A stretch of 64,000 nucleotides of DNA from a virus (IMGVR_UViG_3300002835_000030:1-64000); one strand, 5' to 3'; counted from the first letter of the stretch, positions 1 to 64,000 are shown. Notes: generated by a model not told the origin, from the letters alone. Translations and numbers: made by a program.

Positions 1-507
1 GCTAACAATGGTGGTGGTTTCAACGCTTACACTCAAAAAGAGTGGAATCAAACGTTGATTACTAAAATCAATCAAATCTCAGCTCAAATTCATAAGGCTA
101 CTTTAAGAGGTGGTGCTAACTTCATCGTTGTTTCGTCTGAAGTTTCTGCTATCTTTGATGACTTAGAATACTTCCACGTATCTAACGCATCTCCAGAGCA
201 AGATCAGTACAATATGGGTATTGAGAAGATTGGTTCATTAGGAGGAAGATATACTGTATATCGTGATCCATATGCACCGGCTAACTCAATCATCATTGGA
301 CACAAAGGAAAATCATTGTTGGATACTGGGTACGTTTACGCACCTTACGTACCTCTACAATTGACTCCTACGTTACAAAACCCGTTCAACTTCGCACCAA
401 CGAAGGGTATCATGACTAGATACGCTAAGAAAATGGTTAATAACCGTTTCTATGGTGTAGTTACAGTTGATGGAGTTCAAACATTCGATGTAAACGAATT
501 GAGATAA
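1..507 (+). CDS. Major capsid protein, gp23-like, C-terminal part
   Basis: Main building block of the T4-type head shell (HK97 fold). The frame is open to the left edge (first codons Ala-Asn-Asn-Gly-Gly-Gly), so the start lies outside the window and a TTG at base 55 is not a real start. The visible 168 residues match the end of T4-like capsid proteins: the stretch with GSLGGRYTVYRDP, the segment around GYVYAPYVPLQ, and a closing part with TRYAKKMVN and a short tail ending VNELR. The gene ends just before a strong hairpin terminator, as expected for a highly expressed late gene. Family identity is inferred from remembered motifs; no search was run. Confidence 0.85.
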   Translation, partial: ANNGGGFNAYTQKEWNQTLITKINQISAQIHKATLRGGANFIVVSSEVSAIFDDLEYFHVSNASPEQDQYNMGIEKIGSLGGRYTVYRDPYAPANSIIIGHKGKSLLDTGYVYAPYVPLQLTPTLQNPFNFAPTKGIMTRYAKKMVNNRFYGVVTVDGVQTFDVNELR

Positions 508-527
508 TCGATTTAAAGAGTGAATAT

Positions 528-556
528 AAAAGGGTAGATTTTGTCTACCCTTTTTT
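528..556 (+). terminator. Intrinsic terminator after the capsid gene
   Basis: An 11-bp perfect stem (AAAAGGGTAGA with TCTACCCTTTT) around a 5-base loop runs straight into a T tract. It lies 21 bases after the capsid stop codon and would end rightward capsid transcription. Confidence 0.85.
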
Positions 557-593
557 GTTTTATAAGATATTTATTATTATATTTACATTATAT

Positions 594-1457
594 ATGATAA
601 TCAAAAAGAAATACGTACTATTAGAGTCTTTATTAATAGATGATACAAATGAATTTGACGCAACTGAAAAAAGAATTTTTAAGACGTTAAATATCCAATA
701 CGGTGACCCAATGAAAGGTGGTGAGGAGGGTAAGAAACCATTCACTCAATGGGAAGTCGCAGCATGGTTAATTGAGAATATTGAAATTCCATATGATATG
801 GCTTATGGGTTGACAAAAACGTATTATTGGAACTACGATAAACTTTTTAGTGAAACGACTTCTCTTAGAAAAACAATCCCTTCCGCACAATTATTCAAGG
901 ATCATCATCAAACATTAAGTAAATTATTTAGAGATAAATTAACGAATGATTTATATGGGCAAATAAAAATTAATATTGATAGGGATACGGGTGTAGAAGA
1001 CATGAGAGATATTAATTTTTGGGGGGGATATTCGGGAGTTGTCCTATACTTACCTTTTATGACTATGGATAATAATGGCAATTATATCTATGGTGATGAT
1101 AGAAATGGTAGAAATTTAATAGTAGACGTATTTTACCGTATATTAGATAAGGAAGGTAATATTGTTGACGGTTATTTCACAGATGATAAGTATCAAGAAA
1201 AAATTGATAATGAAAAATTTAAGGTTGTCGTAAAATATACGTTAGGTGAGACAACTGATAGAGAAGGAAGTGGTAGACAGTTTAATTTAATGGAATTTGA
1301 TGTTCCATACCCTAAACCATTGTCTTTAAAAACATATTCAGAGATGTTAAATCTAATTTTGGGTGATGTCATTAAAAAGATAGAATCGATGACATTTACT
1401 TTACCTCCCCACTTAGACGGTTTTGAGGAATCTAGTGGAGATTCTCAACCTGATTAA
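594..1457 (+). CDS. Hypothetical protein
   Basis: I do not recognise this 287-residue protein. The open frame begins earlier at a TTG (base 555) inside the terminator tail, but that would add a hydrophobic leader encoded by the T-rich terminator, so the first ATG (MIIKKKYVLL) is preferred. The N-terminal third is charged and includes GDPMKGGEEGKKPFTQWEVAAWL; the middle has a WGGYSGVVLYLPF stretch. It follows the capsid gene and ends in a 26-bp tail-to-tail overlap with the leftward neighbour. It is probably virion-associated by position only. Confidence 0.6.
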   Translation: MIIKKKYVLLESLLIDDTNEFDATEKRIFKTLNIQYGDPMKGGEEGKKPFTQWEVAAWLIENIEIPYDMAYGLTKTYYWNYDKLFSETTSLRKTIPSAQLFKDHHQTLSKLFRDKLTNDLYGQIKINIDRDTGVEDMRDINFWGGYSGVVLYLPFMTMDNNGNYIYGDDRNGRNLIVDVFYRILDKEGNIVDGYFTDDKYQEKIDNEKFKVVVKYTLGETTDREGSGRQFNLMEFDVPYPKPLSLKTYSEMLNLILGDVIKKIESMTFTLPPHLDGFEESSGDSQPD

Positions 1458-2838
1458 CAATATTAAACTTTAGGGTATTGGTATATGTCTTAACTAATTG
1501 GTTAGACGTTAATTTAATATCGATATAATATTCATTAGGTATCATCCAAGAAGTATCTAAAATAAAATAATTTTTAAGGTAAGATTTATTTACATCAGTC
1601 CAATTAATAACGTTAACTTCAGTATTACCTTCTCTAATCCACAATCTATACTGTAATCCATCTATCACAGATGTTTCGTTTACCGTATAAGGTATTCTAG
1701 CATTAACAAATACTTTTCTTTGATCACCTCTCTTTATTTTTTCATCTCTTCTAATACCACTTAAATTAAATGTATATTCTATTGGTAAAGATTCTGAATC
1801 ACCAAAGTTATAATATTCTGTATCATCCTTAATCTCAAATTGTAGGGTAACATTAGGACGATTAATTCCATTTATAACAATATTTGACCAAGTATCGGTA
1901 AATATTGTACAATCTGAAGATGTGATAGGTACAAATAATTCTATATAATAAACACCTTTAGTTTGTTGTACTACATTATTACTTGTGAATGAGGAGAATA
2001 ATGTACCATTACCATTTTTAACTACTACAGATGGTTTAGAACCCAAATTAGTCGGTTCTCCACCTAGATTAGTGTATAAGTATAGTCTATTAGTCTTTCC
2101 TCGATAAAAGTTCTTCCTGTCGTCTCTAATGGGGTTATTATAAGATGTCTCCACAAAAGGTTCATAATATGTTTGTGTGTGTCTGGTAAAGAATCCTACA
2201 TATTGTGATGGTACAACTTCTTTGGTTTCCAAATCCCTTTCAAATGCAATACCATATCCATAGTTTGTTGTCCCACCAGTAATTAAACTATTTACTTCAT
2301 TGGTAATATCCATTTCAATATTTTCATTACCTTTATCGAAATGTTGTGTTGTTACAGTAATACCTGAAGGTGATCCCGAATAAACACCAGGTTCGTCCCA
2401 CGCATTTGTTGTAGTCGCATTAACCCAATTACTCGCAGATTCTACGAATGTAATATCGTCACTAGGATGTAATCCCATAAATTGTTGGTAGTCGTATCCA
2501 CAACCTTCATCCCATAATTTATTAACTCTAAATAAAACTAAATCAAAAGAAGATGTTCTTTGTTTACCATCTAATAATTTTTGTGCTTGCAAATCTCTAT
2601 CAAAGAATGAACTATTAGTCATTCTTAAAGTATGTGTAACATTAGATAAGTCACCTAATTCACCATTATTATATTTTTGTTGTAAATCTGAAATATCAAA
2701 ATATAATAAGTGTCTGGTGTAATCAGTTTGAGTTTCTTTTCCCCCATAATATAATTCGGCGATAGGATTTCTACCTGTATTTATTAGGGTTCCGAATATG
2801 ATTGTATTGTTTTTATCTATATAAGTTCTAGTTACCAT
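1432..2838 (-). CDS. Virion structural protein with DNRLRE-like beta domain
   Basis: A 468-residue protein that looks like a beta-rich structural or adhesion protein. Residues of roughly 40-110 (LLYFDISDLQ, then a region of NVTHTLRMTNS type) resemble the DNRLRE/CBM96-like jelly-roll pattern, in which LLxFDLSxL is followed by strands. The C-terminal third, rich in alternating hydrophobic residues, looks like Ig-type strands. It is the last gene of the leftward set containing the OB-fold baseplate protein, which suggests a baseplate or fibre role. No signal peptide or membrane segment is seen. The function is inferred. Confidence 0.5.
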   Translation of the reverse strand: MVTRTYIDKNNTIIFGTLINTGRNPIAELYYGGKETQTDYTRHLLYFDISDLQQKYNNGELGDLSNVTHTLRMTNSSFFDRDLQAQKLLDGKQRTSSFDLVLFRVNKLWDEGCGYDYQQFMGLHPSDDITFVESASNWVNATTTNAWDEPGVYSGSPSGITVTTQHFDKGNENIEMDITNEVNSLITGGTTNYGYGIAFERDLETKEVVPSQYVGFFTRHTQTYYEPFVETSYNNPIRDDRKNFYRGKTNRLYLYTNLGGEPTNLGSKPSVVVKNGNGTLFSSFTSNNVVQQTKGVYYIELFVPITSSDCTIFTDTWSNIVINGINRPNVTLQFEIKDDTEYYNFGDSESLPIEYTFNLSGIRRDEKIKRGDQRKVFVNARIPYTVNETSVIDGLQYRLWIREGNTEVNVINWTDVNKSYLKNYFILDTSWMIPNEYYIDIKLTSNQLVKTYTNTLKFNIVNQVENLH

Positions 2839-2859
2839 ACCTTTTTATAAATAAATATC

Positions 2860-4167
2860 TTAATTACTATTAATGTTCTTATTTAATATCCTATTTAAGT
2901 CAAATCTTATGACATCAGTTGTTGTGGTACTAGGATCCGCAGGTAATCCATGATATGGATGAACATGTGAGATAACATATTGTTTAACTAATTCTAAAAA
3001 TTCCACTAATGTGTCACCATAGACTAATGGGTGTGCACCTTTATTGATTTTCTCTTGTTCTTCATCAGTTATCAAACCTTTAGGGTCAGTTAAATTAAAT
3101 GTGTGTTCACCATCATGACTAATTAAGTTTATTTTATTGGCAACAACATTAACTACACTACTTTTTTTACCGGTATTTTTTTCTAATCTAACTGTTTTAA
3201 TTGTCTTTTTTGGTCCTGGTATTGGTGTGTTAGTAAAAACAGATATGTTACCACTTACATTAGGTAAGGTATTTAGATAATCTTTTACGGTAGATTTAAT
3301 TTTCCACTGTGTACCTTTATTTGCGTCAACGTATGTTTTTACCGCAGTCAAGGCTAAATCTCTAGATTGTGAACCCACAAAAGAACTCACATTCTCAAAT
3401 GAACTTTTAAGTGTGTTTAATTTAATATCATAAACCTTAACAAATACTTCGGTCCTATCAATATCACTTTCTCTATATCTACTCTCCTCTAAATCGCCAG
3501 ATAAGATAACACCACTATTAGTTATGCTATTTATTTCGACAGTCACAAGAGTATCAGGTATTGGTATGATACTAGTTTGTATCACTCTATCTTCAACGAC
3601 TCTTTTCAATTTTTCGTTACCGTATTTCAGTTGGATGTAACCTAAATTTTTATTATTAAATTTTCTAGGATCACTTTCTAAAGTCTTACCGACTCTCAAC
3701 CACATTTCTCTATCTTTTTGTATGATATCCGTATTATATCTACCTTGTAATACAATATCTTCATCATTACCATATGCACCAGGCTCTACTTTGGGGTCAT
3801 TTAATTTCACATAACCGTTAGGTAATATAGATAAGGCAGAATTATATTGTTCCTCATTTAAATTTGTTGGTTGAGTAATCAACGGTCCGATCCAAAATCT
3901 AGTATTTTTAAATGATGAGGTTGGGGAGGAATTATTATATTCATATTGAAACACAAATACACATTCACCTACTTTTGGTAGAGTTACTAAATATTTTGGT
4001 AGTAGTGGTACACAATCTATAAGTTCTAAATCACCTTCAGTGTCAATACCAGTAATTTTCACTTTAATTCTACCTGATTTAGTATTATCTACAATTGATC
4101 TAACCTCACCGACTTTGATTATTGGTATGGTGTTAATATTGGTACTGTCACTATAATAATTACCCAT
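2860..4167 (-). CDS. Baseplate hub/spike protein with gp5-type OB fold
   Basis: The N-terminal 110 residues carry the pattern of the gp5/gpV OB-fold domain: VGEVRSIVDNTKSGRIKVKI, then a CVPLLPKY segment and LPKVGECVFVF, then a FWIGP segment. The C-terminal end (YGDTLVEFLELVKQYVISHV, then HPYHGLP) is typical of large marine T4-like hub proteins. At 435 residues it has no visible lysozyme domain, unlike T4 gp5. Its ATG overlaps the stop of the upstream 60-codon gene (TAATG), and an AAGGAGAA Shine-Dalgarno is present, which is unusual here. It likely sits at the centre of the baseplate. Confidence 0.65.
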   Translation of the reverse strand: MGNYYSDSTNINTIPIIKVGEVRSIVDNTKSGRIKVKITGIDTEGDLELIDCVPLLPKYLVTLPKVGECVFVFQYEYNNSSPTSSFKNTRFWIGPLITQPTNLNEEQYNSALSILPNGYVKLNDPKVEPGAYGNDEDIVLQGRYNTDIIQKDREMWLRVGKTLESDPRKFNNKNLGYIQLKYGNEKLKRVVEDRVIQTSIIPIPDTLVTVEINSITNSGVILSGDLEESRYRESDIDRTEVFVKVYDIKLNTLKSSFENVSSFVGSQSRDLALTAVKTYVDANKGTQWKIKSTVKDYLNTLPNVSGNISVFTNTPIPGPKKTIKTVRLEKNTGKKSSVVNVVANKINLISHDGEHTFNLTDPKGLITDEEQEKINKGAHPLVYGDTLVEFLELVKQYVISHVHPYHGLPADPSTTTTDVIRFDLNRILNKNINSN

Positions 4168-4349
4168 TATTCTTCTCCTTTATATCTTTTAGTTAAAATA
4201 GTATTACCTAATAAATATTCCTTTTCAGTTAATTCTAATTTTTCAGATAATGATATTATTTTTTCTTTTATACTTTTTTGTTGGTGTGCGAGTTCCTCTA
4301 GTTGCATTTTTATGGACGCGTTACTCATATTTTTCCAATCTATTTTCAT
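4167..4349 (-). CDS. Small coiled-coil protein
   Basis: A 60-residue protein, mainly heptad-like (MQLEELAHQQKSIKEKIISL and onward), so probably one amphipathic helix or coiled coil. It lies between two leftward baseplate-region genes, 3 bases after one and with a TAATG stop/start overlap into the hub gene, so translation is likely coupled. The family is not recognised. A small baseplate chaperone or accessory role is possible but unproven. Confidence 0.6.
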   Translation of the reverse strand: MKIDWKNMSNASIKMQLEELAHQQKSIKEKIISLSEKLELTEKEYLLGNTILTKRYKGEE

Positions 4350-4352
4350 ATA

Positions 4353-4757
4353 CTATCTTATAATACCTTCACCCTTACTTATACCTATAGTTGTCCCAAC
4401 AACTACTATTGGCCCACCCGCATTACCACCAGTTGCTTGTATAGGTGTACCTGGAGGTATCGCCACTTCAATCTTCGCCTTAGTTAAAAGTGCGTTTAAA
4501 ATTTCTTCGACTCTTATTACTTCCATTTTCAATTCAATATTTTCTGAACCACTAGGTAATGGACCAATACCTACCCCTATCTCCTTTTTTCTCTCTATTA
4601 TTTTAGACGCAATATCTATCGCACTTAAACCTTCTCTAAATTTAGCCCCAATCAAAATCTCTTGTTTACTTATAGGTTGTAAAGGTGTAGATGGTTTAAA
4701 TAAATTTTTAAACAAATTCCTAATAGTGCTAATTGTAGTATTAAAATTGGTTGCCAT
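4353..4757 (-). CDS. Hypothetical baseplate-region protein
   Basis: A 134-residue protein not recognised as a named family. Residues about 20-75 are amphipathic helices (LRNLFKN-like start, then KFREGLSAIDIASKIIERKK). The last 40 residues are Gly/Pro/Val-rich (AIPPGTPIQATGGNAGGPIV), likely an extended or beta segment. It sits 11 bases after the large structural gene upstream and 3 bases before the small coiled-coil gene, all leftward, which suggests one operon of virion proteins. Confidence 0.55.
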   Translation of the reverse strand: MATNFNTTISTIRNLFKNLFKPSTPLQPISKQEILIGAKFREGLSAIDIASKIIERKKEIGVGIGPLPSGSENIELKMEVIRVEEILNALLTKAKIEVAIPPGTPIQATGGNAGGPIVVVGTTIGISKGEGIIR

Positions 4758-4768
4758 AATATTTTATT

Positions 4769-6442
4769 TTAAAAATCACAAAATCTATTTTTTCTATTAA
4801 ATTGTGAATTAACATTATTTAATGAATCTAAATTCACTTTATCTGTAAACCCTCTAGCGGTATCTACAACACCCTCTACCTTACCAAATAAATTATTTAC
4901 ATTTTCAATCTGTTCATTTACAAACCCAGGTAATAAACTTAGTCTAGATTTTAATAGGTTAATGTTTTTTTCTTTTATTTTTTTAGTTAATACACACAAT
5001 ATTAATTGTTTTAATCTATTTATCACTAAAGGTAATAAATAATCGTAAATTAACCTTCGTATAATTTCACCTATAACATCTCTAATTATACACTCATATT
5101 CTTTAAGTATTTTTTTAACAGATATTTCAGTGACAGGTTTACTATTAACTAAATAATAGAATAAATTTAACATTAGTAAATTCTTAGGTGATAATACTAA
5201 TTTAGTTAACACAATTTGTAGTGAGGTAATAAAATTAGATAAGAACTCACCAGATGCCCCATCTTTATCTAAGTTTTTCACATTTTCAGTTGATTCTTTA
5301 ATTAAATCATCAATCGATTTAGTATATGTGTTAATTTTTTCTTGTAAATTAGAAGAATTTTTTAAACTATCATTAATATTTTTTAATGTGTCAAATGATA
5401 TAGTACTAATTTCTTTACCACAACATTTTTTAAATTTTTTCACACCCGATTTCTTCTCTTTAACTTTTTCTTTGATATTACTTAATTGTTTACTATCAAA
5501 AGTATAAAAACTCTCATCGAATTCAATTTCAACATTATCAATGCCTGCATCTATATAGTCGTCAATTGAATTCTCCAATTCTACTACCTTATTTAAACAC
5601 GCCTCAGGTAATTTTATTTTATTTGTTAAAGTACCATATAAGAGATCAATTACATTAGGTATAGTTTTATCTACATCGAACAAAGGTTGTTGACTATTAA
5701 AATAATCTACTAATAGTGTAATTAATGTTTTATTTTGATAATTACTATTCAAAACTCTAATATTAAATACCCTTGGTCTAGGTTCTATATTTTGATATTC
5801 CACAGTACCATCATTTTGGGTGTATGCGATGGGACTGTTTTCATAATAACGAACCTCTAAAATCTCTTTCCCATTTGTAGGGTTAGCCCATATTAAAGGA
5901 TTCCCATTTTCCTGTATAACTTCCCATAAAAATGCGTTGACATCATTAGACGAATCACCATCATAAAATAACTTCCCTATTTCGGTGTTTGGGTTTGCGG
6001 CGAATAAACAAGTTAAGTCTAATTTATTAATTTCAATATTTATCCCAACACCCTCTACTCCGCTAGATGGTTGTACTTGATATAACCATTCAGGTATTTT
6101 GGGTTCTATTTTACAAGCGTAACAACTTTTTATCGATTCAATAAAATTAACTGATAAATCTTCAGAGAGAGGTTGTAATTGTTCTACTAACCAGTTTATT
6201 AACTGCATCCTCATTTCATCAAAGTTTATTCCTGACACTAAAGCTAGCACATCTGCAAGTAAATCAATTACTTTTTGACTTGGATTTAAATTAGGGACTT
6301 CAGGTATTAAATTAGGAATACTTAAATCAGGTAGATTATTACAAATAGTTTTATTTAAATTTATCAACTCAAATATCTCCCTTTTTGCATCCGTAAAAAC
6401 GTCTTTAGGTTTACATACAACATTTCTAAATTTATTGCTCAT
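4769..6442 (-). CDS. Large structural protein, unknown (baseplate operon)
   Basis: A 557-residue protein of unknown function. It begins MSNKFRNVVCKPKDVF. The first third has Pro/Asn-rich loops (NLPDLSIPNLIPEVPNL) and a CYACKIEP segment. The middle has a coiled, charged part with a KKFKKCCGKE cluster, and the C-terminal third has strongly hydrophobic helices around LLMLNLFYYLV and IRRLIYDYLLPLV that resemble packed helices more than clear transmembrane spans. Similar long proteins occur in baseplate regions of uncultured T4-like phages. The operon position next to the hub gene supports a virion role. Confidence 0.5.
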   Translation of the reverse strand: MSNKFRNVVCKPKDVFTDAKREIFELINLNKTICNNLPDLSIPNLIPEVPNLNPSQKVIDLLADVLALVSGINFDEMRMQLINWLVEQLQPLSEDLSVNFIESIKSCYACKIEPKIPEWLYQVQPSSGVEGVGINIEINKLDLTCLFAANPNTEIGKLFYDGDSSNDVNAFLWEVIQENGNPLIWANPTNGKEILEVRYYENSPIAYTQNDGTVEYQNIEPRPRVFNIRVLNSNYQNKTLITLLVDYFNSQQPLFDVDKTIPNVIDLLYGTLTNKIKLPEACLNKVVELENSIDDYIDAGIDNVEIEFDESFYTFDSKQLSNIKEKVKEKKSGVKKFKKCCGKEISTISFDTLKNINDSLKNSSNLQEKINTYTKSIDDLIKESTENVKNLDKDGASGEFLSNFITSLQIVLTKLVLSPKNLLMLNLFYYLVNSKPVTEISVKKILKEYECIIRDVIGEIIRRLIYDYLLPLVINRLKQLILCVLTKKIKEKNINLLKSRLSLLPGFVNEQIENVNNLFGKVEGVVDTARGFTDKVNLDSLNNVNSQFNRKNRFCDF

Positions 6443-6448
6443 AACTTT

Positions 6449-6829
6449 CTAATCTATGTCGTACTCAGTATTCTTATTGTTCGATTTTTCTTTAAATAAT
6501 TCTCTAAGTATGTTTTTATCTTCTTCTGTTATACTACTATCAATATTATTTTGACCATCATCTGATTTAGTACCAATTATTTGAGTCTGTAGTTTAGCTA
6601 ACGCGATTTTTTTATCGACAGTACTTTCTAAAATTTTGATGGTTTCATTATTAACTTTACCTATTTGGTATTCGTCATTAGTATCTTCTATCTCCGCTCT
6701 TTGTTTTCTTTCGTTAAGCTCTCTTCTAGCATTATTCATAATGGTATTACAATCATTATAAATTTCTTGCATTAATTCCTGAAGACTATTCTTATCTAAA
6801 TTTATTTTAGTTTTTTTAGGTCTAGCCAT
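6449..6829 (-). CDS. Hypothetical charged helical protein
   Basis: A 126-residue protein, strongly charged and helical. It starts MARPKKTKINLD, continues with a heptad-like stretch (LMQEIYNDCNTIMNNARREL) and ends in a disordered acidic/Asn tail. It lies 6 bases before the large structural gene in the same direction. The AT-rich leader contains a TATAATAA-like element. The family is not recognised; small phage DNA-packaging or scaffold proteins can look like this, but nothing specific supports that. Confidence 0.5.
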   Translation of the reverse strand: MARPKKTKINLDKNSLQELMQEIYNDCNTIMNNARRELNERKQRAEIEDTNDEYQIGKVNNETIKILESTVDKKIALAKLQTQIIGTKSDDGQNNIDSSITEEDKNILRELFKEKSNNKNTEYDID

Positions 6830-6867
6830 AAATTGTGTTTTATTATAAATATCTTTTGTTTATTTTT

Positions 6868-7602
6868 TTATAATAAATCGTTTTCTATTTTATCATTTTT
6901 GAAAAGTGAGTACATTTTTTTATATCTTCTCATACCAACCCTAATATCTTTAGTAGTTAAATCAGTAATTTCTCTGATGTATGATAAGATAAGATTTTTA
7001 TTATATTTATTACCACTTTCAATTTGTTCAAATATGGTTTCCCAATCATCTAAAATTTTACATAGGGCATCTCCAACCTTAATTTCTGTTTCAGATAACT
7101 TACTATAAAGTAATTCAGATTTAATATTAGCCGATACCTCTTTAATAAAACTATCTAATTGCATTTTTTGATCGTCTATGCAATATATCTGATTATTCAT
7201 AGTTTCTATTGTCTTATGAACATCTTCATAAGAAACATCATATCTAATCTTTTTATCATCTTTGATCAATTGACCTAAAAGATAATGTTTACAAATTGTA
7301 CCAAAATAAGAATACGCCTTTTTATTCTTATCCGGTTTAAAGTTGTGCATTTTAGTTATTAGAAATGATAGAGTATCCGAATGGACATCTTCATATTCGT
7401 ATTCTTTTCTGTACAACTTATACCTCCTTATGATGGACTCAACCATCTTATTTATCGGGTTTTTTAGAAATTCATTATAAATTTTATTTCTTTCACTATA
7501 TGACTCACTTGTTAAAAACTTAACTACTGCTTCCTCTTGGTCTGGACCAAAATATAAATTTGATGTTCTCTTTCTACCCCTTTTTTTGGGTTCTTCAGAC
7601 AT
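6868..7602 (-). CDS. Late-transcription sigma factor, gp55-like
   Basis: Directs host RNA polymerase to phage late promoters in T4-type phages. The 244-residue protein has a basic start (KKRGRKR). At about residues 40-115 it has a sigma region 2-like segment: a helix with RRYKLYRKEYEYEDVHSDTL, then KAYSYFGTICKHYLLGQL, the typical core-binding/promoter-melting pattern of sigma-70 relatives. The C-terminal half is helical (residues 150-240), ending with a basic helix. A TATAAATA octamer 7 bases before its own ATG fits late self-expression. Identity rests on pattern; gp33 and gp45 partners are not in the window. Confidence 0.65.
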   Translation of the reverse strand: MSEEPKKRGRKRTSNLYFGPDQEEAVVKFLTSESYSERNKIYNEFLKNPINKMVESIIRRYKLYRKEYEYEDVHSDTLSFLITKMHNFKPDKNKKAYSYFGTICKHYLLGQLIKDDKKIRYDVSYEDVHKTIETMNNQIYCIDDQKMQLDSFIKEVSANIKSELLYSKLSETEIKVGDALCKILDDWETIFEQIESGNKYNKNLILSYIREITDLTTKDIRVGMRRYKKMYSLFKNDKIENDLL

Positions 7603-7609
7603 TACATTT

Positions 7610-7617
7610 TATTTATA
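7610..7617 (-). promoter_or_regulatory. Late promoter octamer before the gp55-like gene
   Basis: TATAAATA on the minus strand, the T4 late -10 octamer, 7 bases before the ATG. It overlaps the stop codon of the upstream glycosyltransferase gene. If used as in T4, transcription would start at or within a few bases of the start codon. Confidence 0.5.
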
Positions 7618-8395
7618 CTTCATATGTTATTTCTCTATCATTAGTGAAAAAATATTCTTTCTTTGCTTTGTTCACCCAAAACTTACTTTCTAATACATCG
7701 ATTGTTGACTTATATTCTACGAATAAAGAACCCTCTCTATTGTTAGTATGTTTGTAACCTAATTTAGGTATAACCATAATAGGAATGGATAGATAAGACA
7801 TTCTTAGTAAGAATTCATAAGTAAATGTAAGTTTCATATGTGATTTTAAACCACCATTATCTAAGAAACTATCTCTTTTTACTATCATTCCATCAAAGTT
7901 AAAGTTTTGGGCTCTGAGTAATGTATTATTATCTATTCTACCAATTTCTTCTGAGAAATCTTTAGCCCATACACTTTCATTAGTAAATGAAATAAATTTA
8001 CCATTTTCATCAGTTTCATAGACAATAGGTAAAAATACACCCACTTCTGGATATGCGTTAATATATTCTACACCATTTTTAATCCATATTGGTGATACCT
8101 CATCATCATACTCTACAAAAGTGAAATAATCACCCGTACTTTTTTCTACACCATAATTAATCTGTGTTTGAAAATCATATTTTCCGGTTTCATTCTCAAT
8201 GACTTTAGTAACGTCTTTGATATCACCGAAATCGTAATTATTTAAATAGTTTTTTACACTCTCATCATTAGATGTTACAAAAATAACCTCATAAGGTTTA
8301 ATCTTTTGTGATTTTATACTCTCAATACAACCGACTAAATAATTTTCTTCTAGTTTGTGTACTGGTACTACTATTGTAATATTTGACATATTCAT
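7613..8395 (-). CDS. Glycosyltransferase family 2
   Basis: A GT-A-fold transferase that moves a sugar from a nucleotide donor. The N-terminus has the GT2 signature ITIVVPVHKLEEN, then SIKSQKIKPYEVIFVTS, and the acidic metal site FVEYDDEVSP at about residue 105 in place of the usual DDD/DxD. At 260 residues it is a single-domain enzyme without membrane segments. It lies in a leftward run between the small basic protein and the late sigma gene, outside the main glycan cassette. Substrate unknown; modification of virion protein or host surface is possible. Confidence 0.75.
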   Translation of the reverse strand: MNMSNITIVVPVHKLEENYLVGCIESIKSQKIKPYEVIFVTSNDESVKNYLNNYDFGDIKDVTKVIENETGKYDFQTQINYGVEKSTGDYFTFVEYDDEVSPIWIKNGVEYINAYPEVGVFLPIVYETDENGKFISFTNESVWAKDFSEEIGRIDNNTLLRAQNFNFDGMIVKRDSFLDNGGLKSHMKLTFTYEFLLRMSYLSIPIMVIPKLGYKHTNNREGSLFVEYKSTIDVLESKFWVNKAKKEYFFTNDREITYEV

Positions 8396-8412
8396 TTTTT
8401 TATTTTTAATTG

Positions 8413-8550
8413 TTATCTACCTTGACCTCTATAACTTTTCTTATAAAGTTCACTATTTTTAGTCTTGCTAGTTTTTGTTTTAGCGTGTACACCTTTTCTC
8501 TTTACACGAGTATTAGATACATTCTTAATTGTGGTAGCACCTTTAGCCAT
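8413..8550 (-). CDS. Small very basic conserved-looking protein
   Basis: A 45-codon gene beginning MAKGATTIKNV and ending in RGQGR. It is extremely basic, with a core GVHAKTKTSKTKNS. Its ATG lies inside the 3' end of the upstream glycosyltransferase gene (8-base overlap), and it stops 17 bases before the next leftward gene, so it fits the operon cleanly. I recall similar short GVHAKTKTS-type proteins in other Bacteroidota phages, which supports a real gene. Function unknown; nucleic acid or ribosome binding is a guess from the charge. Confidence 0.7.
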   Translation of the reverse strand: MAKGATTIKNVSNTRVKRKGVHAKTKTSKTKNSELYKKSYRGQGR

Positions 8551-9682
8551 TGGTTTCGTTATTTCCTATAGTTATTAGTTCTTTTTCTTGAAGTTGGTTG
8601 TAAGTTGATTCTAACTCAACAACTCTTCTTTTAAAGATACCATCATACACTTCAGACAAAATTTCATTAGATTCTTCTTCCACATATTTGTTTTCCCATT
8701 CACTCATACCTTCCATAATGTTTTGAGGTAGTGCATCTTCTAAGTAAAGTCCCACCATAGTTGCAATAATATCAGGAATCGCATTCATATTAGGAGTCCA
8801 TATACCGTTGTCATTTAGGTTTAGGTTACCATTTTGATCGATAGATCCCATCCATTCAGGAATCATTCTAGGAATTTTACCAATGACAGGTGTATTAGAT
8901 TTCATACACTCTAACGGGAATGTCCCAAAACTTGATAATTCATCTACCCAAACACCTAAGAAAGATTGACTTAATTCTTTTGCGAAAGTTTCCCTAGGTA
9001 ATCCCGCCATATCTCTGAATGACACAAATCTATAGTGAGGGTATTTCTGATAAAATACTTTTACAATTTTCAATAATTCTCTTTTATCTCTCGCAACCAT
9101 CGCAACTGTAGGTATTTTAGGTTTATCACTATTTTTAAAATAAGATGGAATACTCACAGGTACTTCATCAGTTCTAATACCCCTAAATACTGAATTTGCA
9201 TAATCAGAAAGATTCTTATTAGTAGTAATCACATCTCTTATCCCAAATTGTTCCCAACCTTCACCTATTTCTAACATCTCAAAGATATATTCGTATGATT
9301 GTAGGAAAACAATTCTTTTACAAGGGAAGTTTGCGGTTTGTTTAATAATACTTGCAAACGCTTCAGGAATAATAACAAAATCTGAAGGACCAACTTGTAA
9401 TTGTTGTGATTCTATAGAGACATGTGGTAAATTTGCATATTCTTCACCTAACCACTCTGCGATACCCATACCTTCTTCATCCTCACTGAGTTTATAATCA
9501 TTTTTGTCGTGAAGAATTTGAGCGTTATAACCCAGTTCTCTAAGTTGTTTTACGTGTTCGTAAATTGTTGCAACACCTGCGGTTGGATTACCTTTGGTGT
9601 CAATAGTGAAAAAATAGATACCGAAATCTTTATTGTTAATTTTGTCGATACTACTTTTAATTCTGTCTAATTGTTCACTCAT
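8543..9682 (-). CDS. Glycosyltransferase, GT1/GT4 (GT-B) type
   Basis: A 379-residue GT-B-like transferase. The N-terminal domain (YFFTIDTKGNPTAGVATIYE, then LRELGYNAQIL) resembles sugar-binding Rossmann domains. The C-terminal domain has VAMVARDKRELLKIVK and a donor-site-like segment LSSFGTFPLECMKSNTPVIG near residue 265, the usual F-x-P-L-E-A/C-M-x-x-x-x-P-V-I donor motif. The last 40 residues look coiled. It overlaps the small basic gene and is soluble by sequence. Acceptor and donor unknown. Confidence 0.75.
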   Translation of the reverse strand: MSEQLDRIKSSIDKINNKDFGIYFFTIDTKGNPTAGVATIYEHVKQLRELGYNAQILHDKNDYKLSEDEEGMGIAEWLGEEYANLPHVSIESQQLQVGPSDFVIIPEAFASIIKQTANFPCKRIVFLQSYEYIFEMLEIGEGWEQFGIRDVITTNKNLSDYANSVFRGIRTDEVPVSIPSYFKNSDKPKIPTVAMVARDKRELLKIVKVFYQKYPHYRFVSFRDMAGLPRETFAKELSQSFLGVWVDELSSFGTFPLECMKSNTPVIGKIPRMIPEWMGSIDQNGNLNLNDNGIWTPNMNAIPDIIATMVGLYLEDALPQNIMEGMSEWENKYVEEESNEILSEVYDGIFKRRVVELESTYNQLQEKELITIGNNETNG

Positions 9683-9703
9683 AACATTTATTTGTTTTTA
9701 TTA

Positions 9704-10036
9704 TTATAATTCTTTAAGTATACCTTTCATCAATAAAGTATTAAAGGCAATCTTAAAAGGTATTGTTGCATTGTTGAGTGCAACCATACCCATTTTATTA
9801 TCTACTTCTTCGTTATACATCATAAGTGCACCGATCATATCACGATACATTTCATATTTTGTACCATCAATATGTAACTCAACCATGTTCGGTAGAGGTT
9901 CTTCCATTCCAGCATCACATTGACTTTCATTAACCGTCAATGGTTGTGATTCTTGTTCGATTCGAACTATTTCTGACAATCTATCAATGTCAAGGTATAA
10001 TTCTTTACCTCCGATATCTAACAATAAGTTATCCAT
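9704..10036 (-). CDS. Hypothetical protein
   Basis: A 110-residue acidic protein not recognised as a family. It starts MDNLLLDIGGKELYLDIDRL and has a middle segment with CDAGMEEPLPNMVELHIDG, then a helix IGALMMYNEEVDNKMG. The pattern near the end (IPFKIAFNTLLMKGILKEL) suggests a compact alpha/beta domain. It sits 21 bases upstream of the GT-B gene and in the same direction. It is probably expressed with its neighbours; the role is unknown. Confidence 0.55.
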   Translation of the reverse strand: MDNLLLDIGGKELYLDIDRLSEIVRIEQESQPLTVNESQCDAGMEEPLPNMVELHIDGTKYEMYRDMIGALMMYNEEVDNKMGMVALNNATIPFKIAFNTLLMKGILKEL

Positions 10037-10081
10037 ATGATTTTTTTATTAAATTTATGTAAAATTCTAAATTAGTAAATA

Positions 10082-10699
10082 TTAAATGTCCTCAAACTCG
10101 ATAGTTTCTGTTCCTAATATTTTTTCTAATATTTTTTTATCATCTAAAATTTCTTTTAGATCTAAAATTGTGTAATCTGCGTCGCAATCCTTATTATAGT
10201 GATTTATAACTTTAATCGATACTTTTTCTTTTGGTTTAGTTTCTAATGTTGTTGGATTTGCAGTGATAAGAACATCCACATGTTCCCATTTTTTATGATA
10301 ATCTTTAACAAAAACAATATTATTTACCTTCGCTGAAAGTTTAGATAAAAAGAATAATGTTGCGGGTTTACTATTATTTAATTCTTTACTGATCACAATG
10401 GGTGTATGTCCCATATCTTCTATTAGATTATGTAGTTGGTTTAGGTGTTCTACAGAATTAAGTTTTGTCTCACCTGCGTGTCCAAATATTTCTAAAGATG
10501 AATCGATATAGAGAAATCTATTAAGTTCTTCAGTACCACCACTAAATTCAAAATGTTCTAAAAGATTTAAAGTGTTAATGTCTCTCTTAGGTAATTCCTC
10601 TCCTTCTTCTAATTCCGCAAGGTAATATTTGTCATATACCGACTCAAACTTACTTATAAAATCTCTTACTACACCATCAATTGTTATTCCTATTCTCAT
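10082..10699 (-). CDS. HAD-like protein with degenerate active site
   Basis: A 205-residue protein with the layout of a HAD-type deoxyribonucleotidase-like fold: motif I at residues 3-12 (IGITIDGVVRD), a motif II-like strand ending PIVISKELNNSKP around residue 140, and a motif III region with KKWEHVDVLITANP. In active HAD enzymes motif I is DxDG; here residue 6 is Thr and only Asp8 remains, so the nucleophile is missing. A binding rather than catalytic role, or a loss of function, is likely. It lies between PhoH and a hypothetical gene in a leftward series. Confidence 0.55.
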   Translation of the reverse strand: MRIGITIDGVVRDFISKFESVYDKYYLAELEEGEELPKRDINTLNLLEHFEFSGGTEELNRFLYIDSSLEIFGHAGETKLNSVEHLNQLHNLIEDMGHTPIVISKELNNSKPATLFFLSKLSAKVNNIVFVKDYHKKWEHVDVLITANPTTLETKPKEKVSIKVINHYNKDCDADYTILDLKEILDDKKILEKILGTETIEFEDI

Positions 10700-10745
10700 A
10701 TTTTAATTTTTATTAATAGTAGTAATATATAGTAATTAGTAAACT

Positions 10746-11501
10746 TTATTTACTGCTTTCTAAATCATCGAAGGTTGATTCGATGACCTTGATGATTGGG
10801 TTTCTAACTACATCATCAGGATCTCTCAATGTAACAGTACCAAATCCTTCAACACCTTCAAATTTTTCAATAATGACTTCTAAAGAACTGTCAGTTCTTT
10901 TCTTAATATCTTTTTGTTTAACATCACCTAAAATAACCATCTTTGAGTTGTCACCAATTCGAGTCATTAAGGTTCTCATATTACTTACGGATATGTTTTG
11001 TGCCTCATCAACAATAATAATTGTGTTATCAATACTACGACCCCTAACAAAGGCTAATGGTTGGATATTAATAATACTCAACTCCCTTAATTTTCTAGTT
11101 AAACTCTCGCCAATGATCTTTTCAAAATTATCAATAAAAGATATCATATAAGGATCTAATTTTTCTGATAAATCTCCAGGTAAAAAACCTAATTCTTCTC
11201 CGGGTAACTGTATTACAGATTTAACCAAAAGTATTTTTTTATATTTTTCTTTTGTTTTGATTAATTTTAGGGCTTCTGCACACGCAATATATGTTTTTCC
11301 ACTACCAGCCAATCCTGACGCAATAGTTATCTCATTTTCTTTTATCGATTGTACTAATTTTTTTTGGTTTTCTGTTTTACATTTAACATTAACAAACATA
11401 GATGATAAAAATTTATCTTCTTCCATGTTTTTACTATATACGAAGGATTCGACTTCTCTAAGTTCTTCCTCTGTTAGTTTTTTATTTCGTCTTCTACTCA
11501 T
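10746..11501 (-). CDS. phoH: PhoH-like ATPase
   Basis: A P-loop ATPase related to the N-terminal half of helicases, common in marine phages. In 251 residues it shows Walker A GLAGSGKT (residues 63-70), a Walker B-type IIIVDEAQN around 165, and an arginine-containing MRTLMTRIGDNSKMVILGD segment (motif III/sensor-like) soon after. Length and motif spacing fit the single-domain PhoH family. Its precise role in phage infection (RNA metabolism or phosphate stress) is not settled in the literature I know. The upstream gene is 36 bases away, on the same strand. Confidence 0.9.
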   Translation of the reverse strand: MSRRRNKKLTEEELREVESFVYSKNMEEDKFLSSMFVNVKCKTENQKKLVQSIKENEITIASGLAGSGKTYIACAEALKLIKTKEKYKKILLVKSVIQLPGEELGFLPGDLSEKLDPYMISFIDNFEKIIGESLTRKLRELSIINIQPLAFVRGRSIDNTIIIVDEAQNISVSNMRTLMTRIGDNSKMVILGDVKQKDIKKRTDSSLEVIIEKFEGVEGFGTVTLRDPDDVVRNPIIKVIESTFDDLESSK

Positions 11502-11537
11502 ATATTTAATTTACCATATTTTTATAAAAATTAAAGT

Positions 11538-12449
11538 TTATTTTCTAATATTTTCGTAATTAGATTCAAACCACTCTATTGTTTCTTTTAACCCATCATA
11601 TAGTGGAGTGAATTTAAAATCGGGTAAATAGTTTTTAATTTTAGAATTATCTGATGGTTTTCTAAATTGACCATCAGGTTTGTTAGTATCCCACTTTACC
11701 TCACCTTTGAAGTTCATTAGTTCTACAATCAATCCTACAACGTCTTTAATTGATACTTCATCAGAAGTCGATAATATAATCGGTTCATCTTCATTATAAT
11801 TTTCTAAAACCCATTCAGTTAATTTAACCACATCTTTATTGTAAATAAACTCTCTAAGTGGTATCCCACTACCCCATATAGTTAATGGTGTATTAGTTTC
11901 TCTCGCAATATAACATTTATGTATTAAAGAAGGTACGACATGACCATTCTCTATATCAAAATTATCATTAATTCCATATATATTAGTAGGTATAACCGAT
12001 TTGTAATTTAACCCATATTGTTCTCTGTATGACTTGATTTGAATATCTGCCATACGTTTTGCATATGCATAAGCGTCATTACTAAAATGTGGTGGACCTA
12101 GATGTATCTTTTTTTCAGTTAGTGGGTATTCCACATTATTTGGGAAGACACAAGTAGACAAAAACACTACTAAGTCTTCTACATTATTTTTTCTACATTC
12201 TTCTATTACATTTGTATTCATCATAATATTTTGGTAGAAAAAATCACCTTTATGTTTCATGTTACCCATAACACCACCTACCTTACCCGCACAATGTATT
12301 ACCGACTTAGGTTTATTGGTACTTATCATTATATGAGTTGATATGGGATCTATTAGATTGTAATCTTTAGAACCAAACTTTATATAGTTGGAACCTATAA
12401 ATTGTGATCCGACTAAACCATTTCCGCCAGTAACTAAAATCTTAGACAT
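11538..12449 (-). CDS. fcl: GDP-L-fucose synthase
   Basis: Converts GDP-4-keto-6-deoxymannose to GDP-L-fucose using NADPH (epimerase and reductase). It shows the Rossmann start ILVTGGNGLVGS, the STCVFP strand with the catalytic Ser, the YAYAK catalytic Tyr/Lys motif near residue 135, and HVVPSLIHKCYIA. At 303 residues it has normal length. I chose the internal ATG of MSKILVTGG, which overlaps the gmd stop by 8 bases, over an ATG 18 bases upstream that adds six extra residues. Together with gmd it forms the complete GDP-mannose to GDP-fucose route. Confidence 0.88.
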   Translation of the reverse strand: MSKILVTGGNGLVGSQFIGSNYIKFGSKDYNLIDPISTHIMISTNKPKSVIHCAGKVGGVMGNMKHKGDFFYQNIMMNTNVIEECRKNNVEDLVVFLSTCVFPNNVEYPLTEKKIHLGPPHFSNDAYAYAKRMADIQIKSYREQYGLNYKSVIPTNIYGINDNFDIENGHVVPSLIHKCYIARETNTPLTIWGSGIPLREFIYNKDVVKLTEWVLENYNEDEPIILSTSDEVSIKDVVGLIVELMNFKGEVKWDTNKPDGQFRKPSDNSKIKNYLPDFKFTPLYDGLKETIEWFESNYENIRK

Positions 12450-13437
12450 ATATAATATTTTTTTCATTATAATATGTTAACCAATACGATATCATTTCAT
12501 CTAACATAGTTTCGAAAGTATATTCAGTTACCCACCCTAATTCTTCCCTTAATTTTGTAGAGTCCCCTTTTAAGTTTTCTAATTCCTCAGGTCTCATATG
12601 TTTTTCATCAACTATAATGTAATCTTTATAATCTAAACCTAATTTTTTAAAGGTGTATTCACATAAATCGCTAACTGAGTGTGACACACCTGTTGCGCAT
12701 ACATAATCTGTCGGATTATCTGTTTGCAACATCATCCACATTGCTTTAACGTAGTCTTTAGCATGACCCCAATCCCTAGTAGCGGATAGATTACCTAACG
12801 ATAGTTTTTCTTGTAACCCTAACTTAATTTTAACTGCTGCCTTAACAACTTTATTTGTTACGAAATTAGTACCCCTACGAGGAGATTCGTGATTAAATAG
12901 AATACCGTTCCATATTTTCATACCATAAGAATTTCTATAATTTCTACAGATATTATATGAAAATACTTTTGCACACCCATATGGGGATACTGGATTCATA
13001 GGTGTGGTTTCTCTTTGGTATCCATCGGAATCAATGGAATTTCCAAACATTTCAGATGAAGATGCCTGATAAATTTTCGAATGTGGGGATACCATTCTTA
13101 TCACCTCTAAAAGATTAAGTGTGCCCACACCAGTAACATTTGCAGTACATATTGGTTGATCGAAACTAATTCTAACGTGTGATTGTGCTGCCAAATTATA
13201 AACTTCATCTGGTTGTACTTTAGATAAAATTCTAATTAACGATGCCATATCCGTTAAATCCGCATACTCTAAATTTATTAAATTACCATCTCTTAAAGAT
13301 TCAATTCTCGATGATTGTGTTTCAGATACTGAGTTTCTTTTCACAGTTCCCCAAACCTCATATCCCTTTTCTAAAAGAAATTCTGCCAAATATGAACCAT
13401 CTTGCCCATTAATTCCAGTTATAAGTGCTTTTTTCAT
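12442..13437 (-). CDS. gmd: GDP-mannose 4,6-dehydratase
   Basis: First step of GDP-fucose synthesis: NADP-dependent dehydration of GDP-mannose. It shows GxxGxxG at residues 8-14 (TGINGQDGSYL), the SSSEMFG strand near residue 127, the YGCAK catalytic motif near 153, and the substrate-binding segment HESPRRGTNFVT. The 331 residues are slightly short for the family (about 345-370). The reading runs into fcl with translational overlap. The phage encodes no mannose activation here, so GDP-mannose must come from the host. Confidence 0.92.
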   Translation of the reverse strand: MKKALITGINGQDGSYLAEFLLEKGYEVWGTVKRNSVSETQSSRIESLRDGNLINLEYADLTDMASLIRILSKVQPDEVYNLAAQSHVRISFDQPICTANVTGVGTLNLLEVIRMVSPHSKIYQASSSEMFGNSIDSDGYQRETTPMNPVSPYGCAKVFSYNICRNYRNSYGMKIWNGILFNHESPRRGTNFVTNKVVKAAVKIKLGLQEKLSLGNLSATRDWGHAKDYVKAMWMMLQTDNPTDYVCATGVSHSVSDLCEYTFKKLGLDYKDYIIVDEKHMRPEELENLKGDSTKLREELGWVTEYTFETMLDEMISYWLTYYNEKNIIYV

Positions 13438-13449
13438 TTTTTATATTTT

Positions 13450-15003
13450 TTATTTTTTATTAAAATATTCGTTCCAATAATTATATGTTTTATAATCATC
13501 AGGTGTTCCCCAACAAATATAATCCTCAACCTCAAAAACTTTTACTGTTAATCCCATATCTATATTTTGATTTAAAACATCATCAACATAAAATTCGTTA
13601 TTAGTTCTAATATTTTTTTCTTTATTATTTTTTAAACCATTTAAAAAATATTTTGCCTTCCTAAAAAACATTGTGCCTACTATTGCGTGAGTTGTTAATG
13701 GATCATCATAAATGAAATTTTTACACGAAACATGCCTAATGTTATCATCGTCATCAACATCCAACCAAGCATAACTATTCGGATTAAGTTTACTTGTTTG
13801 ATTGTTTCTAAATGACCAAACTAAAACATCAATACTTTCATCGAATAACATTTCTTGACATTTTTCTACATTATAATATATACCATTATCACATGCAGAT
13901 ATTAAAATAGGGTTTTCAGGGTTAATAGTACCCATACCTAATTCACAAGTACAGGCTTGTCCTTCGGTAACATAGTCTAATTCAACTACTGAATGATTCG
14001 AATAGTATTTTTTTATAATTGAGTTTATGTCAAAGTTATCTGTATGTTCTTTCCTAACAATAAAAATATTATTTTCACAAGTAGGTAAATCTTCTACCGC
14101 TTTTATTACCATAGGTTTATCTTCTACATCTATAAATGGTTTTGGGGTTAGGTAACCTTCTTTATAGAATCTATTTCCATTACCCGCCATAGGTAAAATT
14201 AATGTAGTATTATTAGGTGTTTTTATCTTTTTCATTTTTTCTTTTTTGAAAAAATTTGACCAAGATTTATAAATTTCTAAATCATAAGGTGTACCCCATT
14301 GTAACATTTTTTGAATCTCAAAAATACTTACTTTTAAACCATCTTTAATTAATAAATTATATACTAAACTTACATAATATTCACCATTAATATTTATATC
14401 TAAATCGATTAAAATTTTAAAATATTTTTTTAATAACTTACCACTTTTAAAATAATATGTACCATTAGATGCATATTCATTCATTTTGTTTTTAGTAAAA
14501 GATTCTTTTTCTTTTATTTGTTCTAAAAACATATTTTTTTCTTTACAAAATGCATAATTATCACCACCCAACATATGGGGGTGAAATCCCTTATAACATG
14601 CCATTGCACCATCAGAATTTTTTATTCTTACATCATCTAAAAATTGATTATAATCCCAAACAGTACCATAATCACAATAACTAACAATTACGTCTCTATT
14701 ATCATCTATTGAATCGAATATTTGATAAACCGCATCCACAGGACCTTTTCTATTTTCATTTGGTACGGTGAAAATTTTACAGTTCGGAGAAATATTTTTT
14801 AGTGTCTGTAATATATTAGTCTCATCAATATGTTTTTGATTACAAATAAATATAACATCATCTGGCCTATTAAACAAATTAACTACATGTTCAATTATTG
14901 GTAAGTTATCTACTATTATTAAAGGTTTTGGATTCACATAACCTGCATCTATAAATCTTTTACCCATTCCTGACATAGGAATAATTATTTGTGGTTTTTT
15001 CAT
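13450..15003 (-). CDS. Tandem sugar nucleotidyltransferase (two domains)
   Basis: Activates a sugar or polyol phosphate with an NTP. Two complete NTP-transferase domains are fused: residues 1-255 starting IIIPMSGMGKRFIDAGY and residues 265-517 starting LILPMAGNGNRFYKEGY. Both have the G-x-G-x-R-F nucleotide loop, a following P-K-P-L/F segment (NPKPLIIVDNLP; TPKPFIDVEDKP) and a similar end (LQWGTPYDLEIYKSW; ICWGTPDDYKTYNYW). The second half of each shows a domestic duplication of one gene. It overlaps the downstream GDPD-like gene by 4 bases. The nucleotide and sugar cannot be told from sequence. Confidence 0.8.
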   Translation of the reverse strand: MKKPQIIIPMSGMGKRFIDAGYVNPKPLIIVDNLPIIEHVVNLFNRPDDVIFICNQKHIDETNILQTLKNISPNCKIFTVPNENRKGPVDAVYQIFDSIDDNRDVIVSYCDYGTVWDYNQFLDDVRIKNSDGAMACYKGFHPHMLGGDNYAFCKEKNMFLEQIKEKESFTKNKMNEYASNGTYYFKSGKLLKKYFKILIDLDININGEYYVSLVYNLLIKDGLKVSIFEIQKMLQWGTPYDLEIYKSWSNFFKKEKMKKIKTPNNTTLILPMAGNGNRFYKEGYLTPKPFIDVEDKPMVIKAVEDLPTCENNIFIVRKEHTDNFDINSIIKKYYSNHSVVELDYVTEGQACTCELGMGTINPENPILISACDNGIYYNVEKCQEMLFDESIDVLVWSFRNNQTSKLNPNSYAWLDVDDDDNIRHVSCKNFIYDDPLTTHAIVGTMFFRKAKYFLNGLKNNKEKNIRTNNEFYVDDVLNQNIDMGLTVKVFEVEDYICWGTPDDYKTYNYWNEYFNKK

Positions 15004-15479
15004 GGGTGTAATCCTTTAGTTTTTAAATTATACTCACAGTAAGTAATATAATCGGTACAAACACCGTATGGTATTTTATTTTTAAATTTGTTTATATCAT
15101 CTATATTTAATAATGGTATTATTGTTCTTTCACAAATATTTAAATTTAGATTGTGAACCCATATTAAATTATTACTGGTTAAAACGTAAGGATCAGAATT
15201 GTGACAAAAATATATAAAATTATTTTTATTTTCACTTAATTGTATTGCAGAATCTAAATCTTTACAATGTAACCATAGTTTAGATTTTCTTTTTTCTAAC
15301 CATAATTCACTAACCACATAATCTGGATTATCGTGACCTAAATAAAATTTATTATCAATGAATCTTATATCCACCTCGACATCATAACCACTAGATAGGG
15401 CAATATCAATATATGACGGTGAATTTTCTTTATTAGGTAATGGTTCTTTTATGTTTCCTCTATGTGAAATTAATTTCAT
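15000..15479 (-). CDS. Glycerophosphodiester phosphodiesterase-like protein
   Basis: A 159-residue protein resembling a short GDPD/PI-PLC-like barrel: ISHRGN at residues 4-9 (catalytic His-Arg), KENSPSYIDIAL (the family's ENT-like segment), GYDVEVDIRF, and LGHDN near residue 68. This is shorter than usual GDPDs (about 240), so the barrel may be incomplete. It is sandwiched by 4-base overlaps between the nucleotidyltransferase and the HAD gene, so the three are likely co-translated and act in one pathway, probably on a phosphodiester or phosphate intermediate. The activity is inferred. Confidence 0.65.
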   Translation of the reverse strand: MKLISHRGNIKEPLPNKENSPSYIDIALSSGYDVEVDIRFIDNKFYLGHDNPDYVVSELWLEKRKSKLWLHCKDLDSAIQLSENKNNFIYFCHNSDPYVLTSNNLIWVHNLNLNICERTIIPLLNIDDINKFKNKIPYGVCTDYITYCEYNLKTKGLHP

Positions 15480-15769
15480 ATCTCTTCAATTCTTAAAGTT
15501 TTATCATCTATAAATAAATCGTAATACGGTTTGTCAACAAATAATTCATGATATTTTACCCCCCACTCATCTAATTGTTTTTTTGTTAAATCATACCAAT
15601 TTATTTTAGTTCTACTACCTCTAGCCGTCCAATAAACAATAGTATTACCTTCATCGTAAAGTTTGTTTATTTTATCTATATTTTCTTTTATAGGTTGAGC
15701 ATTAAAATAATTTCTAGGGTGAGGTGTTTCACATATGGTTTCATCAATGTCTACATATATAACTTTCAT
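15476..15769 (-). CDS. Short HAD-family phosphatase
   Basis: A 97-residue HAD hydrolase core: motif I YVDIDETI (DxDxT with both Asp present, residues 6-10), motif II YWTARGS, and a terminal YDLFIDDK giving motif IV. It belongs to the small cap-less HAD type seen in capsule loci, where they remove phosphate from sugar- or polyol-phosphates. It overlaps both neighbours by 4 bases (ATGA-type), which strongly suggests joint expression with the nucleotidyltransferase, GDPD-like and aldolase genes. Confidence 0.75.
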   Translation of the reverse strand: MKVIYVDIDETICETPHPRNYFNAQPIKENIDKINKLYDEGNTIVYWTARGSRTKINWYDLTKKQLDEWGVKYHELFVDKPYYDLFIDDKTLRIEEI

Positions 15770-16431
15770 ATTAAAGATTTTCTATATTTTTCGTTTTCAT
15801 CATTTATTAATTTATTAATATCTAAGTCAGACAAATAAGTCATATTCATTTTATCTACTCCTGATAAAAAAATTTCTGCAGATTTTTCACAAATTTCTGT
15901 TGCAACTACACATTCTTCTATTGTCTTTCCACAAGTTATAATACCATGATTTTTTAATAGTATAAGTTTAGGAAAAAATTTTTCACTTTCAATAAATTTA
16001 TTAACTATATCTTCTATATGTTTAAATAATTCTTCTCCAGGATTTGCATATGGTATGACACACGATTTTTTATCATTAAATATTACTTGATCAGGAAACA
16101 ACCTGTAAACAGAAAAATCATAAATATTGTCTGAACAAAGTATCTTTAGTGTATTTGTTGGGTGAGTATGACACACATAATTTATTTCCACATGTTTAAG
16201 TAAAAATCTATGAAAATTTAATTCCATACTACCTTTTTTACCTAAATTATCTTTTTGGTTACCCAAAAAATCATAACAAACTATATCGTCATCAGTTAAA
16301 TTGTTTAAAAATGAACCACTACTTTTTATGAAAAATAAGTCTCCTTCTTTTTTTGATATATTCCCCTCTGCACCAACGACAAATTTTTCAATCTTTTTAC
16401 CTAATAATTTAAGGTCTTTATGTTTATCCAT
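15766..16431 (-). CDS. Class II aldolase/epimerase family protein
   Basis: A zinc-dependent aldolase or epimerase of the fuculose-phosphate aldolase/AraD family, 221 residues (usual about 210-230). It shows a start with EGNISKKEGDLFFIKSSGS (family substrate loop), the metal-binding HTHPT at about residue 98, and a second histidine in LLKNHGIITCGK near residue 158. In the cluster it would act before the HAD phosphatase and nucleotidyltransferase, possibly making or breaking a short sugar-phosphate. The actual substrate is unknown. It is the first gene of this leftward sub-operon. Confidence 0.8.
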   Translation of the reverse strand: MDKHKDLKLLGKKIEKFVVGAEGNISKKEGDLFFIKSSGSFLNNLTDDDIVCYDFLGNQKDNLGKKGSMELNFHRFLLKHVEINYVCHTHPTNTLKILCSDNIYDFSVYRLFPDQVIFNDKKSCVIPYANPGEELFKHIEDIVNKFIESEKFFPKLILLKNHGIITCGKTIEECVVATEICEKSAEIFLSGVDKMNMTYLSDLDINKLINDENEKYRKSLI

Positions 16432-16523
16432 ATTAAATGATTTACAACAAAATTAAGTATTTTTTTTAAAAAATAAATAGTATTTTGTCTTTATATTTTG
16501 TCATAATTCAGTATTTTTGTTAA
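16432..16523. promoter_or_regulatory. Divergent promoter region
   Basis: A 92-base AT-rich gap between the leftward aldolase gene and the rightward GT61 gene. On the plus strand it holds a TATTTTTG element (fits TAnnTTTG, the Bacteroidota -7 box) at 16512-16519, only 4 bases before the ATG, and near copies further left (around 16480 and 16492). No clear -33 element was confirmed. The region probably drives both directions; which box is used is uncertain. Confidence 0.3.
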
Positions 16524-17750
16524 ATGAAAATATATAAATTAGATGAGATAAAAGAATTTACTAACATTCTAAAAAAAGATAAAAACGGTAGGGTTATTAA
16601 TCTGTACAATTTGAGTGAGTGTCAATTTAATACTGATAAAACATTCTATCCTGATGTGTCTATTTATTCTTATAAAAATAAAAAACACTTTAACCCAATA
16701 AACGAAATAGTATTATCACTAGAGAAACAAAGTATAAAAAAAAATACAAATTTAACCGTAAAAAAATATAAATATAATGAAGTAAATCCAGTATTTTATT
16801 TCATATATAATACAGAAAATTATTTCCATTTTATTTACGATACTTTACCTTATTTAATTACATTTAAAAAATTAAAAGATACTACACCTGATATTAAATT
16901 ATTAGTGAATTACCCTAATCAACAAACAAAACATATATATAAATTCGTTTTAGAATTTTTAAGTTTAGTTGGTATTAATTTAGAAGATTTAATATTTGTA
17001 AATGATGAAACAGTTTATGAAAATATATTTATTTCTTCTTCTTACACTCACAATGAAAATTCTAATCTACCTCCAAGAGAAGAAGTATATGGTTTTTTTA
17101 GATATATAGTTAATTCTAATTTAAGTCATTTTAAAAATGATACCCCTAAAAAGATTTATATTTCGAGAAGAAGTTGGGTACATAACGATTATTCTAACAT
17201 AGGGACTAATTATACTGCAAAAAGAAAAATGTGTAATGAGGATGAATTAGTAAATTTATTAGAAAAAATGGGGTATGTAGAAATTTTTACTGAAAATTTA
17301 AACACTATAGAAAAATTAAATTTATTTTTTAACGCAGAAAGTGTTATTGGGGCGATCGGTGGTGGATTGTGTAATGTTTTATTTTCTAAAGAAGACACTA
17401 AGTTGTTAACAATAGTATCCCCAACATTTTTAGATGTCAATTATAGATTTAAATATTCCTTAGATGGGGTATCAAACAATTACTTTTACAATACTACCCA
17501 TACTGAGGATAGTGAATTTAAAAGTAATATGAGAGTTGAGTGTGAAGAATTATCTATTGTTGGTGAGGTGTCTAAAATCGATGGGGATATGTTATCAATA
17601 ATTTATTCTGATAATTTAGTGGCTGGTTGGAACAACCAAATAAATTTTAAAAAAACTACAGTTAATTCTAAAAGTTGTAAGAAATTAGATGAAGGATTAA
17701 ATTCACCATTTTTAATAGATTTAGAAAAAATTAAAAGTTTAATTTTTTAA
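16524..17750 (+). CDS. Glycosyltransferase, GT61-like
   Basis: A 408-residue putative transferase. The middle has YFHFIYDTLPYL (a family-type segment, residues about 100-112). The C-terminal region has the GT61 pattern with KIYISRRSW, then a helix NLLEKMGY, and the donor-site-like IGAIGGGLCNVLFS around residue 283. It is the only rightward gene in an otherwise leftward cassette, with its own upstream gap, and ends in a 20-bp convergent overlap with the kinase-fusion gene. It probably adds a xylose- or GlcNAc-type sugar, but this is only the known range of the family. Confidence 0.65.
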   Translation: MKIYKLDEIKEFTNILKKDKNGRVINLYNLSECQFNTDKTFYPDVSIYSYKNKKHFNPINEIVLSLEKQSIKKNTNLTVKKYKYNEVNPVFYFIYNTENYFHFIYDTLPYLITFKKLKDTTPDIKLLVNYPNQQTKHIYKFVLEFLSLVGINLEDLIFVNDETVYENIFISSSYTHNENSNLPPREEVYGFFRYIVNSNLSHFKNDTPKKIYISRRSWVHNDYSNIGTNYTAKRKMCNEDELVNLLEKMGYVEIFTENLNTIEKLNLFFNAESVIGAIGGGLCNVLFSKEDTKLLTIVSPTFLDVNYRFKYSLDGVSNNYFYNTTHTEDSEFKSNMRVECEELSIVGEVSKIDGDMLSIIYSDNLVAGWNNQINFKKTTVNSKSCKKLDEGLNSPFLIDLEKIKSLIF

Positions 17751-19161
17751 GGCGCATTATAATAAATATAATATAATCATAAAAATTGTTTAATTTAGGG
17801 ATATCTAAATTTATGTCAACATACTTTTTAAAATCTAACGTATAAAAATTATTTTCGACACTAACTTCTATTGAAACTTTCAGATTTTTTAAATCCTCTA
17901 CTATTGACTTTATATCAAAATTAGATTTTAATAATAACCTTAAAGAAATATTTTTATCCTCAAAATTATTTCCATTTAAATTTTCGTAATAAAAATTTAT
18001 AATTAAGTCTGATTTTTCTCTCTGGGGATAAATATATTCATAATAATCTTTTCTTCTACTTTCTATTTGTTTTAAAGATTTTTCTAAAGTATAACCCCTT
18101 TCTTTTGTGTCCCTTTTAATCTTCCAATAGTTCTTTAACTTTTCTTCAGTGTCTATATAAATTTTTAAATCATAAATATTTTCATCATTAGTATATAAAC
18201 TATGTAAACCACACACAATAATATTATCTGTCGGTTCTACAGTTTGTTTGTCTGTAAATTTACCAGTGGAATGATCATAATCTACATGATAAATTTCTTT
18301 ACCAATCTTTAAATCAAATATATCTGAGTTCATTTTAGTAATTAAGTTAGCCTCAGGATTTAAATGAGTATATTTTTCCCAATTTGAGTCACCTCTTTCC
18401 CATTTATGGTATCTGTCACATTCTAATAAAAATGAATTAGAAAAATATTTTTTAAGGGTGTTTGCCAATGTAGTTTTACCAGATCCTGAATCTCCCGCAA
18501 TTGAGAATACGTTACATTTAGATAGAATTACATTATAATCTAAATCTATTAATTCATATTTTATATTATTATCATTTAAATAATGATAAATTAGTGTTTC
18601 AGGTACATTACCATATTTTTCAATTAAGTTGTCTAAATGATTGTAAATACCAAAATAGGTATCCATAATTTTTGATGATCCGTAAGCAAAAATATCACAT
18701 AAAAATTTATCATCTTTCTTATTTAGTTTACTTATATCGATTTTACTGTCTTTTGGTATATAAATTACATCTTCATCTATTTTTTTAAAAATATCATCTG
18801 ATAAAATATTTAAATCTGGTCTATATTTAATTACAACATCGTATTTCTGATTTGTTTCATTTAAACTTTTTAGTGTATTTAATTTATAAAATTTTAACCA
18901 AGAGTTTTTTACGTCGTTAGTCTTTTTATCTGAATTAATTTCATAATTTGGTTCGTGTAGAATAACAGGATTTAATTTATTTATTAAAGAATTAATTAAA
19001 TCCTCCGTATAATTTAAATATTTGTCATCACTTTCTTCATTTTTTGTTATATGGATATACACGTCAACATTATCAAACCTATTAATGATATTTGATTTGA
19101 TATTTTCTATGTTTAACTCAAAACTTCTTAAATAACCTGAAATGATTAATGCAACATTCAT
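17731..19161 (-). CDS. Putative glycosyltransferase fused to PRK/uridine-kinase-like domain
   Basis: A 476-residue two-part protein. Residues 1-210 begin MNVALIISGYLRSFELN and carry a KYRPDLNIL acidic site, resembling capsule-locus transferases that start with an ISGQLR motif. Residues about 217-400 form a P-loop kinase: Walker A GDSGSGKTT, then LLECDRYHKWERGD and a THLNPEAN segment, and a YIDTEEKLK/KIKRD lid region, all as in phosphoribulokinase and uridine kinase. The last 70 residues are unassigned. Such a fusion is new to me. It is likely to phosphorylate a small polyol or nucleoside, or to prepare a donor. It sits 3 bases after the SGNH gene. Confidence 0.6.
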   Translation of the reverse strand: MNVALIISGYLRSFELNIENIKSNIINRFDNVDVYIHITKNEESDDKYLNYTEDLINSLINKLNPVILHEPNYEINSDKKTNDVKNSWLKFYKLNTLKSLNETNQKYDVVIKYRPDLNILSDDIFKKIDEDVIYIPKDSKIDISKLNKKDDKFLCDIFAYGSSKIMDTYFGIYNHLDNLIEKYGNVPETLIYHYLNDNNIKYELIDLDYNVILSKCNVFSIAGDSGSGKTTLANTLKKYFSNSFLLECDRYHKWERGDSNWEKYTHLNPEANLITKMNSDIFDLKIGKEIYHVDYDHSTGKFTDKQTVEPTDNIIVCGLHSLYTNDENIYDLKIYIDTEEKLKNYWKIKRDTKERGYTLEKSLKQIESRRKDYYEYIYPQREKSDLIINFYYENLNGNNFEDKNISLRLLLKSNFDIKSIVEDLKNLKVSIEVSVENNFYTLDFKKYVDINLDIPKLNNFYDYIIFIIMRLKKLNF

Positions 19162-19164
19162 TAA

Positions 19165-19884
19165 TTATATATTTTTTATTTTGTTATATAATATTTCTAT
19201 TAATTCTAAACTTATGTTTAGATGATGATTTTCCCCTTCTATTCTAAACTTATCTTTTATAATATCATTTTCAGTAATATCATCCCATATATTAATAAAT
19301 TTAAAATTATTGATCTCACACATTTTTTCTAATTTAGAATTAAAATATTTATGATTTCGATTACGTATTTCGTTTGAATCATTATATATGTGTTGGTAAT
19401 CTATAAAATTTATGGATTCATCTAATTCTCCAGTTTCATTAAAGTTATTAGTTACGTGTGAAATATTATCTTTGAAATTAACATTAAAATTATATTCAAT
19501 GTTATTCACAGTACAAGGATTAATCCCACTAACAATAAAATCATTTTCATAACCCAATAAAAACTCCTCATATTTTTTAATTAAATCGTCAAAAAAATAA
19601 TCTAAAGAAATTTTTTCATTCTGTAATACTGATTTATAATAATAACCAAATTCAACATCACATTGTCCTATCACAAATAAAGTTTTTTGTCTTTCATTAA
19701 AATCAAAATTTTTTATTCTTTCCAATAAACCTAATGTTGATTTTTTTTTTAATAACCCCTTTATACTTGCACCAGGGGCATTTAACAAAATAATATTATT
19801 TATGTCTTTATATGATTTTAAATTGTCAAAACCATATTGAGATGTGTGCGAATCTCCAATAACAACTAATTCATCTATATTCAT
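19165..19884 (-). CDS. SGNH/GDSL-like hydrolase or acyltransferase
   Basis: A 239-residue protein with the SGNH blocks: block I VVIGDSHTS (nucleophile Ser in GDS, residues 9-11), block III-like FVIGQCDVEFG near residue 75, and block V EGENHHLN near residue 220 with the His. In glycan loci such enzymes remove or add acetyl groups on sugars. Its start overlaps the end of the upstream GT61-like gene by 4 bases. The exact reaction is unknown. Confidence 0.7.
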   Translation of the reverse strand: MNIDELVVIGDSHTSQYGFDNLKSYKDINNIILLNAPGASIKGLLKKKSTLGLLERIKNFDFNERQKTLFVIGQCDVEFGYYYKSVLQNEKISLDYFFDDLIKKYEEFLLGYENDFIVSGINPCTVNNIEYNFNVNFKDNISHVTNNFNETGELDESINFIDYQHIYNDSNEIRNRNHKYFNSKLEKMCEINNFKFINIWDDITENDIIKDKFRIEGENHHLNISLELIEILYNKIKNI

Positions 19885-20732
19885 ATTATATTATTATTTT
19901 TTAAAAATTCAATAAAATCTGATACATTAATTTCCATATTATCATCAGAATCTATTTTATTTGTAGTATACTTAAAATAAGGTAGATTAAAATGGTTACA
20001 TATAGATAAATATTGATTACTTATTTGTGTTGGGTTATTTACATTCAGTTCAACTACATTTGTTTTTTCTGAAAAAATACTAAATAATAAACCCCCACTA
20101 TTAGGTGAAATTATAGTTTCAGAATTTCTAAATAATTTAATTTTTTCTTCCACATTTAAATCTTCTAAAAATACTACCTCAACACCAAAAGATTTAAGGG
20201 TTTCACATAATTCATTTTCATTTATTATTTGTCTTTTTTTAACATTATTAAAAAATTCATTACCACTTAATAAATGTGATTTACTTCTACATAAATAATA
20301 TTTTTTATGGTATTTACTTTCATCTTCACTTTTAGGTATTTTAAAAATAGATTTAATATAATCATACCCTTCACCTGAAATGTGATATAACCCATTATCT
20401 ATGATAGGTTCACCATAATTATTAATAATTATATCTTCACTGTTAATATTTTCTACAATTTTAAATTCATCTTTCAATAAATCAAATGCCTCTTTTTGGA
20501 AATCTAACATAAAAATATCGTCTTTATATGATGGATTTAAACTAAAATATAAATTATATGGTTTTTTTAAGTTCCCATTATATAATTCTTTATTTTGTTC
20601 TAATTTACCACCGCCACCGACACCGTTTATACCCCCATTTTGTATGTGTCTTAAACCAGAAATCATGTAAATAAACCAATGGTAAATAAAAATAGACCCT
20701 CTATTTTCTATATGGAATACAACTCTACTCAT
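19881..20732 (-). CDS. Glycosyltransferase, GT61-like
   Basis: A 283-residue putative transferase. It lacks a membrane segment. It shows YYLCRSKSH (the GT61 basic strand), a helix ending LKSFGVEVVFLEDL, and the donor-side EKIKLFRNSETIISPNSGGLLFS motif near residue 205, like the neighbour at 16.5 kb but shorter at the N-terminus. An unusual Gly-rich stretch (NGVGGGGKLEQ) lies near residue 40. It is co-transcribed with the genes on both sides (4-base overlap downstream, 2-base gap upstream). Substrate unknown. Confidence 0.6.
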   Translation of the reverse strand: MSRVVFHIENRGSIFIYHWFIYMISGLRHIQNGGINGVGGGGKLEQNKELYNGNLKKPYNLYFSLNPSYKDDIFMLDFQKEAFDLLKDEFKIVENINSEDIIINNYGEPIIDNGLYHISGEGYDYIKSIFKIPKSEDESKYHKKYYLCRSKSHLLSGNEFFNNVKKRQIINENELCETLKSFGVEVVFLEDLNVEEKIKLFRNSETIISPNSGGLLFSIFSEKTNVVELNVNNPTQISNQYLSICNHFNLPYFKYTTNKIDSDDNMEINVSDFIEFLKNNNII

Positions 20733-20734
20733 AT

Positions 20735-21481
20735 TTAAATTTCATTTTTACTAATAAATCTATTTTCTTCTGAAGTTTGTAGATTTAATTTATACTTATC
20801 TATTATTCTTAATAAATCATCTTTTAAATCATAATAATAATCTAAATTAAGTAATTTACCTTTTACTGTTATATGTAAAAAATTTAAGTCTGAAGAAAAA
20901 ACAAACCCTCTATGATAAACTAAATTTATTTTTTCAGATTTTTGTAACCCATAAAATTTAAAATTATCGTTAACAAATTTTTGAACATTATCATTAGTTT
21001 CAAAAGAAGGATAGGTTTCATCAGGAAATGATTCACATAATCTTAACAAAGAAGTTTTTTTATATAAAGAAGGTGCATAATCATATGGTGTAAAAAAATG
21101 ATTGTCAGTTATGTTATTTATACTCGTTAAAATAAAACTATCTTTTTCTAAAATTTCTTTACTTTTATTGAATACACCAAAACTTATCCTATCTAAATTA
21201 TTTTCTTTCATAATACTTAAATAGTTAGAAACGGCTTTCTCATCAATATTAATAATCACATCAACATCACTAAATAACATAATATACTCATCATCAATAT
21301 TTTTTAATATTTCTATTAATCTTCTAACATAATTTAAAGTACCATCATATATAAAAGTATCGTGTTTAAATATATACCCATTTAAATTATCAGTACATAA
21401 CAAAATATTTTTACTTTCATAATCATTAATTATATCCCACAAATGTGAATAATTACTATTCGAAATTATTATTTTTTTCAT
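20735..21481 (-). CDS. Putative glycosyltransferase (GT-A-like)
   Basis: A 248-residue protein with a probable GT-A core. An acidic site MLFSDVDVIIN (DxD) lies near residue 73, after a helix RRLIEILKNI, matching the layout of procollagen-galactosyl- and mannosyltransferase-like families. A later VYHRGF segment could be the acceptor side. I cannot place it in a numbered family. It lies in a tight leftward run (2-3 base gaps) between a GT61-like gene and another GT-A-like gene, so it likely acts in the same glycan. Confidence 0.5.
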   Translation of the reverse strand: MKKIIISNSNYSHLWDIINDYESKNILLCTDNLNGYIFKHDTFIYDGTLNYVRRLIEILKNIDDEYIMLFSDVDVIINIDEKAVSNYLSIMKENNLDRISFGVFNKSKEILEKDSFILTSINNITDNHFFTPYDYAPSLYKKTSLLRLCESFPDETYPSFETNDNVQKFVNDNFKFYGLQKSEKINLVYHRGFVFSSDLNFLHITVKGKLLNLDYYYDLKDDLLRIIDKYKLNLQTSEENRFISKNEI

Positions 21482-21484
21482 AAT

Positions 21485-22366
21485 TTATACATATTTTAAC
21501 CATTCATTACCTGTTTGAAATTGTGATATATCTTTACCATCATTATCTGTGGTAAATCCAATATCTTTAATATACTCACTAACACAACAAGAACACTTAG
21601 GAGTATTATTAGTCCCCCCCAAATCTGTGTGACAACACCAACAATTATTATGTCCGTCCATTCTAACATGTGTTAAAAACCCCTCACTTATACCAATTCT
21701 TAACCCTAAATCGCCCCATATTTTATCCATATTAGGTTCAATGTGTGGATCACCATTAGAGTATTTTAAAATTATTTCATTAAAAAATTTTTTTGAAGTA
21801 ATAAAACAATTATTACTATAACCACAAAATTTAGAATCTATAATATACATTTTAGGGTTATCATTATATTTTTTAATGTAATTTGAAAATTTTATTTCAG
21901 GATTTTCAGTATAATAACACGCATAATCTATTTTACTTATATCAGACATTTCATTATTATATTTATGTTTAGTAGTTATAGGGTGACCAGGTATTTTTAA
22001 ACTTCTTATACGAATCAAATCAATTTTATCTTCATTAATAAGTTTCTCTGAATAATTAATAATTTTTATAACTTCTTCCTCACTTGTATGTATTCTAAAA
22101 TCATTTTCAGTCCATAAAACACACTCATATTTAGATTCTTTAAAAACCCTTTTCATACCACCTAACATCATACTATTATAGTCTTCTAAATAGTATTTTA
22201 CACCATAAAAATCACAAACATTAATTTCCTCACCAACATTATCAGATGGTTGTAGTACACAAAAAACATCGTCAGAAATATTTAATAACCCATAATGTTT
22301 ATAAGATAATAATGTATTTTTAAGAGTAATAGGTGAATTATGTGATAGTATACCTACAGATACCAT
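21485..22366 (-). CDS. Putative glycosyltransferase with Cys-rich C-terminus
   Basis: A 293-residue protein. The start MVSVGILSHNSPITLKNTLL is the GT2-like first strand, and a LWTENDFRI acidic site near residue 99 could bind a metal-sugar donor. A compact Cys cluster follows near residue 244 (CWCCHTD and later CSCC), six Cys in about 20 residues, suggesting a bound zinc. This cluster is unlike the other transferases here. It is separated by 10 bases from the upstream GT11 gene and fits the same leftward operon. Donor unknown. Confidence 0.55.
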   Translation of the reverse strand: MVSVGILSHNSPITLKNTLLSYKHYGLLNISDDVFCVLQPSDNVGEEINVCDFYGVKYYLEDYNSMMLGGMKRVFKESKYECVLWTENDFRIHTSEEEVIKIINYSEKLINEDKIDLIRIRSLKIPGHPITTKHKYNNEMSDISKIDYACYYTENPEIKFSNYIKKYNDNPKMYIIDSKFCGYSNNCFITSKKFFNEIILKYSNGDPHIEPNMDKIWGDLGLRIGISEGFLTHVRMDGHNNCWCCHTDLGGTNNTPKCSCCVSEYIKDIGFTTDNDGKDISQFQTGNEWLKYV

Positions 22367-22376
22367 TATTTTAGTT

Positions 22377-23141
22377 TTATATATACGTTATTTTACTTTG
22401 CTCAATACCTTCTGGTACTACCCTATATATATCACCAAACCTATTTAATTTATTATAGTTAAACCATCTTTTTGGTCCAATAATTAATTTTTGATTTTCA
22501 TTCAAATAAGATGTCCACCAAGAAAAAGATGAGTTAGACATTATCATATATTTACATTTACTTAAAATATAAAAATCAGTAAATTCATCATTACTAATAT
22601 ATTCTTCATTAGGATATATGGACTTACAATATTCAATATCATCTGTAACAAATAGAAACTTTATATCTTTTTTGTTTTCTAAAATATTATTTTTAGCGTA
22701 ATCATAATATTCTTTAGGTAAAACCCAATCTATTTCTTTATAGTCACCACCTCTTAAATGAATGTAGCAATAGTCATCAACATCGTACTTCTTTAATATA
22801 TCTTCTGATTTTTCATCATATTCTAATTTAAAGTCATTTTTAATAATTCCTTCTATATCTTTAAAATAAAAATCAGATTGGAAAAATCCACTAATTAGTG
22901 TATTATCAGAAATATTAAATATTTCGTGATGTATATCTTCTGATTTTTGATAAAACACATTAGTTACTACCTTATTATCTACACCCAAATCACATTTTAA
23001 ATTAAGTTGACTAACCCCCAAAAAATCTCTAGGTATGTGATAATCATACCCATTTTTTAATGCTATTGATTTACAAACTGCATATTGAAATAGTTGATTA
23101 CCTAATCTACCACCTCTTTCATTCATTTGTATACTAATCAT
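22377..23141 (-). CDS. Alpha-1,2-fucosyltransferase, GT11 family
   Basis: Transfers fucose from GDP-fucose, typically in an alpha-1,2 link to galactose. It shows GGRLGNQLFQYA near the N-terminus (donor loop G-x-L-G-N-Q-x-F), the HxRxxDY-like motif YIHLRGGDY near residue 130, and MSNSSFSWWTSYLN near 200. At 254 residues it is the usual size. It pairs with the phage's own gmd/fcl donor pathway 9 kb away. It overlaps the next upstream gene by 8 bases. A second GT11 lies at 27.7 kb. Confidence 0.85.
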   Translation of the reverse strand: MISIQMNERGGRLGNQLFQYAVCKSIALKNGYDYHIPRDFLGVSQLNLKCDLGVDNKVVTNVFYQKSEDIHHEIFNISDNTLISGFFQSDFYFKDIEGIIKNDFKLEYDEKSEDILKKYDVDDYCYIHLRGGDYKEIDWVLPKEYYDYAKNNILENKKDIKFLFVTDDIEYCKSIYPNEEYISNDEFTDFYILSKCKYMIMSNSSFSWWTSYLNENQKLIIGPKRWFNYNKLNRFGDIYRVVPEGIEQSKITYI

Positions 23142-23940
23142 TTTTAAAAATTGTATCGTTAAAATTATTTAAATTATCTATATATCTATTATATGTATTA
23201 GCAACACTACCTTTCCAAGGGGCTGACCAATGACAATAATGTGAGACTATTGTGTTAGAATCCTGATCACCAAAGTATGAAACATATTTATTAGGTATTT
23301 GTACCCATCTATCTAAAAATAATAAATTTAAAATTGGTTGATCAGTACCTTCAGTTAACCCAACATGATAATTTATTTTCTTAAATCTTTCTCGTAATTT
23401 TTCTAATTCATCAACAGTAGATTCATCAATTAATTTTGTATTGAAATACATAAATGCCGAATTAAAACAATATTTTTGAACATCAAAGTTTTCATCTAGA
23501 TCCCCCAACGATTCTGTATCCATATTTGTGTTAAAATGTTTTCCATTAATTTGATCCGATAAACCACCACAATACCACATACTAAATAAATCTCTAACTG
23601 TGTTTTTTTCTCCATCACAATACATATCAACCTCATCTAAATTTTGTATTTTACTTAATGATTCATTAATTAAAATATCACAATCTAAGTACATTACTTT
23701 TTTCCATTGTTTAAAAAATGAGTCAAAAACACTAAATTTAACATAAAATGGGTTAGACATATTTATTTGTTTGACATAAATACCTTTATCCACAAATTCT
23801 CTATATTCTTCTTCAACCATATTTGTTAATAAACAATAATCTCCATCCCATTGACCTTCTTTTTTAATGTTAACAAATAAAGATTTGGCATGTTCTTTAT
23901 AATTTTTATCTGCCACTAATACAACTACTTCATTTTTCAT
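23134..23940 (-). CDS. Glycosyltransferase, GT8-like
   Basis: A 268-residue transferase of the GT8 type (galactosyl-, glucosyl- or glycogenin-like, retaining). It has VLVADKNYKEHAKSLFVNI at the start, the catalytic DxD in MYLDCDILIN near residue 93, and a later NSAFMYFNTKLID segment, with a conserved His region YCHWSAPWKG near 245. All are in the expected order. It is leftward, overlapping the downstream GT11 gene. The linkage cannot be predicted. Confidence 0.8.
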   Translation of the reverse strand: MKNEVVVLVADKNYKEHAKSLFVNIKKEGQWDGDYCLLTNMVEEEYREFVDKGIYVKQINMSNPFYVKFSVFDSFFKQWKKVMYLDCDILINESLSKIQNLDEVDMYCDGEKNTVRDLFSMWYCGGLSDQINGKHFNTNMDTESLGDLDENFDVQKYCFNSAFMYFNTKLIDESTVDELEKLRERFKKINYHVGLTEGTDQPILNLLFLDRWVQIPNKYVSYFGDQDSNTIVSHYCHWSAPWKGSVANTYNRYIDNLNNFNDTIFKND

Positions 23941-23941
23941 A

Positions 23942-24796
23942 TTATTTTATTTTATTTAATTTATTAATTATTTTTAAAGAACAGTTTTTATAGTCAAAAT
24001 ATTCGTTATATATATTATTACCATTCTCCCTCAAAATTTTTATGTGTTCACTATCTAACGATTCTAAAATATTTGGTATTTTTTCTATTTGACTTTCATG
24101 TATTTTAATACCAATATCCTCAAAATTAAATTCATCATACCAAGGAGTCCAATCTTTATCATAAATATATACAGGTATAGATCCTTGTTGGAGGGATTCA
24201 CAAATTCTAAATGATGTTGCCCCATACCCTCTAGGGCATAAACTAAATACACTTCTTTCCATTTTATCTACAAATTGTTCATAACTAATTTTTGATAAAA
24301 CTATATCAAAACCAGATACGTGTCTGAGAGTTTCAGTCATTTTATTTCTTAATGGGTGAGTATTTGAACCGATAAAACTACACAATATATCCCTTTCTCT
24401 ATTAATGTCAATATTGTTTCTAGGTTGACAAACTAAGGGTATTGGGTAACCTATATTTTTTTCTGGTACAATTTTTTGTCCTCCACCACCAGAACAAAAT
24501 ACTATAATATCTAAATCTTCTATGTTTTGTAAAATACCGTCATCATACTGTAAAACAGTAAAATATTTTTTACTTCTATCTAAATTATTTAAAAACGTTT
24601 GAACGTCATCCATATTGGAGTTTCCGTAATTTCTACTTATATACAGATTAGTCCATAATATAGGTATATATTCTCTTTCTGTTATAATGTTATTATTAAC
24701 ATAGAAATCATAAAAATACTCCTCATATATTTGATGGTTATTAGGGGGGTATGTATGATTAGTTCTTATAAATAAATTTTGTGGGATTTCTACCAT
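23942..24796 (-). CDS. Exostosin-like glycosyltransferase (GT47-like)
   Basis: A 284-residue protein with the exostosin domain signature in its C-terminal half: FSLCPRGYGATSFRICESLQ (residues about 190-209) followed by GSIPVYIYD, then an acidic-aromatic segment WTPWYDEF. The N-terminal half has LQYDDGI and VFCSGGGGQ. Exostosin proteins transfer glucuronic acid, xylose or galactose-type sugars. Bacterial and phage members are common in surface-glycan loci. One-base gap to the downstream gene, same strand. Confidence 0.75.
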   Translation of the reverse strand: MVEIPQNLFIRTNHTYPPNNHQIYEEYFYDFYVNNNIITEREYIPILWTNLYISRNYGNSNMDDVQTFLNNLDRSKKYFTVLQYDDGILQNIEDLDIIVFCSGGGGQKIVPEKNIGYPIPLVCQPRNNIDINRERDILCSFIGSNTHPLRNKMTETLRHVSGFDIVLSKISYEQFVDKMERSVFSLCPRGYGATSFRICESLQQGSIPVYIYDKDWTPWYDEFNFEDIGIKIHESQIEKIPNILESLDSEHIKILRENGNNIYNEYFDYKNCSLKIINKLNKIK

Positions 24797-24797
24797 A

Positions 24798-25514
24798 TTA
24801 TAAATGTTTAAGTCTATTTATTATTTCTTTTGTATTATTATTACATAATGAACGATTATTCAGATACCAACTATTTTCATGTTGTCTATGGAAATAATTT
24901 AAACCGCCTACTATTTTTATTCTATTATTTGATTTAATCCATAAATAAGAAAAATAAAAAGCATCATTTGTTTGTAAATCATATTCTATAGTTTCTCTCA
25001 AAAACGAATTTATATAGGTATCTCTATTAACTAAAAAATTACCAGTATTTAGGGCGGTAGTTATTTCTGGTTTATCTAAAAATAATTTAATATTATCAAT
25101 AGAGTATTCATAATCTTTATAATTAGAGAAATCGGAAATTAAATCACCATTAAAATGCAATAATTTTTCTGGTATATACAATGTGTTTTTATCTTTACCT
25201 ATATTTTTAATAGTGTCAATATAATTGTCATTTAATTTATTATCAGAATCTAAAAGTATTACCCATTCGTTTTTAGAATGTTTTACCGCTTCTAATTTAT
25301 TCATTAATGGTTTTAAATTAGACTCATTCCTATATAATTTTATTTTATCACTTTTTAACTCATCTAACTTATTTTTAAGATTATTAAAAAGTGTGTCCTC
25401 TGAACAATCGTCAACTATCACTATCTCATCTATTAATTCATTATCTAAAACAGATGAAAAAGAATCTATTACTAAATCTAATCTATTGTAAGTTGTAATC
25501 GCTATTGTAAACAT
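24798..25514 (-). CDS. Glycosyltransferase family 2
   Basis: A GT2 single-domain transferase. It shows TIAITTYNRLDLVIDSF at the N-terminus, IDEIVIVDDCS (first Asp pair near residue 35), and VILLDSDNKLN (the DxD near residue 88). I chose the internal ATG before FTIAITTYNR because it begins right at the GT2 first strand; the longer frame starts earlier (25589), adds a hydrophobic 25-residue stretch and overlaps the neighbour. The chosen protein has 238 residues. A possible acceptor-side segment is FHRQHENSW near the end. Confidence 0.75.
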   Translation of the reverse strand: MFTIAITTYNRLDLVIDSFSSVLDNELIDEIVIVDDCSEDTLFNNLKNKLDELKSDKIKLYRNESNLKPLMNKLEAVKHSKNEWVILLDSDNKLNDNYIDTIKNIGKDKNTLYIPEKLLHFNGDLISDFSNYKDYEYSIDNIKLFLDKPEITTALNTGNFLVNRDTYINSFLRETIEYDLQTNDAFYFSYLWIKSNNRIKIVGGLNYFHRQHENSWYLNNRSLCNNNTKEIINRLKHL

Positions 25515-25527
25515 ATCTATTTTAATT

Positions 25528-26199
25528 TTATTGCCAAGTAGTAGTGAATAAGTGTATACAAAATGTATTGTCAGTTTTAAAAGATTCAATATAATTTATA
25601 TCATTTTCATTTAAACTTCTTATACTATGTCTTTCTGCACCAGGAAATGGATAAAAATAATCACCTTTTAATATTTTAATATCATATTCCCATTTATTAT
25701 CATTAATTAATTTTGTTAAATAATAAGGCCCAGTTTCATTCATAACTCTATTAATTTCATGTCTCTTTATTGGTTCATTATTTAATATGTCATTTAAAAA
25801 CTTTTCACATATTTTGTTTTTTGGGGTGGATCCGACTATACTATTCCATACTTCATTAGGGTTATTTTTATCAGTTCCAGCAAAAAAATCATATTCTAAT
25901 AATTCATCAAAAGACTTTATCTGTAAAAAATCGTAATCCATATAAATACCACCATACTTATACAATAATTCAAATCTAAGAATGTCGGATTTAGATCCTA
26001 AATTTTCTGTTTCATCAAATAACCTTTGATTAATCAATTCAAAATTAATGTTGTTATCGTTCCATTCTATAACATCGTAATTTTTATTTTTTTCTTTTAT
26101 TTTTTCTAATAAAAAATTAAATTTTTTAGGTTTTTCACCCCCTAACCATATTAAATGGATTTTTTTAGGTATTTTATTTTCCATATGTAAGTTTTTCAA
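25528..26199 (-). CDS. Glycosyltransferase, GT32 (DXD sugar-binding) type
   Basis: A 223-residue transferase with the Gly-transf-sug pattern: KIHLIWLGGEKP at the N-terminus, LRFELLYKYGGIYMDYDFL with the catalytic DxD at about residue 93, and later a HSIRSLNEND region. Such enzymes (OCH1-, capsular- and toxin-like) add mannose, galactose or GlcNAc. The start at 26199 overlaps the upstream gene by 26 bases; an ATG at 26184 (MENKIP) is equally likely. Soluble, no membrane anchor. Confidence 0.75.
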   Translation of the reverse strand: MKNLHMENKIPKKIHLIWLGGEKPKKFNFLLEKIKEKNKNYDVIEWNDNNINFELINQRLFDETENLGSKSDILRFELLYKYGGIYMDYDFLQIKSFDELLEYDFFAGTDKNNPNEVWNSIVGSTPKNKICEKFLNDILNNEPIKRHEINRVMNETGPYYLTKLINDNKWEYDIKILKGDYFYPFPGAERHSIRSLNENDINYIESFKTDNTFCIHLFTTTWQ

Positions 26200-26983
26200 A
26201 TATTATATCGTCAGCAACTAAATAGTTTTTACTTATCTCATAGTTTTCTAAAATATATTTTTTTCTTTCATCATAATATTTCTTATCAATATCCTTTAAA
26301 ATATCTTTTAAATCATCAATATTATTGAAAACTATAATCCCTTTTTCGTTGAAAAAATTACCTATTGATGGGCATCCCCAATAAATAGGGATAGTACCTG
26401 TGATAAAACAATCGATTAATTTTTCTGAAAAATAAAAATCTTTTTTACAATTTTCTATTGTAATAGAAAACATATATTCTTTTAACGCCTCAGATTTATT
26501 TATGATAGGTTTATATCCTGAACCATAAAAGTCAATACCATTTATTTGATTTGATATATCATGCCTCAATTTATGTCCCACTAAATGTTTTTTATTAGAA
26601 TAAATCATGGAAATTAATTTATTCTTTTCAGTTATAAATCTCTCATTTTCATTTATCCAACAACCACCTAAAGGGATAAGAACAAATTTTTCTGAAATGT
26701 TTAATAATTCCACATCAAACGTGAATATACCCTCAAAAAGATTAAAATTATTTTTTGCATATTCATAATATTGTGGAGTTACTAATGGTGATTCTACTAA
26801 CCACCCATAAACTTTTTTATTAGGTAATTTTTCTACCAAAGTTAAATCGGTTATTACCACAATTTGATTGTCATCTAAAATAGTATCTCTATCCCATAAA
26901 AAATTTTTAGGTGAATTATACCAACTAGAAGACGAAGCGTGTGAAAAAAAATTATCAATTATATTTAATTTTTCTATGTTCAT
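26174..26983 (-). CDS. Alpha-1,3/4-fucosyltransferase, GT10 family
   Basis: Transfers fucose from GDP-fucose to GlcNAc or glucose in Lewis-type structures. The C-terminal half has the family motif: FSITIENCKKDFYFSEKL, then CFITGTIPIYWGCPSIGNFF (residues about 186-206). The N-terminal part includes VVITDLTL and GWLVESPLV. At 269 residues it is shorter than H. pylori-type enzymes and lacks their C-terminal repeats. The 4-base overlap with the FkbM gene upstream points to one operon. The gmd/fcl pair supplies its donor. Confidence 0.8.
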   Translation of the reverse strand: MNIEKLNIIDNFFSHASSSSWYNSPKNFLWDRDTILDDNQIVVITDLTLVEKLPNKKVYGWLVESPLVTPQYYEYAKNNFNLFEGIFTFDVELLNISEKFVLIPLGGCWINENERFITEKNKLISMIYSNKKHLVGHKLRHDISNQINGIDFYGSGYKPIINKSEALKEYMFSITIENCKKDFYFSEKLIDCFITGTIPIYWGCPSIGNFFNEKGIIVFNNIDDLKDILKDIDKKYYDERKKYILENYEISKNYLVADDIIFEKLTYGK

Positions 26984-27591
26984 CCTTTAATATAAAAAGC
27001 GTCTCCCCAAGTACCTCCTGCCCATGTAGTTTCTACTCTATTAAAACCATAAGAACCTAAATACGAATCTAACTCTTCTATCTTAGCACAACCCTTATAT
27101 AATTCAGCCCTATTAACCTCAGTCATTACATAATCAATAGTATTAAGGTATTCTGATCCACCTTTGAATACTTCTAATTCATAACCCTGTACATCTATAT
27201 TAATAAAATTAAATTTTTCTTTATGTTCAATAAATTTATCTAATTTAGTCATTTTTACAGTTTCTTTACCATCAAACTGTATCGATGGATGTTGTACTAA
27301 ATGATAATCAGGTTCTAAAACTGAACTAGATTGTCCTTCATTTATAGTTTCAGTGAACATCTCAACTTCACCTTCTTTATTACCTAATGCAGTATTTATT
27401 AATATTGCCTTATCCCCAACATTTTCTTTGAGTCTGTTAAATGTGTTTTTTATTGGCTCAAAAAACATAACATTTTTAATACCTAATCTTTCATAAGTTT
27501 GAAATTCTTGCCCAATATGTGCACCAATATGTAAAACACCTTTAATTTTTAAATCATATTTTTCTTTTAAACTATCTAAATTTAACAACAT
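26980..27591 (-). CDS. FkbM-family methyltransferase
   Basis: A SAM-dependent O-methyltransferase of the FkbM type, 203 residues. It has the motif I GVLHIGAHIGQE (residues 18-29), MFFEPIKNTF (acidic motif II), and FINIDVQGYELEVFKGG near residue 130 (post-motif Asp-V-Q-G). Such proteins methylate sugars or lipids in polysaccharide loci. It is the head of a leftward block, with a 66-base gap upstream that could hold a promoter, and it overlaps the fucosyltransferase gene by 4 bases. Confidence 0.85.
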   Translation of the reverse strand: MLLNLDSLKEKYDLKIKGVLHIGAHIGQEFQTYERLGIKNVMFFEPIKNTFNRLKENVGDKAILINTALGNKEGEVEMFTETINEGQSSSVLEPDYHLVQHPSIQFDGKETVKMTKLDKFIEHKEKFNFINIDVQGYELEVFKGGSEYLNTIDYVMTEVNRAELYKGCAKIEELDSYLGSYGFNRVETTWAGGTWGDAFYIKG

Positions 27592-27657
27592 AAAAATTAT
27601 TTTTTTTTATTATTTAATATATAATTATCGTAAAATTTTTTAAAAAGTAAACGTTAT

Positions 27658-28473
27658 TTATTTTAAAAACCCATTGTCATAAATAACATTAATTTTTTCC
27701 CATTCGGGTTCATAAATGTCTTCATATTTTTTTTCACCATTAGGTCCAAACCAAATAGATGGTACACATACTTTTTTGTCTTTATTTTTGTTTAAGTATG
27801 ATCCCCACCAAGAAAAAGATGAATTAGACATAATATTATGATTACATAAACTAATTGCCCATAAATCTTCATAATCATCTAAATCAGTAACAATAGTACA
27901 TTTGTCGTAATCTAAATTTTTTTCTGCCCAATCCTTGTCGTTGGTAAAAACAAAAACATTAGAGTGATTACCAATATATTTAAGGGATTTATCTATATAA
28001 CTTTTTTCTATAACAGGTAATATATCAGACACAGTTAAATAATCACCTCTTCTGATATGAATAGATACTGAATTTTTTTCAAATATTAATGGGTATAAAG
28101 TCATCAACTTTTGTTTAAACTCTTCAGTTGGTAGAAATAGGTTTTTTATATTCTCACTATAAATCTTAAAATTTTTACTACTTTGGAAGTACCCATAAAA
28201 CATTATTGATATATCATAATCGTATTTCAGATCACTATAATCCCAACTAATCTCATTAACCCTTTTTAGTGGGTTAATATTTTCTTTAAAATCAATATTT
28301 CTAAAAATATTATCTACATAGTTAATAGTTTGATTACCTTCCATAGGAAGAAATGAGAAAGGTTTAAAAAAGACAGGTGTATTATGGATATACCCTTCTG
28401 TTTTGGCTTTAGCAATTTGAAACATTTGATTTCCTAGCCCACCCATTAAATATGAAGTTATAAAATTTTCCAT
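27658..28473 (-). CDS. Alpha-1,2-fucosyltransferase, GT11 family (second copy)
   Basis: Second GT11 gene. It shows MGGLGNQMFQIAKA at the N-terminus (GGLGNQxFQ donor loop), SIHIRRGDYL near residue 143 (HxRRGDY), and MSNSSFSWWGSYLN near 240. This is more canonical than the first GT11, with the full R-R-G-D. I used the internal ATG of MENFITSY. The longer frame (start at 28542) would place 23 odd residues before the domain and run into the neighbour; the chosen start lies 1 base past the neighbour's stop. Length 271 residues. Confidence 0.85.
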   Translation of the reverse strand: MENFITSYLMGGLGNQMFQIAKAKTEGYIHNTPVFFKPFSFLPMEGNQTINYVDNIFRNIDFKENINPLKRVNEISWDYSDLKYDYDISIMFYGYFQSSKNFKIYSENIKNLFLPTEEFKQKLMTLYPLIFEKNSVSIHIRRGDYLTVSDILPVIEKSYIDKSLKYIGNHSNVFVFTNDKDWAEKNLDYDKCTIVTDLDDYEDLWAISLCNHNIMSNSSFSWWGSYLNKNKDKKVCVPSIWFGPNGEKKYEDIYEPEWEKINVIYDNGFLK

Positions 28474-28474
28474 A

Positions 28475-29089
28475 TTAAAATAACCATTTATAATTAACAT
28501 TTTTATTTTGTATATCACTAAAACTTTCTCTTTGTAATGCAATACTAGGGTTAAACCCGTAACAATTATAAGATTTTTGTATATCAGCGTAATATACGTC
28601 TATCGGTTTTCCCCTTATACTTATTAAATCCAATATTAAGTCATATATAGTATTGTTTATAACCACACAATGTATCCCATATGTTTCATTTAATTTTATA
28701 ATTTTTTCATTTAAAAAATTAATTTGTTTACCCATATGTTTATTATGGTTACCACCAAAATATATCATATCCCAATCCTCTGGTACTGATGACATATATT
28801 GTTCTAAATTTAATATTTCTTCAGTAAATTCTATATCGTCTTCTATTATTAATATATTTTTATAACCTTTTTCTTTAGCCTCATTAATGATGTTAATGTG
28901 GGTAGTTAAAATACCTAATTCCCCATTATTTATTATGGTGTCATTAATTAATGTATTACCATCTACGGCAGAAAAACGAGTAACACTATCAGACAATTCC
29001 CACTTACTTAATTCTAATAATGTTTCATCCCACCTATCTTTTCTACGATCTAGATTTATACAATAAATTTTATCAAAGTAATTTTTCAT
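28475..29089 (-). CDS. Glycosyltransferase, GT25 (LPS galactosyltransferase-like)
   Basis: A 204-residue transferase with the GT25 layout: IYCINLDRRKDRW at the N-terminus, RFSAVDG near residue 38, GELGILTTHINII, and the ILIIEDDIEF acidic motif near residue 82 that binds the metal. It is paralogous to the gene at 29.9 kb, sharing the end QRESFSDIQNK. GT25 enzymes usually add a beta-galactose to LPS or collagen. It lies 2 bases after a GT7-like gene, same strand. Confidence 0.8.
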   Translation of the reverse strand: MKNYFDKIYCINLDRRKDRWDETLLELSKWELSDSVTRFSAVDGNTLINDTIINNGELGILTTHINIINEAKEKGYKNILIIEDDIEFTEEILNLEQYMSSVPEDWDMIYFGGNHNKHMGKQINFLNEKIIKLNETYGIHCVVINNTIYDLILDLISIRGKPIDVYYADIQKSYNCYGFNPSIALQRESFSDIQNKNVNYKWLF

Positions 29090-29090
29090 T

Positions 29091-29951
29091 TTAAATATAT
29101 TTTTTTAATATTTCCGATTTATATTTTACTATATCATTTAATACAACATCACCTGAATTTTTTATATTTTCATATAATTCTTCTAACACTAAGGAATCAC
29201 TATTAGATTGTATTTCGTGATGTAAATGTAATAATTCATTTTTAGGATTGTCTACAGAATGAATTTTTTCTAAAGTTTCAATTTTATTCCAAAAAAATAT
29301 ATCTTCTGGTGACCAACCATAAAATAACTCAGGGTCATAACCACCAACATTAAAGAATAAATTTTTATTAACGAATATAGATCCACCAGGTGCACCATAA
29401 TTACCTACTCTTAATTCTTCCAAATTAATATCATTAATACTTATTTCATTATTTAATAAATTTCGTGTTTGTTGTTCACTTAAATAGAGTACTCTACGGT
29501 TATAAAATGTTTGTAAACATTCTGATTTTTTAGATTCTTTATTATCTATTAAATTTAAAAAAAAATTATCATAAACTAAACAGTCCAAATCATGAAATAA
29601 AAAATAATTAGAATTTTTATTTAATAATGCGCCAATATTATGACATAAACATTTATTGAATTTGTTTTCTAAACTATTAATCCAATAATATCCTATCCCA
29701 TAACTCTTACAAATTTCATAATATTCTCTATTTGTTGAATGTTCAACAATAGTGATATTAATTTTTAAATTTGTTTTTTCTATTGCAGATTTTAAATGTG
29801 ACAAAGATACATCAACAAAGTCAATTCTACCTCTAACAGGTATTATTATACTAATATCAAACTTTTTATATGGTTTTTTATTTTTAATTTCTCTATAAAA
29901 AACATCAAATCTATTAGTATCTATTATATTTTTAATATCAGAAAAAATCAT
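29091..29951 (-). CDS. Glycosyltransferase, GT-A with GT7-like C-terminal domain
   Basis: A 286-residue protein. The first strand SIIIPVRGRIDFVDVSLSHL is GT2-like, FLFHDLDCLVYD carries the DxD near residue 130, and the C-terminal region has PGGSIFVNKNLFFNVGGYD and GWSPEDIFFW, the G-W-x-x-E-D acceptor/metal motif of beta-1,4-galactosyltransferases (GT7). The combination suggests a galactosyl- or GalNAc-transferase. It sits between the two GT25 paralogues. Confidence 0.7.
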   Translation of the reverse strand: MIFSDIKNIIDTNRFDVFYREIKNKKPYKKFDISIIIPVRGRIDFVDVSLSHLKSAIEKTNLKINITIVEHSTNREYYEICKSYGIGYYWINSLENKFNKCLCHNIGALLNKNSNYFLFHDLDCLVYDNFFLNLIDNKESKKSECLQTFYNRRVLYLSEQQTRNLLNNEISINDINLEELRVGNYGAPGGSIFVNKNLFFNVGGYDPELFYGWSPEDIFFWNKIETLEKIHSVDNPKNELLHLHHEIQSNSDSLVLEELYENIKNSGDVVLNDIVKYKSEILKKYI

Positions 29952-30583
29952 ATTTCAAGAACTCTTCTATTATCTTCAATTTTATTTTGGATGTCACTAT
30001 AACTAACTCTTTGTAGTGCAATATTTGGGTAAAAGGAATATACATTTAATTCTTTTTGTAAATCACTATAATACACATCAATAGGATTGTCACAACCTTT
30101 AATTAGATTTAAACACTTATCATAGGTAGTACTTTTGAATGCAACACAATGTGTGGTATATGTTTTACTACATTTAATTATATTATCATTTATTTTGTTT
30201 ATCTGTTCACCTATGTGAGTGTTATGGTTACCACCAAAATAAAGAATGTCCCAATCACTTGGGACTAATGACATATACTTATCTAAATTTTTTATTTCTT
30301 CGGTAAATTCTATATCATCTTCTAATATTAGAATATTTTTATATTTTTTATTTTTGGCTAATTGTAATATTTTTATATGTGTTTTTAATAAACCTAATTC
30401 ACCCGAATTTACCCTAAATTTTTTGTTGTCGTAAGTTAATTTACTACCATCAATACCTAAAAATCTATTGACACCACTAAATAAATCCCATTTTTTAAGT
30501 TCTGTTACTGTTTCTGACCATCTATCTTTTCGTTTTTCTAGATTGATACAGAAAACTTTATCAAAATAATTTTTTAAACTCAT
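29948..30583 (-). CDS. Glycosyltransferase, GT25 (second copy)
   Basis: A paralogue of the 28.5-kb GT25 gene, 211 residues. It has VFCINLEKRKDRW, RFLGIDGSKL, GELGLLKTHIKIL and ILILEDDIEF with the same spacing. The conserved end IALQRVSYSDIQNK is close to that of the partner. The two copies flank the GT7-like gene, so the set probably arose by a local duplication. The copies have drifted through the middle, which suggests distinct acceptors. It overlaps its upstream and downstream neighbours by 4 bases each. Confidence 0.8.
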   Translation of the reverse strand: MSLKNYFDKVFCINLEKRKDRWSETVTELKKWDLFSGVNRFLGIDGSKLTYDNKKFRVNSGELGLLKTHIKILQLAKNKKYKNILILEDDIEFTEEIKNLDKYMSLVPSDWDILYFGGNHNTHIGEQINKINDNIIKCSKTYTTHCVAFKSTTYDKCLNLIKGCDNPIDVYYSDLQKELNVYSFYPNIALQRVSYSDIQNKIEDNRRVLEI

Positions 30584-32004
30584 ACAATTATTTTATTATC
30601 TATTATTTCAAAGTTCTTATCTATTATTCTAAAATATAATTCTTGTTGGTTTTTATTTGCATTGGTGGATACTGTGCCATCATTTTCATGATGGAAATAA
30701 ATAAATAATGGTTTTGGGATTCGTTTACCCACATATCCAAGTTTCATCATCCTTAACCACATATCATAATCTTCCCACCCATTTAAATCTTCGTCATAAC
30801 CATTAACTTTTTCAAAAGATTCTCTATGAAACATTGAACAATTTACTATAAAAGGTCCTTTTACCAATCTTTCTTTACTCCATTCGGGTCTTTGTTCTAT
30901 TCCCTGAACTTGACCAACGTGATGGGTATCACAATAAACAGGACTAATATTTTTATCTTTAGAAAGTATATTCACACATGACTTAATATATCCATCTAAT
31001 ATCATATCATCAGAATCTAATGGTAAAATATATTGCCCTTTAGAATGTTTAAACGCCTCGTTTCTGGCGGATGAAGGTCCACCATTTTCTTTATAAATAA
31101 CTTTAATTCTATCGACACCCTCTAATTCTTTAAGTTTATGTTTTACGAATTCATCCGTAGAACCGTCATCAACTAAAATAATTTCAAAATTAGTGTAATC
31201 TTGATTAAATACTGAATTAAGTGTCTGATTTATTCTATTCCCATAATTATATATCGGCATTAGAATAGACACTAAAGGTTCTTTATCTTTTATTTTTTTA
31301 ATATTATAGGTATATGGGACTATTTTAGGTAGATTTTCTTTATGTTTTTCTACAAATTGTAGTCTATTATCTTCCCATTGTTGATTAGTTTGACCAATAG
31401 ATAAATGAGTTATTGCAATATCTGAAATTACACCTATTTTAACCCCACTTAAAAAATTAGTAAAACAAAAATCTACTTCATATAAATGGAATCCTTTGAT
31501 ACTTTCATCAAATGAGGTTTTTATCTTAGTTTTATTCACCACAAAAAATAAACCATCCACAATAACGGTTTCCTCAATCTTATTACCAAAAGATTCATTG
31601 TACTTAGATAACCATTTTTTACCTTCGTGTTGATGATAAACTTGTCCTACTACCTCAGTCATACCATAATCCCACCATCTTCCTGATGAAGGCATATATT
31701 TAGTACCTGCCTTACCGATAATCCCATAATCGGAATTCCTTTTAAAATGATTTAATAATTTTTTACCCCAATTATTAGACTCAAAGATAATATCATGGTG
31801 TAAAAAAACTACGATATCATTTTTGGCTTTCTTTAACCCCTTATTATATATTTCAGTTAATGAGAATTCACCGTTATTTTTATATCCTAAAAATTCAATC
31901 TTATTATGTAAACCCGAAGTTTTTTTTATGTGTTCTTCATGTGATTTTAAATCATATTGTGATGAACAGACAACAGTTATACCGTTTGTTATATTTCTTT
32001 CCAT
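30580..32004 (-). CDS. Two-domain glycosyltransferase (GT2-GT2)
   Basis: A 474-residue protein with two GT-A parts. The N-terminal part (1-225) has VVFLHHDIIFE (acidic metal site near residue 73), GIIGKAGTKYMPSSGRWWD and a DFCFTNFL segment, like the GT2 group with an FLHHD motif. The C-terminal part begins VSILMPIYNYGNRI, then IILVDDGSTDEF and PLDSDDMIL, a canonical GT2. It is the first gene of the leftward glycan operon. A TATCTTTG element (TAnnTTTG form) lies 4 bases before the ATG on the minus strand, but no confirmed -33 box was seen. Confidence 0.85.
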   Translation of the reverse strand: MERNITNGITVVCSSQYDLKSHEEHIKKTSGLHNKIEFLGYKNNGEFSLTEIYNKGLKKAKNDIVVFLHHDIIFESNNWGKKLLNHFKRNSDYGIIGKAGTKYMPSSGRWWDYGMTEVVGQVYHQHEGKKWLSKYNESFGNKIEETVIVDGLFFVVNKTKIKTSFDESIKGFHLYEVDFCFTNFLSGVKIGVISDIAITHLSIGQTNQQWEDNRLQFVEKHKENLPKIVPYTYNIKKIKDKEPLVSILMPIYNYGNRINQTLNSVFNQDYTNFEIILVDDGSTDEFVKHKLKELEGVDRIKVIYKENGGPSSARNEAFKHSKGQYILPLDSDDMILDGYIKSCVNILSKDKNISPVYCDTHHVGQVQGIEQRPEWSKERLVKGPFIVNCSMFHRESFEKVNGYDEDLNGWEDYDMWLRMMKLGYVGKRIPKPLFIYFHHENDGTVSTNANKNQQELYFRIIDKNFEIIDNKIIV

Positions 32005-32105
32005 GATACAAAGATAGTGATAAATAAATAAATAATAAATGCTAATATTAAATATTTGACACTTTATGGTTTTATTAGTATATTTATATGTATAAACATA
32101 ATCAT

Positions 32106-32369
32106 ATGGAGTGGAAACAGAATGAAATAATTTTTTTAAAAGATAATTACCATATATTGGGTCGAGCCGAATGTCAATGTGATTCTATTGTGTTGCCCTA
32201 CATGTCGCTCGAATAGGCAAACCGAATGCGACAGGCTATTAAAAAAGTTATTGTTAATGATAAAATATTTGATAGCGCTAAAGAAGCATCTTTATTTTTT
32301 AATTTATCTATTAGTTGTGTCTATTATAGGTGTAAAAAGAAAATTAAAAATTGGTCTTGGTTTAATTAA
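32106..32369 (+). pseudogene. Broken homing-endonuclease-like gene (NUMOD-type remnant)
   Basis: One reading frame of 87 codons contains a single in-frame TAG at 32214-32216. Before the stop: MEWKQNEIIFLKDNYHILG, the WTxEExxFLKxNYxxLG helix seen at the start of many phage HNH-type homing proteins. After it: VIVNDKIFDSAKEASLFF, then LSISCVYYRC, a NUMOD1-type DNA-binding repeat. No HNH catalytic part is present between them, so this looks like an internal deletion plus nonsense change. The gap around it (32005-32361) holds no other gene. Its end overlaps the dUTPase 3' end convergently. Confidence 0.6.
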
Positions 32370-32943
32370 TACCTGTAGAACCATAACCACCATCCCCTCT
32401 TTCTGTGTTTACATCTATTTCATCTACTTTTGAGAAGTTCACAATATTCTTAGATATAACGTTAGAAATAACACCTTGCGCTATTCTATCACCATTATTA
32501 ATTATAAAATCATTATCACTATGATTTATTAATATAACACCTATCTCACCTCTATAATCTGAATCTATTGTTCCGGGAGAATTTAATACTGCTACACCAT
32601 GTTTCGCAGAAAGACTACTACGTGATCTAACCTGTATTTCTAAATTCTCAGGAATTTCAAAATATAAACCAGTAGGTACTATTTTTATTGTATGTGGATT
32701 CAATATCATTGGTGTATCTAAATAAGCTCTTAAGTCAAAACCAGAAGAACCAGAAGTAGCGTATTCAGGGTCAGGATTATTTGAATTATTCGTATATTTA
32801 ATTTTTATTTTAAAATCAAAGTTTGTATCCGAAAAAGAAAAATTAGATTCGTCCATATTTTCAGTTTCATTAAAACTTTCTATTTGTTCCAATAAACTCT
32901 TTAGTTCATTTAATTCATTAAGTTCTCTTTCAAAATCTTCCAT
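32362..32943 (-). CDS. dut: dUTPase
   Basis: Hydrolyses dUTP to dUMP and PPi, keeping uracil out of DNA and feeding thymidylate synthesis. All five trimeric dUTPase motifs are visible: SGFDLRA (I), RSRSSLS (II), SPGTIDSDYRGEIG (III), NNGDRIAQGV (IV) and RGDGGYGSTG (V). The 193 residues exceed the usual 145-150 because of an N-terminal extension of about 55 acidic/heptad-like residues (ELNELNELKSLLEQ). One-base gap to the upstream HD-like gene. No recoding needed. Confidence 0.95.
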   Translation of the reverse strand: MEDFERELNELNELKSLLEQIESFNETENMDESNFSFSDTNFDFKIKIKYTNNSNNPDPEYATSGSSGFDLRAYLDTPMILNPHTIKIVPTGLYFEIPENLEIQVRSRSSLSAKHGVAVLNSPGTIDSDYRGEIGVILINHSDNDFIINNGDRIAQGVISNVISKNIVNFSKVDEIDVNTERGDGGYGSTGIN

Positions 32944-33504
32944 TTATTTCTTTTTACATTCAATTATTGCGAGTTCATTCGCCAATCTTAATATGGTTGA
33001 TAATGTACTCCCATACCATTTAGATTGTTTATCGTCATCAGTCTTATCATAATTAAGTATTGACTGATATTCTTCATCAGATAATTCAACACCATATCTT
33101 AATGAATAATATGCGGATCTTTCTCCCACTCTCATAGAAACTAAATCCTCATTAAAGTCATACATTTTACCTTGATTCTTTCTGTGCCACTCAGATTCAC
33201 AGAATTTATATAATTTGACTTTACCTAATTGGTGTAAGAAACAAACTTTAATTAACGATTTCTTATCTACCCTTTGTGATTCAGGTAAAATATCGTTTAA
33301 ATTAATTCCGTATTTAGTTACAGATAAAATATAATCTATTAACCCACCAGGAAAAGAGTTATACATACTTTCCATATTAGATGCCGGTGCACTATATAAA
33401 TCTTCACCCAAAAACTCTAATAAATTTTCAGGTAGGATATTATAGGTTTCATTAGTTTTATTAAACTTTTCCTTATTTTTTAATATTTTTTCTTTCAAAC
33501 TCAT
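32944..33504 (-). CDS. HD-domain-like protein with altered metal motif
   Basis: A 186-residue helical protein resembling phage HD-domain hydrolases. The segment LIKVCFLHQLGKVKLY (residues 84-99) aligns with the metal-binding HD helix, but the Asp is Gln (H91-Q92). Later features such as SEWHRKNQGKMYDF and ERSAYYSLRYGVELSDEEY follow the family order. Without the Asp, metal binding and hydrolysis are doubtful, though a binding role could remain. It lies one base upstream of dut in the same direction, so co-expression is likely. Confidence 0.55.
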   Translation of the reverse strand: MSLKEKILKNKEKFNKTNETYNILPENLLEFLGEDLYSAPASNMESMYNSFPGGLIDYILSVTKYGINLNDILPESQRVDKKSLIKVCFLHQLGKVKLYKFCESEWHRKNQGKMYDFNEDLVSMRVGERSAYYSLRYGVELSDEEYQSILNYDKTDDDKQSKWYGSTLSTILRLANELAIIECKKK

Positions 33505-33536
33505 GATTTAAATAGTTTATTATAATAATAAAAAAA

Positions 33537-34826
33537 TTATTTCGATAAGTCAACTTCTACTACTTTTTTTTCCTCTACCAATTTAATATATAAGTCTCTT
33601 CTTTTCTCACATACTGATCTCATATCATATGTTCCATTCACGGTATTGTATAAATTCTCACCTAATTTTGTGATTAGATCTGGATTAAGAATTAATCTCT
33701 TAAGATGTGAATACCACAATTTATGATTTTTAATTGTAGGTACTAATAAACCATTACCATCTTCATTAATATCACCACCTTTTCCATATGCGTTTTTAAT
33801 GTCTATTTGATAAGGACCGAAATCTTGTGCGATTATCGCCTTCTTATGGAATCCCGATTCAATAACTTTAAGTTGGGATTTGACTTTATTAAATGTACTT
33901 TCTTTAAGTGGGGCGAGAGATATATCAAATAAATTGTAATTTGACGCATAAGAAGTAATAGGTTTAGTCCACACTCTTCTATATGGCTCATTATGTACAT
34001 TCTCATATTCTTTATTTTCAAAAGACAATAAGAATTTTTTATAATCTTCACTTATTATATTATAATCATCAGTAAAAATCTTTTCGTATTGATACCATAC
34101 AGATTCTTTTGGTTTAATCGGTCTTTGTTTTTGTTCACCTGTTTTTGGATCTATCATGGTCATAGTACCTCTTAAATCATAACCACATAAAACAAATTGT
34201 ACTTTATCTAATAAATTATCTGACTTAAGTTTAGACATTAAACCTCTTAGTATTTCCAAATCCTTCATGTGTGAAGAACCTCCTAACCACCCAATTCGAA
34301 TTCTATCACTTTTCTCAGGGTTACTCTGATATTGTTTTTCTTCAGTATTAATTGCGTTTGGTAATACAAATACATTCTTATTTAATTTAGAAATCTCATC
34401 TGCAAATACTGAAGTTGTGGTTGTGACATTTCTAGATACTTTGATATTATTTGCAATCTTCTTATCTAAATCGTTTTGTTTGATGATTTGCCACGCTGGG
34501 TGATCTGGTCCAGGTGACCAATGATCATCAATGTCCATAACTGTTGCAACACCTAATTCATCACATCTTTCTAATAATTTTGGTAGATTGTCGTAATCAC
34601 CTAATGTTCTATGATAATGAATTAAATCATATTGTTTAAGATAGTTATCGTCATTTAATTGTGGTTCGTAATCAATATCCACATGAAACTCATTAGGGAA
34701 GTATTCCCCTAATTTAATATGTGGTATTGTAGATCTGTAATAAGAAACTCCTGTTCTGTCACTAGGTACTACCAATACCTTTATTTTGTGACTGACTGGG
34801 GTGATAATGTTTTTAATTTTATTCAT
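33537..34826 (-). CDS. Glycosyltransferase, GT4-type (GT-B)
   Basis: A 429-residue GT-B transferase. The N-terminal Rossmann region has VLVVPSDRTGVSYYRSTIPH and a YDLIHYHRTLGDYDN segment; residues around 110 read ATVMDIDDHWSPGP. The C-terminal part has IGWLGGSSHMKDLEIL and the donor-site-like KVIESGFHKKAIIAQDFGPY (E-x7-E type). It lies just left of the glycan cassette's dut block, with a 200-base gap upstream. Membrane segments are absent. Acceptor unknown. Confidence 0.8.
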   Translation of the reverse strand: MNKIKNIITPVSHKIKVLVVPSDRTGVSYYRSTIPHIKLGEYFPNEFHVDIDYEPQLNDDNYLKQYDLIHYHRTLGDYDNLPKLLERCDELGVATVMDIDDHWSPGPDHPAWQIIKQNDLDKKIANNIKVSRNVTTTTSVFADEISKLNKNVFVLPNAINTEEKQYQSNPEKSDRIRIGWLGGSSHMKDLEILRGLMSKLKSDNLLDKVQFVLCGYDLRGTMTMIDPKTGEQKQRPIKPKESVWYQYEKIFTDDYNIISEDYKKFLLSFENKEYENVHNEPYRRVWTKPITSYASNYNLFDISLAPLKESTFNKVKSQLKVIESGFHKKAIIAQDFGPYQIDIKNAYGKGGDINEDGNGLLVPTIKNHKLWYSHLKRLILNPDLITKLGENLYNTVNGTYDMRSVCEKRRDLYIKLVEEKKVVEVDLSK

Positions 34827-35009
34827 AATTTTTTATTATCTCAAATATTATAGAGTTATTTTTTTTGTAATCGGTTGCCCATATTACTTCACAATTATAA
34901 TCTTATTTTTTCACTAAGTAAAGTTTATAAAAAGAAAGAAGAATTTTCTAAATATATTAAATAACTAAAAATAACTCATTCGTCTATTTTTTTAAGAAAC
35001 ACCTAAAAT

Positions 35010-35033
35010 AAAAAAAACCCTCCGAAGAGGGTT
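35010..35033 (-). terminator. Intrinsic terminator (UUCG loop) of the 35-37.8 kb operon
   Basis: On the minus strand AACCCTC-TTCG-GAGGGTT forms a 7-bp stem with a UUCG tetraloop closed by C-G, followed by a long T tract. It lies just after the stop of the last gene of the leftward operon, inside the 211-base gap before the GT4 gene. A T-rich stretch also follows on the plus strand, so it could work both ways. Confidence 0.85.
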
Positions 35034-35037
35034 CTTT

Positions 35038-35589
35038 TTATTTTCTTTTTTTATTTGGTAGTGGTTTTAATGTTCCACCGAATATAGTATCACCTATTTT
35101 AATTTTAATGTCTTCAGTGACTAAAGATTTATCTAAATATTCTTCTACTACTGATCTTACAACATCTTCTATTTCTTCTCTAACAATTTGTCTAATATTA
35201 TCTACGTCAATATTCTTAGGTGTTGTTTGTGTCATAGGTTTTTGTGTGGGTACACTTTCATTTACTAATTCCACAACATCATCCAACTCAAATGTATGGT
35301 AAGGTGTTTCAGGTATATGTATTGGGTTGTCTATCATCGCTTGTTTTATAAAATCAGGCATTTTAGATTTTTCTAAATTCCTATATCTACCATTTTGTGG
35401 TGCAACACTATTAGTGGAAGTTTTTTTATTCTTATTAATATAGTTTTCTGTTAAATTAGGTATTTCTTTTTCTTGGCTAGAAAACATATTTGCCCCGCCA
35501 CTATTCATATTTGTGGAACCATGATTTTCTTCCGTCTTTTGCATTACCGCTTTAGACCTACTTAATATTTCTACTAATCTATTACTCAT
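35038..35589 (-). CDS. Hypothetical protein, possibly head/prohead related
   Basis: A 183-residue protein: residues 1-90 are low complexity and Asn/Ser-rich, followed by a PDFIKQAMIDNPIHIPE segment and a helix with NIRQIVREEIEDVVRSVVEE (about residues 128-147). The C-terminal part (KIKIGDTIFGGTLKPLPNKK) is beta-like. Similar IRxIVREEI helices recur in other genes here (see findings). Last gene of the leftward operon, directly before the terminator. Family not named; a capsid-core role is a guess. Confidence 0.5.
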   Translation of the reverse strand: MSNRLVEILSRSKAVMQKTEENHGSTNMNSGGANMFSSQEKEIPNLTENYINKNKKTSTNSVAPQNGRYRNLEKSKMPDFIKQAMIDNPIHIPETPYHTFELDDVVELVNESVPTQKPMTQTTPKNIDVDNIRQIVREEIEDVVRSVVEEYLDKSLVTEDIKIKIGDTIFGGTLKPLPNKKRK

Positions 35590-35595
35590 AACTTT

Positions 35596-35964
35596 TTAAT
35601 CAAATTTAATTATATTATATATCTGTATCATATCTTTATCACCGTTAGGATTGAATAAAGGTTTTGGTTCATAAAATTGACCCCCTAATTTTCTTAAACC
35701 ATTCATCCTATCAACTCTAAACAATTTCCATCCTGGTTGTATTGTCTTAGTGTCACCACCTAACTGATAAACCCTTACCACATCATTACCCGCAGTAGAT
35801 TTACCATAACAATAGATTTGTACCCATCTTTTACCTTTACCACCAGGATCCTCACCATCGTCATAATAAACTTCTGCGATGCGTTTACCATTCATACAAT
35901 CCATAATTGTATTTCTTCCCGCAACTTCAAGTATAAGACTTTTCGCTAAGTTGTAAAGAGTCAT
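35596..35964 (-). CDS. Hypothetical WYL-like small protein
   Basis: A 122-residue protein starting MTLYNLAKSLILEVAG. The body is beta-rich: IAEVYYDDGEDPGGKG, RWVQIYCYGKSTAGNDVVRVYQLGG, PGWKLFRVDRMNGL, like the strand layout of WYL/SH3-type small domains that bind nucleic acid or ligands. The N-terminal LILEVAG resembles the short targeting-type helix of its neighbours. Six bases from the next gene in the same direction. Function unknown. Confidence 0.5.
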   Translation of the reverse strand: MTLYNLAKSLILEVAGRNTIMDCMNGKRIAEVYYDDGEDPGGKGKRWVQIYCYGKSTAGNDVVRVYQLGGDTKTIQPGWKLFRVDRMNGLRKLGGQFYEPKPLFNPNGDKDMIQIYNIIKFD

Positions 35965-35975
35965 CTTTTATTTTA

Positions 35976-36332
35976 TTAGAATACGTTAGGTGTATCGTTA
36001 TTGTTATTGATATAGTTTAAGTAAGTTTTGTTCGGTCCGTAACCTTTAGGTCCTAAAGTAGTATCGTATTTTGCTTCATTACTAGCAATTAGTTGATTTC
36101 TACCACTACCAGGATAAATAGGATTACCTTTGATGTCGATTTCATTACCACCTTTGACTGTGTTTAACTGATCGCTATTACCACCAGTACCCCTACCTTT
36201 GTTGTCTCCATCAGATAATGCGTTAGGGTGTGTCTCACCATATTTTTTACCATCACTATTTAAATAAGTGTTTTTAATTACATTCTCAACTCTAAATTGA
36301 TCCCCTAATTCCGATAATTTTGTTTTGTTCAT
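35976..36332 (-). CDS. Hypothetical Asn/Gly-rich protein
   Basis: A 118-residue protein with little regular structure expected: long Gly/Asn/Thr stretches, for example GDNKGRGTGGNSDQLN, and YGPNKTYLNYINNNND near the end. The first 20 residues (LSELGDQFRVENVIKN) may be a short helix. It sits in the middle of a tight leftward operon of unknown proteins. Low-complexity surface proteins of heads or tails look like this, but there is no direct evidence. Confidence 0.5.
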   Translation of the reverse strand: MNKTKLSELGDQFRVENVIKNTYLNSDGKKYGETHPNALSDGDNKGRGTGGNSDQLNTVKGGNEIDIKGNPIYPGSGRNQLIASNEAKYDTTLGPKGYGPNKTYLNYINNNNDTPNVF

Positions 36333-36337
36333 AATTT

Positions 36338-36904
36338 TTATATTTTAGATTCGTATATTATTAAATTTTTAATTCTTTTAACCTCTTCTGTCATACCCAT
36401 TGGTTCGTATATTGGTTTACCTCTTTTAATTTGTCCCGATATATCTTTCGCCATATTAGGTATTGAAAAAGTAGATTTATTTCTAATACTATTATTATTA
36501 TCTTTTTCGTGATTTTTAATAAATTGATTAGTTAAACCAGTATCGTTTTTTATTTTCTTTGGTGCTTTTATCGCCTCCCTTTCTCTGTTTAAAGTACCAT
36601 CTATCCAATTGTGCATTGTCTTACCACCATGTAATTTATACTCAATATCGTTGTGATCACCGTCAAAGTTATCAAACCAACTTTTAATAGTTTTCATATG
36701 GTTATATTTTAAATTATTATCTTCTAAAATACTCTTCGCCCTTTTATAACCTTCAGTAGTATTATTAGATTTAATATTTTCTTTCTGTAAAGTTTCATAC
36801 GTCTTAACTGCGTTACGTATTTCGTTAAGGGCGTAATCAGGTACTCTCCAAGATTTACCTTTTAATTTACTATTACCACCTTTATTCTCCTTTCTCTTCG
36901 CCAT
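36338..36904 (-). CDS. Hypothetical basic helical protein
   Basis: A 188-residue strongly basic protein (start MAKRKENKGGNSKLKGKSW). It has VPDYALNEIRNAVKTYE (helix), TEGYKRAKSILEDNN, a MKTIKSWFDNFDGDH segment and an end TEEVKRIKNLIIYES. I recall proteins of this layout in other uncultured T4-like phages with unknown function. Its start overlaps the upstream gene's end by 23 bases. The C-terminal helix resembles the small N-terminal helix repeated in other genes of this genome. Confidence 0.5.
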   Translation of the reverse strand: MAKRKENKGGNSKLKGKSWRVPDYALNEIRNAVKTYETLQKENIKSNNTTEGYKRAKSILEDNNLKYNHMKTIKSWFDNFDGDHNDIEYKLHGGKTMHNWIDGTLNREREAIKAPKKIKNDTGLTNQFIKNHEKDNNNSIRNKSTFSIPNMAKDISGQIKRGKPIYEPMGMTEEVKRIKNLIIYESKI

Positions 36905-37778
36905 ATTTCAATTTGTCCCCGATAAGTTCTCTATATCTCTCATCCATACTATAAATATCTACATTACTAATAAGGTGATTTAAAACTATAGATAATTCAT
37001 CACCTTTTAAATTTTCTTTCTTAATTAAATCTAAAAGACTATTTAATTTACGAATAACCATAGGTTTTTCATGTACATCTTTTAATTCAGACACATCGGG
37101 TATTCTAATCTCATCACCCACAATATCTTGTTCTCTCATTTTTTTTACAAAATCATTAGAAGAATTTTTTTTTCTCAACATAATTTCATCCACCAAAGAC
37201 TTCATATTTTCCTCACCCTCAAATAAATCAAAATCAAATTTTGTGTCATAATCTAAAGAATGTCCTCTCCACTTATCTACAGGTAAATCATCATATATTG
37301 GATCGGCGGGTTTATTATACTGTGATCTAATATCTCTATCCGATAACTTTCTAGAGTCTCTTATTTTTTTATCTTCAATATCTCTACCATATTTTTTTGT
37401 TGGTACTACATTTAATTCGTCATAGTAATCATTTTCTTCATTATCTAAATCTACGATATCACCATCAAAAACTTCAAACTCATTATAATTATCATCTTCG
37501 TCACCATAAACATCTAAATCAAACATATCATCCTCTTCATTAACCACATAAGAGTAATTTACCCCGTAATAAGGTCCTCCATATATAAAATATGCTTCAG
37601 GTCCTTGTGTAGAATTTCGTACAAAGTCATCTGAAGTTTTTTTAGATTTGATATGGTTTCTATTTTGTACATAATTATTAGTCGCACTTATCATTGAACC
37701 ATTTTTATTGACTAATTCTTGAATACTATTAGATTTCATATATTTACTAATATCAGATTTCTTAAAAGTTTTTTTCAT
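36882..37778 (-). CDS. Hypothetical acidic protein
   Basis: A 298-residue protein. After a basic N-terminus (KKTFKKSDISKYM) the middle is very acidic and likely disordered (EEDDMFDLDVYGDEDDN, then VDLDNEEND). A helical part is near the end (LNSLLDLIKKENLKGDELS). It is the first gene of the leftward 35-37.8 kb operon. Prohead core proteins of T4-type phages are similarly acidic, so a scaffold role is possible but not shown. No homology recognised. Confidence 0.5.
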   Translation of the reverse strand: MKKTFKKSDISKYMKSNSIQELVNKNGSMISATNNYVQNRNHIKSKKTSDDFVRNSTQGPEAYFIYGGPYYGVNYSYVVNEEDDMFDLDVYGDEDDNYNEFEVFDGDIVDLDNEENDYYDELNVVPTKKYGRDIEDKKIRDSRKLSDRDIRSQYNKPADPIYDDLPVDKWRGHSLDYDTKFDFDLFEGEENMKSLVDEIMLRKKNSSNDFVKKMREQDIVGDEIRIPDVSELKDVHEKPMVIRKLNSLLDLIKKENLKGDELSIVLNHLISNVDIYSMDERYRELIGDKLKYGEEKGE

Positions 37779-37838
37779 AATAAAAGTTTTATTATATAAA
37801 TATAACAGAAATCTAAATATTTATTTTAAAATGGAGAT

Positions 37839-38831
37839 ATGTCAATAAATAAATTTACTACATTACAAGATTTAGCAAGACAGGCAAAAATATTAAGTGG
37901 TGAAACTGCCACTTTTGATGGTAAGATTCAGGTTGGCGTCCCATTCAGTGGGTATCCGACAGGTGTAGACACAGGAACAACAGTGTCTTTAGGTATTGTT
38001 TCTTCTGAAAATGCGGTATTTAGCGGTAATGTACTAACATCTATTTTTGATGTGTCTAACACTGGTTCAACAAACTATAGCCCCATATTTAGTGGATATT
38101 CTGGAAGTGTATGGACAAATACATTGTTTAGTGGTAACACATCAGGTTTAACATTACCTATCACACCATTAAGTGCGGATACACAAATAGTTGGACCTTT
38201 TTGGTATTTAACCCAAACAGGAATGACGGGAGATTATGTTATCGGTACTCAATACACGGGATATAGTGTTACATATTCATTTTTTAATGTTACCCAAATA
38301 GGTACAGGATTAACATACTCAGGTTTTACATCCGCATCTCAAGAAAACTTTTCTGCCGGTACGTTAGATTATAAAGGTCCTTTAGATTACATTTCCTCAA
38401 AAGAAGATGCATCGGTAGAGGGAAGATTAACTACAAATAATATAACTATTAGTAATGGGGCATCCGCATCTACGATAGGGTATGTTTTGACACAAACTAA
38501 TGAAAATGGGGCAGGGGAATGGTTACCCAATAGAAGAACTACTACAGTAAATGCCGTTACCAACCCGGTCGTTAATGATGTAGAGGTTGTGTTTTATGGT
38601 TCTTCTAGTTCAGGTGGGACAATAACCTTTAATAGTGATATGATTGTATCGGGTAAAGAAGTAATATTAATTAGGGTATCGACAACTAATGTCGCCGGTA
38701 TTGCGAGTGCAGGCGGGGCGTTGATAAACGGTAGCGTGAATCCAGTTGCCCTACCCACCTCACTTTATTCCACAGTGTCCTGTATAAGTGATGGTACTAA
38801 CTGGTACTGTAGTAGTGGAACAACAATTTAA
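37839..38831 (+). CDS. Putative fibre/surface structural protein
   Basis: A 330-residue protein with long Gly/Ser/Thr-rich beta segments (SGYSGSVWTNTLFSGN; YSVTYSFFNVTQIG) typical of phage fibre or head-decoration proteins. The start MSINKFTTLQDLARQAKIL is a helix, and residues about 250-330 look like an Ig/knob-like tip (VVFYGSSSSGGTITFNSDM and CISDGTNWYCSSG). It begins a rightward block with the following large protein, 2 bases apart. A TATAAATA octamer lies at 37795-37802, 36 bases upstream. Not a named family. Confidence 0.5.
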   Translation: MSINKFTTLQDLARQAKILSGETATFDGKIQVGVPFSGYPTGVDTGTTVSLGIVSSENAVFSGNVLTSIFDVSNTGSTNYSPIFSGYSGSVWTNTLFSGNTSGLTLPITPLSADTQIVGPFWYLTQTGMTGDYVIGTQYTGYSVTYSFFNVTQIGTGLTYSGFTSASQENFSAGTLDYKGPLDYISSKEDASVEGRLTTNNITISNGASASTIGYVLTQTNENGAGEWLPNRRTTTVNAVTNPVVNDVEVVFYGSSSSGGTITFNSDMIVSGKEVILIRVSTTNVAGIASAGGALINGSVNPVALPTSLYSTVSCISDGTNWYCSSGTTI

Positions 38832-38833
38832 AT

Positions 38834-40483
38834 ATGAGTAACATATACCAACATAATTTCGACAATTGTATGAAAATGAGATTAAGTAATAGTGATTACT
38901 GGGACTTATTTCTTTGTAACAATTGTACAGATGAACAAAATAATAATCAAATATTAGATGATTGTATATTAGTAGATATCGATATTAACAACGATAATTC
39001 TTTTTCCGGCAATACATTATATAGTTTAACAACATGGACAGGTGCAACAATTAATGGTAGTGGTATAACTTTAAATGATATTGGGTTAACTGGAATTGAT
39101 AATGGTTTTATTTTATATGATTGTACAGGATCAACAAGTGGACAAACTTTCTTATCTGCGTTCACAGGATCAACCTTATCGTTAACATCCGGAGATACAA
39201 GATTCTCTATGTCTAGAGTTACTGGATGTACTTATGAATACCCAATAGAAATATTATCAGGATTGACAGAAGGTAGATACGCTAATTTATGTGGTGGATT
39301 CTATCAAGGTTTCTTTAAGTTATCAGATAAAACATATTTCGAAGAAATAACAGATAATAAATTTACTTGGCCCTTAGAATGGTTTAATTGCCCACCTGTG
39401 TGTACAGGTGATACAACAGTACCATCGGGACAAACATGTGACTTAAACCCTAATTTGGCGTACCAATGTTATAATGATGGAAAACCTATTCCTTACAACT
39501 ACGAAATACTTCCTAAAAGATTAGGTGGTATGGGTGGTGAACTTAAAACGTGTTTAGATGGATGGACTGCCACATTTATGTTAAATAAAAGTTCTGAATC
39601 TTGTACGGGTAATACATTAAATAATTTGTACCCTAATAATAAAGGTTTCTTCTTTTATATGGGTACTAGATCAGAAAATAAGTTTTGGGATTTATTTAGT
39701 GGTGAAACAGGGTATACAACCTCATCAGGTTATCCTTTACCACCACCAAAAGTAACTACAACTGAATTAAATAATAACCCATTCTTAGTTTATCAACCCG
39801 CAGGATGTTGTTGTTTTACTGGGATAACAACAGAAACAACACAAGAAAAAGATCGGAATATAGATTTGTTAGATAACGCATTAGGATTTTTAATTAAAGA
39901 TGATGGTAGTATTGGTTTTAGGAGAGTAAATTTAACGAGTATATGTTCTGCAGTTACAGAAACTTATACCGTTGATTGTAACGAACAGTGTGGTTGTGGA
40001 TGTAGTAGTGAAGATGGAATAAAGACAGGTATTACTACAACCACAAAATATTTGACTGGTTTAACCATAAATGAATGTTACAGTGATATTAATTTAATTA
40101 ATGAAGATGAATGGACACATGTCACCATTAGATTTAAACCTTATGAATCATACGAAGATTGTAAATTAAATTTTATTCCTCAAAGGAAGGGAACATTAAC
40201 AGTTTATATAAATGGTTTTCTTAAATGGAAGTTAGATGATTTTGATGAATTTATTTTTAAAGAACTTGACGAACATAGAGAAAAACAACAGGGTGTACCG
40301 TTTAACTATAGTTTAGGTGGTGGTACACAAGGGTTGATAGAAAGTAATACGGTAAATGGTCCAGATGTGAAAGATAGAAGTTTGTTTTTAGAACAAAATT
40401 TTAGTGGTACCTTTGAGGGGGGTATTTCCACATTTAAACTTTATGGCTGTAGTTTAGATGTAACAACCATAAGAGATGAATAA
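38834..40483 (+). CDS. Large structural protein with lectin-like domain
   Basis: A 549-residue Cys-rich protein. Residues about 430-540 look like a concanavalin/laminin-G fold: WTHVTIRFKPYE, GTLTVYINGFLKWKLDD, and a terminal GGISTFKLYGCSL, which is how phage surface proteins bind glycans. Unusual Cys pairs such as CGCGCSSED lie near residue 388. The N-terminus (DNCMKMRLSNSDYWDLFLCNN) is not recognised. In the same frame, after the TAA, 27 more codons read ATYISSFGLDTYEPPI and on to a second TAA at 40565-40567, a possible older C-terminus (see findings). Confidence 0.55.
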   Translation: MSNIYQHNFDNCMKMRLSNSDYWDLFLCNNCTDEQNNNQILDDCILVDIDINNDNSFSGNTLYSLTTWTGATINGSGITLNDIGLTGIDNGFILYDCTGSTSGQTFLSAFTGSTLSLTSGDTRFSMSRVTGCTYEYPIEILSGLTEGRYANLCGGFYQGFFKLSDKTYFEEITDNKFTWPLEWFNCPPVCTGDTTVPSGQTCDLNPNLAYQCYNDGKPIPYNYEILPKRLGGMGGELKTCLDGWTATFMLNKSSESCTGNTLNNLYPNNKGFFFYMGTRSENKFWDLFSGETGYTTSSGYPLPPPKVTTTELNNNPFLVYQPAGCCCFTGITTETTQEKDRNIDLLDNALGFLIKDDGSIGFRRVNLTSICSAVTETYTVDCNEQCGCGCSSEDGIKTGITTTTKYLTGLTINECYSDINLINEDEWTHVTIRFKPYESYEDCKLNFIPQRKGTLTVYINGFLKWKLDDFDEFIFKELDEHREKQQGVPFNYSLGGGTQGLIESNTVNGPDVKDRSLFLEQNFSGTFEGGISTFKLYGCSLDVTTIRDE

Positions 40484-40594
40484 GCAACTTATATTTCTAG
40501 TTTTGGTTTGGATACTTATGAGCCACCTATTATTTTAGAGGAGGATATTCAACTAAATATTAAATAAGTCTGAGAAATATTTAATATTTTAATA

Positions 40595-40606
40595 TATTTA
40601 TAAATA
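40595..40606. promoter_or_regulatory. Late promoter palindrome TATTTATAAATA
   Basis: A 12-base palindrome carrying TATAAATA on both strands. On the plus strand the octamer ends 8 bases before the ATG of the next gene. The same 12-mer occurs before the neck gene (46.07 kb) and a fibre gene (53.37 kb). The T4 late octamer and a gp55-like gene in the window support the reading. Confidence 0.55.
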
Positions 40607-40614
40607 AAATACAC

Positions 40615-40983
40615 ATGGAATTTTTTATAAACAAAAATAGTACATTACCAAAACTAAAAATGGAATTAGTTAATGACGGTAGAAATGATTTTCGTAATTT
40701 TTATGAAAAAATACAAAATGCTACTATAACTTTTACTATGTATGATGTAGATACAAAAGTTAAAAGAATTGCATGTTCTGCATCGAATTTAGAAATGTTA
40801 ATTTCTAATAACTGTGAAAATACAGAAACACCAACATATATAATATCTTACCAATTTACAGAATTACAAACTAGTAGAGTAGGTAGATATAATGGTTATT
40901 TTACCATAACGTTTTTAGATGGGACAGGTACTCTAATTGCGCCGATTAGAGATGAACTTTATATTAATGTCCTAAATAATTGA
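40615..40983 (+). CDS. Hypothetical structural protein
   Basis: A 122-residue protein, mostly beta (ATITFTMYDVDTKVKRI; YIISYQFTELQTSRVG; YFTITFLDGTGTLIAP), the look of a small Ig- or tail-type domain. The start MEFFINKNSTLPKLKM is not recognised. It follows the lectin-like protein and is preceded by the late octamer, 8 bases away. Its 3' end overlaps the -33 element of the polymerase promoter by one base or so. A head-decoration or baseplate role is a guess. Confidence 0.5.
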   Translation: MEFFINKNSTLPKLKMELVNDGRNDFRNFYEKIQNATITFTMYDVDTKVKRIACSASNLEMLISNNCENTETPTYIISYQFTELQTSRVGRYNGYFTITFLDGTGTLIAPIRDELYINVLNN

Positions 40984-41010
40984 TAAATCAAAATATTTTT
41001 TTTATATTTG
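40980..41010 (+). promoter_or_regulatory. Bacteroidota-type promoter of the DNA polymerase gene
   Basis: TTG (40980-40982), a 20-base spacer, and TATATTTG (41003-41010), matching the Bacteroidota primary sigma consensus (TTG, 19-21 bases, TAnnTTTG). The box lies 26 bases before the polymerase ATG. This would let the host polymerase transcribe the gene early, unlike the late octamers elsewhere. Confidence 0.6.
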
Positions 41011-41036
41011 TATGCAAAATACAATAACAAAATAAT

Positions 41037-44000
41037 ATGCCTGCATCCGTAGAAGAAATAAGAGAATATTTAGAAGGATATGATGAACAAAAATATATTG
41101 TGGGGATTGAATCTTCTTACAGAGACAACAAAATTCATTTAATAGTTCACGACCCTGAGAATGGTAAATCTATTGAAAAACATAGACTTAAACCATTCCT
41201 ATGGATGAAATCGCCAGATATGACTATATTTTATGGTGGTGATAGGAGAACATTAAAAAGTAAAATGAGGGAATATAAAATTAAATTTATTCCTTTATCT
41301 ACTGAAGATGAAAATGGTGAGAATGTTTCTCGTTTAGAAAACGGATATAAATTTTTAGTACAATGTAGAGGTACGTATGGTGACTTACTTAACTTCTTTA
41401 AAGAGGGGGGTATGGGTGTTTACGATGAAGAATACAGAAGTAATTTCTTAGCGATAAGCCCTACAGAACAATTTTTAATACAAACAGGTAAAAGATTGTT
41501 TAAGGGTATGGAAGATTATAATGAAGTTCACAGACTTTCATTTGACTTAGAAACAACTGGTTTAGATCCTCACGTATGTAGAATATTTCAGATAGGTGTA
41601 AAAGACAATAGAGGATTTCAACACGTACTTTCAATAGACGGTAATGATGATGAATCCTTAGACGATAGAGAATCTGAGGCAATAGTCACATTTTTTAAAA
41701 TTATTAATCACCTAAAACCATCAATTATATCAGGTTATAACTCTGAAAACTTTGACTGGTATTTCTTTGTTGTTAGATGTGAGAAGTTAGGTATTAATAT
41801 AGAAAAGATTGCAAAGACATTGGGTCCAATACCATTTTATAGAAAGAAACAAACACTTAAGATGGGACCTGAGATGGAATACTATGAACAAACACATATG
41901 TGGGGTTATAACATTATGGATGTTTATCACGCAGTTCGTAGGGCACAGGCAATCAATTCGTCTATAAAACAGGCGGGTCTAAAATATATTACAAAATATT
42001 CTAATGCCGCCAAACCTAATCGAGTATACGTACAAGGTGATAAAATAGGTAAAACATACGCAGATAAAGAAAATGATTACTGGTTAAATGAAGAAAATGG
42101 TGAGTGGGGTATAATAAAAGATAATGTCTTACCTGAAGGTATTACTAAACTAAAAGGGTGTGATATCGTAGAAAGATATCTAATAGACGATTTATGGGAA
42201 ACTGAAAAGGTAGATGATATCTTTAATCAGGCAACATATCTTTTATCTAAGGTATTACCTACATCATTTATGAGATCATCCACTATGGGTACTGCGGCAA
42301 CTTGGAAATTACTGATGTTGGGTTGGTATTATAAGAATGGTGTTGCAATCCCTCATACATTAGATAATAGAAGATTTATCGGTGGATTATCAAAACTATT
42401 AGAAGTAGGATATAGTCAAAATGTTGTTAAATTTGACTTTGCGTCACTATACCCATCAATTCAATTAACACATAATGTTTTTACTGATTGTGATGTTATG
42501 GGGGCAATGAGAGGATTATTACAATACAACTACGACTATCGTAACAAATATAAAGAACTTAAAAACGAATATGCGGAAAAGGGAGATAAAGAGAAATCAG
42601 AATATTACGATAAAAAACAATTACCATTAAAGATTCTTAACAATGGTATGTTCGGTTCTATATCTGCACCAAACGTATTCCCATGGGGTGACACAGATAT
42701 GGGTGAAAAAATTACTTGTAGTGCGAGACAATATCTTAGACATATGATACGTTTTTTCAATTCTAAGGGATTTAAACCGTTAGTAGGGGATTCAGTAACT
42801 TATGACACACCAATTTATGTTAGATATAAGACAGATAAACAATGTATTGATATAATACCAATATGTGACTTATTTAATGAAAATTCTGAATTTTTAGATA
42901 ATGAGAAATTAAGAGACTTTGAAGAGAAACAATTTGAGGTTTTAACTCGTAATGGTTGGAAGGAAATAAAATATGTATATCGTCATGAAACTGATAAAAA
43001 TATTCATAGAATAACTACTAAGGATAGGTTGTTAAATGTTACTGAGGATCATTCATTATTTCAAAATGGTATAGAGATAAAACCTTCTTCATTAAAAAGA
43101 ACAGATAAAATCGATATTTATGAATTACCATTCAATAATGATCCAACAATAGAAATAAATGAGGAAGTAGCATTTTTATATGGTTTTTTCTTAGGTGATG
43201 GTTCATCTATATGTTCGAGTAGAAAACAAAAATATAAATCACGTAAAACGGGTATAGTAAATTATAATAAAGGAAAAAGAAGTGATTGGAAAATTTCTAA
43301 TACGAGAATAGAATTATTAGAAAAACTACAACAAATTCTAAAAAATGAATTCTCAATAGAAGGAATTATTAAAGATTACACGAAATCATCGGGAGTATAT
43401 AATTTAGTGGTTCATAATAGTGTATTTACTAAAACTTTTTGTGAAAACTTTTACACTTCTTATAGAGAAAAGAAAATTCCAATGATAATATTGAATTCTA
43501 CAAAAGAAATAAAAATGTCATTTATAAATGGTGTTTTTAACTCTGATGGTTACGGTGATACTATTGAAACGTGTTCAGATATAGGTATGAAGTCACAAGT
43601 GGTAATGTCAGGAATTTCATTACTTTTAAAAGAATTAGATATCGAATATAAAATTAAAACCAGAAAAGATAAACAAAATTTTATTAATTTTAATCTAAAG
43701 AATGGTAATCGTAATAATTCATCTTTCATTAATAAAACTAAAAAGAAAAGTGATGAAGTATGGAAAAATGAAACTATTATAAATAAAGATAAAAATAATT
43801 ATGTTTACGACATTTCAACAGAAGACGGAACTTTTGTTTGTGGAATAGGTGGGATTATTGCACACAATACCGATGGATTTAACTTCTCAGTACCTAAAGA
43901 TGTGGATAAATATGTTTATACTTCTAATGGTAACCATAGATTTAATAAGTTAGGTAAAACCTATAAAGGTATGGGTGCGGTTGTCGCAGAATATAATGAC

Positions 44001-44951
44001 AAATATATGAAGGGTGTTATGGGGTTAGATGTAGATGAGATATGTCAAGCAACAATCAATCTCGCAAGAAAGAATTACGCAGACTTAATAGACGGTAAAG
44101 TTAAATTAGTGGGTAACTCTATTAAATCTAAGAAGATGCCAACATACATCGCAGAATTTATCGATAAGGGTATTAGTCTATTATTAGATGGTGATGGGTA
44201 TAGTTTTGTTAATGAATACTATGAAACAGTAGAAATGATTTACAATCTAGAAATACCACTATCTAAGATTGCAAATAAAGCCAGAGTTAGAATTAGTGTA
44301 GAGGATTATAAAAAGAAGATGAAGACTACTAATAAATCTGGTGGTGCAATGGCTACACAAGCACATATGGAACTTATAATTAATGAGAAGTTAAATGTAG
44401 ATTTAGGTGAAACTATTTATTATGTTAATACAGGTTCTAAAAAATCACACGGTGATGTACAAAAGAAAACACATAAAAATCCAAAATATACGGCAAAAGA
44501 TCTACAAATGCAAATCTCTTTCGATGGTAAAGTTGCAAAGGACGCAGTATTCAACGAAGAAATTATTCTTAATTGTAAATTAATTCCTAATAATATTATA
44601 GAAAACGATCCAGATGCGACAGGTGAGTATAATGTTGATAGATATTTAGATGCTTTTAATAAAAGGGTTAAACCACTATTAGTTTGTTTTGACTCTTTAG
44701 TGAGAGATGAGATTTTAATATCTAATCCTTCAGATAGAAAATACTATACGAGACAGGAATTAGAATTAACTTCAGGTCATCCATTTAAAGAAAGTGATCA
44801 AGATAAATTAAATGAACTATTAATCATCACTGATGAAGAGTTGGAATTCTGGAATAGTATCGGAGTATCCCCTACTTATATGTTCGAAGATTACGGTGTT
44901 GAAGATGAATTCTCATATGACGTAAAAACCCAAAGGACGGTAATTCAATGA
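41037..44951 (+). CDS. DNA polymerase family B with intein
   Basis: Phage replicative DNA polymerase, T4 gp43-like. Exonuclease motif I is FDLETTGLDP (about residue 167), motif A is FDFASLYPSIQL (about 465) and motif B is KILNNGMFGS (about 532). Motif C (GDTDG) is split by an intein: extein ends GD at residue 585, and T-D-G-F resumes at 945. Without the 359-residue intein the polymerase is 945 residues, near T4's 898. The gene ends in a 39-base overlap with the leftward neck gene. It depends on splicing: motif C Asp residues are on either side of the intein. Confidence 0.95.
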   Translation: MPASVEEIREYLEGYDEQKYIVGIESSYRDNKIHLIVHDPENGKSIEKHRLKPFLWMKSPDMTIFYGGDRRTLKSKMREYKIKFIPLSTEDENGENVSRLENGYKFLVQCRGTYGDLLNFFKEGGMGVYDEEYRSNFLAISPTEQFLIQTGKRLFKGMEDYNEVHRLSFDLETTGLDPHVCRIFQIGVKDNRGFQHVLSIDGNDDESLDDRESEAIVTFFKIINHLKPSIISGYNSENFDWYFFVVRCEKLGINIEKIAKTLGPIPFYRKKQTLKMGPEMEYYEQTHMWGYNIMDVYHAVRRAQAINSSIKQAGLKYITKYSNAAKPNRVYVQGDKIGKTYADKENDYWLNEENGEWGIIKDNVLPEGITKLKGCDIVERYLIDDLWETEKVDDIFNQATYLLSKVLPTSFMRSSTMGTAATWKLLMLGWYYKNGVAIPHTLDNRRFIGGLSKLLEVGYSQNVVKFDFASLYPSIQLTHNVFTDCDVMGAMRGLLQYNYDYRNKYKELKNEYAEKGDKEKSEYYDKKQLPLKILNNGMFGSISAPNVFPWGDTDMGEKITCSARQYLRHMIRFFNSKGFKPLVGDSVTYDTPIYVRYKTDKQCIDIIPICDLFNENSEFLDNEKLRDFEEKQFEVLTRNGWKEIKYVYRHETDKNIHRITTKDRLLNVTEDHSLFQNGIEIKPSSLKRTDKIDIYELPFNNDPTIEINEEVAFLYGFFLGDGSSICSSRKQKYKSRKTGIVNYNKGKRSDWKISNTRIELLEKLQQILKNEFSIEGIIKDYTKSSGVYNLVVHNSVFTKTFCENFYTSYREKKIPMIILNSTKEIKMSFINGVFNSDGYGDTIETCSDIGMKSQVVMSGISLLLKELDIEYKIKTRKDKQNFINFNLKNGNRNNSSFINKTKKKSDEVWKNETIINKDKNNYVYDISTEDGTFVCGIGGIIAHNTDGFNFSVPKDVDKYVYTSNGNHRFNKLGKTYKGMGAVVAEYNDKYMKGVMGLDVDEICQATINLARKNYADLIDGKVKLVGNSIKSKKMPTYIAEFIDKGISLLLDGDGYSFVNEYYETVEMIYNLEIPLSKIANKARVRISVEDYKKKMKTTNKSGGAMATQAHMELIINEKLNVDLGETIYYVNTGSKKSHGDVQKKTHKNPKYTAKDLQMQISFDGKVAKDAVFNEEIILNCKLIPNNIIENDPDATGEYNVDRYLDAFNKRVKPLLVCFDSLVRDEILISNPSDRKYYTRQELELTSGHPFKESDQDKLNELLIITDEELEFWNSIGVSPTYMFEDYGVEDEFSYDVKTQRTVIQ
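42792..43868 (+). mobile_element. Intein in polymerase motif C, LAGLIDADG type
   Basis: A 359-residue class 1 intein. N-terminal residue Ser1 (SVTYDTPIYV), block B TEDH (T84, H87), C-terminal block IIAHN with the extein +1 Thr. The endonuclease core has two LAGLIDADG-like helices, FLYGFFLGDG (about 128-137) and FINGVFNSDG (about 244-253), so it is likely a homing endonuclease that can spread the element. The insertion point within GD/TD is the known site for inteins in family B polymerases. Confidence 0.92.
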
Positions 44952-46058
44952 TTTATTTAGGTTTTCCGCCTCTAATGCTTTATTCTCTAATTGTTTAACA
45001 TTAGATAATCTTTCTAATCTTAAATCTAATTGTTCTAAAAGTTTAAGTTGTTCTTCTTTACCTTCATTAAGTAAACTATCGTAGTCCATAATAAGTTCTG
45101 CATCAGGTACTTTTAACGCTCCTTGAAACTTACCTCTAACCCTACCTAATGTTTCTTTAAATAAGGCAGTTAAATATCTCCTTACCCATATTCTAGTTGG
45201 TTCATTTAACTCTGAATATTGTATTTTATTTAAAGGTACATCATTAGGTAATTTAATAATGTCTGGGTTATCAGTTAAACATTGATTTCTATTATCATCT
45301 GTAACATCATAATAGTGATACCATACTTTAGTACCTGCGAGTCCAATCTGACTATTTACTAATCCTGCACCTGCGAAAGACAATCTACTTCCTGGTATAG
45401 GCATAAGATGTAATAATCTAGTTCCATTTGGTCCTGCGGTTACCTTATGACTTAATTCACTTCTAAGTAATTTAGACTTCAAACTAAAGTCTTGTGCTCT
45501 TAATAATACGTCAAATGCGGGAGCAACATAAAAACCACCATTACCTAATCCACCACCTTGTCCCCAACCTGCGTATGGGACTTGTCCAAAACCACCACCA
45601 AAACCATAATCCCCAAATCCTGCAAATGAATAGAGTGCATGATCAGTAGAGTTTGGTGTAATCCATAATACTTCATTAATCTCTCTACCTGCAGGTATTT
45701 GATATACTTGTTGGTTTTTAACTATTGACACATAATCCTTTTTAAGTTCCCAAGGACCTCTTTGTTGTAACCCCACTTGTTTAGAATATGCATATGAAAA
45801 GTTACTTTCAAAATCTAATGATCTAGTAGTTAATGCGAATGCAATATCTACTTTGTCTGCCTCCTTACCTAAAACTGAAGACCATTGATTTTCAATTAAC
45901 CAGTCTTGCACTCTTTGAGCGTAATCTTCTATTGCGGTTTCTAAAAGGGAATTCATTTGATCCCAATCCAATTCAATTTTCCTAACAGGTGCACCTAATC
46001 TATGTCTGATTTGGTTAAATAGTTCTGTTTTTAAATTATCGTTTAAAGAATTCGCCAT
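44913..46058 (-). CDS. Probable neck protein, gp13-like
   Basis: A 381-residue virion protein. The N-terminus (IRHRLGAPVRKIELDWDQM, then a helix LLETAIEDYAQRV) fits the pattern of marine T4-like neck proteins, in which RLGAP is followed by an E/D-rich helix. The middle has a Gly-rich loop (GFGDYGFGGGFGQVPYAGWG) and the C-terminal helix is charged. It overlaps the polymerase 3' end and shares a bidirectional late promoter with the rightward ferritin-like gene. Gp13 identity is an inference supported by gp14- and gp15-like genes at 51 kb. Confidence 0.5.
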   Translation of the reverse strand: MANSLNDNLKTELFNQIRHRLGAPVRKIELDWDQMNSLLETAIEDYAQRVQDWLIENQWSSVLGKEADKVDIAFALTTRSLDFESNFSYAYSKQVGLQQRGPWELKKDYVSIVKNQQVYQIPAGREINEVLWITPNSTDHALYSFAGFGDYGFGGGFGQVPYAGWGQGGGLGNGGFYVAPAFDVLLRAQDFSLKSKLLRSELSHKVTAGPNGTRLLHLMPIPGSRLSFAGAGLVNSQIGLAGTKVWYHYYDVTDDNRNQCLTDNPDIIKLPNDVPLNKIQYSELNEPTRIWVRRYLTALFKETLGRVRGKFQGALKVPDAELIMDYDSLLNEGKEEQLKLLEQLDLRLERLSNVKQLENKALEAENLNKSLNYRPLGFYVI

Positions 46059-46069
46059 ATTAATATGTT

Positions 46070-46081
46070 TATTTATAAATA
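46070..46081. promoter_or_regulatory. Bidirectional late promoter palindrome
   Basis: TATTTATAAATA, with TATAAATA on each strand, lies in the 56-base gap between two divergent genes. The minus-strand octamer is 11 bases from the neck gene's ATG; the plus-strand octamer is 33 bases from the next ATG. One site could drive both genes. Confidence 0.55.
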
Positions 46082-46114
46082 TTGCAATATTTATTAAATG
46101 TAAAATAAAAATAT

Positions 46115-46486
46115 ATGAAAGAGGAGTTGATATTAAAATTTATAACACTACAACAACAATTTAGATTATTACATTGGCAAACTAAATCACATGCACAACA
46201 TATCGCCTATGGCGATACTTACAATTCATTAGAAGATCTAATAGATACTTTTATAGAAATTTATATGGGTAAGTACGGTAGAGTGGAGTTCACTAATGGG
46301 GAAGGTAATATAACACTTTTTAATTTATCTAATTTAGATTTAAATACATTTATTAAAGATAATATAAAATGGGTGAAAAGTTTAGGGGAAAAGTTAAATC
46401 AAACTAACGATACTGATTTATTAAATGTCAAAGATGAAATTATGGCGTCATTAAATAAATTAAGATATCTATTAACTTTAAAATGA
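46115..46486 (+). CDS. Dps/ferritin-like small protein
   Basis: A 123-residue, fully helical protein. The first 50 residues (FITLQQQFRLLHWQTKSHAQ, then YNSLEDLIDTFIEIYMGKYG) carry the Dps-like LHWQTKSxxxHxxxxxxYxxLxxxxDxxxE pattern, which in true Dps binds iron and oxidants. The later helices are short. I recall a phage family of this type with unknown role (a DUF5856-like group). Starts right after the divergent late promoter; ends 4 bases into the next gene. Possibly a virion or metal-handling protein. Confidence 0.55.
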   Translation: MKEELILKFITLQQQFRLLHWQTKSHAQHIAYGDTYNSLEDLIDTFIEIYMGKYGRVEFTNGEGNITLFNLSNLDLNTFIKDNIKWVKSLGEKLNQTNDTDLLNVKDEIMASLNKLRYLLTLK

Positions 46487-46896
46487 TGAAAAATATAATC
46501 AGAAAAATTTTAAAAGAAGAAACTAGCCATAGTTATAAAGAATTGGGTAACCCTAATGGTTTTGAGGGTACCGATGTATATGACACAAAAGATGAAATTG
46601 CTATAGGACTATCAATAAAGGCATTAAATCATTTAAATTCCGCACTTAGAGATATTGAATCTGCATTAGAAAATGTAGAAAATGAAAACATTAGACGTGT
46701 TTTGGAAAAAGTTAAATCTATGTTGATTGTAGACTATGGTATACAAGGTGCTTTCGAACAATCAATATCAAATGGTAAACGACATAATACAATAATTAAA
46801 ATGTTGAGTGATGTCATCGGTAAAAACAGTAATAACAACTGGAACTTTAATCTAAATGGTGGGCACGAACCTAAAGCCCCTGAAGGTGTTTTTTAA
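46483..46896 (+). CDS. Hypothetical protein with IRKILKEE N-terminus
   Basis: A 137-residue protein that starts MMKNIIRKILKEETSHS, the short basic helix that recurs in several genes here. A helical middle (LSIKALNHLNSALRDIESAL and VENENIRRVLEKV) and a loose Asn/Gly-rich end follow. Translation is probably coupled to the ferritin-like gene (4-base overlap). It ends in a 26-base convergent overlap with the glutaredoxin gene. The function is unknown; the N-terminal helix could be a capsid-targeting peptide. Confidence 0.55.
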   Translation: MMKNIIRKILKEETSHSYKELGNPNGFEGTDVYDTKDEIAIGLSIKALNHLNSALRDIESALENVENENIRRVLEKVKSMLIVDYGIQGAFEQSISNGKRHNTIIKMLSDVIGKNSNNNWNFNLNGGHEPKAPEGVF

Positions 46897-47128
46897 CTAA
46901 TTCTACCGCCTCATTTATTGTCTGAAATGATTTTTCAGGTAAAAACGCAGTTTTTTCAATTAAAATTGCCGGTAAATATTCGTTATTTACTTTCTTAGAG
47001 AATTTTTCATATAGTTCTTCGTGTTTATCAACATCTAACTCAATAAAATCAATATTATTTTCTTGTAATTGATTTTTTAAGTTGTCGCAATGTGGACATC
47101 CTTTCATTGAAAATACTTTAACTTTCAT
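46871..47128 (-). CDS. Glutaredoxin-like protein
   Basis: A thiol-disulfide oxidoreductase, 85 residues, of the usual glutaredoxin size. The active site CPHC is at residues 11-14 in VFSMKGCPHCDNLK, followed by VKFIELDVD-like strand (IDFIELDVDKHEEL) and the cis-Pro region EYLPAILI. Phages use such proteins to supply electrons to ribonucleotide reductase, but no reductase is in the window. A TATAAATA octamer 9 bases before its ATG lies in the 3' end of the helicase gene. Convergent overlap with the previous gene. Confidence 0.85.
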   Translation of the reverse strand: MKVKVFSMKGCPHCDNLKNQLQENNIDFIELDVDKHEELYEKFSKKVNNEYLPAILIEKTAFLPEKSFQTINEAVELVKKHLQGL

Positions 47129-50100
47129 CTTCTATTTTATTTATAAATTCATTTATTATGTCATCTTCACCCATAATGGTTCCAATAATCTTTTTCTTTT
47201 CATTTAGTATATCCCATACTAAAGTATCAATAGTATTATACATTAACATATAATAAATATTAACAGTTTCCTTTTGCCCTATTCTATAACAATTATGTAC
47301 GTTATAGATACCAACCACAAAGGAATTATCATCTTCTACCGATAAATCATAAACTCTTTCTTCAGACTTTTTAGGTTTACTTATATTAATACTTTTAATT
47401 GGGTATGTTATATATCCATCTAATAGTTTTATCCTTTTATTTTTTACTTCATCTAAACTATATTCAATACTATAATTATTCTCACCTTTATTCGATAATG
47501 AAATTGGTCTACCTAAATTACAATTATATCTAATTAACTGAGATATTAATTTAATCGAAGAAGTTGTTGCTTGTTGAGTATTTTTCCTCCTATAACCATC
47601 CCCATGATAATACCCTTTTAGTAAACTATCTAATTGTTCTTCATTTAACTCATCAACCCAAATAGGTAATTGTTTTTCATATACTATCCCACCAAACCAA
47701 TCTTTAAAATTATATGCAAGCTCTTTAGAATGTATTGTACATGATTTGACATTTTTAGTATCGACATGGGTACTATGTTTTTCAATACCAAAACTTTCTT
47801 TAATAATTTTAATAATATATTCAGAAGCATCATACATTTTAGAGTTAGTGATTTTTTGACATATGTTAACGGTTGATGATTTAATGTCCGAAATAACTGT
47901 CCACCCTTCAGCAATGAAGAAACCAAAAGCATATAATAAATCATTTGTTAATTCTACTTTTTCTGGTAAGTTGACTAATCTTCCGTTAGTCTGTTCGACA
48001 TTAAAATTATTTTTAAATGTGTTAGAAACGTATGAGTTAACATTTAAATATTTTTTTCTTTCTAATGGTTGTTTAACCGATTTAATTGTTAAAAAATGAT
48101 TCCTAATATTGATGTCTTTTGCTTCTATCCACTTAAAAGAGTCTTCTTTATTATCATAGACATATAATTTATGATCTTCTGTAACGGATAATACATCATT
48201 ATAACCAAACGCATTTATATCATATCTTAATTTTTTACGTTCTAAATGGCTACTTTTACCGATAACCGGTTTAAAATTACCTTTATGTGTATATACAAAA
48301 TCACCAATATTAATATCCTCAATTACTTTATATCCATTTTCAGTTAACACCCATTGACCACCAAAAATACACCTATCTTCCGCTTGTTCGTGATTTCCAG
48401 GAACCCAATCTAATGAGTTCATAATAACAATTTCTGCCTTAGTTAGAGTTAATCCCACACCTGCCGCCTTAATTTGCCCAATAAATACTTTACAGCTATC
48501 ATCTTCTTGAAATCTATCTACAGATAATTGTTTTTGTTTATCAGACATACCACCTCTAACACATACCGCCTTATTACCGAAGTGTCTGTTAAATGCATCC
48601 ATCTCATCATTAAAGTTACAAAATATAATAACTTTTTTATTTAACTCTAACGCTTCTTCCACCTTTTCTATCGAATAGGGTACTGTTTCCATCGCAATAA
48701 AAGTCCTAAGTAATGTCATCTCCACAAGGTCTTTTGCAGGATTCCCCTTTTTCCCCTCTAAACGTCTTTTTTCTAAATAATTTTCCCAAACTGATTTATA
48801 CTCATCTACATTTTGTAATTCCAAATAAACTGGAGTTATTAACTTAGGCGGTAAATCTAAGACATCTTCTTTTTTTCTTCTTAATATTGTTCTTTTTGTT
48901 TTAGACGATAACTCATCTAAATTAGATGCCCCTTTAGTGACCCATACATATTTACCACCCTTTCTAAATCTCATACCTTCACAATAAGTTTTAGCGTAGT
49001 GAACCCAATTGTTTGTTATTGGTGAATCAATAATAGATAATAAATTATAGTAATCCATAGGTCTATTTGCGATAGGTGTGCCAGTTAATAACCATACTCT
49101 TTCACATGAAAAATTCTTAGATAAATCTTTTAATATTGCACCTCTGTTTGATTTGTGATTTTTAACATAATGCGCTTCATCTAATATTAATAGATCGGGA
49201 TTGAAGTCTGCAATTTCTCTCCTCAATTCCCACTCTTCGTATTCTTTATTTTTTTCTTTAACTGTATGGAAATTTTTGAGGATATCATAGTTAATGATTG
49301 TGAATCTCGCAGGATCCCAATAAGATCCTGTAATTATTGATACATCATCACAAAAATTTTGTACTTCCCTCATCCAATTTATTTTGAGTGATGAAGGACA
49401 AATTATTAAAACTCTTTCTGCGTTACATTCTAATGCTGCGACTATGGATTGGTATGTGTTGTGAGTTACTATACCATGTTCTGTAACATATAAGTGATCT
49501 TCTGCTGCAACTTGAATACATACCGCCTCACCCTGTTTTTCTAATTTTATATCTTTTATATATCTACCTATCTTATATTTTTTCGGTGGATTATATTCGT
49601 CAGATTTTCTTTTAAGTCTGAAAGGATTCATACCTTCAGGTAATTTTATATTAAGTCTATAGTTTATTCTACCCTTTACTATAGTACCGTCTTCTTTTTT
49701 GTAAGATCCAACCCTACTTTTTTTTCTAACAATTCCACCTAAAGAATGTACTATTTCGGCAACATCATCGGCTAATTTTTCAGACACTGTTGAGTATTCT
49801 GTCCCAGTAAAATTACCGTTTTTTGATTTCATACAGTGACCATCAGTATCCATAAGTCCTTGTAGAATAGAGAGTCTATCCTCTATTGAGGAATATTTAT
49901 AGATATCAGGAATAAATTTAGAGTATGATAATTTACCATTTAAACCTAATGATGTAATTTCTTTTTTAATGGTATTAATTAAATTGATTCTATTACCATT
50001 TTGTTCTTTACCCTCATTAATAAATTGATTAGTAAATATTTCATCAAAATCATTTCCGTCTAATAAAATTCTAATATAACCTGAATTAGATATATGGTCA

Positions 50101-51101
50101 TCACCAATGATAACACCTAACAAATATGGGTCAATAGGTAATTTATCATCATTACTAAATTGGATTGTCTTCACTATAGGTATTTGCCACTTATTTTGAC
50201 CATTATTAGTTTTATAATAAGTTTTAAATTTATAAGATCTTTTTTTATTCCACCCTTTACCATACTGTTCTAACTCTAATTTTTCATCAATCATTTGTTC
50301 AACACTTAGTGTGTGATACTTATTTTCTCTATTTTTAGAGTTTTCTCCACTATTATTACTACTTACAGTCCATAAATGTTCTTTACAACATAACGTAGAA
50401 TACCCATCATTAAATGTTACCCTATATAAATCCTTAACCCCTTGTGGGTATACCGCCTCAACTAAAGTAGGTTTTCCATCAGAACCGATAACATAATCAC
50501 CTGATTTTATATTACCTATTTTTTCTCTTCCATAGGGTGTAAATACTTCAGAATTAACACACTGGGCTTTACCTAAACCCATGTCGTCCGCCAAAATACA
50601 CTTTTTCTTCTTCATTAAGAACTTAATCCCATCCTCTTGATGTTTAAATGCCTTCCACCCTCTTTTATCTAATTTTTGATACTTATCAAAATCAATATCG
50701 ATTTCTAATTCTTCATAATGAATATCATCTAATATTTGTGTTTTAGGTATCCATAATAATTTAACATCCTTTTGGTTTTTATATAACTTACATATAACGT
50801 GTATCGCTTTCTCCGATTCCGCCAATAAAGTTTCTAGAAATATTTTTTTAGGTGTTATTTTTAATTTGTGTTCTTCTTGTAATTCTTCAGAAAAATAATT
50901 AGTTAATTCTATAACTTTATTTAATACCTTTGGTTCAAAGGTAAAATAATTTTTTACATAGTTTGACTGATTATTAGTAAGAAAATATTTTTTTTCGGTT
51001 TCTTTTTTTTTGCGCATGTAGTTAATATAAGGGTTTTTACCCTCATATGTCATAAGTAAATCTTCACTATCGAGATTTTTAATATCCTTAACATCCAACA
51101 T
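47118..51101 (-). CDS. SNF2-type DNA helicase/translocase with two inteins
   Basis: A dsDNA translocase of the SNF2/SMARCAL1 kind, possibly remodelling forks or annealing strands in phage replication. The 1327 residues include two inteins; the spliced protein would be 597 residues. Motif I is DDMGLGK-T, split by the first intein; LILDEAHYVKN (motif II) and LLTGTPI (motif III) are intact; motif VI is QAEDR-CYRIGQ, split by the second. The N-terminal 120 residues are not recognised. Catalysis requires both splicing events. It overlaps the glutaredoxin start by 11 bases. Confidence 0.92.
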   Translation of the reverse strand: MLDVKDIKNLDSEDLLMTYEGKNPYINYMRKKKETEKKYFLTNNQSNYVKNYFTFEPKVLNKVIELTNYFSEELQEEHKLKITPKKIFLETLLAESEKAIHVICKLYKNQKDVKLLWIPKTQILDDIHYEELEIDIDFDKYQKLDKRGWKAFKHQEDGIKFLMKKKKCILADDMGLGKAQCVNSEVFTPYGREKIGNIKSGDYVIGSDGKPTLVEAVYPQGVKDLYRVTFNDGYSTLCCKEHLWTVSSNNSGENSKNRENKYHTLSVEQMIDEKLELEQYGKGWNKKRSYKFKTYYKTNNGQNKWQIPIVKTIQFSNDDKLPIDPYLLGVIIGDDHISNSGYIRILLDGNDFDEIFTNQFINEGKEQNGNRINLINTIKKEITSLGLNGKLSYSKFIPDIYKYSSIEDRLSILQGLMDTDGHCMKSKNGNFTGTEYSTVSEKLADDVAEIVHSLGGIVRKKSRVGSYKKEDGTIVKGRINYRLNIKLPEGMNPFRLKRKSDEYNPPKKYKIGRYIKDIKLEKQGEAVCIQVAAEDHLYVTEHGIVTHNTYQSIVAALECNAERVLIICPSSLKINWMREVQNFCDDVSIITGSYWDPARFTIINYDILKNFHTVKEKNKEYEEWELRREIADFNPDLLILDEAHYVKNHKSNRGAILKDLSKNFSCERVWLLTGTPIANRPMDYYNLLSIIDSPITNNWVHYAKTYCEGMRFRKGGKYVWVTKGASNLDELSSKTKRTILRRKKEDVLDLPPKLITPVYLELQNVDEYKSVWENYLEKRRLEGKKGNPAKDLVEMTLLRTFIAMETVPYSIEKVEEALELNKKVIIFCNFNDEMDAFNRHFGNKAVCVRGGMSDKQKQLSVDRFQEDDSCKVFIGQIKAAGVGLTLTKAEIVIMNSLDWVPGNHEQAEDRCIFGGQWVLTENGYKVIEDINIGDFVYTHKGNFKPVIGKSSHLERKKLRYDINAFGYNDVLSVTEDHKLYVYDNKEDSFKWIEAKDINIRNHFLTIKSVKQPLERKKYLNVNSYVSNTFKNNFNVEQTNGRLVNLPEKVELTNDLLYAFGFFIAEGWTVISDIKSSTVNICQKITNSKMYDASEYIIKIIKESFGIEKHSTHVDTKNVKSCTIHSKELAYNFKDWFGGIVYEKQLPIWVDELNEEQLDSLLKGYYHGDGYRRKNTQQATTSSIKLISQLIRYNCNLGRPISLSNKGENNYSIEYSLDEVKNKRIKLLDGYITYPIKSINISKPKKSEERVYDLSVEDDNSFVVGIYNVHNCYRIGQKETVNIYYMLMYNTIDTLVWDILNEKKKIIGTIMGEDDIINEFINKIEDES
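47138..47145 (-). promoter_or_regulatory. Late promoter octamer before the glutaredoxin gene
   Basis: TATAAATA on the minus strand, 9 bases before the ATG and inside the last codons of the helicase gene. The same octamer lies 7-11 bases from four other start codons in the window. Confidence 0.4.
47292..48371 (-). mobile_element. Intein 2 in helicase motif VI, LAGLIDADG type
   Basis: A 360-residue class 1 intein between Arg and Cys of EDR-CYRIGQ. Cys1 opens it (CIFGGQWVL), block B is TEDH (T64, H67), and it ends YNVHN with Cys +1 from the extein. Two LAGLIDADG-type helices are seen (AFGFFIAEGW and LKGYYHGDGY), so it is likely an active homing endonuclease. Motif VI supplies the arginine finger of the ATPase, so splicing is needed for activity. 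Confidence 0.9.
49458..50567 (-). mobile_element. Intein 1 in helicase motif I, class 3 features
   Basis: A 370-residue intein between Lys and Thr of the Walker A GLGK-T. Residue 1 is Ala (AQCVNSEVF), not Cys or Ser, because the next extein residue must be Thr to restore GKT. It shows the class 3 WCT set: Trp66 two residues after His64 (EHLW, block B), Cys350 at block F position 4 (AVCIQV), and extein +1 Thr after VTHN. A LAGLIDADG endonuclease is present (YLLGVIIGDD; ILQGLMDTDG). Class 3 inteins use the block F Cys in place of residue 1. Confidence 0.88.
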
Positions 51102-51157
51102 AATTACAATAATAAGGATTTTTTTCTTAAAAATAAATATTTATCTATAAAAGATAT

Positions 51158-51679
51158 ATGACACAACCAAAAAGAGTACCGATTGAGAGGTTAAATAAGT
51201 TTTACTCTCAAGAAGATTTTGAGTTAGACATCGATTTTGGTAGGGAATGGTTAGAGGGTGACATTAACATTAAAGTTATTCTCTATAGGGTAGACAGGAC
51301 TGAAACCACCAATGACGATATATATGGTGAAACAGGTAAGGGTGAGATAAGATTTAAACCACCTATAGAAATTCCTGTGAATTTTAATTACGCAGCACCA
51401 ACAAACAAAAACTACAACTCTGATGGTTCATTGAGATATTTAGAGAGAGGTAATATTACTATAGGTGTATATCAAGATCAATTAGATGAATTAGGTATTG
51501 ATATTAGTTATGGTGATTATATTGGTTATCCTGAAACAGAAACAAAGACAAACTACTTTACTGTTTCTAATGATGGTAAAATATTTGCGGATAACGCACA
51601 TACAATAGTAGGGTATAAAGGGTTCTATAGAACTATTACTTGTGTACCTACTGATTTAGATGAATTTGACGGAAGATAA
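51158..51679 (+). CDS. Probable neck/head-tail joining protein, gp14-like
   Basis: A 173-residue protein whose middle fits the pattern of marine T4-like gp14: DDIYGETGKGEIRF, a PIEIPVNFNY strand, then ITIGVYQDQLDELGIDISYGDYIGYP and a PETETKTNYFTV turn. Overall a beta-rich neck protein, which would join head and tail. It is followed, 2 bases later, by a gp15-like gene, and a sheath gene lies downstream, the T4 order 14-15-18. A TATAAAAG element close to the late octamer precedes the ATG by 4 bases. Confidence 0.5.
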   Translation: MTQPKRVPIERLNKFYSQEDFELDIDFGREWLEGDINIKVILYRVDRTETTNDDIYGETGKGEIRFKPPIEIPVNFNYAAPTNKNYNSDGSLRYLERGNITIGVYQDQLDELGIDISYGDYIGYPETETKTNYFTVSNDGKIFADNAHTIVGYKGFYRTITCVPTDLDEFDGR

Positions 51680-51681
51680 TT

Positions 51682-52713
51682 ATGGGATTACCAAAGAACT
51701 ATAGAAAAGATTTAAAAATAACTCCACATAAACAAGGGTTCGAACAAAGACAAAGTATCTTAGATGATATTGCGAATAAAGGTACCTATCTACCAAAAGG
51801 GATTCTTCATGAAGATATGGACGAGGAACTACTTAACTATGTCAACAACGAAATTGATTTAACGTTGTCAGGTGAAAAAGTACCTGTAATATTCTTAAGT
51901 GCGCAAAGATGGGCGGAGTTTAGTAAAACTTGGCAATATTCTGATATCGATAAAAATATTAAACTACCTTTTATAACTGTAGTTAGAAAACCTGACGCAC
52001 AACAAGGAACAAATTACGCAGGATCTTTTAATATTCCGGGTAGACCAACATTTACATATATGAAAATTCCCACATGGGATGGTAATAGAAAGGGTTACGA
52101 TATCTATAAAATACCACAACCCATATCTGTTGACATTATGTATGAAGTTAGATTATTCTGTAATAGAATGAGAGACTTAAATAAAATGAACAGTAAAATG
52201 TTGGGTTCATTTTCTTCGTTAGAAAAATATATTAGAGTAAATGGTCACCCCATACCACTTATTTTAGATAGTATAGGTGATGAAAGTCAAATCACTAATT
52301 TAGATGAAAGAAAATATTATGTCCAATTATTCACTATAAAAATGATGGGTTATCTCTTAGATGAAGATGACTTTGTTGTCACACCTGCAGTTAGTAGAGG
52401 TATTCAATTTTATGAGATTAGTGAAGAATTATATCGGGCACCATATCAAATTAATGTTGATAAACAAAATAAGACTATTTGTTTAAATATAATATTTAAT
52501 AGGGGTGTTAGTAGTGTTATTCTACCAATAGAAATTGATGCGACTTATTCTGATTCTAACTTCACTAACGCGAATTCTTTAATATTTAAAATTAATGGTG
52601 TTACTAAAACATTACCATTTTCAGTTAGTAATGGTGATGAATTATACATTAAAGTAAATAAGACGGATGTTAGTTTATCATCTGATGTAGAGATAATCGG
52701 TACAATATTATGA
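51682..52713 (+). CDS. Probable tail completion/sheath terminator, gp15-like
   Basis: A 343-residue protein. The segment VPVIFLSAQRWAEFSKTW, then a strand KLPFITVVRKPDAQ and IPTWDGNRKGYDIYKIPQP, VDIMYEVRLFCNRMRDLN and a later FSSLEKYIRVNGHPIPLILD follow the layout of tail-terminator proteins in T4-like phages. The C-terminal 100 residues look like an added Ig-type domain (VILPIEIDATYSDSNF). Four-base overlap with the fibre-like gene downstream. Identification is pattern-based; gp15 order with gp14-like gene supports it. Confidence 0.5.
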   Translation: MGLPKNYRKDLKITPHKQGFEQRQSILDDIANKGTYLPKGILHEDMDEELLNYVNNEIDLTLSGEKVPVIFLSAQRWAEFSKTWQYSDIDKNIKLPFITVVRKPDAQQGTNYAGSFNIPGRPTFTYMKIPTWDGNRKGYDIYKIPQPISVDIMYEVRLFCNRMRDLNKMNSKMLGSFSSLEKYIRVNGHPIPLILDSIGDESQITNLDERKYYVQLFTIKMMGYLLDEDDFVVTPAVSRGIQFYEISEELYRAPYQINVDKQNKTICLNIIFNRGVSSVILPIEIDATYSDSNFTNANSLIFKINGVTKTLPFSVSNGDELYIKVNKTDVSLSSDVEIIGTIL

Positions 52714-53342
52714 GTAATTGCGACAATTCTAACATAAAAAAAAATTATATAGTTACAAGTACTGAAATAGATATTTTAAGTGCGTGTACTGGATTTTATA
52801 CCAATAATATTTATTCATGTAGTGGTGATACCATAACGATAGAAAGTGATATATTATCTACTAACACAATTAATTCGTCTGTAATTTTAAGTGGTGGTAC
52901 TAATTTATTAGATATTTTTGGGGGTTCAGGTGCAAACACCTTCATCACAGGATTTACATATGACAACTCAAATAATTTAAGTATTGAAAGAAATGATGAC
53001 GTTTCTTTTAATGTTAACATAAGTGAATTTAGTGGTATTACAATTAATGGTATTTTAAGTGCGTGTACCGGTATTAATACATCTAATTTATATGGATGTT
53101 CACCGATTACAATACATGATGATTTATTACCTTTAAATGACGGTAGTTCCGATTTAGGGACACCAATTAAAAGGTTTAGAGATATAAACACAATTAGTGG
53201 GACTTCCACAGTGTGGACATCATCCAGTAAAATTACAACGCCGGAAATTGATTTAGGGGTAGATAGTTCTGGAAACACTAGATTAATTACCGCAGACAAT
53301 TCTATTATAAATAACGATGTTTTATATGGAGGTGTATATTAA
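52710..53342 (+). CDS. Fibre-like structural protein with internal repeats
   Basis: A 210-residue beta-rich protein. It has two copies of an ILSACTG-type segment (ILSACTGFYTNNIYSC near residue 22 and ILSACTGINTSNLYGC near residue 114) and one copy of a TFITGFTYD repeat also found in the next gene (residues about 76-100). The middle region IDLGVDSSGNTRLITADN suggests a trimeric shaft. It overlaps the gp15-like gene by 4 bases and is followed by another fibre gene. Likely a short tail or neck fibre, role unproven. Confidence 0.55.
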   Translation: MSNCDNSNIKKNYIVTSTEIDILSACTGFYTNNIYSCSGDTITIESDILSTNTINSSVILSGGTNLLDIFGGSGANTFITGFTYDNSNNLSIERNDDVSFNVNISEFSGITINGILSACTGINTSNLYGCSPITIHDDLLPLNDGSSDLGTPIKRFRDINTISGTSTVWTSSSKITTPEIDLGVDSSGNTRLITADNSIINNDVLYGGVY

Positions 53343-53365
53343 ATAATTTTTTTAATAAATTACAA

Positions 53366-53377
53366 TATTTATAAATA
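53366..53377. promoter_or_regulatory. Late promoter palindrome TATTTATAAATA
   Basis: Third copy of the 12-base palindrome. The plus-strand octamer TATAAATA ends 10 bases before the fibre gene's ATG. Spacing matches the other sites. Confidence 0.5.
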
Positions 53378-53387
53378 AAAACAAAAA

Positions 53388-54947
53388 ATGGCAATAAGAA
53401 GTACAACACACATTTTAAAAAATTCGGATATAGTAAATCGACCGTTACCTGCGTCTTTATTAAAAGGTGAACCAATAGTAAATACTGCAGATGGTATTAT
53501 GTTATTTTCAGGTGTAACACAATCAACATCTGAATGGACACCCGCAGGAACAGGAACAACATCTAACTTTTTCGAAGTAGGTTCAAACCTTTATGATTTA
53601 AGGTTAAGAAATAAAATCACACACTATAATGATTTAACAAACTTAACAGGTAAATTCTTATCGGGTACCACAAATGGTTTCGAATTGGCAAATATTTCGG
53701 ATATCTCAGGTGTTGATACTTTTGTAACAGGATTTACTTATGATGATGTAAATACATTTACAATATCTAGAAATCAGGGACTACCCGATTTAACATCAAC
53801 CATTAGTGTATTATCAGGTATAACTTATTATGGTGATGGTACGGGTTTAACCAATATACCAATTTCTGGTGTAGTTAATTTACAAACAGAGTTAGATAGT
53901 AAGGTTGAGAACGGTGTTAATTCAGGTGGTGGTGAAGAAATATTTAGTGGTAAATCAGGTACTGACTTATATTTTAGAACACTAAGTGGTGGTTCTAACA
54001 CAACTATTAGTACTATTGGAGATATAGTTCGGGTAGATGTGTCTATTCCTGCCTCTACAAACACATTTGTAACTGGCGGTACATATAGTGACGTGACTGA
54101 TACTATAACATTAACTAGAAATGATGCAGTTACTGTTGATATTACTGGAGTTTCAAACACATTTACAACTGGTGGTACTTATAACGTTGGTACAACATCT
54201 ATAGACTTTGATAAAAATGATGGTACTACTTATAGCGTAGACTTATCTAATATCGATGTTAACGATACTTTCGTAACGGGATTTACTTACAACTCAATTA
54301 ATAACACATTCACCATTTTAAGGAATGAAGGTGAACCTGATTTAACCGCATCTATCGATACCGTATCAGGGTTAACTATTTCAAACTTAACCGCAGGTAG
54401 AGTAGTTTATGTTGGAACAGGTGGAGTATTAACTGATGAAGCTGGATTTACATATGATGCTTCTACAAATATATTCTCAGTTCCATCTGATGGTACTGTT
54501 AATGTTGGTACTGGTGGTTTAAATGTTGGTGGTGATGCAATTATTCAAGGTTCATTAACAGTATTTGGTCCGAGTATATCCGCCTTTACTAGTGAATTAT
54601 ACGTAGAAGACCCAAATATTATACTTAATTATAACCCAACAGGAAATTCGATTACTACGTCAGTTGGTGCTGGTTGGACTATTCAAGACGGTAATGGTAT
54701 TGTTTCTGGAGATGTTAACTTAGATATTATTAGACTTCAAAACCTTACGGGTCTTACTGCAACACAAGTTCCAAATGTTTCTGAATACTCAGGAGGTGCG
54801 ACTGGATACATAAACAGAGGTTGGATTACACAGTTGAATGATATTGTTATCAGAAGTACTGATGTTTCCGATGGTGGTTCACTAGGTGATATCAATGGCG
54901 TAAGGGTACTTGGGGAATTTGACACGTTAGATGGGGGTAATTATTGA
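53388..54947 (+). CDS. Tail fibre-like protein with repeated FVTG motifs
   Basis: A 519-residue fibre protein. The N-terminus (THILKNSDIVNRPLPASLLK, then EPIVNTADGIMLF) is paralogous to the start of the next fibre gene (FLLKRSNVVNKAPSLGD, then EIALNTADAKLF), the part that usually anchors a fibre to the virion. A repeat unit of about 20 residues of the form TFVTGFTYDDxxN-TxxLxRN occurs four times between residues 110 and 310, suggesting a beta-helix or trimer shaft. The C-terminal part (GGATGYINRGWITQL) may be a knob. A late octamer precedes it. Confidence 0.65.
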   Translation: MAIRSTTHILKNSDIVNRPLPASLLKGEPIVNTADGIMLFSGVTQSTSEWTPAGTGTTSNFFEVGSNLYDLRLRNKITHYNDLTNLTGKFLSGTTNGFELANISDISGVDTFVTGFTYDDVNTFTISRNQGLPDLTSTISVLSGITYYGDGTGLTNIPISGVVNLQTELDSKVENGVNSGGGEEIFSGKSGTDLYFRTLSGGSNTTISTIGDIVRVDVSIPASTNTFVTGGTYSDVTDTITLTRNDAVTVDITGVSNTFTTGGTYNVGTTSIDFDKNDGTTYSVDLSNIDVNDTFVTGFTYNSINNTFTILRNEGEPDLTASIDTVSGLTISNLTAGRVVYVGTGGVLTDEAGFTYDASTNIFSVPSDGTVNVGTGGLNVGGDAIIQGSLTVFGPSISAFTSELYVEDPNIILNYNPTGNSITTSVGAGWTIQDGNGIVSGDVNLDIIRLQNLTGLTATQVPNVSEYSGGATGYINRGWITQLNDIVIRSTDVSDGGSLGDINGVRVLGEFDTLDGGNY

Positions 54948-54986
54948 TGGTGGTTATTACTAATTTTTGATAATTATGTGATATTT

Positions 54987-55064
54987 ATTAAGGGGTGACA
55001 ATTGTCTCTCCTTAATTATTTGTGAATTACCCACTCACGATAAATTGATGGGATGGTAATTCAC
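54987..55064 (+). repeat. Two adjacent hairpins between fibre genes
   Basis: In the 249-base gap: a hairpin with ATTAAGG/CCTTAAT outer arms around the palindrome GACAATTGTC (54987-55016), and a perfect 10-bp inverted repeat GTGAATTACC/GGTAATTCAC with a 23-base loop (55022-55064). The gap also has an AAGGAGG run near 55091 not placed before a start. They could be termination/attenuation structures, RNA elements or recombination points. Confidence 0.55.
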
Positions 55065-55196
55065 ATGAGAATGGAATAAATAATAAAAAAAAGGAGGTTA
55101 GACTTCCCATTTTTATTACTTTTAATATTTATATATAAAGTTATATAACTTTTAAATAAAAAAGGCTCTAAATAGAGTAATAGAATAGTCATAGAT

Positions 55197-56765
55197 ATGG
55201 CAAATAGAAAAAACACATTTCTTTTAAAGAGATCTAATGTTGTTAATAAAGCACCCTCATTAGGTGATATACAACTAGGAGAAATAGCTTTAAATACTGC
55301 AGATGCAAAACTTTTTTCCACCTACACAGGCGGTTTAACTGGTGCAACAGAAATTAGAGAGATAGGTTGGGATAGATTATCCACTATTTCGGGTGGAACA
55401 GTCAATGGTGATGTCATTATTAATGCCGACCTAACTGTTACTGGTGATACACAATTAGTTAATGTTTCTGGAACTTCTTTTTACACTGATTACATAGATT
55501 TTAACAACACATTATCCCCATTACCAACAGACATAGAAGGTAGGATTTACTGGGATGACGATAATGGTTCACTTACACTAGGAATGCATGGTGGGCAAGT
55601 TCTACAACAAATAGGTTTAGAACAATACTACTATATTAAAAACCAAAGTGGGTCAACGATTTCCAATGGTAGAGTTGTTAGGTCGGCAGGTACATTAGGT
55701 TCATCAGGTAGAATATTGGGTGAATATATGATTGCAGATGGTACCATACCCGCAAATTTTACTTTGGGTGTGGCAACTGAAGATATTGTCGATGGTGATG
55801 ATGGATATGTAACAAATTTTGGTTTAGTTAGGAATATAAATACGACCGGCTCACTTTATGGTGAAACCTGGAGTGGTGGTACAATTCTTTATGTTTCACC
55901 TACAATTCCCGGTGGTTTAACAAGTGTAGAACCAAGCGCACCTGATTTAAAAATAGAAATGGCGATTGTAATTAAAGCACATTCCAATGGTTCAATTTTC
56001 GTAAGACCAACCATTTATCCACATTTATATGATTTACAAGAAATAAATTATTCTGCTGGTACCGAAACCAATTTGGATATTTTACAATGGAATGATTCTA
56101 ACCAAACTTGGGATAAAACAAATACACCTTCATTTAGTGGTTTAACAATATATAATAATATTAACCACTTAGGTAATTACATTTTAGATGGTAATATTTC
56201 ACAAACAGGAGATTATAGTGTGACAGGTGATACATCAATTAATGGTAATTTAGATGTTACTGATACAGTAAATATAGGTACTTTGGGGACAGGAACCTCT
56301 GTTAATACATTGGGAATAGATTCTAACGGTTATGTTGTTAGTGCAACAACAAAAAATATTGTTGAAATAATGTACTTTAATACAAATTCCACAAATCTAT
56401 CCGATAACACAAATTACACTTTTACCACCAACACATCTTTAACAAGTGGCAGTATTAATACAACCCCAGGAATTCCTCTACCTATAGGAACTATAGTTGG
56501 GTGGAGATTATCAACTTATTGGGCATCTGCCCCAGTTGGTTCAAGTGAAACCGGCACTTTAAAATTATACTGGGGTTCTGGTCCAAGTGATGTGACTTTA
56601 AGTAATGCCATAACATGGGACGGTAACAGAACAGCCGTTTTTAGTGGTACTTTATCACAAGCTATAAGTGCAGTTGAGCCTAGTTGGGCTTTTGTGACTA
56701 CACCAACTTTTGTAACTAATCCTCAAGGTGTTAAAATGGTCTTAATTATACAAATGGAAATATGA
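55197..56765 (+). CDS. Tail fibre protein (large phage fibre domain)
   Basis: A 522-residue fibre protein. The N-terminus has the virion-attachment pattern shared with the previous fibre (NTFLLKRSNVVNK, then GEIALNTADAKLF). From about residue 110 there is a domain seen in many marine phage fibres: GRIYWDDDNGSLTLGMHGG, IGLEQYYYIKNQSG, a GVATEDIVDGDDGYVTNFG segment, and WSGGTILYVSPTIPGG. The final 150 residues form a different domain with GWRLSTYWASAPVG, likely the tip. It overlaps the next gene by 4 bases, so the next two proteins may be its partners. Confidence 0.7.
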   Translation: MANRKNTFLLKRSNVVNKAPSLGDIQLGEIALNTADAKLFSTYTGGLTGATEIREIGWDRLSTISGGTVNGDVIINADLTVTGDTQLVNVSGTSFYTDYIDFNNTLSPLPTDIEGRIYWDDDNGSLTLGMHGGQVLQQIGLEQYYYIKNQSGSTISNGRVVRSAGTLGSSGRILGEYMIADGTIPANFTLGVATEDIVDGDDGYVTNFGLVRNINTTGSLYGETWSGGTILYVSPTIPGGLTSVEPSAPDLKIEMAIVIKAHSNGSIFVRPTIYPHLYDLQEINYSAGTETNLDILQWNDSNQTWDKTNTPSFSGLTIYNNINHLGNYILDGNISQTGDYSVTGDTSINGNLDVTDTVNIGTLGTGTSVNTLGIDSNGYVVSATTKNIVEIMYFNTNSTNLSDNTNYTFTTNTSLTSGSINTTPGIPLPIGTIVGWRLSTYWASAPVGSSETGTLKLYWGSGPSDVTLSNAITWDGNRTAVFSGTLSQAISAVEPSWAFVTTPTFVTNPQGVKMVLIIQMEI

Positions 56766-57133
56766 TAACAATATACAGACACAAATTACAAGGAAATGGT
56801 ACTTCTAGTTGGGTTGTAGATGTGCATGATGCCGCAACAGAACAAGAAGCCACATCACAAAATCGTATATCTCGAGAACTTGTTTTTGTAAATCCATTGG
56901 CACTAGTGAAACCCGAAGTTTGGACTGTAGAATTAATAGATGCTCAAAGTGTTGATTTTTATGCCCCATATAATTTAATTATATCATCTAGTAGCAATGT
57001 TTTAAATTCTCCAACCATTCAAATAAAAGATGATAACGTTACATATCAATTTGGAAACAACATATCCGCTGGAAGCAAAATAACAGTTAACTCAAGCACA
57101 GCATCAGTTATAAACTTAAATATTCTGAGATAA
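56762..57133 (+). CDS. Hypothetical fibre-associated protein
   Basis: A 123-residue beta-rich protein (ITIYRHKLQGNGTSSWVVD, YAPYNLIISSSSN, KITVNSSTASVINLNIL). I do not recognise the family. Overlap of 4 bases with the fibre gene and a 2-base gap to the lectin-like gene put it in the same transcript. Probably a small fibre domain or an assembly protein of the tip. Confidence 0.5.
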   Translation: MITIYRHKLQGNGTSSWVVDVHDAATEQEATSQNRISRELVFVNPLALVKPEVWTVELIDAQSVDFYAPYNLIISSSSNVLNSPTIQIKDDNVTYQFGNNISAGSKITVNSSTASVINLNILR

Positions 57134-57135
57134 TT

Positions 57136-57744
57136 ATGACACTACAAACACGATATATAAAAGCTGTAGCAGCTGGTGAAGGAAGTACTCCACTCAACAC
57201 CTCAAATTTATTTAAAACTGGGGCTAATACTTCTTATACGGCTAAAGATGATGGAAATTTACAACGAGGTAGAGGAGTTGATTTTTTTACATTAAGTTTT
57301 AATAATGGATTTGGTAACACCATAAGATTTACAGATGATACTGGAAATCAAACCTATACTAGCCTAGTTGTTGTAGATTGGTCTACATGGAATCAAGTTG
57401 ATAGTACTGTTTTAGCTTATTATAAAACACCACTAAACTCCTTCGCACTAACCACACAATTATCTGGACAACCATACACACGAAACTCATTAAGTGGTTG
57501 GTATGTTTGCAATCTAAACGAACTTCACAATATTCGTAATTGGTCAGTTTATAGAAATCCTTTTAACTACACCCCCTTTAATTATAATATGGTACTTACT
57601 GCTGATTCTATTTGGAGTAGTACAGTAGAAGGATCTACAGTTGGGTTTTTCCATGCACAGACTACAATTAACGTAGGAACTTCCGGGGGTGCTCGTAGAG
57701 CCTTTATATGTAGAACATACACACTTGCAGAATTAGGATTATAA
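57136..57744 (+). CDS. C-type lectin-like (DUF1566-like) tip protein
   Basis: A 202-residue protein whose C-terminal 110 residues resemble the DUF1566/Lcl (C-type lectin fold) domain: LSGWYVCNLNELHNI (like GWYLPSLxEL), then IWSSTVEGS (the YWSST motif) and RRAFICRTYTL (VRxVR-like end). In other phages and in surface proteins this fold binds ligands. The N-terminal part (KTGANTSYTAKDDGN) looks like a linker domain. As the third gene of the fibre block it is a good candidate for the receptor-binding adhesin. Confidence 0.65.
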   Translation: MTLQTRYIKAVAAGEGSTPLNTSNLFKTGANTSYTAKDDGNLQRGRGVDFFTLSFNNGFGNTIRFTDDTGNQTYTSLVVVDWSTWNQVDSTVLAYYKTPLNSFALTTQLSGQPYTRNSLSGWYVCNLNELHNIRNWSVYRNPFNYTPFNYNMVLTADSIWSSTVEGSTVGFFHAQTTINVGTSGGARRAFICRTYTLAELGL

Positions 57745-57759
57745 AATTAAAACACAACT

Positions 57760-58005
57760 ATGAAATACAAATTTGAAAACCACAATATTGAATTCGAAAA
57801 TCCCCAAATTGAAATCCAAAACGATGGTATAATATTAATGCCAAGTCAAATGGAGATTTCTGTTAACTTAATTCTTAAAGTTAACGGATGCAAATATGGA
57901 GTTACATTAGAAAATGTTAAGGTAGATAACTTTAATTACGACATAGATTCTTTAAATGAAAAAGTAATGGTTAGACTACAAGATTTTTTGGTTGTTGAAC
58001 AGTAA
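57760..58005 (+). CDS. Hypothetical protein
   Basis: An 81-residue beta-rich protein (MKYKFENHNIEFENPQIEI, ISVNLILKVNGCKYGVTLENV). The family is not recognised. It is the last rightward gene of the fibre block. Directly after its stop, in another frame, 20 codons read QYYGRTKLTIEQIRQLKNIY, then G-D-stop, which resembles the helix at the end of some homing proteins (see findings). A palindromic hairpin follows. Confidence 0.45.
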   Translation: MKYKFENHNIEFENPQIEIQNDGIILMPSQMEISVNLILKVNGCKYGVTLENVKVDNFNYDIDSLNEKVMVRLQDFLVVEQ

Positions 58006-58059
58006 AACAATATTACGGTCGCACCAAATTAACGATAGAACAAATACGACAACTAAAGA

Positions 58060-58098
58060 ATATTTATGGGGATTAATTAATTTCATCCCCATAAATAT
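58060..58098. terminator. Perfect 13-bp inverted repeat between convergent genes
   Basis: ATATTTATGGGGA and TCCCCATAAATAT around a 13-base AT-rich spacer. It lies between the rightward fibre block and a leftward RHH gene, whose 3' end it overlaps. Likely a two-way terminator, although the T tract is weak. Confidence 0.5.
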
Positions 58099-58231
58099 CT
58101 GTCTTAGGTTTACATTTTTCTCTAATCAATTTTTCCACAAATGCAAACATTTTAAGACCATTCTTTTCGCAATACTCTTTTAGTAGTTTATGTGTCTGTG
58201 ACGTTATTTTTAAGTTTTTGTCTCTTTTCAT
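58073..58231 (-). CDS. Small ribbon-helix-helix-like protein
   Basis: A 52-residue basic protein starting MKRDKNLKITSQTHKLLKEY and continuing with a helix KMFAFVEKLIREKCK, the strand-helix-helix layout of RHH/MetJ-type DNA binders. I chose the ATG of MKRDKN; a longer frame adds 12 hydrophobic residues and is less likely. It is the only leftward gene between fibre block and sheath gene. It could be a transcription repressor acting on nearby late genes, but no operator was identified. Confidence 0.6.
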   Translation of the reverse strand: MKRDKNLKITSQTHKLLKEYCEKNGLKMFAFVEKLIREKCKPKTDIYGDEIN

Positions 58232-58375
58232 ATTGATAAATATGTAAGTATGACAAAAGTATGACAAAATTCATACTATTTTTTGTTGTAAAACAACAAA
58301 AATAATTTTTTCAAAAAAATCTGCATATTTATTATAAAAAGAAATTAATAATAAATATTTAAAAAATAAAATTAA

Positions 58376-61231
58376 ATGGCATCAACAGACAGAATTTTTG
58401 TAAGTCCCGGAGTATTCACATCAGAAAAGGACTTAACATTCGTAACGAGACAAGTCGGTGTAACAACATTAGGATTGTTAGGGGAAGTCCCTAAAGGTCC
58501 TGCGTTTGAACCGGTATTTGTTTCTAACTATGGTGAATTTATAAGTTATTTTGGAGGACTTAATCCTGAAAAATTTAAGGGTAGTGGTTTTCACAAATAC
58601 GAATTAAATTATATCGCTAAATCATTTTTAACCCAAACCAACCAATTGTATGTAAGTAGAGTTTTAGGTTTATCTGGTTATGATGCGGGTAATGCGTGGT
58701 CAATCACATTGGATTCCGCTGAGGATCCTAATACGGTAGGTAGTGCATCTACAGTTACAGGTACGTTATTAACATATACCGCTAAAACAACAGGTAATCC
58801 AGTTACATTAAGTTGGAATAACGCTAACTTAGAGGCATTATATAATGACGGTCAATTTTCACTATCAACATTAGGATTATTAAATACTGGACAGACTATT
58901 TCAATATCTAACCCAATATATGTTAAAACAGGATGTGACTTTAGTGGGGCAACTTTCGATATGGAAGTTATTGCCACAGGAACTAGTGGTGGATTTGTAA
59001 CGGGTGTGACTAGTGGTACTGTAGTTAGTTATACCGCAACTTGTTTAACGGACATTGATGGTAGTGTTATTACAACATTGAGATCAAGAGGTGATTATGA
59101 CGCAAATGAAGAATTAGTATTTGATGTTACAGGTGCAACTGACGCAGTTATGAGTAACACATCGAGTATTAAATCTAACGCATTGGCGTCATTCACAATT
59201 AATGGTACTGCAAGTAATGGTAATACATTTAGTTATGATGTATCAATGGATAGAACTAAAAAGAATTTTTTACCTAGAGTATTTGGTAGTTCAACACAAG
59301 ATAAAGAAACAGAATTATGGGTTGAGGAAATCTATACAAACGTATTGGAGGACTTAATTGGAAAAAGTCAAGTTAGAGGTTTAGATGTAACTTTCAATAG
59401 TATTTCAGGAACGTCAACAAATAACTTATCAAACTATAAAGAACAATGGAAATCTGCTGTATCACCTTGGGTTCTTTCAGAATTAAAAGGTACTGGTACC
59501 GGCGCAACATTACAAAGACTTTTTAGATTTGTAACTATTTCTGATGGTAATGCGGCTAATCAAGATGTTAAATTCTCAATTGTCAATATACAACCTGATA
59601 ATAAAACATTTGATTTGTTAGTTAGAAATTTTAACGATACAGACGCCAACCCATCTGTAATCGAAAAATTCTCTTCGTTGAATTTAGATGTTAATACAAC
59701 AGGATTCATTGGGAGGAAAATAGGTACTAACGACGGGGAATACCCATTAAGAAGTAAGTACATAATGGTTGAGTTCTACGATAATGACATACAATCTTCA
59801 TATTTAGATGATCCTGATTTAGTTAATCACTTTCCTGCGGGATTTGAGGGTGTATTAAATAGAACTTACATTGGAACTAGAACTTCATTATCACCTAAGA
59901 TTGAATACAAAACAGAATATACAGATTTTAATACTTCTAAATTAAGAAAAACTTATTTAGGGTTAAATAGTGATATCGGAGTAGATCAAGACTTCTTCGA
60001 TTATAAAGGTAAAAACGCAGTTAACAACGGAGTATTCACAGGCAAAACTGATGGATTCCACTTAGATGTAAACGCAAATGGTGCGACAGTTGATTTAGGA
60101 AATAATAGTTATGTTCCTACACTACAAGTTGGTGTGTCAGCGTTCACATCAGACGCAGGATTAGTAGGTGGACCTTATGAGAAGTTAGCGTCAAGAAAAT
60201 TCACATTCACATCATTCGGTGGATGGGATGGATGGGATGAGTATAGAACTCAAAGAACTAATGGTGACTCTTATACTAAGACAGGAACCAAAGGTTCTAT
60301 AGGTTTAACAAACGGAACGTTCTCTACTTATGTAACATCTGAAGGTGATGATGGAATTACTTCTGACTACTACGCATACTTAGATGGTATTTACACTTTT
60401 AACAATCCTGAAGCGGTTAATATTAACGTATTCGCAACACCAGGTATTGATTTAAGAGACAATATCAGTTTGATTGAAAATGCGGTAGATATGGTAGAAG
60501 TTGATAGAGCGGATTCACTATATGTAATCACAACACCCGATACTGATGCAGATGGAATTGCGATAACTCCATCAGAAGCGGTAGACATTATAGAAGATTC
60601 GGGAATCGATTCTAATTATTCTGCCACATACTGGCCATGGTTACAGATGAATGATACTGAAAATAACAGATATGTATGGTTACCACCGACATTAGAAGTT
60701 ATGAGAAACATCGCCCTTACGGATAACGTAGCGTTCCCTTGGTTCGCAGCGGCAGGTTTAAATAGAGGAACTACAAACGCAATCAAAGCGAGAGTGAAAC
60801 TTAAATTAGATGAAAGAGATGACTTATACGAAGGTAGAATTAACCCAATGGCGACATTCTCAGACGTAGGAGTTGTAATATTTGGTAATAAAACTTTACA
60901 AGTTAAAGAAACCGCACTTAACAGAATCAATGTTAGAAGATTGTTGTTACAGGCGAGAAAACTTATTTCAGCGGTGTCAATCAGATTGTTATTCGAACAA
61001 AATGATGATGTTGTAAGAAATCAGTTTTTAAGTTTGGTTAACCCAATATTGGATAACATTAGAAAAGAGAGAGGTTTAACTGACTTTAGAGTTGTATTAG
61101 ATGACACACCAGAGTCTATTGATAGAAACGAACTTAATGGTAGAATCTTTATTAAACCAACAAGATCGTTAGAATTCATTTCAATTGAGTTCAACATCAC
61201 CAACACTGGAGCATCTTTCGATGATATTTAA
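58376..61231 (+). CDS. Tail sheath protein, gp18-like
   Basis: The contractile sheath subunit. The start ASTDRIFVSPGVFTSEKDLT is the classical sheath opening (SPGVYxxExD), with GLLGEVPKGPAFEPVFVSN close behind. The C-terminal region has NVAFPWFAAAGLNRG and DLYEGRINPMATF, then a KTLQVKETALNRINVRRLL motif, all standard for T4-like sheath proteins. At 951 residues it is much longer than T4 gp18 (659), owing to large middle insertions. The 144-base gap upstream is very AT-rich. A strong terminator follows. Confidence 0.93.
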   Translation: MASTDRIFVSPGVFTSEKDLTFVTRQVGVTTLGLLGEVPKGPAFEPVFVSNYGEFISYFGGLNPEKFKGSGFHKYELNYIAKSFLTQTNQLYVSRVLGLSGYDAGNAWSITLDSAEDPNTVGSASTVTGTLLTYTAKTTGNPVTLSWNNANLEALYNDGQFSLSTLGLLNTGQTISISNPIYVKTGCDFSGATFDMEVIATGTSGGFVTGVTSGTVVSYTATCLTDIDGSVITTLRSRGDYDANEELVFDVTGATDAVMSNTSSIKSNALASFTINGTASNGNTFSYDVSMDRTKKNFLPRVFGSSTQDKETELWVEEIYTNVLEDLIGKSQVRGLDVTFNSISGTSTNNLSNYKEQWKSAVSPWVLSELKGTGTGATLQRLFRFVTISDGNAANQDVKFSIVNIQPDNKTFDLLVRNFNDTDANPSVIEKFSSLNLDVNTTGFIGRKIGTNDGEYPLRSKYIMVEFYDNDIQSSYLDDPDLVNHFPAGFEGVLNRTYIGTRTSLSPKIEYKTEYTDFNTSKLRKTYLGLNSDIGVDQDFFDYKGKNAVNNGVFTGKTDGFHLDVNANGATVDLGNNSYVPTLQVGVSAFTSDAGLVGGPYEKLASRKFTFTSFGGWDGWDEYRTQRTNGDSYTKTGTKGSIGLTNGTFSTYVTSEGDDGITSDYYAYLDGIYTFNNPEAVNINVFATPGIDLRDNISLIENAVDMVEVDRADSLYVITTPDTDADGIAITPSEAVDIIEDSGIDSNYSATYWPWLQMNDTENNRYVWLPPTLEVMRNIALTDNVAFPWFAAAGLNRGTTNAIKARVKLKLDERDDLYEGRINPMATFSDVGVVIFGNKTLQVKETALNRINVRRLLLQARKLISAVSIRLLFEQNDDVVRNQFLSLVNPILDNIRKERGLTDFRVVLDDTPESIDRNELNGRIFIKPTRSLEFISIEFNITNTGASFDDI

Positions 61232-61242
61232 TAATAAATTAT

Positions 61243-61274
61243 AATAATGGGTGGGTAACCACCCATTATTTTTA
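61243..61274 (+). terminator. Intrinsic terminator after the sheath gene
   Basis: Perfect 12-bp stem AATAATGGGTGG/CCACCCATTATT with a GTAA loop, followed by TTTTT. It starts 11 bases after the sheath stop. Confidence 0.9.
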
Positions 61275-61289
61275 ATAAAATAAAAAATC

Positions 61290-61787
61290 ATGAAAATTAA
61301 GAAAAATGGTAAGGTGATTACTTTAACAGAATCTGATTTAATCAGAATTGTTAAGAAATTAATGGTAGAACAAAATAATAATGGTTTAACGACATTGACT
61401 AAAATAGAGGATGATATAAAAACCAACCCTGAAAGTGTTAATAAAGGTTTATTATCTCCATCATCAGGGTTGATGATAACAAGTGATAATGGGTGGAAAG
61501 TTTATGAAAAAGGTAATATAAAAGGGATTACTCGAAGTTTTGTGGGGAAACATTCGGGTAGTCCCCTAAATTTAGGTGATGTTAATACATCCATTCAAAT
61601 ATCCTCACAAAACAATGGAACAATTAGTATATCAATTCAGATGAAGGGAAAGAGTAAAAATATTACTTTAGGAAATGAGGTTAAAACCCTTAACGAATTA
61701 AACAAATCAATTTTAGAGAAATTAAGTAGTGACGAAAAGCAAATGTTTGGGTTTGATACCCCAAAGTTGTCTAAAAACAGTAAATAA
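61290..61787 (+). CDS. Hypothetical protein with LTESDL N-terminal motif
   Basis: A 165-residue protein. Residues 1-25 (MKIKKNGKVITLTESDLIRI) match almost exactly the start of the next gene, then a helix runs to about residue 30. The rest is beta-like (DNGWKVYEKGNIKGITRSF; NGTISISIQMKGK) and a Ser/Lys-rich end. Such shared short N-termini in T4-like phages are often capsid-targeting peptides cut by the prohead protease (L/I-x-E), and LTE fits. It follows the sheath terminator and is rightward. Confidence 0.55.
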   Translation: MKIKKNGKVITLTESDLIRIVKKLMVEQNNNGLTTLTKIEDDIKTNPESVNKGLLSPSSGLMITSDNGWKVYEKGNIKGITRSFVGKHSGSPLNLGDVNTSIQISSQNNGTISISIQMKGKSKNITLGNEVKTLNELNKSILEKLSSDEKQMFGFDTPKLSKNSK

Positions 61788-61808
61788 AAAAATATAAAAT
61801 TAAAAATT

Positions 61809-61994
61809 ATGAAAATAAAGAAGGATGGAAAAGTGATTAATCTGACGGAATCAGATTTAAAAAGAATTGTAAAAGAACAAAGTAGTGAATCTTTAAAAAT
61901 GCAAGGTGTTGACGCAGATGATTCACATATGGAACGTATTACCGATTTAGAGTTTAGAGTTGGTAAAATAGAAAAAATGATGAAGGGGAAATAA
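61809..61994 (+). CDS. Small protein with LTESDL N-terminal motif
   Basis: A 61-residue protein. The start MKIKKDGKVINLTESDLKRI is nearly identical to the preceding gene's, followed by VKEQSSE and a helix with ITDLEFRVGKIEKMMKGK, probably a coiled coil. The two genes thus share a first exon-like module and different bodies. The 21-base gap between them suggests joint transcription. A strong palindromic terminator follows. Role inferred only as possible prohead-packaged protein. Confidence 0.55.
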   Translation: MKIKKDGKVINLTESDLKRIVKEQSSESLKMQGVDADDSHMERITDLEFRVGKIEKMMKGK

Positions 61995-62026
61995 AAACGT
62001 TTCGAAAAAAATAATTTTAATATTCT

Positions 62027-62057
62027 AAACCTATCGAATTCGATAGGTTTTTTTATT
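62027..62057 (+). terminator. Palindromic intrinsic terminator
   Basis: Perfect palindrome AAACCTATCG-AATT-CGATAGGTTT (10-bp stem, 4-base loop) followed by TTTTTTT. It ends transcription of the two small rightward genes before the HAD-like gene. Confidence 0.9.
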
Positions 62058-62078
62058 TTATACGAATATTTATATTGT

Positions 62079-62903
62079 ATGAATATTAAACTTACAGAGT
62101 CACAATATAAACTATTAAAAGAGTTTAAGAAAAAAGCGTATTCTTTTGATTGGGATGATAACATATTGATTATGCCCACAATAATACATTTGGATTATAG
62201 AGTTGGTAATACGGACACATATGTACCGGTTTCAGTTTCCACAGAACAATTTAGAAATGTTAGACATAAATTAGGTAATGAGTTTAGATATCTTAATAAT
62301 GATATCACACAATCATTTAAAGATTTCAGAGATTATGACGCATTTATAGAAGACACAAAAAAGGCGTTATATCAAAATAAAATCGGACCTAGTTTTCAAA
62401 AATTTAAAGAGTCGTTAATAAGTGGTAGTGACTTTTCTATAATCACCGCCAGATCCAATCCACCACAGGCGATTAAAGAAGGTATTAAAGTAATTATAAA
62501 TAATGCGTTTAGTAATGTGGAAAGAGAAGAGATGGAAAAGAATCTTAATGGTTTATCTATAGATGAGTATTTAAATCTACAAGATTATCATCCTGTATCT
62601 TCATCAGAGTTCGCCAAACAATTCGGATTAGAAAGTGTGTCAACTAGTCCCGAAGAAGGAAAAAAGATTGCTTTTAAGAGTTTTGTAGATAGAGTGGTAC
62701 AACAAATATCGAATATAAAAGATGATGGAGAATTTGAGGGTATTAGTGTTGGATTTAGTGACGATGATTTAGAAAATGTAGAAGTAGTAGAAGATTTAAT
62801 TAGAGATGAATTACAAGTCTTGTATCCCGAAATTAATTTTATCGTATATGATACTTCAGACCCAAAAGACACAAAAAAGAAAAGGATTATTATAAAAAAA
62901 TAG
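62079..62903 (+). CDS. HAD-like protein with LTES-type start
   Basis: A 274-residue protein. The N-terminus (MNIKLTESQYKLLKEFKK) carries the short motif shared with the two upstream genes. Then HAD motif I YSFDWDDNIL (DWDD, residues about 23-30), a motif II segment FSIITARSNPP near residue 125, and GFSDDDLEN near residue 225 as motif IV. It may be a phosphatase, or a HAD-type protein of the head in T4-like phages. The stop is TAG, so TAG is a true stop here. Convergent 14-base overlap with the homing gene. Confidence 0.6.
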   Translation: MNIKLTESQYKLLKEFKKKAYSFDWDDNILIMPTIIHLDYRVGNTDTYVPVSVSTEQFRNVRHKLGNEFRYLNNDITQSFKDFRDYDAFIEDTKKALYQNKIGPSFQKFKESLISGSDFSIITARSNPPQAIKEGIKVIINNAFSNVEREEMEKNLNGLSIDEYLNLQDYHPVSSSEFAKQFGLESVSTSPEEGKKIAFKSFVDRVVQQISNIKDDGEFEGISVGFSDDDLENVEVVEDLIRDELQVLYPEINFIVYDTSDPKDTKKKRIIIKK

Positions 62904-64000
62904 AATAAACCAAATTACCACAATCATATATTCTATTATAACCTCTTTCAAACATAATTTCTTGTTCAGTTTTATTGGAATCAAAACCTTCTGAAACTAA
63001 TATATCTTTTCTAAATTTATATCTATGTTCTCTTTTTTTGTTGACTACATAATGATAGTTTGGTTTAGATGTATTTTTATAAACAAAACCTAATTTATTA
63101 TATAGATTACCATCACTCCATCTTATATCTGCATAACTAGTAATATTCGTTGGGTTATTCTCTTTAATAAAATGTTTTAATAATTTAGACGGACCACCAA
63201 TAACAGAATGATTTATTTTATTACAAAAACGTAATAACTCCCATTCGTAGTTAGAACCATTCATAACATTACGTCCTTTACCAAATGTCATTATAGATAC
63301 AAGTTCATCATTATAATACAAACCATAATTTATTTTACTACCAACACTACCTTGTATATGATTGTCATTTAGGAATTTAGTTTTTATTTTGGTTGGTACT
63401 TTTTTAATAATACATTTTCTACCATATATCCTATTATCTGTCAATCCCAATAGATTTTTAATTCTACTTTTCACAATTTCTTTCTTATTGTCCCATTCGT
63501 CCTCAAATATGTGAATTAAACGTATCCCTTCTTTATTACATTCGTTTGTTTTATCGATATGATATATTTTGTCTTTGAATAAGTCACAATGATAATATAA
63601 ACCATTTAACTCAAAACCTATATTCTTCTCTTTAACTAATATATCAATTTCTTTTCCATTTAATATATCTCTATCACTTGTTGTCACATCAAAACCTAAA
63701 TCACTTATAAAATCAGATAACTCTTTCTCTTTGATTGATCTTAACTCACTCACAGGATTACATAGGGTACAACAATTTAAATTATTGTCAAAACGATAGA
63801 ATAATAAACTTCTGTCAATGTCATAGTTTTGATTACACTTATCACATTCTAATGTAACATAACTACCCCTATCATTTATTATTTTTAATGTCTTATACTT
63901 TTTATTGAATTTTTTTAGTTTCGATATGATATTACTTTCTCTATTATTTTCTAATAATAAATTAGTGGATACACCATATTTTCTAATATTAGTTTTTCTC
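62890..64000 (-). CDS. Vsr/EDxHD-like homing endonuclease, partial (5' end off window)
   Basis: A predicted mobile endonuclease. The frame continues to the right edge without a stop; a GTG at 63753 is not the start. The upstream part adds two Cys pairs (CDKC and CCTLC), a zinc-ribbon. The catalytic part has KEIDILVKEKNIGFELNGLYYH, then KIYHIDKTNECNKEGIRLIHIFEDEW, the PD-(D/E)xK arrangement of Vsr-like EDxHD homing enzymes. A second domain follows (LLRFCNKINHSVIGGPSKLL). Sits between the sheath module and whatever is beyond the edge. Overlaps the HAD-like gene tail by 14 bases. Confidence 0.75.
   Translation of the reverse strand, partial: RKTNIRKYGVSTNLLLENNRESNIISKLKKFNKKYKTLKIINDRGSYVTLECDKCNQNYDIDRSLLFYRFDNNLNCCTLCNPVSELRSIKEKELSDFISDLGFDVTTSDRDILNGKEIDILVKEKNIGFELNGLYYHCDLFKDKIYHIDKTNECNKEGIRLIHIFEDEWDNKKEIVKSRIKNLLGLTDNRIYGRKCIIKKVPTKIKTKFLNDNHIQGSVGSKINYGLYYNDELVSIMTFGKGRNVMNGSNYEWELLRFCNKINHSVIGGPSKLLKHFIKENNPTNITSYADIRWSDGNLYNKLGFVYKNTSKPNYHYVVNKKREHRYKFRKDILVSEGFDSNKTEQEIMFERGYNRIYDCGNLVYSIFL

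Follow-up and report, generated by a model that had tools for sequence, protein, structure and literature searches.

A predicted class 3 intein at the Walker A site of a tailed-phage SNF2-type helicase and the co-variation of its first residue with block B

A stretch of viral DNA of 64,000 nucleotides (IMGVR_UViG_3300002835_000030:1-64000; hereafter the window) very probably encodes a mobile class 3 intein that carries a LAGLIDADG homing endonuclease and interrupts the SNF2-type helicase of a tailed phage just after the Walker A Lys, ahead of the Thr. Residue 1 of class 3 inteins and position 7 of block B (B:7) probably compensate for one another at the N-scissile bond, with about 12 residue types at position 1, large ones being matched by Gly at B:7 and Gly1 by Asp. 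The helicase gene and its two inteins comprise the following features.

47118-51101, minus strand: ORF of the SNF2-type helicase, 1327 aa as encoded and 597 aa once both inteins are removed
49458-50567, minus strand: predicted class 3 intein of 370 aa in the Walker A motif, between K178 and the next Thr, delimited by the ORF, templates and empty alleles
50565-50567, minus strand: intein residue 1, Ala, not a nucleophile, in the register given by templates and empty alleles
50385-50387, minus strand: Cys61 at B:7, co-varying with residue 1 across the family
50376-50378, minus strand: His64, the block B His (B:10)
50370-50372, minus strand: Trp66 (B:12), W of the WCT triplet
50100-50123, minus strand: LAGLIDADG motif 1, LLGVIIGD, intein residues 149-156
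49839-49868, minus strand: LAGLIDADG motif 2, ILQGLMDTDG, intein residues 234-243
49518-49520, minus strand: Cys350 (F:4), C of WCT, predicted initiating nucleophile
49464-49466, minus strand: Thr368 (G:5), T of WCT, in VTHN
49458-49463, minus strand: His369-Asn370, the C-terminal splice residues
49455-49457, minus strand: Thr+1, C-extein nucleophile and Walker A Thr
47292-48371, minus strand: second intein of the ORF, 360 aa, at EQAEDR/CYRIGQ in helicase motif VI, predicted class 1 (C1, TxxH, Asp at F:4, HN/C)

The ORF contains both domains expected of an SNF2-type helicase, the host named in the original prediction: SNF2-rel_dom (PF00176, 1.1e-27), which is interrupted by the insert sequence, and Helicase_C (PF00271, 4.6e-14). 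The first intein occupies ORF residues 179-548, with no stop within 49458-50567, and its flanks read GLGK/A1...N370/TYQ, an insertion point that has been termed the 'classic' P-loop insertion (PMC5050341). Deletion of residues 179-548 and 911-1270 leaves a 597-aa helicase that reads ADDMGLGK/TYQSIV and EQAEDR/CYRIGQ at the two joints. The same length had been given beforehand with no mention of the second intein, which, to judge from that figure, had evidently been subtracted. Both predicted spliced junctions occur uninterrupted in natural alleles. Many intein-free relatives of the helicase, up to 88% identical, have the GLGKTYQ motif uninterrupted and read GLGKTYQS, that is, the predicted spliced product (MGLGKTYQSIVAALE); most of the relatives with uninterrupted GLGKTYQ read EQAEDRAYRIGQ at the second intein site.

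A phmmer search of the 370-aa intein against the PDB retrieved native gp41-1 and its WCT-engineered form together with the class 3 inteins MchDnaB1 (6rix/6riy) and MsmDnaB1 (6bs8), all in the A1 register (gp41-1_WCT, 1.7e-10; MchDnaB1, 5.7e-5; MsmDnaB1, 1e-4). The alignments to the two described class 3 inteins run without offset, residue 8 falling on residue 8 and C350 on C124 of MchDnaB1, so that the A1 start is fixed independently of the Walker A argument, advanced in the original prediction, that only this start rejoins GLGK to TYQ; the intein-free alleles bear out the same joint. The matches are far beyond chance, and many other viral contigs carry near-identical and 56-73% identical inteins at the same site. 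Templates, these copies and uninterrupted GLGKTYQ alleles agree in placing the insert after the Walker A Lys and before its Thr. An AlphaFold2 model of the intein with short exteins (pLDDT 89.3, pTM 0.88) has the intein-endonuclease PI-SceI as its best Foldseek match and gp41-1_WCT, gp41-1, MchDnaB1 and MsmDnaB1 as its best mini-intein matches.

The assignment to class 3, made from the sequence, is well supported, as had been proposed. The intein has Trp at B:12 (W66, within EHLW), Cys at F:4 (C350), Thr at G:5 (T368) and an HN/T junction, and Ala1 stands, in the register given by templates and empty alleles, where class 1 requires Cys, Ser or Thr. The Trp and Cys of the triplet had been correctly located at the outset, but its Thr had been equated with Thr+1. 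By definition, the Thr of the triplet is G:5 (motif C1:5), the residue preceding the penultimate His, and the +1 residue is the ordinary C-extein nucleophile (PMC7891396, PMC3196547); the right Thr is nonetheless present inside VTHN.

Scans of viral contigs and phage records yielded 120 distinct inteins, in all of which H64, C350 and T368 are invariant, and B:12 is W in 112 and F in 8. These relatives were gathered by their likeness to class 3 sequences, so selection accounts in part for the constancy of C350 and T368, and an unvarying WCT by itself weighs less as evidence than the variability of residue 1. That residue takes nine states while the F:4 Cys is retained (A 60, C 19, G 14, M 7, S 7, F 6, L 5, E 1, Q 1), and a tree built without residues 1-4 requires at least 7 changes of it among 26 distinct same-site inteins. 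Because it can be Phe, Met, Gly or Glu, residue 1 is not an obligatory nucleophile. In a tree of similarity-collected sequences with a tiny outgroup and long branches, 71 WCT-bearing relatives are placed apart (98/92) from two inteins of this genome that belong to class 1 by sequence. The original description of class 3 as a rare type does not hold: 1,701 class 3 inteins, 82.5% of them with LAGLIDADG motifs, had been counted in nr by 2020 (PMC7891396), and 756 phage records are matched by the present intein, which is thus one more ordinary member of the class.

The Cys at F:4 has been shown to initiate splicing in the class 3 group of MchDnaB1, MsmDnaB1 (DnaBi1) and MP-Be DnaB (PMC7664689, PMC5222942). 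If splicing follows the route of characterised class 3 inteins, Cys350, positioned by His64 and Thr368, would directly attack the Lys(-1)-Ala1 bond to form a block F thioester, from which the N-extein would pass to Thr+1; cyclisation of Asn370 and an O-N shift would then yield GLGKTYQ and restore the ATP-binding loop. Residue 1 would play no nucleophilic part in this path, and may instead pack against B:7 (Cys61) or share hydrogen bonding with it.

Two other chemistries were weighed against this class 3 path. The occurrence of a Cys in a CVNSEV-like context two residues past Ala1 might suggest a class 1 intein that begins at Cys3 (GLGKAQ/CVNSEV) and leaves GLGKAQTYQ after splicing. This start fails, however, because Cys3 is not conserved: position 3 varies among 72 relatives (P, S, A, I, D, C, F and others). 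It would also leave block A two residues too short relative to all templates, the intein-free alleles read GLGKTYQ rather than GLGKAQTYQ, and F:4 is Cys where class 1 has Asp; we regard it as extremely unlikely. An equally improbable reading is a class 2-type reaction, in which Thr+1 would attack the N-scissile bond directly and C350 would not act as a nucleophile. Ala at residue 1 is indeed shared with the KlbA class 2 inteins, but all class 2 inteins known by 2014 were KlbA orthologues with Ser at G:6, Asp at F:4 and Cys+1 (PMC4031507), against His at G:6, Cys at F:4 and Thr+1 in the present case.

It is also very unlikely that the intein has decayed and no longer splices, leaving a broken helicase, a fate for which the putative class 3 intein Arsp-FB24 Arth_1007, a pseudogene, offers a precedent (PMC3196547). 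Here the frame is open, every catalytic residue is present, the rest of the extein is conserved, and other contigs carry almost the same intein.

The class 3 intein is also predicted to be mobile. As anticipated, it encodes a two-motif LAGLIDADG endonuclease (LAGLIDADG_3, PF14528, 2.2e-10), and acidic residues are kept in both motifs. Its presence among close relatives of the helicase gene is sporadic, and intein-free alleles of the predicted target site of the endonuclease exist. Relative to the present sequence, L005 is 72% identical in the intein and 54% in the C-terminal extein part, while the respective values for L057 are 56% and 81%; such crossing identities are what horizontal movement would give.

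Beyond the two inteins of the helicase, both of which are also present in L020, further elements of the virus were identified.

42792-43868, plus strand: third intein, in the family B DNA polymerase (PolB), between GD and TDG of motif C, predicted class 1 (S1, TxxH, Asp at F:4, AHN/T)
G000:C1 92862-93968 (in L002), plus strand: fourth intein, in the P-loop of a DnaB-like helicase, GVGK/S...THN/TT, with WCT but Ser1
58376-61231: tail sheath gene

The virus record of 128,648 bases contains at least four inteins (PolB, SNF2 twice, DnaB-like helicase), so that inteins assigned by sequence to class 3 and to class 1 share one protein and one genome. The intein of the DnaB-like helicase is about 41% identical to the Walker A intein of the SNF2-type helicase. 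The tail sheath gene identifies the virus as a contractile-tailed phage.

Several known systems resemble the Walker A intein of the SNF2-type helicase. MchDnaB1, MsmDnaB1 and MP-Be DnaB share with it the WCT triplet, a non-nucleophilic residue 1 and the THN end, and the first two also match its structural model; the crystallised ones, however, are mini-inteins in DnaB, whereas the present intein has a LAGLIDADG domain, an SNF2 helicase as its host and Cys at B:7. The class 3 intein of Deinococcus radiodurans Snf2, likened here by description, also has an SNF2-family host and undergoes splicing when placed in a model precursor (PMC3196547). Helicase inteins of Bixzunavirus mycobacteriophages (e.g. 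Pinkcreek gp172), Pseudomonas phage PhiPA3 (gp233) and Brevundimonas phage Papperlapapp are found at the same GK/T or GK/S point, with WCT and a length that accommodates LAGLIDADG, but are only 32-35% identical to the present intein and have A or M at residue 1. The AceL NrdHF class 3 intein has A1, Cys at F:4 and Thr at G:5 in common with it, and its B:7 Ser contacts residue 1 and the scissile bond (PMC7891396); it differs in being split and in having Met at B:12 (MCT). The best PDB sequence match, gp41-1, shares the THN end (PMC12245125) but, with Cys1 and Asp at F:4, belongs to class 1.

Among the sister inteins at the same site, Cys1 occurs in 18 of 66 rows (L008, L019, L021, L024, L025, L027, L053, L046, L057 and others) together with Cys at F:4, Thr at G:5 and Trp or Phe at B:12. 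These sisters fall between the definitions of class 1 and class 3; a class 1-like start is possible for them, and they are natural candidates for dual or switched chemistry. The first 26 sequences had hinted that Cys1 members regain the class 1 (S/T)xxH at B:7, but with more sequences the association of C1 with S/T disappeared (p ~1). Elsewhere in the family, the WCT intein of Mycobacterium phage Phrappuccino gp2 (L123) is followed at +1 by Cys, a residue that class 3 inteins rarely have there in place of Thr or Ser. The name 'DarB-like antirestriction', given to several RefSeq phage proteins that contain this type of intein (H43, H46, H57, H80, H83 and H86), seems to have been passed along among SNF2-like helicases.

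The residue that co-varies with position 1 lies three residues ahead of the block B His. Of all positions, 61 is the one most closely tied to residue 1 by mutual information, in both data sets alike, and among the 66,795 pairs of the non-redundant same-site set this one ranks 4th; in a phylogeny-controlled test of the same-site family, position 61 is the best of 238 columns. When descent was controlled for in the whole set, 11 independent pairs compared large residues at position 1 (F, M, L, E, Q) with Gly at B:7, of which about 10 agree and 0 oppose. The rule was then tested on 142 new inteins from cellular genomes and other viral insertion sites, the cellular class 3 inteins coming from a contig scan with a terminase-type class 3 alignment; a scan of genome contigs with the SNF2-site alignment found no cellular copy. 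In this test set, Gly occupies B:7 in 22 of 23 inteins with a large residue 1 vs 2 of 119 with a small one, Asp and His having joined the 'large' group only after the test set was seen (19 of 19 without them).

Across all 261 inteins, the corresponding figures are 41 of 42 and 11 of 219. Whenever residue 1 is D, E, Q, L, M or F, B:7 is Gly (41 of 41), the sole exception to the large-residue rule being a His1 with Ser. Gly1 is accompanied by Asp at B:7 in 22 of 23 cases, and Ala1 (n=145) mostly by Asp (87) or Cys (42), and by Gly in 3. On the 261-row tree, the large-residue rule gives 16 independent pairs, of which about 14.8 agree and 0 oppose (median p ~6e-5); the Gly1-Asp half points in the same direction but is weaker under phylogenetic control (p 0.0625) and not significant alone. 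L099, an apparent breach of the large-residue rule (L1 with Asp), has an extra block A residue, probably starts with Gly and was omitted from the 261-row test. Recombination of the N-terminal segment could contribute part of the signal, since positions 6, 9, 14 and 59 also give weaker signals with residue 1 in the phylogeny-controlled test.

In the structure of AceL NrdHF, the B:7 Ser lies close enough to hydrogen-bond with the scissile amide and with the carbonyl of residue 1, and the A1G substitution abolishes splicing; the authors of that study call B:7 not conserved in class 3 (PMC7891396). By analogy with this structure, the co-variation is most simply read as residue 1 and B:7 occupying a common pocket next to the scissile bond. 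No report of the residue 1/B:7 rule was found in the literature searched, which covers the founding class 3 papers in part.

The approximately 77 inteins at one insertion site of one helicase amount to a natural mutational scan of residue 1, and indicate that in this same-site family residue 1 is not the chemical trigger but is linked to another residue next to the scissile bond. If true, the pairing would explain why B:7 has appeared 'not conserved' in class 3, may account for the dead A1G mutant of the AceL intein, which has Ser at B:7, and predicts specific double-mutant rescues; if confirmed, it would provide a rule by which class 3 inteins could be fitted to new junctions.
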